DNA of 33,468 bases from assembly GCA_010356995.1 (NCBI GenBank), contig ML996710.1:258936-292403 (forward strand). Direction: 5' to 3'. The translations under genes and the position numbers were made by a program. Source of the stretch: Trichodelitschia bisporula (taxonomy: Eukaryota > Ascomycota > Dothideomycetes > Phaeotrichales > Phaeotrichaceae). The notes beneath the pieces are model-generated. The model was given only the letters and a program-made list of their open reading frames with translations, did no database searches and was not told the DNA's origin. Shown one piece after another: positions 1 to 33,468 of the stretch (within the stretch, counting starts at the first letter, position 1; each line of letters opens with the position of its first letter).

Positions 1-600
1 CATCGGACTTCCGGCGTCGTCCATCTTCGCCACTTCGGTGTTCGCCGTGCCAAGCCTGCCTTTCCGGGTAACACGACATCGGGTATGCCGACACAGACCC
101 CGTCTACCATCCCACCGGATCCACGGCCTAACCCTAACCCTAACCCTAACCTTAACCCTAACCCTCAATGCCCCTCCCCCTTCCCCTCCCTCATCGAAAA
201 CATCACCAGCCCAATCCAACCCCAACCCCAACCCTCACTCCCCCGCCTCCTCCTCCCCCCAAAGCAACCAGCTCCCTCCTCCTCCCCCACCGATCACAAC
301 ACGCAAACGCCCACTTCTCCCCCCCCATCCAAACCGCCACATACCTTATGTCAGGGTGTGCAAAAGTGTGGAAGTCACGATGGGTATGGTGCAGGCATGA
401 ACAACTTACTTCCACAAAGATCTATCTGAAGAGCGAGCCACCAGACTCTTTGTTACGGGGTGGGCAGTGGGAACACGGCACACTCGCGTTTTGGATGCGA
501 AGAGGTTCGATTGAAGTTTCTACATAATGAAGGACAAGCGACTTAAGTACAAGAGTGTAAACATCGCTGCTGGTGAGCTTCTCCGAGTGTCTCGGGCGTT
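1..600. other. Non-coding left edge
   Basis: Apart from the CCCTAA tract at 127-165 and C-rich low-complexity DNA at about 170-330, I see no gene. Open frames here are proline-rich by-products of the C-rich strand and have no family character. Confidence 0.5.
127..165 (+). repeat. Short telomere-like (CCCTAA)n tract
   Basis: About 6.5 head-to-tail CCCTAA units, one reading CCTTAA. This is the complement of TTAGGG, the telomere repeat of most filamentous fungi. The orientation (C-rich strand 5'->3' on +) is that of a left chromosome end, but unrelated sequence lies outside it at 1-126, so the tract is interstitial in this window. A further 70-150 bp downstream is C-rich with degenerate CCCCAA/CCCTCA units. 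It may be an old telomere scar, a subtelomeric boundary or a Tbf1/Rap1-type site; sequence alone cannot choose. Confidence 0.8.
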
Positions 601-601
601 G

Positions 602-1459
602 CTAAGGAACATCCCACTCCGGCGGGGTGCGGGAAGGCTGGTGTGACGTGGCAGCAGCCGCGGGGGAAGATCGCGGGGAGCCAATAAGGTTAAGGCCCGG
701 CATTGGTCTCCCACGACACCTTAGCACCCACTTCATCGCGCTCGGCAACGGCGGAAAATCCCTATGCAGTCCCCCCTCATACGCAACATCATGCGCCAGC
801 AGCGCAAACACAACCTTGTTCCCCAGTTCGGCCCACGTAATTCGCCCAATGCCCTTGTCCACCGCCTTATACGCTTTTGTGACTTTGGTTTCGTCGTGCG
901 GCACGAGTTGGGTTAGGAGAGCGGCGGGCTCGGAGGCGAGATGGGCGTGCAGTGCGGACGCAAAGGCGTCGATCAGACCGCATACTTTCTTCCCATTTAA
1001 CTCCTCCTCCCGTCCCTCCAGCCCCTCAAGTATATTTCCAACTCCTCCATCCCCCGTCGAAACTCGTATGCTCCTCCTCCGCCCCGCGCAGCAGCCCCTC
1101 ATCACCTAACTCCGTCCTCCACAAAGGAAATACAAACTCCTCCCCCAAGCGATGATGATTATGCACGACCGCCGCCCAGGCCCGGGTATACGCCACAAAA
1201 TTCTTCCACTGGTGGGGCTGGATGTATGGCGCTTGGTTGTAGACGCTGTTTAGGCCGCGGATGAGCGCGTTGTGAACAAGGGCCATTTCGGTGGCCAGGG
1301 CGGTCGCGACGTCGGTCTGGGGGGGTTAGAGAAGGTAAGAGGCGGGGAAGGGAGGGAGGTGAAATCTTAACGTACCTTGCCGCTCTGGAATTGCGGCGTA
1401 ACCAGTAGCGCGTAGGGCGTGTCGGCCTAGGGTTTTGCGCTGAGGGCAGAGGCGGCCAT
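602..1459 (-). pseudogene. Hemerythrin-like (HHE) domain protein, broken
   Basis: Fungal HHE-domain proteins bind a non-haem di-iron site with conserved His/Glu. The start ATG (1459) opens a short exon ending with a good GTACGT donor; a 59-bp intron (1317-1375) leads to an exon starting TDVATALATEMALVHNALIR. The metal-ligand pattern is visible: LVHNALIRG, VHNHHRLGEEFVFP, EEEHTSF, then downstream HAHLASEP. Two lesions are seen. Exon 1 has an in-frame TAG at 1427-1429 where Trp (TGG) would fit. Near 1045 the frame shifts at a run of five G (minus strand), after which the second half (LEGLEGREEELNGKKVC onward) is in another frame. The last ~40 codons do not match the family's usual end. A sequencing error in the G-run could explain the shift but not the stop, so I call it a recent pseudogene. 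A TATATATA run lies about 65 bp upstream. Confidence 0.75.
1317..1375 (-). other. Intron 1 of the hemerythrin-like pseudogene
   Basis: 59 bp, donor GTACGT, acceptor CCCCCAG, with CTAAC just before the polypyrimidine end. Removing it joins GGCAAG to ACCGAC in frame (SGK-TDV). Its preserved splice sites suggest the gene died recently. Confidence 0.7.
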
Positions 1460-1849
1460 TGTCGAGGTGAGGGAGGTGTTTGCAGGTACACCCCGCGCAG
1501 CGCACCGCAGCGGGAACGCATATATATGCTCTCCCGTCCTCTCGTATTTGGTGTTGCGGTGCGTCGCGCGCTCCGGTGGCGCTAACCTTAGGCTACTTAG
1601 TAAGCTGACGTTAGGCGGCCCGCCATCCTTGTCCAGCCTTGTCTCCAAGATATCGGGCCGTGCTGGCGTGTGTTGGATTCGGGGATACTGCTGTTTCGGG
1701 GTTTGAGGACGGATTTCGGCGCGGTCGTCCGAGGTGTGATTGGCGGGGTACGGATGTGTGTTGGTTGGGAATGATGGGAAGGGGCATACCTGAGTGCGCG
1801 AGGCTGAGGGCATGCTGAGATCTGCAGGGGCACTGAGTGGACGGGAGGC

Positions 1850-3975
1850 TGCATGAGGCTAGGGTATGGACGTCGAAGGTGTATCCTGCGGAGTGGATAT
1901 AGACAGGTCAGTCCACGATGCCGGACGGGTTGGCCCGTAGTGCACCCAATCCTCCCCTTCTATCGTCGACTGAGCCCACACCCTGACAGTTTTGTCCGCT
2001 CTCCCTCTGTCTTCCACAGGCGGCGGGTTCCGTCACTCTAGAAAGCGTAAGCAGTACTCTGTATACCTCTTAGAAGCTCACAAGACACATTTGGTACACC
2101 GGGCCGCTTCGTGATTGGTGTCAGCACTTCTTGCTCGTAGCTCGTAACAGTTGTTTGACCTGTGACTCCCTATTCGGGGCGGCGAGGTCAGAGTGATGTT
2201 CGGAATAGTGGTGCTGACCGCAGTAAAGCTAATGGAAGTATAGGTTTGAGACGTTCAATAGCTGCGGTTTGAAGAAAGAGGTTGTAAAGAAGAAAGAGAG
2301 AGTTGGAGACAGTCCAGATAAAATTCGTTGCGGGTGCTCAGTATCCTCCGATGCTCCTTCCTCTTATTGCGCGCACATTACATCATATGTCTTCCTAAGA
2401 CTGATATGCTCCTTGCAACGGTAAGTACCGTTGATGCCATAGTGCCATAGATGCCCTGTACGCAGGCATGTACATCAAAGCTTAAGTCGGACTAGGAAAA
2501 AACGTCCGAGTCTACGCCTCCCAGCATTGTCCTCCTGCAACGTAGAGTCGCCTTGATGTCGGCGAGCCGTCGGGTATATGCCGCCAGGTGGCTTCCGTTA
2601 CGTAGGAGTTTAAAAGTCCCAATGGCGGTGCAAGTCTTAAGAGAAGCGGTCACTGTGCGAGGACTAGAACTAGCTGGTGATGAGTGGGTGACCGGGCCGC
2701 CTGCAGTTGCGATAAGATCAATAATATGCCCACTAGCTCTGGGTCTTAAGTATTTTCGCCATGGCAACGTGTCAAACAGGGAGCTCTAATTCAGCGGATG
2801 TTAGCACATATAAGACTACGATGAGCATCAATACTACTCTGCTCGCGGAGCCGGGCGAAGGAACCGCTGAAGAGACTGCCGGGTTGGCTTCCTTGCGGCA
2901 CGGCCTTCTTTACCGGCTGGCAGTAGCTAGCTCCAGATCGCTTATATCGAGCGGAGCACGTTCGGCTTCTAACGTACGATGTGAAGAGTGGATTGTGCTG
3001 GGTAGGAGAATACGGGCTGAGACCGCTATGGTTGGCTATCGAGTTCCGTATTGAAGCTTCGGTGGCTGTAGCCCTGGAATTGTCAGCCCGTCGAGAGAAG
3101 TGACGGTAATGGAGGGAGGCGCCGATAACGTTATAATGGGATACAGTCCAGCTCCGGCCTTCTAGAACTAGTATCAAAATCAGTCCGGAATCCAAGTTAA
3201 GAAAACCGACAGAATCCGCTATTCCGAGGATCTCTATAATTCCCGAGCCCCCAGCCTTACCCGCAGGCCACAGTGCTGATCACCTCGTGGATTAGTGTGA
3301 AACCGCTATATCGACCCTAGGGCCGATCTCCGCACCCAACATGCATATAAGATCGGGGCGAATCGGTCCATCCGGCCATCCCATTCCAGTACCGAACCCG
3401 CCTCCATTAGACCCTACCCGTACGCACCCTCATCGCCTCTCCCCGAACCTAGCGGAAACCAACCCTAACGCCGTCCGCAGCGCATCTCTAGACCCCTAGT
3501 TCTCACACTCTCAATCCCCAAATTGTACTCCCACCTCAAGCGACACCTTTAGCACTCCCGGCCCGCACTCCCGCCTCGGCCGGACCCGCGCCCACCAGAT
3601 TAGCGGATCTACCCGGCGCCGTTTGCTCCTTCCGCAGTACGCATGCGGGGTAACGACCCCGCCTTGAATCTCAGACGCCCATCTCGTTAACCCACGACAT
3701 GCGGGGATTGTCGTCAAATCACAATTATGATACCGGCGCCATCCTGAGCGGGCCTACCACGCAGACCACGCAAAAAACTTCTGAGGTCATGCACGCGCCT
3801 TGCGGGGCCTCGTCTCTTGCACTCACCGCTCGGCAGAGCATCCGCTGTCCCGCCCGCGCCCACATCACCCGTGCTAAAAAAGCAGGGTCCTGATTGCAGA
3901 GCCGCGGCGCGGCTCGGCACGCATTAGCTCGCCGAGTCGAAAAGGACGATATCGCGCGAACCCCATGACAAAAAG
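1850..3975. other. Gene-free stretch of about 2.1 kb
   Basis: No reading frame here has family character, a credible start with introns, or codon bias like the neighbouring genes. Composition is more even (near 50% GC) than in the genes. The only structure recognised is a copy of the dispersed repeat at about 2210-2415. The rest may be decayed repeat or old gene DNA. Confidence 0.5.
2210..2415 (+). repeat. Diverged dispersed repeat, copy 1 (possibly a solo LTR fossil)
   Basis: Colinear with 13532-13795. Shared blocks in the same order include GTGCTGACCGC, CAATAGCT.CGGT, a GAAGAAAGAGAGAG-type purine block and TGCTCCTTCCTC followed by GCACATTAC. Spacing differs by insertions or deletions and the copies are strongly diverged. 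A lone few-hundred-bp dispersed repeat with no internal coding region fits an old solo LTR, but I could not define clean ends, a target-site duplication or an internal domain. Family unknown; clearly old and not whole. Confidence 0.4.
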
Positions 3976-3978
3976 ACC

Positions 3979-4069
3979 TGCCCCCACGCCGATTTGAACG
4001 ACGGACCTTTGCATTTCGTGTGCACGGTAGACGTACAAGTGCAACGCTCTACCCCTGAGCTATAAGGGC
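3979..4069 (-). tRNA. tRNA-Thr (anticodon UGU) with a 19-nt intron
   Basis: On the minus strand the full cloverleaf folds. The acceptor is GCCCTTA/TGGGGGC with two G-U pairs and discriminator A at 3979. The D-arm is GCTC-AGGGGTA-GAGC and the anticodon stem TTGCA/TGCAA. The loop is CTTGTAA, which puts UGU at 34-36. The T-arm is CGTCG-TTCAAAT-CGGCG. The loop is interrupted after position 37 by 19 nt (4015-4033), the canonical site for eukaryotic nuclear tRNA introns. CCA is not encoded. It decodes ACA/ACG-type Thr codons. All stems are intact, so it is probably functional. Confidence 0.92.
4015..4033 (-). other. tRNA-Thr intron
   Basis: 19 nt immediately 3' of the base after the anticodon. Removing it restores a normal 7-nt anticodon loop on a perfect 5-bp stem. 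Confidence 0.85.
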
Positions 4070-4319
4070 TGATAGGTGGGGATGGATTATGAATGGCAAA
4101 TGATGAAGAATACAGAAGGCGGATGGGTCGGAGGCGGAGGGCGAGGCTGAGGTGGAGGGAATGCGTGGGGTGCCTAGGTCGCAGGGCTGAGGGGCGGTTC
4201 GCGGGCTTGGAGGACGCGGAACGGACACGATGCGATGTGTTTGGTACCTCCAAGAGTAAGCAAGCTACTATCATTGCGCTGAACGCATATCATACATTCA
4301 AATCCGCTCAGTAACTCCG

Positions 4320-6196
4320 CTAAACATCAACCTTAACGCCCTTCCCATCCGGCCGCACGTGCAAATCAACCCTCTCCACCGCCCCCCTCCGCGCAAGATA
4401 ATTCTTCCTCAAGCGGATATAGCTCACCCCCGCAACCAGGCACGTCAACCCCAGCGCCAAACTCGCCCAATTCATGCTCTCGGTCGTCGGATTCGGGGCA
4501 CCGGGGAACATCGCGCTCACCAAGAAAACAACCAGAAACAAAATCGCCAGGACGTTAAGCACGTTCCCGCCCCAGTGCCCTAAGTTGAACGGTGGAGTGA
4601 CCCGCTTCGGGCCCCAGTTCCGGTCGTGCAGCCGTGCGGCCACGCAGATTGTGTAGCTGACCATGAGGCCTGCGTTGCCGATGGTTTGGATGTTGAGGAA
4701 GGCGGCGTTGGAGCCTAGTGGGACGACGGCGATGCAGCTCCCGATTACGAGTGTTAGAAGCACGGCGTTGAGCGGGACGTGCCGTCCGGGATTTACGCGG
4801 CTTATCCAGCTTGAGTACGGCAGGCCGCCGTCGCGGGCAAACGCAAACAGTTGCCGCGAAGAGGTAGTGTTGGTGTTAACCGACGCAAAGAAGAAGAAAA
4901 AGAAGATGAGTGCGGTCATCACTATCGTCGCCGCGCGGCTCCCCGTCGCATCCCAAATCACTTGTATCCAGGGTTGCCCCGTCGGGCTCGCGAGCACGGC
5001 GTCTACGTCGCCGATTACAAACAGAAACGCGAGTAACATGCTGAACCCCAGGACGTAGTTCACGGCCGTATACCCGAGCATCGCGCGCGGCAGGTTGCGG
5101 CTCGCATCACGCAGCTCCTCGGCAAGATGGACCGCGGAATCGGACCCGATGAGCGTAATAACCGGGCCCGTGATCCCGACGAAGCAGGCCGTGCCGATGC
5201 TGCCCCACCCGGCATTGTCCTGGAAATCGGTAAAAACGGTTTTGGCAGGCGTGTGCTCGCCCATCGCAACCAGCACAATGAGGAACACGAAGAAGGCGAC
5301 GATGTACAGGGCGAAGACGCAGCCTTCAATGACTGGGAGCTTGCGCGCGAGGAGGGTGTTGAAGACGGGGGCGAGGGTGCAGATGAGGATGGTGAGGAGC
5401 ACGGTTTGGTAGGCTTTGGGGACGTAGGCGCTGTTTGCGACGACCCCGAGGCCTTGGAGGGTGGTTGCGCCGACGTTGGCGGCGCCTGGGACGTAGGATT
5501 GCCAGCCGAGGGCGCACATCCAGCCTAGGTGATGTTAGTGATGGACGTGGTGAGGCTGAGACAGAAGGCCGGAGTGACATGAGCCAAAATGCTGAAGGCT
5601 AGCCGATACATAAAGCTCCAACGGGATCAGGGCAAAGGCAGGAATATAAACGGGAGATACACGACGTACCGACAGCATAGCTCGCAGGCTTGCGCCACTT
5701 CGGCGGTGCAAAGACTGAAACCCAATGATACTGGCCTCCCGCAGTGGGCTCGCTGCATGACGTCAGCATCCCCGGCCAAAACATTCGCAGCCCGAAGCGA
5801 AACTCACATGGAAGCCATCTCCGCCATACTCAACACTACAGTAAACAGCCCCACACAAACCGCCAGGAAAACCCAAACAACCCCCGCAGGTCCCCCATTC
5901 ATCAAGCTGTACGCGCCGGTAATCATGCCAAATGGCCAAGTCATCGCGACCATAACCGCATACCCAACGAGGGTGGTGACGCTGAACAACCGCTGCGGAT
6001 CGGGACGTTAGCCCAGCGCCTTGGGTCTAGCGGGAAGGATTCAACCTACATTCAGCTCCTGCTTCCGCCCCATGCGTCGCATGTCCTCCTGGTCAGCCCT
6101 GGTCCCGACCACGGGCGCCTCGACGACATCGTCGAAGACTGCAGCATCGTCGACGCGACGCGAGCGCACCGAGGCTTTTTCTTTGTCACCTGCCAT
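4320..6196 (-). CDS. Amino-acid/GABA/choline-type permease (APC superfamily)
   Basis: Plasma-membrane transporter of the fungal amino acid-choline transporter family (UGA4/HNM1-like) that takes up amines or amino acids with protons. Four exons, 6196-6050, 5992-5808, 5752-5670 and 5524-4320, join in frame to 539 aa, the usual length for the family. The start at 6196 gives a hydrophilic N-terminal tail of about 50 residues ending GRKQELNRLFSVTTLVGY, the classic entry to TM1. Further marks are LSMAEMAS and PTAGGQYHWVSVFAP across the exon 2/3 junction, GWMCALGWQ across the exon 3/4 junction, EELRDASRNLPRAM, and SRQLFAFARDGGLPYS. About 12 hydrophobic segments can be counted. Exon 4 alone covers TM4 onward. 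The substrate cannot be read from sequence; choline, GABA and other amino acids are all possible. No lesion seen; tRNA-Thr lies 250 bp downstream. Confidence 0.93.
5525..5669 (-). other. Permease intron 3 (145 bp)
   Basis: Donor GTACGT, acceptor CCTAG. Splicing restores SYAVGWMCALGW, the family consensus. It is two to three times longer than every other protein-gene intron in this window. Introns 1 (5993-6049, 57 bp) and 2 (5753-5807, 55 bp) of the same gene are of ordinary size. Confidence 0.85.
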
Positions 6197-7009
6197 TGTG
6201 TCGGGTCGGAGGTCGTGGGACGCGATGTGAGATGGGCGATGCCTAGTTTAAAGTATGGCGGGGTCGGTGTGATGCCCATGAAGCTCGAGGCGGGGTCGCG
6301 AAGCGAGTGTGCTTGAGGTCTTTGCAATACATGCAAGCCACATCAACCTGCGTCAATCTGCCGCAGCTTCCGGAGTATCAACGTCCATACGAGGGACATC
6401 ACGGGATACTGCGAGGACTGGGGCACGAGTCTCGATGCGAGAGGGCCCGAGTGTGCGTTTAGAACCGACCGGGGGATGAGGACGTTGGGGGCGGGGGAGG
6501 GGCAGAGAAGTAAGCTGACCTGCGCCGCTTCTCTTGCGCTTCAACGGTATTCAGCCGTTACCCGGTCCGTGACCATGTTGCTAATCCGGAGATTGCGTAG
6601 CTGCAGCCGTAGCGTAGGCCGAAGCGACGGGTAGCGCTCTAGCGTTGTCGGTCATTGCTCCGTCTATGCAGGGGGATTTTGGAAGTTGGTGATAGGATGA
6701 GGAGTGGTGGTTGATCAAGCATCCCTGCACGCGAGATACGGTAGGCGCGACGGGCCGACGCGCCCGTAGCGTTTACGGCTAGCGATAGCGCACCCGATTC
6801 GTGGCCCTTCCCGCGCGCTAGGAACGGGAGCCGCGTAGAGATGTTGTTTTTGCGGGGAAGGTGGACATTCTGCGGCCCTCCACCATCAAAACTATGATAT
6901 TTCACGACGCGATGCCCAATCCTCCCATCCTCCTGCTGATTTTTGTCCTGCGCTAGCAGCTTTCTCCATCCGTCTCCCCCGCTCAGAGTCACTTTAAAAG
7001 ATCTTGTAA
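6197..7009. other. Intergenic, permease 5' side
   Basis: Contains the divergent upstream region of the permease. I see no gene; the frames at 6353-6544 and 6639-7037 lack family character. No convincing TATA box was found. Confidence 0.45.
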
Positions 7010-8570
7010 AATGGGCAAGCATGCGCACCTCCGCCATCGCCTTTGTCGTTCCCGCTGGATCGCTGCCGTACCTAACGCGCAGCTATATACGGCTCCGAAA
7101 ACCGGTTCGCCAGACTGGCGCACGAGAACAAGCAGCGCTGGCTATGGTTTGCGCGACTTCTGGGTATTGTGCTGGTGCTGTTGACGCCCGACGTGGGCTC
7201 GAAGATTGAGTGGAGGCAGTGCGCCATTGACGATGGTGTAGTACTTGAGGTGTATGTGAGTTGCGGGGTCCTAAAAGAGGAGGAGTTGCTGACGGTGCTG
7301 ATATAGCCCGTATACATCATCTACTAGATCTTCCTCTCCCTCCGCGCTGGGCTCGGCAAATCCGAAAAGTGATTCCCCCGCCTCACGCACCTCCGAATCA
7401 CGCCTCCTCTCCACGTTACGCCCCGCCTTCTTCGCCAGCGCATCCCGTCAAACCCTCCCGTCATATGCCTCATGCAAACGCTCTTCACCCGCAATCCCGT
7501 TGCGTGCGCCTCTGGTTATGGTCGATGCTGTCCGCGATCGACGTCGAGACCCTGTTAGGCTGGCTAATTATGGCTGTTGGATGCTAGTCGGTGGATTTGC
7601 TGCGCGCCGGGGAATTGGGCTTTTCTGGCTAATGTGGGTCTTCGGGAGTCTACCGTATATGTTAAGTGCTGATGAACCGCAGGCGGTACGCTGGACTGCA
7701 ATGACGACGTCCGAGACGCTGCTCGAGCTGGCGCTTGTGAGTCCCGTGCGGCTACCGTGTGGGCCGTGGGCTTTCCCGTGGATATGAAGATTGAAGTCGG
7801 CGGCCCGTTTACCTGCCCTTTGATATCCGTCCCCCCTCCCTATCCCAAGCCTAATCACCATCCCAATAGCCCGCCTAGTATCTATCTCCCGCTCTGGACC
7901 TACCTGCACCACTACAACACGATCTTCAGCCAAGGCCACAGCAGCATCGACATCGTGCCCACCATGCTGACAGAGGTGTTCCAGGTCAGTGCGGTTGTGG
8001 CCCCGGCGCCGGTTATAATTCTTTTCTCAAATACAGGTCTCTCGCCGTATCACAAGCCGTGATACCGCAAAGGTCGGTTTTATGCCGTCGGGGGGCATAG
8101 GAGGGCTTGTAACTGACGTTCTGCATAAAGGATAAAATCCTCATGTGCGATTAATGTGGTCTCCTCAATATCTCCATCCAGGAAATCGTCGAAGAACTGA
8201 CGACAGAGCCCACCGAGGAAACACGACGGTGTTGAGGAAGCTTTCTCTCAGTTCCGCCTTGTCTTCTCGATGGCCTCCGTTGTCTCCTGTGATGACGTCC
8301 ATAAGGTCTCCAAAGATAAATAAAGTTTGGATGCCCCGAGTCCGACAAAGACTACATCGAGTGGCTTCGGGGCGTCCAATCTTTCTTCATCTTTGGCGAT
8401 CTTATGGACGTCATCAAACAGTAGACGGCAGAGCCCACCGAGAAGACAACTCGGTGTTCAATGGTCGCGGATCGCTCTGGATATACACTATCACGGAGCC
8501 AGAGCGCCTGATCACAATCTCAGGCGGTGGTTTGGAAGACAAAGCGATCTCGAGACCTACTAAAATCTAG
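7010..8570 (+). pseudogene. Decayed multi-pass membrane protein gene (unidentified)
   Basis: Several stretches read like one conserved membrane protein but in changing frames. About 7107-7253 encodes ENRFARLAHENKQRW, a hydrophobic helix, LLTPDVGSKIEW and a good GTGAGT donor; the exon after the expected acceptor begins PVYIIY and soon hits stops. About 7510-7740 encodes DPVRLANYGCWMLVGG, then GLFWLMWVFGSLPYML. About 7750-7985 encodes WAVGFPVDMKIEVGGP and LPLWTYLHHYNTIFSQG, then a GTCAGT donor. The last part (8145-8570) ends with TITEPERLITISGGG and a stop. The hydrophobic helices point to an integral membrane protein; I do not recognise the family. At least three frame changes or stops are needed, more than introns alone explain. 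Some could be unrecognised introns, so decay is likely but not proven. Confidence 0.45.
8180..8465 (+). repeat. Nested direct and inverted repeat cluster
   Basis: A segment of about 50-60 bp centred on GGCAGAGCCCACCGAG occurs at about 8405-8463 (+), again in diverged form at about 8185-8240 (+), and in reverse at about 8258-8300. Together with the adjoining block (GATGACGTCCATAAG... at 8289-8343 against its complement at about 8360-8416), the two inner copies form an imperfect palindrome with arms of about 85-95 bp and a spacer near 8345-8358. Both arms read similar peptides (YLWRPYGRH minus, HLWRSYGRH plus). It lies inside the decayed gene. Confidence 0.75.
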
Positions 8571-9509
8571 TGCTAGACAGTCGGGAGCTTTTGTACGTCT
8601 TCTGATTTTAGGGAAAGCGTGTTGATCAATACTCCCTAGACAACGCGCACCGAAGTTTGGTGGAACTAGAGGTGATCCACCTATTCAACAGGGGTTCCTC
8701 TCTAACTTCAGCTCTTCATACTCTTGACTTTGGTATCTCATCCACCTTTTTACTATTTCCACAGGTCAGTCCTCTCTTCCGCCCTGTCCCAGTTATTGAT
8801 CGCTCTCCCCGTTGCTGCCTCACCGAGACACTCCACAATGCCGGCTCGGTAAAATGGCTACTGCGCTCGAACGCATCCGGAATTGGTTGAAACGATGATA
8901 AGCCGTAGTACAGCCTTAAGTGTAGTTATTCCGTCATGTATCCAGGCTTGAAAAATGATTCTAGTGCAACTATACACCGTTCGCACCGAGCGCAATGCTG
9001 TTCCGGCAACGAGCCCCCCACATGTTTTCCGCCGCGGGCCCCGCTTCCAACGGTTACCGAATTGGACCCACATCCCTTATCACCACACCTTGTCAACGAT
9101 GCTGTGCAACAATCGCGGTGGGCCAAAAGTGCATAAACACCGAGTCATGGGTCATCGGCATCTGGCGCGGGAATTTAGCGTCCCCGCCGGGACCTGCATC
9201 AACTTGCCCAGACCACCAACCTTTTCGCCCCCGCGACAAGCTTCCGAATCCCGGTTTGCTCCCGTGGACAAGCCGATCGCCACCAGGATCGCGTGGGAGC
9301 AAGCCCGGTCACGGCCTAAGAATGGACCAACTTCATTTCAATCCCGGCCAATCACGCCCCCCCTCTTGGCAACCTGCCCGAATAGGCAACTGGAAACAGA
9401 CTTCATCCACGCGACGATCGCGAAGCGTATCTACCCCGCGCGCGGACGTGAAGGCACCCTTTGAGCAGGTCGCTGGCCAGGCCGCGTCCACGCCTTTTTC
9501 TCGCAGAGG
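8571..9509. other. Intergenic, upstream of the aspartic protease
   Basis: About 0.94 kb with no gene recognised; open frames at 8955-9516 overlap each other in different frames and have no family character. The right end is the protease promoter. Confidence 0.45.
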
Positions 9510-9517
9510 TATATAAA
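9510..9517 (+). promoter_or_regulatory. TATA box of the aspartic protease gene
   Basis: TATATAAA, 55 bp upstream of the ATG at 9572 and in the right place for a start site about 30 bp later. Good match and spacing. Confidence 0.6.
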
Positions 9518-9571
9518 CCCACAGCCGAGCCCTATGGCATTCGTCCCTCATCCCCCACCAGCCTCGCAATC

Positions 9572-10968
9572 ATGCCCCTCCCCATCCTAACCTCGTCTCT
9601 CCTCTCCCTCCTCCCCCTCTCCGCCGCCCTCACCATCCCCCGCCCCACCCCGCCCCGCCCCGCAACCTTCCACCTCCAGTCCTTCGCCCCCGCCCCCTTC
9701 GCCCCGCCCACCGCTAACATCCCAACCGACAACCATGTCCCCCTCGCGCGCAACCCGGGCTCCACCCGCTCCCGCAGCGCCGCCTACCTCGCCGCCATGC
9801 GCCGCGGCGCCGAAAGCGACGGCGCCTTCAGTCTTTCCACACCCGACTCCCCGGCCACAGCGCCGCTCATCAGCGCCGGCGGCGGCGTCGAGTACCTCGT
9901 GTCCATCACCTACGGCGGCGCGGACGTGAGTGTCATCCTTGATACTGGCAGCAGCGACACTTGGCTCGTGCAGTCCGGGTTCAGCTGCGTGGACGCCAGC
10001 GGCGCGGCGCAGGCGGAGGCGGCGTGTGGGTTTGGGCCGTTGTACAACGGGTCTTTCGGCGCGGGGGAGAAGATTGCGGATCAGAACTTCAATATCACGT
10101 ATGGGGATGGCGAGTTCGTCACTGGCGACATGGGGTACAAGGACGTCACGATTGCGGGGCTGACGGCGTCGCACCAGGAGGTATGCTCTTCTATCCCGCT
10201 ACTGAGCACATGGCTAACCCCCTACCCTAGGTCGCGCTCGGCACCTACGCCTACTGGAACGGCGACAGCATCTCCAGCGGCCTGCTAGGGCTCGCCTACG
10301 CCGCCATAACCAGCGCCTACGCCGGTACCGTCCCGTCCCAGGACACGACGCAAGAACCCTACTCCCCCGTCTTCACAACCATGTACACGCAAAACGTCAC
10401 ATCGCCCATGTTCAGCCTCGCCCTGCAGCGGGGGGCGAACGCGGGGTATCTAGCGCTGGGCGGACTGCCTCCGGTTACGGTGAGCGGGTCCTGGGCCCGC
10501 GCGCCGATTTTGCAGTCTGTGGTTAGGAGGACGGGAATGGCGGAGTATGCGTTCTACACGCTGGTGCCGGATGCCCTGGTGTATGGAGGCAGGAGCCATG
10601 CGAATAGCGCGCAGTACATTGTGGACTCGGGGACGACGCTGGTGTATCTCCCCAGCGCCGTGGCACAGGCGGTGAATAACGCCTTCACGCCTAAGGCAAA
10701 GCTTATTGCATCCCAAGGGGGCTATTTCGTACAGTGCAATGCGAAGACGCCGGATTTTGGGGTCACGATTGGGGGGGTTGTGTTCAAGGTCAGCGCGGCG
10801 GATCTGGTGTATCAGAATCAGCGGGATCCGGCGAGTGGATTGTGCCTCACCGGGGTGCAGGATGGTGGGTCTGGGCCGTATATTTTGGGGGATGTGTGGA
10901 TGCAGAATGTGGTTGCGGTGTTTGATGTGGGCGCGGCGGAGATGCGGTTTGCGGCGCATAGTTATTAG
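9572..10968 (+). CDS. Secreted aspartic peptidase (pepsin family A1)
   Basis: Extracellular acid endopeptidase. Two exons, 9572-10180 and 10231-10968, give 448 aa; the 50-bp intron (GTATGC...CCCTAG) removes a frame break between HQE and VALGTYAYW. The start gives a signal peptide (MPLPILTSSLLSLLPLSAAL), followed by a Pro/Ala-rich propeptide to about residue 100. The two lobes are clear: catalytic Asp124 in ILDTGSSDTWLV, the flap region ITYGDGEFVTGDMGYKDV, and catalytic Asp335 in IVDSGTTLVYLPS. A late Cys pair brackets ALY-type loops (VQCNAK and GLCLTG), and the end YILGDVWMQNVVAVFDV is the family's C-terminal signature. No C-terminal Ser/Thr extension or GPI signal, so free secretion is likelier than wall attachment. 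Next gene: a secreted esterase in the same direction 795 bp away. Confidence 0.95.
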
Positions 10969-11763
10969 AGGGGGATTGGGGGCGGATGGTGGTGGGGGGC
11001 GGGATGGGAAGGATTGGAATGTGCGTATAGGATTTGTGTATATGGCTATCTACTCTGTGCATCAGCCTGCGCTGCCGTGCTCCCCTATCAGCCCCTTAGC
11101 CCAGCCCGCCCTTCTATACCCGCACACGTCTGCGCCTCCACCAGGCGGCCCGGTCTTGTATCTGTGCGTCGTTACAGCGAGCGCGTCGTCCTACGTCCCG
11201 CGCTCCGGTATTCGGTAGGGCCGCGGCGCGGAAAGCACGACGGAGGTGCCGGCCAGAGCTGAGATTCCGAGGGTCGTGCCAAATAAATCCGCTCCAGGGT
11301 CGGTCTTCTCTGCTCGGTCCTCGCCGGCTCCACAGTCGAGGAAGGAGGGTGTATCGCTGGCCCGTTCCCCCATCTACCGCAGCTCGCCCACCCACCCCAC
11401 AGCCCGCCCACCCCGCACCCCGCACCCCGCACCCCGCACCCTGCACCCCGCACCCCGCTGACCCTGCACCCCGCTGACTAAGCAAGGCTGCACCCGCGCC
11501 CGCACCGCACACCAAATCCGCACGTGGGAAAATGGTTGGGCAGCGCAAGGCTCCGTCACGTGTATCCTTCCCCCACTTGCTAACTCTCATGACATGGACA
11601 TTTGCCTCACGCACCGCATTATCTCCGTTAATATGTTCTCCTTCGCCTTCGTCCTTCGTCCTTCGTGCTGCGTCCCCTCTTCTCCCCACCAGCCAGCACA
11701 CGCACCATAGTCCCTTGGCTAGAACCGATTGATGTCCCCGTATAAGTCACCTCCACACCCACG
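10969..11763. other. Intergenic with a GC-rich minisatellite
   Basis: Separates the protease from the esterase. Contains the 7-bp repeat at about 11409-11479 and pyrimidine-rich DNA near 11640-11700. A 195-codon minus-strand frame at 11114-11701 spans the minisatellite and looks artefactual. No gene recognised. Confidence 0.5.
11409..11479 (+). repeat. 7-bp minisatellite (ACCCCGC)n
   Basis: About seven contiguous ACCCCGC units, one ACCCTGC variant, then a higher-order ACCCTGC-ACCCCGCTG pattern. Strong strand asymmetry (C-rich on +); the G-rich strand has runs of four G at 7-nt spacing and could form a G-quadruplex. Replication slippage is the likely origin. Confidence 0.85.
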
Positions 11764-13024
11764 ATGCCGCGCCTCTCGCACCACCTCGCCTGGCTAGCCC
11801 TCGTCGTGCGCACGCCCGCCCCCCCTCCCCCCCCACCTCCCTTTAACTAACCCACAGATTCCCCCCGCTGCCTCCGCAAATCCCGCCTGGATCACTTCCC
11901 TCGCCTCGCTGGGCGACTCCTACGCCGCCGGCCTCGGCGTCGGAACGAGGACCCACTACTCTTGCTCCCGCTACACAGGCGCCTACCCTTACCTGCTCGC
12001 CGCGCGCCTCGCCTCCGCCGGCACCGCAAACCTCACCCAAACCCACCACGCCTGCTCCGGCCTCACAAGCGTCCAAATCCACGCTCAACAAGTGCCCCAC
12101 CTCCCATCCAGCCTCGACATCATCCTGCTCTCCGCCGGCGGAAACGACGCCGCCCTAGGCCCGGTGCTGGACGCGTGTATCTTCCAGTGGCGCCACGGAG
12201 GGACCGCGGAGTGCGAAGCCGCGCTAAATAATTCGGCTGCACACATCGCCGCCGATCTCCCCGGCAACATGGATGCGCTCCTCACCGCCCTGCTCCCAAA
12301 ACTCAGCGAAAGGGGGCGGATTTTCCTTCCCGGCTATGCGGCGTTTTTTGGCGAGGGGCCGGAGTGCGACGATGTTAGCTGGTGCGTCTGGCCCCGGATC
12401 CCTGCCTCGCAGAGGCAGAATCTCACGCGAGCCCGGCGGGTGCGCATGAATGCCCTTGTCCATCTGGTCAACGTGGAGCTAGCGGCCGCCGCCGCGCGCG
12501 CGGGCCCCCGCGTCCGCTTCGTGCCCTGGGGTTGGGCGGTGGGTGACGTGGCAGGGCGGTTTTGCTCCTCGGGCGTGGTGGAGCCAGCGCCCGAGCGCGC
12601 GGAGACGCTGTTTTGGGAGTGGGATACGGCGGGGGATGGGGATGAGTGGCGGGTGGAGCGGCCGGGGGATCCGGTTCCTAAAGATTCATTTGAGGGGCAA
12701 CTTGGGGGGTGGGTTGCGGAGGGGGCGGGGGTGGCGGTGGCGCGGGGGGAGGGGGAGGGGAAGGGGGACCGGGGGTTGAGGTTTGGGCCGGTGGGGGGGC
12801 GGGAGGTCTGGCTTACGGCTGAGGTGCTGGGGGTTATGGAGGGGAATAGGGTGGGGGTGAGGATGGGGTTGGATGATTTTGTGTTTTGGTTTTTGCCGGA
12901 TAGTTGGAAGAGGGTGTTTCATCCGAGGGCGTTGGCGCAGAGGCTGATTGCTGAGATGGTGTGGAAGGAGATGGAGGGGGCTTGGGGAGAGGGGGGAGTG
13001 GCGGCGCCAAAGGTTGAGCTTTGA
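11764..13024 (+). CDS. Secreted SGNH/GDSL-family esterase or lipase
   Basis: Serine hydrolase acting on esters such as acyl or acetyl groups outside the cell. The short exon 1 (11764-11805, MPRLSHHLAWLALV) supplies a signal peptide; a 52-bp intron (11806-11857) ends CCCACAG; exon 2 (11858-13024) completes 402 aa. SGNH blocks: block I SLGDSYAAG with nucleophile Ser35; block III SAGGNDAAL with Asn110; the C-terminal His369 in VFHPRALAQ. Paired Cys in the first 200 residues (SCSRY, HACSG, ACIFQW, CDDVSWC) suggest disulphides. Residues about 200-340 form a Gly/Glu-rich insertion, longer than in simple GDSL esterases, whose third codon positions are almost all G, so the strand switches from C-rich to G-rich inside the gene. 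Substrate unknown. Confidence 0.88.
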
Positions 13025-14470
13025 GGGGGGAGGGGGGATGAGGTGGGTTAATGGGGTATTGGAGGTCTGCGGGGCTAAGGCTGAGGTTGGGCACGAAATA
13101 CTCCTAGGCTTAGGCAGTACCAGGTGTTGGCGCTCCGCGATACAGCTGGATGTCTGGAGGTGAACGGTTAGACGGGTTCACGAGCGGCGCTCGGCTGGTC
13201 GAGGTGCTGTTAGGCTATGGATCGCGAAAGGTGCCTCGCCTGATATTCGAGACGGCGGTCGGCGAAGCGTCATCCGCGTAACGGGGGGAGGAAGGCGGAG
13301 ATGTACTACTAGTATCAAGGAAAGATTCCGCTCTCTGGAGCATTGAGATGCCAATCGCGGTGACGAACGCACCGAACGGCAGGTGCAGGTGAAAGAGAAG
13401 GTGACGGCAGGTACTTTACCGTTGAGATGGCGTCCCTTTTGCCAGCTTTATAACGCGGTTAGATATGTTGTGTAAGGATGGTATAGGTGTCCGTATGATG
13501 GGGAGTTAATTGAAGGACTCTGGATGAGTGGCTTGTGCTGACCGCGCGAGTTGACGACGTTGGAAGAGGAGCTGGTCGGCGAGCAGCTACTCGGGCCGAG
13601 GGGGATTAGAAGCACAGGCTTGATACGGACAATAGCTACGGTGCGAAGTGAACGGTTAATATAAAGACGAAGGAGCCGAGAGAGTCCGAGACGCCCGAGA
13701 CGCAAGTACATGATGTGGTAAACGTCGTCTGCTGCTCCTTCCTCCCGTCGTGAGCACATTACCACATCCCTTCCAAAGTATCATGTTCCTTTCCCAGGGT
13801 ATCACGCTTGCCTTGTGGCCTGTTTGCATTGCTGCCTGCTTGGCTGGGATGTGTCTATGCGCACCAGGGGAATGGTTGCGAGTGTTGTGTATTAGCGAGA
13901 TATGGGCGGGAACACCGAATGCGTAGACGACATGGGGAGTTGATGGCGATGCACGAGACTAATGGATGGGGAGGAATCTGGAGGTGCTGGCTGCGATGAC
14001 AGCACCATTTCGCCGAGCTGGGCATCGTGAAGTGTTTTGGTGGGTGATGACGGAGAGGAAGATACCAGGGCAAGACGGAGGAGGGCTGACGCGCGGAGAC
14101 ACGAGATGAGGATGCGATGGCAAAGGTGCGGGGACGAAGAGTTGAGGTCGGAGGAGAGTAGTGTCCGCTATCATGCGTTTGTGCACCGTTGCCAAGCATC
14201 TACGTCACGCGTCGCTGACGCGAGGGAGAGCGAACGGGACACAACAAGGCGAGATATCTTCCTCCGTTCGCGTCTTGCAGCAAGTTCGCCAAGACTCCGC
14301 GACCCATTCACTTCTGCACGCCCACTGGCCTCGCACTTCCTCGAACGAGAACACGCTCTTCGCCACAGGACACGACGCGTCCGTTCGCCATCGGCGTGAG
14401 CCGTGATATACGCGCTCTTGCAACACGAGCTGATGCATTCGGAGATACTCGGAACGAATAGGTGCAACTG
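13025..14470. other. Gene-free stretch with dispersed repeat copy 2
   Basis: About 1.45 kb with no recognisable gene. Carries the repeat at about 13530-13797. Frames at 13855-14576 overlap in several phases and have no family character. Ends at a duplicated 3' gene fragment. Confidence 0.5.
13530..13797 (+). repeat. Diverged dispersed repeat, copy 2 (possibly a solo LTR fossil)
   Basis: Colinear partner of the repeat at 2210-2415. This copy is GC-richer and longer, with a TATAAAGACGAAGG block followed by GAGAGAGTCCGAGAC and the shared CTCCTTCCTC...GCACATTACCACAT end. Homology may begin further left, near 13465 (TGTTGTGTAAGG). Old, lacks any internal coding part, element family unknown. Confidence 0.4.
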
Positions 14471-14645
14471 TTGGAAAGCGGTGGCTGTTTTCAGCCTTAC
14501 CCAGGTTCAGCCACAGGGCTCGAGTATAAGTAGACTCGGGATCCCCAGCTCTTTGACAATCAAGCAACTTGTTCATGGACAGACGTTCGGTCTAACTTGT
14601 GATGCTGTGATGTCTCCATCAGTCTCACACCTCCTTTTAACAGCA
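14471..14645 (+). pseudogene. 3' fragment of a paralogue of the gene at 30714-31665
   Basis: About 175 bp match 31602-31775 at roughly 90% by eye. The match starts within the last 20 codons, keeps the tail LLESGGCFQPYPGSATGLEYK and the TAG stop (LLESGGCVQPYQVSATGLKYK in the other copy), and continues about 110 bp into 3' flanking DNA. Weak similarity extends about 20-30 bp further left and then is lost, so only the gene's end is here. A short in-frame TAG sits just before the conserved tail. It is a truncated duplicate with no credible coding capacity. Confidence 0.8.
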
Positions 14646-15240
14646 ACTAGCCGGGTCGGCAAGGAGCCGCATCTCGTCCGCGGAGCGGGAAGTTGGCACT
14701 CCGCCGCAGACGTCGGACCGGAGGAGTGGGCGAGGTTTCATTGCAGAAAACGCGCATGTCGAGGAGAGGCCGGGTTGGAAGTGAAGCTCGCCCGACGAAG
14801 CCGTAGAGACTGCGCCCCGAGTTCCCCCGCCTAGATGATAGAACAGCCACACCATGACGTCACGTCGCTGTTACGTCGCCTACAGCTGTAGCGGGGAGGG
14901 GCATAAGCCTGCGGTGTGCGCCTTCTATGAGCCCGACAGGCAGGCGTCGCTGTGATGGGCTCTTTTTCACTAGCAGAGGGACGCTCTTTCCTCTCACTCC
15001 CCCGGTTTCGGAGCATGGTCAGGAAGGAACCGTTTGGCCAGGCCTGCAGGAGAACCGAGGACCACCGATACCGGCGGGCGCCGTTATGGAAGAACAGCGG
15101 ATGGCCTAGACCCATAGTAGGCAGACATCTCAGGCTGCACAAGGAAGCATCACACCAAAGCACGGCACACAGACTCAACAAACTCCATCAAACATTCCCA
15201 ACCTATTCTAAGCCACACCTCCGCCCCTCCCCCGCCCCAA
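14646..15240. other. Intergenic, downstream of the GST gene
   Basis: About 600 bp between the duplicated fragment and the GST stop codon. No gene, RNA or repeat recognised. Confidence 0.5.
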
Positions 15241-15977
15241 TCACTTCTTCTGAAAAGCCTCCAGCCCCAACGTCTTCTGCACGGCGGGCCTTTCCAGCAT
15301 CGCCAAATGCCACTTCGCAAACGCCGGCACCTCCGTCTTCCAATCCCACGTCCCCTCGGGGAACATCATATCGATGACCGTGTTCCACGTCAACCACGCC
15401 AGGTCCACATATGTAATCTTGTCCCCCACCAGATAGCGCACTTCATCGCGCCCGCCCTTCTTGGTCAGATGCGCATCGATCACGCCAATTACGCGCTTGG
15501 CCTCGTTTTCGTAGCGCGTGATCGCAGAGGTGAGGTTTTTCTATCCCGTTAGATAGGAGGTAGGCGGGGGGGGGGGGGGGGGCGACGGGGGAGACAAACC
15601 TCCTCGTGGAAAAACTTGAACCAGAAGAGTTGCCCCCAATACGGTCCCTGGCCACTCATCTGGAAATGTAACCAGCTCTTCAGCAACCACTTCTCCGGGC
15701 TCGTAGTATACGTCAACCGTCCCTCCGTGTCGTACGTCTCAACGAGATACTCGCAAATCGCGCCCGACTCGAACATTTTGACCCCGGTGTTTGGGTCTTC
15801 GATTGCGGGGAGACGACCGTTTGGGTTGATGCTGATGTACGGCTCGAACTTGAGTTCTTTCTCGTAGTCGATGCTCTTGATCACGTAGGGCAGACCGAGT
15901 TCTTCGAGGAGGACGGCGACTTTGATGGGGTTGCGGGTTGGGCCGTGGCCGTAGAGGGTGATGGGTTGGAGGGTCAT
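15241..15977 (-). CDS. Glutathione S-transferase, Ure2/GstA-like
   Basis: Cytosolic enzyme conjugating glutathione to electrophiles or reducing peroxides. Exons 15977-15600 and 15540-15241 join in frame (FFHEE-KNLTSAI) to 225 aa, the normal GST length. N-terminal thioredoxin-like domain, residues 1-85: LYGHGPTRNPIKVAVLLEEL, the cis-Pro region INPNGRLPAIEDPNTG, and the glutathione-binding ESGAICEYLVETYD. The C-terminal helical domain has WLHFQMSGQGPYWGQ, typical of fungal Ure2-like GSTs, and the N-capping-type YLVGDKITYVDLAW. No signal peptide. The 59-bp intron (15541-15599) carries a 17-nt homopolymer (C on the coding strand). A TATAAA lies about 115 bp upstream. Complete; no lesion seen. Confidence 0.94.
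15566..15582 (+). repeat. 17-bp poly-G run inside the GST intron
   Basis: Uninterrupted G17 on +, i.e. C17 in the GST pre-mRNA, serving as part of the intron's pyrimidine-rich stretch. Such runs are unstable and length may vary between isolates or be a base-calling artefact. Confidence 0.85.
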
Positions 15978-16680
15978 TGCGGGGGAAGGGCGTGCGAAAA
16001 GGTGGTTGAGTGTGTGTTGTTGAAGCGGAGTTGAAGTTGAGTTGATGCTGAACCTGATGATATTCTGATACTCCTTCGCGGGCGAGCCTCTTTATAATCC
16101 TCCCCCATCCCTTCCCTCGGCCGGCCACTCCGTCTACCGTACGGTAAGGCTGCGAGCTCACCACACAGCCAAGCCCCGTGCCTAACCCACTGCGTACCTG
16201 ATTTTGTAAGCACGTTCCCCAACTTACTCCCCATCAGCGAGGCTGCAGCGCCGGCACGCAAACCCAGCCTTGTGCCCCGCCATGGGGCGCCTGACTTTGT
16301 CAGCTCATTCCAGAAAGCCATTGCTCATATCGGTATATAGAGTCAACGTTGAGCCGGGCAGCAACTTTATTCCAGCCAAACGCTCGGAGGGGGCTAGGTT
16401 CCGAGCCGTGGATTTCTAATCAGCGGCTGGAGGATTCTCCGCTCCCTTTGTCATCCGCGCAACAACAACCATCCGGGTTACAGATGCGGCGACGGGTGCA
16501 GCGAGCGATCTGGGCACGTGGTTTTTGGCGTAGTGATGATTCCTGGCCGACAACGGTGATGTGGCTTGGAAGGAGCATTCATATGTCAGGAAGGCGCAGA
16601 CTTCGGGGGGTATGATGTAATGCGCGCATGATAGAAGGAAGGAGCAATGGAGGATACTTGGCATCGTGGACTTGAACCTC
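15978..16680. other. Intergenic, GST promoter side
   Basis: Holds the GST upstream region. On the minus strand two imperfectly similar blocks, LTKSG-encoding DNA near 16190-16215 and 16285-16305, hint at a small old tandem duplication of about 95-100 bp. No gene recognised. Confidence 0.4.
16091..16096 (-). promoter_or_regulatory. Putative TATA box of the GST gene
   Basis: TATAAA on the minus strand about 115 bp upstream of the ATG at 15977, followed by GC-rich DNA. Spacing would allow an 80-nt leader. Confidence 0.4.
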
Positions 16681-16682
16681 AA

Positions 16683-16752
16683 TCCTCTCTTCCTCTCTTC
16701 CTCTCTTCCTCTCTTCCTCTCTTCCTCTCTTCCTCTCTTCCGCTCTTCCTCT
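16683..16752 (+). repeat. 8-bp microsatellite (CTTCCTCT)n
   Basis: About eight and a half near-perfect units, one with a G for T change near the right end. Pure pyrimidine on +, so an H-DNA-prone tract. It directly precedes the 297-bp tandem array. Confidence 0.92.
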
Positions 16753-16814
16753 CCCCGCCTTCTACTTCAATCTCCTGTTTACGCAGTTGCCGCTGCCTGT
16801 GTACGAGCTTTACT

Positions 16815-17995
16815 CCCATCAAACGGTATCGCAAAGACTCCCGACACGCGGCATTTCGGCACGAACATATTGAGTAGAGGTGAGTTTGCTTCAGGCAGAA
16901 GCCCTCTGGCATCACGACGATCGTGTGGATAGCTTCAGATTCTTCCTAGCTTATCCCCAAATCCACTCACATTTCTCCCAAGTTGGCTGTATCAAGGCTT
17001 TCCGACAACATCGACAATGCCATCCCTTACAATCTGCCACTCCCACTCAACGACGCCTTCGCAAACGGCAGAAAAACACTTCTCCACCACCTCCTCACTC
17101 TGCCCCGACTCCCATCAAGCGACATCGCGAAGAGTCCCGGCACACGGCATTTCGGCACGAACATATTGAGTAAGAGGTGAGTTGCTTCAGGCAGAAACCC
17201 CTCTGGCATCACGACGATCGTGTGGATAGCTTCACATTCTTCCTAGCTTATCCCCAAATCCACTCACATTTCTCCCAAGTTGGCTGTATCAAGGCTTTCC
17301 GACAACATCGACAATGCCATCCCTTACAATCTACCACTTCCACTCAACGATGCCTTCGCAAACGGCAGAAAAACACTTCTCCACCACCTCCTCACTCCGC
17401 CCCGACTCCCATCAAGCGACATCGCGAAGAGTCCCGGCACACGGCATTTCGGCACGAACATATTGAGTAAGAGGTGAGTTGCTTCAGGCAGAAACCCCTC
17501 TGGCATCACGACGATCGTGTGGATAGCTTCACATTCTTCCTAGCTTATCCCCAAATCCACTCACATTTCTCCCAAGTTGGCTGTATCAAGGCTTTCCGAC
17601 AACATCGACAATGCCATCCCTTACAATCTACCACTTCCACTCAACGATGCCTTCGCAAACGGCAGAAAAACACTTCTCCACCACCTCCTCACTCCGCCCC
17701 GACTCCCATCAAACGGCATCGCGAAGAGTCCCGGCACACGGCATTTCGTCACGAAAACTCGTTAAGTGGTCGTCAGCTGCCCGAGGCAAAAATCCTTTGG
17801 CATCACGACGATCGCGCGGATAGCGTCCGGCACTTCATATATTCATCCCGAATCCACACCCATTTCTCCCACGTTAACCTCATTCAGGCTTCCATCAACA
17901 CTCCCCAATGCCATTTGTACCCTACCCTTTCAAACTCGCCCTTACAAACGGCCGAAAATACTTCTCCACCACCTCCTCACTCCGCCACCCACTCC
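16815..17995 (-). repeat. 297-bp tandem array derived from the GH5 gene's 3' end
   Basis: Units start at 16815 (296 bp), 17111, 17408 and 17705. The first three are nearly identical to one another. The fourth is clearly diverged and runs into the GH5 coding region (about 17930-17995). Read on the minus strand, each unit begins with DNA matching the last codons of the GH5 gene (SEEVVEK, then a changed tail) and continues through about 230 bp of its 3' flank. The array therefore grew by repeated duplication of the gene's end plus downstream DNA, outward from the gene. The period of 99 codons leaves a 97-codon open frame in each unit, which I regard as a by-product. Confidence 0.93.
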
Positions 17996-19197
17996 AATCT
18001 TTCTTTAACAACCCCCACGCCTCATCAAACTCCTGCTTCCCGCTGCGGATATAATAACTCCCCGACAACACCCACACCATCCACCCAGCCTTGTTCTGCA
18101 CCAGATAGTCCCTCAAACACGTCGCATACACACTTCCCGCCGTCTTCATGTCCTGCGCAAACCCGAACTCACTCATCACGACCGGCAAAACATTCGCTAC
18201 CCCCTTATCACTCTCGTTCAACGCGTTCCATCCGTGGTTGTACAAGCCCCCGCGTATGTTCCCGCAGTTTTTTTCGTTGTTTTGGTAGTTGTGCAGTTCG
18301 AGCGCGATTTTGTTGGGCAGGAAATCGCTCTTTTTGAGCACCTTTGTGTCGCGTACGACGGCCGTGAGATCCGTGTCGAATCCGAATCCGGAGAGAAACA
18401 CGATGAGGCTCGGATTCGCGGCATGCACCTCGCCCGCCGCGGCGCGCATATGCGTGTACCAGTCGCCCCATTTATAACTCCGCTCCTTGAGCTGCGGGTT
18501 ATTATCCGGTGCGCGCAACTCGTTCCGCAGGCCCACACTCCCCAGCGCCGTCCAGCTCCGCGTCTAGGCGATCAGCCTTTCCCCATCAACCCTAGGGGTA
18601 AGCAAGGCGGGCCGCCTGGGGGGGACTCACATAATTCGCCATAAAGCTCCACCCTCGTTTCCACTTCGCAGCATCGAAATCCGTGTCCCCGAACCAGGAA
18701 TTCCCGTCTTTGGTGCTGCAGCACCACGTCGCGCGGGAGATGTGATTGTCCAAATGCACTACTACACCCGCTTTGCCCAACTCCCGTGCCACGAGGTCGA
18801 ACACCTCCAGCCGTCCCGCCTGTTCCCTTAACCCCGCATTCCTCTTTCGTATCTCCCCCCAAACCCTCGTCCCGTTTTCCCGTCCCAAGGCTTTTATCAA
18901 TCCTTCCTTAGCCGGAACGTCGGACCCCCGCGCCACGTGCTCGTCCACCATTTGCGTGGCGTAGGTGAGGCGCACGACGTTCATGCCCAGCGAGGTGATG
19001 TGCCCTGCGATGGAGGCGGCGGATTGGTGCGCTAGGCCCTCTGGGAGCATGGCTTCTTGGTGGCCGGGCCAGTTTGTCCCGGCGTATGTGACGCGTTTGC
19101 CGGCGGCGTCGTGGATCCAGCGGCCGGAGGTTGTGAGGGGGAGGGGGGGGAGGGCGGCGGAGGCGAGCGCCGCGAGGAGGAGGAGGTGCAGGCGCAT
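17922..19197 (-). CDS. Secreted GH5 cellulase / beta-glucanase
   Basis: Retaining glycoside hydrolase of family 5, cleaving beta-1,4-glucan or a related beta-glycan outside the cell. Exon 1 (19197-18631) begins with a signal peptide (MRLHLLLLAALASAALPPLP); a 67-bp intron (18564-18630, GTGAGT...GCCTAG) joins FMANY to TRSWTALG; exon 2 ends at 17922, giving 402 aa. Family marks: RWIHDAAGKRVTYAGTNWPG, GMNVVRLTYATQMV, VVHLDNHISRATWCC, acid/base Glu204 in GLRNELR, IALELHNYQ, and nucleophile Glu321 in VMSEFGFAQ, then WMVWVLSGSYYIRSGKQ and DWSGWRS near the end. No carbohydrate-binding module. I chose the start at 19197 because the upstream in-frame ATG (19263) would put a polar stretch before the signal peptide. 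Its 3' end seeded the neighbouring tandem array. Confidence 0.94.
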
Positions 19198-19305
19198 GGT
19201 CGCGGTGGTGTAATGGGAGAGAAAGGTGTTGTGTGTGGGATGTCGTGAGCTTGAGGTGATCATGTTCCTGGTGGTTAGGGCCTAGCTAGATCGCTAAGCG
19301 GGAGA

Positions 19306-19328
19306 AATTATATTGGGTCGTATATATG
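19306..19328 (-). promoter_or_regulatory. Putative TATA region of the GH5 gene
   Basis: Two TATA-like cores on the minus strand (TATATA at 19321-19326 and ATATAAT just downstream), 110-130 bp upstream of the ATG, in a small AT-rich island within GC-rich DNA. Confidence 0.4.
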
Positions 19329-19453
19329 GCGCACATCCGCATTGGACACGCTCCGGCGGAGCCGCGTCTTGCACCAATGTCACAGGTAGATCTCACAAGT
19401 CGAAATCTTCTCGAAATCTATGCTAATGTACATCTCCGTGCCCCCCTAACGCC

Positions 19454-21093
19454 TTAAAGCGTCTCCGCCCTCCCCAACACCCACATCAAATGCCTCCAAC
19501 TTAACGCCGGATTCATCCCCGGCCCCATATGCCCAGTAGCATACCCCTGACTCCACATAAGTCCCCTCTCCTGATGCTGCACCCCAAGTTCCTTCCCGCC
19601 CTCCCCTAGTATCCTCGCCCTCGGCCTCTCCTGGAAGCCCAGCGCTCCACCCCACGTCATATTCTGCAACGCCAACAACGTCCCATTACTCATAATAATC
19701 ATATCATAATCTCCATTCGCCACCAAAACCCTCCTCGTCCCATCCACCACCCGCGGCAACGCCCCAGCAATAGGATCGGGACTCAAATCCCCTTCCCGTT
19801 GGGGTCCGCCGAAACCGCTGAACACGCGGCGCGTGGAGCAGAGGGACCATTTTGTGTTGGGAGGGGCGTGGAGCGCGCGTTTCACATCTGCCCGCGCGAA
19901 ATATGCGCCTTGGCCTTTCATCGTGCTGCGCGGCGTGGGGCAGCGCTCGCTCACGTCGTACACGTTGAAGCAGGAATTCGCCTGCCGCGCCACGCGCTGC
20001 GCGCGGGAGAAGACGTCGCAGCGCATGTTACGTGCGGCCGGGGGTTGCGGGCCGGGCGGCGGGAAGGACAGGTAGCGGTCCATGTACTTGTCGTACCCGC
20101 ACGTCTGGTGTAGTTTATCAACGTCCTCTAGCGCGCTTGGGGAGAGGCGCATAGGTCCTACGTTGGCGCGGAGGAACGGCGCGGCGGGGATTTGCTCCTG
20201 CGTTATGTCGAAGGCGCCGATTGTCGGGTCGTAGATTAGCGCGCCGGCTAATGGGAGACCCGCTGCGAGGAAGGCGGAGCCGATGTAGGGGACGTAGCGG
20301 CCGGCGTAAGATTCGCCTGTGAGATAGATTTTGTACGTTGTGGTGGAGGGGAAGGTGCGCGTGAAGGTGCGGAAGAAGGAGAGGAAGTCGGCTGCTATGT
20401 CGTCTTGCGACTTTGCGCGGGGGGTGCCGGTGGAATAACCGGTACCGACGGGTTGTTCGACCCTGGAGGGGGGTTAGATTATTGGGGTTGGATTTAGGGG
20501 GGGGGGGGATATGGCGGGGAAGGATATGGGGTAACTAAGTACCAAAGCATGTTCGTGGCGTTGGTCCAGCTGTACTCGTTTATGCGCGAGGCTGTCGCGC
20601 CGTCGGGCCAGACGAAGCGGCCGTTTTCGTGGAAGAAGCCTTCGAGGGAGGAGCAGCCCGGCCCGCCGTTGAGCCAGATTGTGATTTCATCCACTGGCTC
20701 GCCGACGCGCGGCTGAAACACAAAAAAAAGTGTCCTGGACGGATCGGAGGCGCTGATGGGGAGGTTGCCGCTGTAGAGTTCCCCAACCGGGAAGGGGATG
20801 TCAGGGAGGCTGGTGACGCGGAAGGCTGCATCATGTCAAGCTCGTTAGCATGGATCTCGGGGCAATATGGAGGGAAGGTGGGGAGGGGGTGACGAACGCG
20901 CTGTCAACTCGCTGTAGAACCGGAAGTTGGCTGTGTCCTCGACCGGCGCGGGCGCGAGGCCCAGGCGCGAATCCATTCCCGGGCCTGAGGCGAAGAGCCG
21001 CGCGGCGTCGCTGAGCAGGCCGGATGTCTCCATTGGGCCGGCGGAAGCGCCTGCGAGGAGGCCCAGCAGGGCGGCGGTGGCGCGGAGAAACAT
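19454..21093 (-). CDS. Secreted serine carboxypeptidase (peptidase S10)
   Basis: Removes C-terminal residues from peptides in the vacuole or outside the cell. Exons 21093-20898, 20825-20543 and 20462-19454 sum to 495 aa in frame; introns are 72 bp (donor GTTCGT, weaker) and 80 bp (GTACTT...CTCCAG). Signal peptide MFLRATAALLGLLAGASAGP. Family blocks: FVFQP, the oxyanion motif WLNGGPGCSSLEGFF, NMLWVEQPVGTGYS across the second junction, nucleophile Ser211 in TGESYAGRYVPY, catalytic Asp413 in NGDYDMI, catalytic His471 in TGHMGPGM. Paired Cys in the middle (TCGYDKY, MRCDVFS, SCFNVYD, RCPTPRS) suit the disulphide pattern. No GPI-type tail, so more like the secreted than the Kex1 group. It lies 256 bp upstream of the GH5 start, in the same direction. 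Complete. Confidence 0.93.
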
Positions 21094-23374
21094 GGTCGGT
21101 CGGGGGAAAGAGAGCGTAGACGGTCGCGAGGTGATGTCGTAGACGGAGACATGTTTTGTGGGGCTGTAAGTGTTATAGGTCCAGGAACTGCCGATGTGAG
21201 ATTGATTGCGTCTGGGGCAAATGGCCGGCGGTGTTCTGGAAGCTAGGACTTGGGGGTGAGATTGCGAGTTTGGGCGGAATAGGGCTTTAGTAGGGGGGGG
21301 ATATATGGCACGGAACGCAGGGTGATCGGGACGCGCTGTGTATCCGATAAGCTTAAGCGATGCTTTGCTGTACGGTACCTATGGGAAGTGATTCCTCGGC
21401 ATTTTGCTTAAGATCTGGACTGCCGTAGAGTGTGGATGGATCTTCCGCTCCGGACAACTCTTCATTGATGTTGACTTGAAGTCGAATGGGACAGCCACTC
21501 CCACAATGGGCCTGAGAGGCCGGAATATCCTCCAAATACCTGACACTGACGTGTAGAATGGCTATGTGCATTGAAGCGTACATCTCTCAAAGATATACGT
21601 ACCTAGAGCGGTAATGCCATCTGCCGGGGAAGTCTCCTAGCTAGATTAATGGCGTCTGCCCTAACGAGATAGGCTCAGATCTGGCACGCAAGAACTGCCT
21701 ATCCATTGTGCACCGCAGGTAACTGTCGCTTAAAGTACCGGACGGCAATCAAAAAGCGGAGTGATAGGGCGGAGAAACTCCGCATCAGACGGATGTGACT
21801 CTCAGCGGCCTCACGATTCGTGACTGCTAGGAATTGGAAACTGCTTGTTCGCCGCACTCGCAGATTTCTGTTGCGTCTTCATGCATTATGGAGTGGAGAG
21901 TGGTCAAGTATGCGAGCGGTGTTAATGGGAAGTTGGGTTTGATGCGTCTCAAAGTAACCATGAACGGAGGATAGTCTAGGGAAGCCGCTCTCCCGCATCC
22001 TGTACCAAGAATCCACGAATCAGAACATGCGAAGCACGAAAAGAGTGCCATTCGGTAACCGGCCGTTTCCAAGAAATTCCCCGAGCCGTATACGGGCGGC
22101 CCTGCATCCGAGCGGCTAAGCCCCTGGCGCTCACCAAGCGAGCTGCATCTGATTCGGACCGACGGCATGGCGCAGCTCTGGGATTTTAGCAGTCTCGGCC
22201 CGGCGAGCGGGACAAGGCGGATATGTCTGAAGCGTTAGCCTCTGCCTAGGAGTGGTGAGTGGCCGACCACGCGTTCGGAGAAGAGGAAACTGTCAAGGTG
22301 CTTTGTGCTAAAAGGCACTCGTTCCAGAACAGTAGCAAGATGTTGTAAAACGAGCGTCTGTCGAACAAGCACTTCATCTAATGTTGTTCGGCCCGGAGAA
22401 CCGGAGGATCAAGTCGTTCGTGAGCGCCCGGGAGAAATCTGTCAGCTCCCTGTCCAAGGAAACGCGCCGGTTGGCATCCACGCCGACCGAAAGCCATGGT
22501 GGCTGCAAAATGAGGGCCGAAGGATACCGACGGCCCGTCCATTCCTCGCCACGCGCAAAATGCGGTCCGCACCGTCCCCCGGAGTCTGAGGGAAGGGCAG
22601 TTCCGGGTGGCCATCCGGCCACTCATCCCTCTCACGGACCGTCTGCGAGTCCTCAGTAAGCCAGCAAGCAAAAACGAAAGAGCACGTAAGTGCATCTCCA
22701 CATGTCAATCCCCATCTCAACAGATGGTCCACGCAGTTAGCTTAGCAATCGGCTCACCACCTCCACACACCGAAGGGAGACTCACCCAAAACAAGCACCA
22801 TCAACCCGCCGGCACCTGACGCGCATCGAAAGCGAGAACGAAAACCCGGGGATCCTCCCAGATCTACAGCCAATAGAGCATTGGCGGCAATTTGGACGGC
22901 GATGCGATATATTACCCTCGAACCCGATACGTCTTGGCAGCGGGCGCCGCATCTCGCTCACGCCCCGTCAGGACCTCACGCGCATCGGCCGGCACACTGA
23001 ATTCGGTCAGGAGATTAGCCAGAACTACAAATCGGGGATTCGATGCGTTCACGAGCAAATTTCGCACACCCGCGTCATGAAGAAGCGGAAAAATCCCCGA
23101 CGGAAGGAAGCGCAGTTTTGCGGGCGCTCAGCCTCGCGCGCCGATCCACCCGCCCTGACACCACGATCGCGCTGCCGTGCGGAGTATATTACCCCAATCT
23201 GAGCCGTGCATAATTTCCGCCCGCGCGGCGCGCCGTCAAGCTTTCGCGCCAGCTCGCACCCGTTCGTTTAGCTTAGCAGGTGGCGCGGTCGCCTGTGGGT
23301 CATAAATCATATAAGGCTGGGCTGCGGAGGGCGGGGAGTGGAAACCTACGACTCTACCTACCACGCTCCTTACC
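21094..23374. other. Gene-free stretch of 2.3 kb
   Basis: Carboxypeptidase promoter on the left (ATATAT near 21300) and cutinase promoter on the right. Between them I recognise no gene, RNA, repeat or transposon. Frames at 21827-22168 and 22305-22732 overlap on both strands without family character. An intron-like GTAAGT...CAACAG at about 22686-22724 has no coding flanks. Confidence 0.5.
23310..23316 (+). promoter_or_regulatory. TATA box of the cutinase gene
   Basis: TATAAGG in a short AT-rich island, 59 bp upstream of the ATG at 23375, the same spacing as for the aspartic protease gene. Confidence 0.55.
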
Positions 23375-24286
23375 ATGCTGTCCTCCGTCGCTCTTTTCGC
23401 AGTCCTGGTGCCCGCTGCGCTCGCGCAGGGCGGATGTTCGCCACTTGAGCTGATCTACGCCCGGTAGATCCTCCCCCCCCCCCCGATGAATGGATGAAGC
23501 TGACCTGCTAGTGCGACCACCGAGCCGCCCGCCAAGTACTCCGCAGGACAATTCGACACCGCCGCCGCGCGGTCCTGGAGCAAGGGCTACGGCGCCGCGG
23601 GATACAGTCTGTTTACGAATGTGTCGGCGCTGATTCCGGGCGCGACGGGGTATCCGGTGCATTACCCGGCTGATATGGGCGGGAGCTCGCCGAATGAGGG
23701 CACCGCGGATATGTTGAAGCATATTGAGGAGAGGGCGAAGGCGTGTCCGCAACAGAAGTATGCTCTTGGGGGGCACAGCCAGGTGCGTGATAGAGGGACA
23801 TGATGAGAGGGGGGAGCTAATGTGGTCAGGGTGGATTTGTGACCACTGGTGCTATCCCGAAGATGCCGGCCAACATCCTCTCGCGCATCGTCGCGGTGAC
23901 TATGTTCGGCAGCCCCGCCTGCCCGACGCAGGTGCGCAACCGCTGCATCTCGTACTGCCAGTCCGGCGACAGTGTGTGCGCCAGCCGCGGTGGGGGCAGC
24001 CCGAAGGGCGCGAAGGGCGCGAAGCTCGGCGGTTTGGTGGAAAGGGAGGCGCTGTGGGCGATGGCGGCGCCGGAGTGTGCGCAGTATGCTAGCAAGCCGA
24101 CGAGTGGGCTGGGAAAGGGCGGGCATTTGGGGTACAATGCTGGTGAGTGGGGAGAGCGAGGAGATGGGATTGTGATGCTAATGGGGTACAGATGGCTTGT
24201 ATGTCCGGGCGGCAGCGTGCTACATCGCGGCGCAGTTCAACAAGGGCGGTGGAGCTGCGGGGGGTGCGGCGGCGCTGGAGCAATAG
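23375..24286 (+). CDS. Secreted cutinase-like esterase (carbohydrate esterase family 5)
   Basis: Alpha/beta hydrolase that cuts cutin or acetyl-xylan esters. Four exons, 23375-23463, 23512-23782, 23830-24142 and 24192-24286, with introns of 48, 47 and 49 bp, give 255 aa. Signal peptide MLSSVALFAVLVPAALAQ. Marks: GCSPLELIYARATTEPP spanning intron 1, nucleophile Ser119 in LGGHSQGGFV (the codon for Gln ends exon 2), MFGSPACP, Asp167 in QSGDSVC, His219 in GGHLGYNADG. Cys pairs fit the family. Odd points: about 50 residues separate the catalytic Asp and His, against roughly a dozen in classical cutinases, with a Gly/Lys-rich then Ala-rich insertion, and the nucleophile elbow is GHSQG rather than GYSQG. 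The tail is Gly/Ala-rich. The first intron contains a C13 run. Complete. Confidence 0.9.
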
Positions 24287-24700
24287 TTGAGTATGTATAT
24301 GCAATTCGAGAGCTGATGACTTTGTTGTTGCGTTCATGCTGCGAGCGTTGAAGAGCGATAATGGGGATGAAGTCGGGATGTTGGTGTTGAGAGGGGATGG
24401 AGGGCCCCCTAAAGAAGTCGTAGCTGCCCGGTCCGCAAAAGCGCTAGAATCAGGCGGCTACGACTTTCTCAGTTGCCCGGTGGACCATGGGCTGACAAAG
24501 CATCAACACTTTCGGACAACAACACTTCGCCGCATTCCCAGAACGTCTTTACACTACATCTAAACGCAGTACCATCATCACACTCCTCACTTCGCTACGG
24601 CAAACATAATGTTCATCAACGCCATCTCCTCCGCCATCCCACCGCCATGCTGCGTGCGCCTACTTCCATCAGCTCTCTCCGCTTCCTGGGCGCACAAGAC
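24287..24700. other. Convergent intergenic region
   Basis: About 410 bp between the ends of the cutinase gene (+) and the next gene (-). Both 3' UTRs should lie here. No other feature seen. Confidence 0.6.
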
Positions 24701-25751
24701 TTACGGTGGATGTAGTCCATGATCGTAAAACGCCTCAATGGTGACATTATCCCCCTTGACCACCTTGACCGGATCATTGCATATGGTCATATGGTCGATG
24801 GTGAGCCACTCACCCACACCAGACCGGCCATACACCGCCTGGCTGTCGCAGACTTGCTTCCCATTCACGAGAACGAGGATATTGACCCCGCCGTCTAGGA
24901 CCGTCAGCCCGATCTCTAAAAGAAGCAGACAAGCAGAACAACCCACCATGAACATGCCCCCTCGCCGTCACAATATACCCATCTGCCACCACCCTAATCG
25001 GCGCCTTGCTCTTCACACTCCACTTCGTCTGCCCCGCCGGCGCCTTGAACACCCCCCCTCCAAACAGCGAATCGCACTGCCCCGCCGCAACAACCTGCAC
25101 ACTCGTCTCCATCAGCCCCTCCGGCCGGCCAGGCACGTACTCGATCTCCGCAACACTGTACACCGTCTGCTGCTCCGCCCGATAATTAACCACATCCCCA
25201 CCAAGCACCACCCGATCCCTCTCCCCCACCCAGTAACCCGCATTGAACAGCCCATCCCGCGTACTGTACAACACGTCTCCGCGGTCCTCACTTCCGCCCA
25301 TAAAAATACTCACCGGACTCGCCACCCCGCCCCTCGTCCCGCACCCAAAAACCCCTTTCTCCCTATGATCCAAATCCACAAACATGAGATGGTGATTATA
25401 CACCCCCGCGCCCATCCCCGCCGCCGCCCCATCGGCAAACACAACGCTCGCATTCCCCCTCAGCAGCGTCACCCCGCGCGGCCACGCCCCATCCGCGCTG
25501 TAGCTCCACGCCGTCCCCGCGGGGTCCATGCTGAGCGCGTTCCCCGTCCGGGCACTTGCGTTTGCGGCCTTGAGCACGTGCGGCCCGTACCAGATTCGTT
25601 GGCGGATGGCGCCGGCGCGCAGGACGGTTGGGGGGAGGGACTCGATTTTGAAGGGCGCGAGGGGGGCGGGAGCGCTGAAGAGCTGCCGCGGGGAGAGGGT
25701 TGGGGGTAGCGCGGCGGCGCTGGCGGCGAGGAAGAGGGTGGGCAGATGCAT
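24701..25751 (-). CDS. Secreted fungal protein with paired-His motifs, possibly PHM/SURNod19-like
   Basis: Exons 25751-24947 and 24894-24701 join in frame to 332 aa. Splicing at CATG/GTGGGT...GGTCCTAG/ACGG (52 bp, containing CTGAC) gives GHVHDGGVNILVLVNGKQVC, the form I expect in this fungal family. Signal peptide MHLPTLFLAASAAALPP, then PTLSPRQLF. Two histidine clusters stand out: YNHHLMF (His120-121) and GHVHDGG (His266, His268). Similar HH and HxH pairs bind copper in the peptidylglycine monooxygenase fold, and the spacing invites that comparison. This is inference; I know the family only as conserved and uncharacterised. One potential N-glycosylation site near the end (NVT). The start at 25751 is chosen for the signal peptide over an upstream in-frame ATG. 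Confidence 0.75.
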
Positions 25752-26567
25752 CGTAGGTGGTGGAGGGGGTGGTGGGTGTTGGGGGAGTGGGGGGGAGGCA
25801 GGGCGGCGGAGAGGCGGGGTATACATACCGACCGGGACGAGGGTATACGACGCGCATATTGAGCCACGCGCGCTGCTAAATGGTGATGTGTGCTCCGTGG
25901 AGGGACCGTGGAGTATGATGGGTTTTAAAATGGGCCACGGAAGGCTGTTCAATATACCCATGGCTACGGACAGGGTGCTGAGTCAGCTCGTGTAAGTTGT
26001 CCTCTGCGTGTAGGATACGGCGAGGGCGGCCTACGGGAGGGAAGACCGGCGGCGCTGGTACTTGGGCTGTATGTGGACTGGATGAAGATGAGCGTCGGGG
26101 ATAGGATTGAGTCTGAAGTTGGGGGAGAAGTGCTACGGAGTGTCGTTGTCGTTTTAGCATGTATAGTTAGTTTCTCTAAGTATTAGATATAACCATGCTT
26201 CCGATAGGACGTAGGGACGGGCTACGGGAAACTCGTGCGTATGGGCTAGACGGCGATAGATGATGTCAGCTGCAAGGGTGGTCCGGCTTGCAGCCTTTTG
26301 CGCTGCAGATCTTCAGTCTTGCGGCAGCGCGAGGCTGGCGATTATGTGTTACGGTAGTCTCCTCGGAATCACGCGGTGCGAATCGAAACAATCGTCAGAC
26401 CCGGTTCATTTGGGATATCGCCATCGAAATCCTTCATCCCATCATCAACGGACCGGCCGTGAAATTCAATCCACCGCATTCTGCATACCAAAGTCCCAAA
26501 ACTCCACAGTGGCCCATACGATCCAGCCAATTTAGTCTCCAAGCCCACCTCACCCACCACCAACCAC
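25752..26567. other. Intergenic, 0.8 kb
   Basis: Upstream region of the paired-His gene and 3' flank of the DUF4139 gene. No gene recognised; overlapping frames at 26260-26631 look like chance. Confidence 0.5.
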
Positions 26568-28805
26568 CTAAGCCAACGTCATAGTCTCCCCACTCGGCAT
26601 CCTCGCCCCATACTCCAACTTCAGCACACAAGCCTGCCCCTTCCCCAAAGACACATTAAACGCAATCTCTCCCCCCTTCTTCAGCACCGCCGTCGCCCGC
26701 CCCCACTCCTTCCGCCCCTCCACCGCACTCCCCCCAGTCTTCACCGCATCCCCCTCCCGCCCCAACCCCCTCGGCTCCAAAATCTCAATCTTGAGGCGCT
26801 CATCCTGGCTCACCGGCACCTGGTCCAGAACAAGCAGCTCCACGGGCGTGCTCTTGTTGTTGGTTAGGATAACGGAGCGCGTGTACTGGTGGCTGCTTTC
26901 TTTGCTTAGGAAGCCGAGCGTCGCGCGGTGCACCGTCGGCTTCGTATAGCTGACATGCAGCGCCGGATCGACTCCGAGGGAAAGGATGAAGGTTTGACCC
27001 GGCGCCACGCGCGTGAGCACAGTGTTCCCGAGGAAACTCCCATCCAGCGTAACTCCCGCATTCCCGCGCAGCAGCGTAACAGCCGAACTCGGATTGCGCA
27101 CCCGGGCACGCAGAAACGCACTCGCGCGCAACTTCGGGACTGCAATATGGCTCAGGACGATATTCGTCGCCGTGAGCGTTACGATCTTGTGCCTCCGTGC
27201 CAGAGACGAGGGGGCCAGGGTGCGCGTGCCCGGGATTTCGTAAGTCGCAGTTAGGCCGTAGTCCTCCCAGGTTGATTCTTGGAAATCAATGGCCGACTCC
27301 GAGGGCGAGGAGGCGCCGGGGGCGGAGCGGCTGGGGTGGGGCGCGTCCTGGAAGGCGTATGCCAGTTGAATCTTCTGTTGCTGCTCATGCAGTAGCAGTT
27401 GTTGTTGCTGATGCTGCAGTGATATTGGTGCCATTTGCTGGGCGCTGTACATGGCCATTGCCGGCGCCTGCTGCGGCGGGGGAGGGGCGGCGTTGCTGTT
27501 CCCGAAGAGGCCAGTTGTGTTACTGCTGCCGAAGACGCCGCCGCCGCCGGCTTGGGCTGGTTCGGGATACTGCTGCCGCGCCATCCACATCATTTTCTTC
27601 GATGGTGCGCCCATGTTTTTCTCCTTCATGTTCAGCCGCTGCATGTACCCCCCCGGACCCACTTCCTGCGCGTTCAGCAGAGCGTCGCCGTCGGCACTGT
27701 ACCCTAGCTTCACGTTCCACACGTTCATGGTTGGCGGCTTGTCGTCGAGGCCTGAGAAACTGGTCTGCGACGTGCTGAGGCTGACCTTCGCATCGCGCCA
27801 CGTCTCGGACGTGTGGTTCGAGAGTTCGGCGCGGTACGTGATGCTCGCCGTCTTGTTGACGGACGAGACATCGATGTCATACCGCGGGGTCCAGAACGCA
27901 TCGGTCGTCACATACGACAGCTGCAGCGAGACATTGCGCTCTACCTGCTCCGTCCCCTCGTCGAGCTCCTCCGGCGAATTCTTAGACAACGTAACCGACC
28001 CGATCGAGCCGCGCCGCGAGCCAGCCGGCGTGTCGACCGCGGACTCAAGGTTGAGCTTAATGCGGTACGTCTTCAAGGGCCAGAACTTCTCATGCTCGGC
28101 GCGCACCCGGCGTGCCTCGCGACGGAGTTCCTCGCGCTGGCGCCGCGCGGCCCAGCGTGCCGCGTTCTTCTCTTTGAGGGCGGCGACCTTCGCGCGCTGC
28201 GGCTCTTTGTTGGCGCGTTTGCGCTCGGATTCCTTGCGCGCGCGCTGCTTGGTCAGGGAGGCGATGGTGTCGGTAGCGGACTGGCGGATGCCGAAGAGTC
28301 TGTCACGTTCCTTCTCGTAGACAGCGAGGGCATTGCTCAGGGCCTCGGCGGTGCATTCCTTGACTTTAATGTCGGAGAAGTAGGACTGCAGGGTCGCGAA
28401 TTGCTGGTCCACGGAGCCGATGCGGTCTTCCTCGGCGGTGAGTTTGGCGCTCAGCTCTTTAATTTCCTTAGAGAGGGCCTTGACGGTAGGGATGTCGTCG
28501 TCGCTGCACGACTCCTCGTCCGAGGAGTCTTCTTCGCTTTCGGACTCCGAGGGGTACACGTCTTCGAATTCCTCCTTGTTGGGCACGAGGTCGACGGTGA
28601 TGTCGGTGATGGTGACGGATTTGCCACGACCTTCAATTTGGACGGACTGCTCGTCGACGGCGGGGGCGAGACCGTGGATTTCGATCTCGTTGAGGCCTGG
28701 CGCGAGTTGGATGTCGGGGATGTTGCGGACGATGTGGGCGCGGGACGGGTAGAGCGTGACGGATTTGGTGGGGAGGTCCTTGACCTCGAAGATTTGAGGT
28801 GCCAT
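26568..28805 (-). CDS. DUF4139/DUF4140 protein, mucoidy-inhibitor-A (MuiA)-like
   Basis: Single-exon gene, 745 aa, no signal peptide or membrane segment. The name comes from a bacterial regulator; the eukaryotic function is unknown. DUF4140 at the N-terminus (residues about 10-130: SVTLYPSRAHIVRNIP, LAPGLNEIEIHGL, GRGKSVTITDI), interrupted by an acidic Ser/Glu/Asp block (about 82-100). A coiled coil follows at about 105-275 (KEIKELSAKL through a highly basic KQRARKESERKR region). The DUF4139 part starts near 300 (LQLSYVTTDAFWTPRYDI, WRDAKVSLSTS) and ends FNVSLGKGQACVLKLEYG. Within it, about 425-540 is a low-complexity insertion with GGGVFGSSNTTGLFGNSN, then Pro- and Gln-rich tracts. The start at 28805 matches the conserved MAPQIFEVKDLPTKSVTLYP opening. 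A CATAAAAG element lies about 130 bp upstream. Complete. Confidence 0.9.
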   Translation of the reverse strand: MAPQIFEVKDLPTKSVTLYPSRAHIVRNIPDIQLAPGLNEIEIHGLAPAVDEQSVQIEGRGKSVTITDITVDLVPNKEEFEDVYPSESESEEDSSDEESCSDDDIPTVKALSKEIKELSAKLTAEEDRIGSVDQQFATLQSYFSDIKVKECTAEALSNALAVYEKERDRLFGIRQSATDTIASLTKQRARKESERKRANKEPQRAKVAALKEKNAARWAARRQREELRREARRVRAEHEKFWPLKTYRIKLNLESAVDTPAGSRRGSIGSVTLSKNSPEELDEGTEQVERNVSLQLSYVTTDAFWTPRYDIDVSSVNKTASITYRAELSNHTSETWRDAKVSLSTSQTSFSGLDDKPPTMNVWNVKLGYSADGDALLNAQEVGPGGYMQRLNMKEKNMGAPSKKMMWMARQQYPEPAQAGGGGVFGSSNTTGLFGNSNAAPPPPQQAPAMAMYSAQQMAPISLQHQQQQLLLHEQQQKIQLAYAFQDAPHPSRSAPGASSPSESAIDFQESTWEDYGLTATYEIPGTRTLAPSSLARRHKIVTLTATNIVLSHIAVPKLRASAFLRARVRNPSSAVTLLRGNAGVTLDGSFLGNTVLTRVAPGQTFILSLGVDPALHVSYTKPTVHRATLGFLSKESSHQYTRSVILTNNKSTPVELLVLDQVPVSQDERLKIEILEPRGLGREGDAVKTGGSAVEGRKEWGRATAVLKKGGEIAFNVSLGKGQACVLKLEYGARMPSGETMTLA

Positions 28806-29729
28806 GCTGTATGACTGCTGGATGGTGCGATAATAAGCAGGATCGTGTATCACAAATGACGAGAGTTTGAATGGTGGAGTTGAGATGGCAAAAGACGGGC
28901 GGATGAAGAGACAGGAGAACAGAGGGGGCGCGTCCCTTTTATGCACGATTCCCGAGCACTCGCTGCTGGCTAATGTGTTACAGTATAATCATTGATTGCG
29001 GGTGTACATCTATGATTTGGCCCTCCGTACGCATACTTTGACTTGACGCTCTTGTCCCGCAGCTGGCGCCTCAACGGCTGCCTGCCCCGACCGGTGTGCA
29101 CCTGTGGCTTGATTGGCGTTCGGTGGCTGTGGCTGGTGGGGGTGATGTGGCTTGAAAGTGGGGGGCTGCGGGGAAATTGAGGGGTTGCCAAGTGCGTTGC
29201 ACAGCCTTGTGCGGGGGGCTAGGAAATGATTGCCAGCCTTTGGCTTGTTTTTGTGGAGGCGCAAGGTGTTCACTTTACGAAGGAGGAAAAGGGGTGAGAA
29301 CGCGAGGGAAGGAAGCGCTGCGGCAAGTACGGTACGATGGTCATGGTAAACGCTGTGACGTCGTGCTGAATGGCCAGAGAGATGTGGATGTGTTAAAATG
29401 AAGTGTGAACTTGACTGAGTTGCTTAATCGACTAGCAGTGGGAAGTGAGCTGACTATAAACATCGCCAGGAGACGATCCCTGTCTCTTGACTCCACTCCA
29501 GCCACCCCAAGTTGCCGCCACAAATTCAACAGATGCCCCAGGCCGAATACTAGCAAGGTTTTCCTGAGATCGGTACTTCGACGTCGTCTCCCATCTTCCT
29601 TCTCATCCCAACTTCACCACTCATCATCACAAAGTCCTTAGTCCTTTATTGTATCGCGTCATTGCCAATTCTGGTCAAGCAAAGTCCCAGTAGAGAGCAA
29701 ATGCCTTTTGTCCCAGTCCGAAGGCCAAC
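28806..29729. other. Intergenic, upstream of the DUF4139 gene
   Basis: About 0.9 kb. Apart from the TATA-like CATAAAAG (minus, about 28936-28943) I see no feature. AT content rises from about 29300 rightwards. Confidence 0.5.
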
Positions 29730-29936
29730 AGGTGCGCGAATCGACATTGCGGCATCTCAGTCCTAGTCGCAGTCATGCTAATCCCGCGCGATGAAAATCA
29801 TATGGAAACGGGATAAGATTGTGGTCTGGAAATTGACGTTTTCACCCGGAGACCTGAGATCGTCATACCGTCCGAAAATCGTGTTCGCGGCGTTGAGGAC
29901 GCTCGTACGCGAGCTGAGAATCGTGGTGATCCCCGC
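29730..29936 (-). pseudogene. MCM5: MCM5 replicative helicase, isolated internal fragment
   Basis: On the minus strand [18 protein letters not shown], then [14 protein letters not shown] and [17 protein letters not shown], match the AAA+ core of MCM5 ([31 protein letters not shown]). The Pro of AANPIFG reads Thr, and the Asp after the arginine-finger SRF reads His. After IARD an in-frame TAG follows, but the next codons still echo the family's (R/K)DEHxxxRD run with two more stops (TAG, TGA), so homology continues about 40-60 bp downstream. Upstream of AGITTIL the similarity stops abruptly. Only about 65 of the roughly 720 residues are present. The working MCM5 must lie elsewhere; this is a displaced and decayed piece. 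Confidence 0.85.
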
Positions 29937-30713
29937 CTTAGAGGCTAGGTCTTCATACAACTTCATAAGTAGATATCGGAGCCGTTTAAAATGAGTGCTG
30001 AGTTGCTTAATTTTTAACTTTCAGGGCCATGCGCGGCCTTGATGCGTGCCCTCGCCGATCGCTTCTGGTGTTGCCATCATGGTGATCTGCCTTTGATAAT
30101 CTAGCGGAAGACACAACGAAAGAGCAACTCCCAGCCAAGCAGCAATGAAAGAATCAAAAAGGGAAGGACTCGATAATCCAGAAGCTACGGATCGCCAGCT
30201 GCCATGGGGAGAAAAAATGCTCCTGGTTTCTCTTGCAACAGACGCGTCGCTACTATGTGACATGGTCTCAGCGCGCCAGGCCCTGCCAGGGCGTTGCTGA
30301 ACCATACCACGTGATGCAGCCGCTCGGTGCCAAGCCCAGTGTCCACTGCCACCCCGCACCTGCATTCCACTTCTAGACCTTTCACGTTTCCTCTTCATAG
30401 CAGTATTTTCAGTCATACACGCATTCTGTGCATTCAATGTCCCAGACGTTGCCCGTGACACTATGGCAGCAGCTACCGCCCCGTCGAGGGTTCCAAAATC
30501 TGAAATGTGGAGGATGCTTTGGAAGTCTGGCAGGCCGAGCCTCCCACCTACAATTCCACCGGAACTGCTTCTGGCCCACTGGCACTGATATTTTCCTTCA
30601 CTAGTACTCCGCTATCCAAGTTCCAATATCATACACGCCCGCCATAAGGAGATGCTGAAATATTTACGTCCCGCACCATCGCCATTCAGTATACTTTAAC
30701 CAAATCAGCTATC
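29937..30713. other. Intergenic, 0.78 kb
   Basis: Between the MCM5 fragment and the unrecognised gene. No gene, RNA or repeat recognised. The frame at 30021-30461 (-) has no family character. Confidence 0.5.
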
Positions 30714-31665
30714 ATGACCGACGTCCTGGGCTTCCCAATCCATGTACGTTTCTCACCGCAACGGCGATTGCAAAGGGGCCAGCATGCTAACCGAATAGGG
30801 AGTGAATGTTCTCGTGCACAAAGCATACGGGGCGCTATTCTTCTTCAAGGACGGGTGCGTTGTGGGCATTCTCCTCCCGGATGACTGCGTCGCCGTCCGC
30901 ATCGACAACATGGACCCGGATGTGACCCCGGAGCAAATCTTCATCTCGTACTTCCGCAAACAATATGTCACCGAGGCGGATGTTACGATCGTCAACAAGG
31001 ACGACTCGTCATACCGCCAAGGGACGGAGAAGGTATCGACGATTGTGAAGGTGCCGACCTCGGCCGTCGGCAAGCGCTTCTGCGTACTGAATGCACATTT
31101 CGACGCACTGAACGGAAAACTGGACCCACATTGGCTCATCCACTCACCATCGAAGTCCGGTCTGCGTACCTTTGATTGCCACCGCATTCTAGTATCGTGG
31201 CTCGAGGCCAAACAGAAGGCCCTGGACGTAGCCCGCAGTACGCTGGTGCAGGAAGGCGCTGTTCCTTGGACTGCTCGAATGAGGGCCCCCTGAGGCGTAG
31301 CACGTATTCGCTTCAGGAACGAGAGCGACGTGTACAACGTCTTGAAGACAATAGCCAACTCTCCGAAGTTTAAAGATCTTGAGGCCTCGCAGATCTTTTC
31401 CGTCAAATTTTGTATTCCATACGCCCTCGTAACGGCAAGTACGTCTCAGCTGGAGCCTCTTAAGGCCCGGGCTGTTGCAAGCAAGGTTCAGATTAGCTTT
31501 CGGAGAGTACATGGGCACGACGGGGATCTTTACAACGTCATCATCTTCGAGAGCCTGAACAAGGATTGTCTGACCTCCACCACTCGTGAGTTGGAGACTC
31601 TGCTGGAAAGCGGTGGCTGTGTTCAGCCTTACCAAGTTTCAGCCACAGGGCTCAAGTATAAGTAG
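30714..31665 (+). CDS. Unrecognised 277-aa protein, three exons
   Basis: I do not recognise this family. Exons 30714-30743, 30799-31237 and 31301-31665 join in frame to 277 aa. Intron 1 (55 bp) is GTACGT...GAATAG with CTAAC; intron 2 (63 bp) is GTACGC...GCGTAG with CTGAG, and its removal also removes an in-frame TGA. The protein starts MTDVLGFPIHGVNVLVHKAYG. It has no signal peptide or membrane helix and is a mixed alpha/beta soluble sequence, with conserved-looking blocks GCVVGILLPDDCVAVRID, KRFCVLNAHFDALNG, HRILVSWLEAKQKALD and VQISFRRVHGHDGDLYNV. It ends LLESGGCVQPYQVSATGLKYK. The same ending and 3' flank recur at 14471-14645, showing a multi-copy family. Three-exon structure with good splice sites argues for a real gene. 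Codon use is less GC-biased than in the hydrolase genes. Confidence 0.7.
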
Positions 31666-31775
31666 ACTCGGGATCCCCACCTCTTTGACAATCAAGCAAC
31701 TAGTTTATGGACACACCTTTGGTCCAACTTATGATGCTGTGATGTCTCCCTTGATCACACATCCCCTTTTAACAG
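31602..31775 (+). repeat. Segmental duplication, partner of 14471-14645
   Basis: Covers the last 20 codons of the 277-aa gene plus about 110 bp of 3' flank (through ...GATGCTGTGATGTCTCC and CCTTTTAACAG). Roughly 90% identical to the copy 17.1 kb to the left in the same orientation. Both breakpoints are sharp on the right side, near the CTTTTAACAG shared end. Confidence 0.85.
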
Positions 31776-32013
31776 TGTCACGGGGTGCGCTTGGTCACAA
31801 TGAACACCTTTGGGAAAACAGTGAAGGTCGCGTAAGCAAGAGAGTATGCACTCTACACTTGGGATGGGTATTTGACGGGCTGGCTGCACGGGTGATTGTT
31901 GAGGATCAGAAACAGAGCGAGCGGATAACCTTCGAGAAGGTGATCGGGCTTGCTATATGGATTGGTATCGATGCCCGAGTAATCGTTGTCCCGGCCCGGC
32001 GGGTGGAGGCTCG

Positions 32014-32701
32014 TCATCGAGTTAGCCTTGCGCCCTGAAATGGCTTCTCCCACGCGCGCCGCACGACACCCGTGCTCCCGAAATCTGGCGTCACGCACGT
32101 GTGCTGCCCGTGCGGCACATTACGGTCGCCAGTCAACCTAACGCCCAGCAACTAGCCCTTGTACATTCCGTTCATCCACCAGCGTGCCCGACACACCCGC
32201 CTCGATACCCCTCGCGAGCCACGTGAGCAGTCTGCGCTCGAGCAGCGCGGCCTCCGGGGCGGAGAAGGGCAGTTAAATGGGCGCGTCAAGCTGCAGCAGC
32301 ACGAGGAACTCCTCGCCGCGGCCGTGGTAGTCGCCGGCCCAGATGCCGCGGTATGGGCGGGATGGTGTGACGGTCACGGCCTTTTCGGACAGTGAGGCCC
32401 AGGTCGCGAACTCGAAGGTCGGGTTGTAGGGCAGCTTGGGGAGGAGGGAGAGGATTTGCAGCTTGTTACGCGGGATGCGGAAGGAGGCGGTGCTCATGTC
32501 GGCGGTGGGGGTGGGGGTGTGGTCCGCGTGGAGGGCGTCTTCGATGAAGGCTTTCCAGAGCAGGTCGCCTTGGGCATGGGTGCGGAGGGCGTGGGATGTT
32601 CGCGCGAGGAGGTCGTGAGACGGGGGGAAGGGAAGCCTAGTCGAAGCAGCGGCAGGGGTGGCGCAGGTGAGGCTGGTGGCGCGGGTGGAAGTGGCGCTCA
32701 A
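32014..32701 (-). pseudogene. F-box-type protein, broken
   Basis: Fungal F-box proteins are SCF ubiquitin-ligase adaptors and form large families. The end of an F-box helix is visible (LLARTSHALRTHAQGDLLWK), then the family's C-terminal landmarks GIWAGDYHGRGEEFLVLLQ, GVRLTGDRNVPHGQHTCV and STGVVRRAWEKPFQGARL. An in-frame TAA at 32273-32275 interrupts the frame after QLDAPI, and coding resumes in the same frame (APEAALLERRLLTWLARGIE). Near 32155-32165 a further frame change is needed to reach GVRLTGD. No splice sites fit either break. The N-terminal half of the F-box motif (LPxELLxxI) is not visible, so the 5' end is probably lost or unrecognisable. Identification rests on motif memory, so moderate. 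Confidence 0.6.
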
Positions 32702-33182
32702 GAATCGGGCTCGCTGTGTAAGATCTCAGATGGCGTACGCAGGATTATTCGCCTAGCATACCAACATAGCTTCACGTCAGTTTTATCAATGGAGGCTGAT
32801 GAGAGGATTTGTATGCGTGACCGTCTCCCTTTTCCGGCTTATACCAGGTTGAGCTAGGGCCTAATTCCGTCTTCATAAAAGCTCTGCTCGACACAAGAAC
32901 TGGGAGTGGCAAACATTGAACACAGCCACCACATTCCATCATATCTTCTCTATGCACCGAAGGAATGGTTAATTCCAGATGTTTCCACATCCCCGATGCA
33001 TTGAAGCTAGTACATCACTGACGTGGCGGCATTTTATACACAACCGTTACTATTTGTTATTGGAGTGTTTGATTTCAAAGCCGTACCATTTATTTGTAAT
33101 CCATTGCCACTTGTGCTCCTAAAAAGGTATAAAAAAACAATGGCTGCAACGGAGGTGGGTGGGGAGGAGGTTAAGAGACGCT
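32702..33182. other. Intergenic, AT-richer
   Basis: About 480 bp between the F-box relic and the stop codon of the WD40 gene, with A/T runs near 33120-33140 that could belong to the latter's 3' end signals. No gene seen. Confidence 0.5.
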
Positions 33183-33468
33183 TCAACAAGTGAATTCCAT
33201 CCACAGTACTCGGCCAGATGAATACCCCAATCCAATCCTACCCCCGTGAACGGCGATGACGGTCGGACTGCGATACCCGACTGGAAGCCAAAGACGTTTT
33301 TCCGCGCCTATGGTTATCCATTCCTCGACAATTCTGAAACGTGGGGGATCCGATCCGGAGCCTGGCGACTGCTTGCCGTACAGCCAGAAGGCCACGGCGT
33401 TGATATCCGACTGGCGCCAGGGCGTCTGCAGCGCCTTTCCCGAGCCGGCGTCCCACAGCCTGACCGTC
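33183..33468 (-). CDS. WD40-repeat protein, C-terminal end (NACHT/HET-type), cut by the window edge
   Basis: Open on the minus strand from the window end to a TGA at 33183-33185, 94 codons. It begins inside a WD40 repeat (TVRLWDAGSGKALQTP), enters the next (INAVAFWLYGK) and ends with the tail EEWITIGAEKRLWLPVGYR, then GRIGLGYSSGRVLWMEF. In ascomycete NACHT-WD40 (HET-E/HNWD-like) proteins the last repeat is commonly followed by such a W(I/L)T-x(5-8)-LWLPxxYRP...SGRV block. These are STAND-type NTPases linked to self/non-self recognition. Only the C-terminus is seen, so whether a NACHT domain is present is inference. The next repeat lacks the usual SxDxTIxxWD end, replaced by SGSDPPRFRIVE, as is typical of the terminal repeat. 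Confidence 0.75.
   Translation of the reverse strand, partial: TVRLWDAGSGKALQTPWRQSDINAVAFWLYGKQSPGSGSDPPRFRIVEEWITIGAEKRLWLPVGYRSPTVIAVHGGRIGLGYSSGRVLWMEFTC

What the first reader, a model, noticed from the sequence alone, without database searches (positions are those of the whole stretch)
16815..17995. Tandem array grown from the 3' end of a cellulase gene
Three near-identical 297-bp units plus a diverged fourth sit directly downstream of the GH5 gene. Each unit holds the gene's last codons (SEEVVEK region) and about 230 bp of 3' flank. The gene-proximal unit is the most diverged; the distal ones are homogenised. This suggests repeated unequal crossover or slippage anchored in a gene end, giving a chain of possible poly(A)/termination regions behind a secreted enzyme gene. 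It could alter transcript ends or make antisense starts; I know of no described case in this gene family.
Basis: seen in the sequence. Interest (0 to 1): 0.8.

Follow-up and report, generated by a model that had tools for sequence, protein, structure and literature searches.

The report
Repeated tail end of fungal gene
Behind what looks like a fungal sugar-enzyme gene, the last few codons plus the DNA just after them have been copied in tandem into a small, decaying array, most likely an ordinary copying accident between two short matching sequences.

Summary
The array is real. On the minus strand it reads: gene end (17703-17999), two identical 297-bp units (17406-17702, 17109-17405), and a third unit 93-96% like them (16812-17108). 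Each unit carries a copy of the last 25 codons or so of a GH5-type gene plus about 220 bp of 3' flank. The 'diverged fourth unit' is the gene's own end.

Every boundary carries one 9-mer: GATTGGAGT inside the gene (17991-17999), GATGGGAGT at 17702, 17405, 17108 and 16812. The single-copy ancestor was therefore, by inference, already flanked by a direct repeat matching at 8 of 9 bases, the anatomy reported for yeast minisatellites. A later in-register gain explains the identical pair.

The units do not look like working gene ends: relative to the gene each has a 1-bp frameshifting insertion, and the one poly(A)-like hexamer in the gene's flank is missing from them. I found no RNA structure and no clear RIP signature. 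A distant, presumably fungal GH5 relative shows no tandem repeat in the 5.3 kb held.

Verdict: observation confirmed, origin supported; the proposed effect on transcript ends or antisense starts has no support, though no RNA data exist to exclude it. An ordinary process. Close relatives were not available.

The parts
17922..19197 (-). GH5-type, apparently secreted glycoside hydrolase gene, 402 aa, one 67-nt intron (18564-18630), stop 17922-17924
   Evidence: Gene model (signal peptide judged by eye); intron after the aligned residue pair NY/KH, phase 0, and 43% identity in relative L001; GH5 matches in the PDB; PF00150 hit of the relative only, not of the window protein
17703..17999 (-). U4: the gene's own last 25 codons plus stop and about 220 bp of 3' flank; template of the array
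   Evidence: Alignment
17406..17702 (-). U3: tandem unit, identical to U2, coding remnant frameshifted relative to the gene
17109..17405 (-). U2: tandem unit, identical to U3
16812..17108 (-). U1: outermost unit, 13 substitutions in 295 sites from U2
17991..17999 (-). GATTGGAGT inside the gene (codons D-W-S): gene-side flanking direct repeat
17702..17710 (-). GATGGGAGT at the U4/U3 boundary
17405..17413 (-). GATGGGAGT at the U3/U2 boundary
17108..17116 (-). GATGGGAGT at the U2/U1 boundary
16812..16820 (-). GATGGGAGT at the distal end, next to unique DNA: flank-side direct repeat

Best explanation
A single-copy 3' end of a GH5-type gene was duplicated once between two near-identical 9-bp direct repeats: GATTGGAGT in the last codons and GATGGGAGT about 290 bp away in the 3' flank. 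The step was slippage, microhomology-primed repair, or unequal exchange. The extra copy was free of coding constraint, took a 1-bp frameshifting insertion and decayed. It was later multiplied by in-register unequal exchange or slippage over the 297-bp homology, the last gain being so recent that U2 and U3 are identical. Exchange or conversion near unit boundaries explains the mosaic identity between gene end and units. The array has no function I can see. Shown here: anatomy, boundary 9-mers, unit divergences, frameshift relative to the gene. Inferred: the molecular mechanism, the order of events, and lack of function.
For: All five unit boundaries carry GATKGGAGT; there are 6 matches in the whole window, 0.58 expected, and 0 of 100 shuffles reach 6. 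The gene copy and the distal copy next to unique DNA imply that the repeat pair predates the array. The analytic chance of at least 8 of 9 matches at one exact breakpoint is 1.4e-4. The units are frameshifted relative to the gene. U2/U3 share an exact 314-bp run, 297 plus 17, as one in-register one-unit gain would leave. Identity between U4 and U3 is unevenly spread: longest runs 32, 27 and 17 in 317 columns with 236 matches; permutation P 0.0022, 0.00005 and 0.0036 for longest, second and third (20,000 shuffles). The two longest lie close to the unit boundary, one on either side. A distant GH5 relative has no tandem repeat in the 5307 bases held. Haber and Louis 1998, as quoted in PMC4232551 (Discussion part 1), noted that yeast minisatellites were often flanked by 5-10 bp direct repeats.
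Against: No close relative or second isolate could be examined, so the single-copy ancestor is inferred and not seen. The relative L001 is distant (43% identity). Slippage, break-induced replication and unequal exchange cannot be told apart from one sequence. The GATKGGAGT shuffle count is inflated because the internal boundary copies are repeats of one another. The 27-bp identical run lies in coding sequence and may partly reflect constraint on the gene side. The unit tail keeps 7 of 11 residues of the gene, P 0.14 with U1 and 0.03 with U3, which leaves room for a former coding paralogue.
Confidence: 0.77

Rival explanations
1. The units are remnants of one or more full-length tandem GH5 paralogues whose 5' parts were deleted between the upstream copy's 3' flank and the downstream copy's last codons.
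For: Gene end and units differ by about 18-26%, so the split is old. The tail keeps 7 of 11 residues although U1 has 9 of 33 bases changed; placing the changes at random gives 5.3 residues on average, P 0.14 with U1; with U3 (11 changes) 4.4 on average, P 0.03 (20,000 trials each).
Against: In the array tblastn (E up to 10) gives four matches, all within codons 379-402, and nothing further upstream. U1, which has the gene's base at the two extra U3 changes, gives no significant result. The boundary 9-mer makes the simpler single event sufficient.
Confidence: 0.12
2. The array is kept by selection as a string of regulatory sites: a terminator chain for the GH5 gene, or an upstream element of the glutathione S-transferase gene whose ORF starts 834 bp beyond its distal end.
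For: Blocks of 32 and 17 identical bases in the flank survive between gene end and U3. The array lies between the GH5 3' end and the start of a GST ORF on the same strand. TGTA occurs once in each unit on the sense strand.
Against: Five U1 changes fall in the 32-base block. The AATATA hexamer is absent from the units. RNA folding of U2 is no better than shuffles: z +0.92, 163 of 200 fold at least as well. No Rfam match in the array.
Confidence: 0.05
3. The identity of U2 and U3 is an assembly error and the true array has one unit fewer (or more). This can hold together with the best explanation.
For: U2 and U3 are identical over 314 bp, which is where assemblers err.
Against: No reads are available either way. 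U1, U2 and U4 are distinguishable, so an array remains in any case.
Confidence: 0.1

Closest known systems
Yeast minisatellites flanked by 5-10 bp direct repeats (Haber and Louis 1998, seen only as quoted in PMC4232551)
   Same: Array bounded by a short direct repeat that by inference was present before duplication; growth by slippage or unequal crossover is the mechanism suggested there and here
   Different: Unit is 297 bp, longer than units usually called minisatellite (recalled); low copy number; lies at a gene's 3' end
CUP1 tandem arrays of Saccharomyces cerevisiae (PMC4232551: abstract, start of introduction and Discussion part 1 seen)
   Same: Tandem array born from single-copy DNA; breakpoints may fall in neighbouring genes
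   Different: CUP1 units hold a whole gene for copper resistance, and their junctions have 3 bp of homology or less; here only a gene tail with a 9-bp imperfect homology, and no sign of selection found
Partial gene duplications (review PMC3449122, passages seen)
   Same: Only part of a gene is copied
   Different: Here the copy is a 25-codon tail, frameshifted and multiplied

Membership tests
Tandem array born between short flanking direct repeats (Haber-Louis type) | Head-to-tail homologous units | tested here: met
Tandem array born between short flanking direct repeats (Haber-Louis type) | 5-10 bp direct repeat at both ends of the ancestral segment | tested here: met
   GATTGGAGT / GATGGGAGT, 8 of 9 bases, at all five boundaries
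Tandem array born between short flanking direct repeats (Haber-Louis type) | Single-copy ancestor or allele | tested here: inconclusive
   Distant relative L001 has no tandem repeat, but no close relative is held
Minisatellite in the strict sense | Unit of roughly 10-100 bp (definition recalled) | tested here: not met
   Unit 297 bp
Minisatellite in the strict sense | Copy number varies between isolates | not testable with these tools
   Only one sequence of this locus at hand
GH5 glycoside hydrolase (host gene) | Homology to GH5 enzymes with known structure | tested here: met
   CelE2 E 3.4e-10, endocellulase E1 E 1.7e-5, with a two-sequence profile 2.8e-12 for CelE2; that these are GH5 is recalled. 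Relative L001 hits PF00150 at 5.2e-14; the window protein itself hits no Pfam model even at E 10, and in NCBIfam only an unrelated model at E 0.12
GH5 glycoside hydrolase (host gene) | Two catalytic glutamates (motifs recalled) | tested here: met
   E204 in RNE and E321 in SEFG (SEWG in the relative), both invariant between the two sequences
RIP-mutated repeat | TpA/ApT at least 0.89 and (CpA+TpG)/(ApC+GpT) at most 1.03; C-to-T changes mainly in CpA | tested here: not met
   Array 0.46 and 1.24, whole window 0.70 and 1.15. Transitions in CpA/TpG context: 2 of 10 for U1-U2, 8 of 26 for U4-U2, 14 of 35 for U4-U1, where it is the largest class. The 0.89 cut-off and the warning that indices are unreliable are from PMC2621366 passages; the 1.03 cut-off is there too, but its formula is printed differently in that passage, and the form used is recalled

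The most novel reading that the evidence does not exclude
The array is an active hazard for the gene it came from: the 27-bp identical stretch at the gene end lets decayed units convert or cross over into the gene, so isolates may carry enzymes with swapped, frameshifted C-termini, and the mosaic U4 is a trace of such exchange.
Probability: 0.08. Interest if true: 0.5.

Novelty: new member of a known kind. Interest (0 to 1): 0.2.

Why it matters
It is a readable small example of how tandem DNA begins: both parental short repeats, the decayed frameshifted copies and a fresh identical pair are all visible beside a gene. It makes the flanking-repeat model testable in isolates of this organism, but it does not change what is known about tandem repeats or about GH5 genes.

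Tried and rejected
Whole-genome search: none is held for this window. Plasmid tblastn of the protein: 18 records, 8 of them listed, bacterial, best listed identity 27%, best listed E 3e-12. Viral contigs gave no relative of the protein and no exact match to a 26-base block of the unit. Rfam: one tRNA outside the array. RNA folding of U2: no better than shuffles; energies alone were computed for U1, U2 and U4 on both strands without controls. Array region against L001 by sensitive blastn: matches in coding parts, and a weak 30-33 base match of the three units to the start of the L001 coding sequence (E 0.01, about 80% identity), taken as chance.

A further, more diverged unit was sought by local alignment of U2 and U4 with three stretches on both strands (12 comparisons, 100 simple shuffles each, no correction; the microsatellite 16683-16753 left out). 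Distal stretch 16200-16682: 16 and 70 of 100 shuffles reach the score in the same orientation, 7 and 3 on the opposite strand. 16754-16811: 50, 20, 42, 47. Gene stretch 18000-18600: 4 and 2 in the same orientation, 99 and 46 on the other. I read these as composition effects, not as a fifth unit.

Reading the antisense ORF 17474-18337 as a gene: only one chance-level Pfam match, E 2.5. RIP as the cause of divergence: not supported, though CpA is the largest class in the U4-U1 comparison.

Literature: the only search naming cellulase genes, listed 7 papers, none with a title on such an array; others (20 listed; 10; 1; 12 of 24) on tandem repeats showed none by title either; one search found none; (10 of 13 listed) was about RIP. 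The library holds open-licence papers only, and titles and abstract starts alone were seen except where stated, so this is no proof that nothing is in print.

Full report
Source. That it is a filamentous fungus is my inference from the intron-bearing genes and their families; no call shows it.

Observation. The array lies at 16812-17999 and reads on the minus strand, the strand of the gene. TRF gives a 297-bp period with score 1753. The four segments are U4 17703-17999, U3 17406-17702, U2 17109-17405 and U1 16812-17108. U2 and U3 are identical, and the exact run at shift 297 is 314 bp. U1 matches U2 at 282 of 295 sites pairwise or 279 of 300 in the four-way alignment. U4 matches U2 at 217 of 292 sites in the four-way alignment, or 228 of 279 in a pairwise alignment with freer gaps, so its divergence is 18-26% depending on the alignment.

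The gene. The minus-strand gene starts at 19197, has one 67-nt intron (18564-18630) and ends with TAG at 17924-17922, giving 402 aa. No Pfam model matches it, even at E 10. PDB sequence searches give CelE2 and endocellulase E1, GH5 enzymes by recall. The genome collection scan, which reaches close relatives only, gave one relative, L001, an intron-bearing and so presumably fungal contig filed under a bacterial MAG (the fungal reading is mine). It has 43% identity over the alignment, a phase-0 intron after the aligned residue pair (NY in the window, KH in L001), and hits PF00150 at 5.2e-14. Its C-terminus aligns with that of the window gene to the last residues. The window gene's end is therefore probably the normal end, and the units are the derived part. 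No tandem repeat was found in the 5307 bases held of that locus.

What a unit holds. Counting from the boundary 9-mer, the copied segment is the last 25 codons (D378 to G402) with the stop and about 220 bp of flank. Relative to the gene, all three units have a 1-bp insertion in the T run at codons 390-391, which shifts the frame. tblastn finds the gene tail in the array as codons 379-392 in all three units and codons 392-402 in another frame in U3, at E 0.38 to 1.2, and nothing upstream of codon 379.

Boundaries. GATKGGAGT occurs six times in the window, five of them at the unit boundaries. The count is not five independent events, since inner copies are repeats of one another. The telling pair is GATTGGAGT inside the gene and GATGGGAGT at 16812-16820 against unique DNA. 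Both should have been there before the array. By simple base composition, at least 8 of 9 matches at one exact breakpoint has probability 1.4e-4. This is the anatomy that Haber and Louis reported for yeast minisatellites, as quoted in PMC4232551 (Discussion part 1).

History, inferred. First came one old duplication of the gene end across the 9-mers, then decay of the copy. Next the copy was amplified: U1 split from the U2/U3 lineage at about 4% divergence, and U2/U3 split with no change since. Identity between U4 and U3 is patchy, with longest runs of 32, 27 and 17 (permutation P 0.0022, 0.00005 and 0.0036 by rank). The two longest runs lie close to the unit boundary, one on either side, as a crossover or conversion point near the boundary would leave; constraint on the coding side could give part of the 27. 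The outer unit U1 has five private changes inside the 32-base block, as expected of an edge unit that exchanges least.

Function. The gene's own flank has an AATATA; the units have none, nor AATAAA or ATTAAA on either strand, while TGTA occurs once per unit on the sense strand. U2 folds no better than its shuffles (z +0.92, 163 of 200 at least as stable), and Rfam finds nothing in the array. RIP indices are far from the cut-offs. Transitions in CpA/TpG context are 2 of 10 between U1 and U2, 8 of 26 between U4 and U2, and 14 of 35 between U4 and U1, where they are the largest class; so RIP is not supported but a slight trace in the old split is not excluded. I see no support for a terminator chain or antisense starts, and no transcript data to exclude them.

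Against my reading. The tail of the unit keeps 7 of 11 residues of the gene. With U1 this is within chance (P 0.14), with U3 it is P 0.03. At the two changes that U3 has beyond U1, U1 has the gene's base, so U1 is the fairer test, but a decayed full-length paralogue is not excluded. No close relative was at hand, so the single-copy ancestor is inferred.

Verdict. A true, well-preserved, small example of tandem array birth at a gene's 3' end; an ordinary process; no function shown.

Noticed in passing
window 127-165: Telomere-like (CCCTAA)n run of 6.5 copies near, but not at, the start of the window.
   Followed up: no
window 16683-16753: (TCCTCTCT) microsatellite of about 9 copies; 58 bp separate it from the distal end of the array.
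   Followed up: no
window 14468-14643 and 31600-31775: A 176-bp dispersed direct repeat, 88.6% identical.
   Followed up: no
window 8254-8454: A stretch of about 200 bp that matches its own reverse complement at 75%, a long imperfect palindrome.
   Followed up: no
window 2235-2423, 13609-13801, 16611-16663: Three copies of a weak dispersed repeat (64% for the first two; 81% over 53 bases for the first and third, inverted); the third lies about 150 bp beyond the array.
   Followed up: partly
window 3979-4069 minus strand: tRNA gene, Rfam RF00005 at 52 bits; ARAGORN (bacterial mode) gives no clear anticodon, perhaps because of an intron.
   Followed up: no
L001: Intron-bearing GH5 gene on a contig filed as a Deltaproteobacteria MAG (NYXK01000225.1), probably fungal contamination.
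   Followed up: partly
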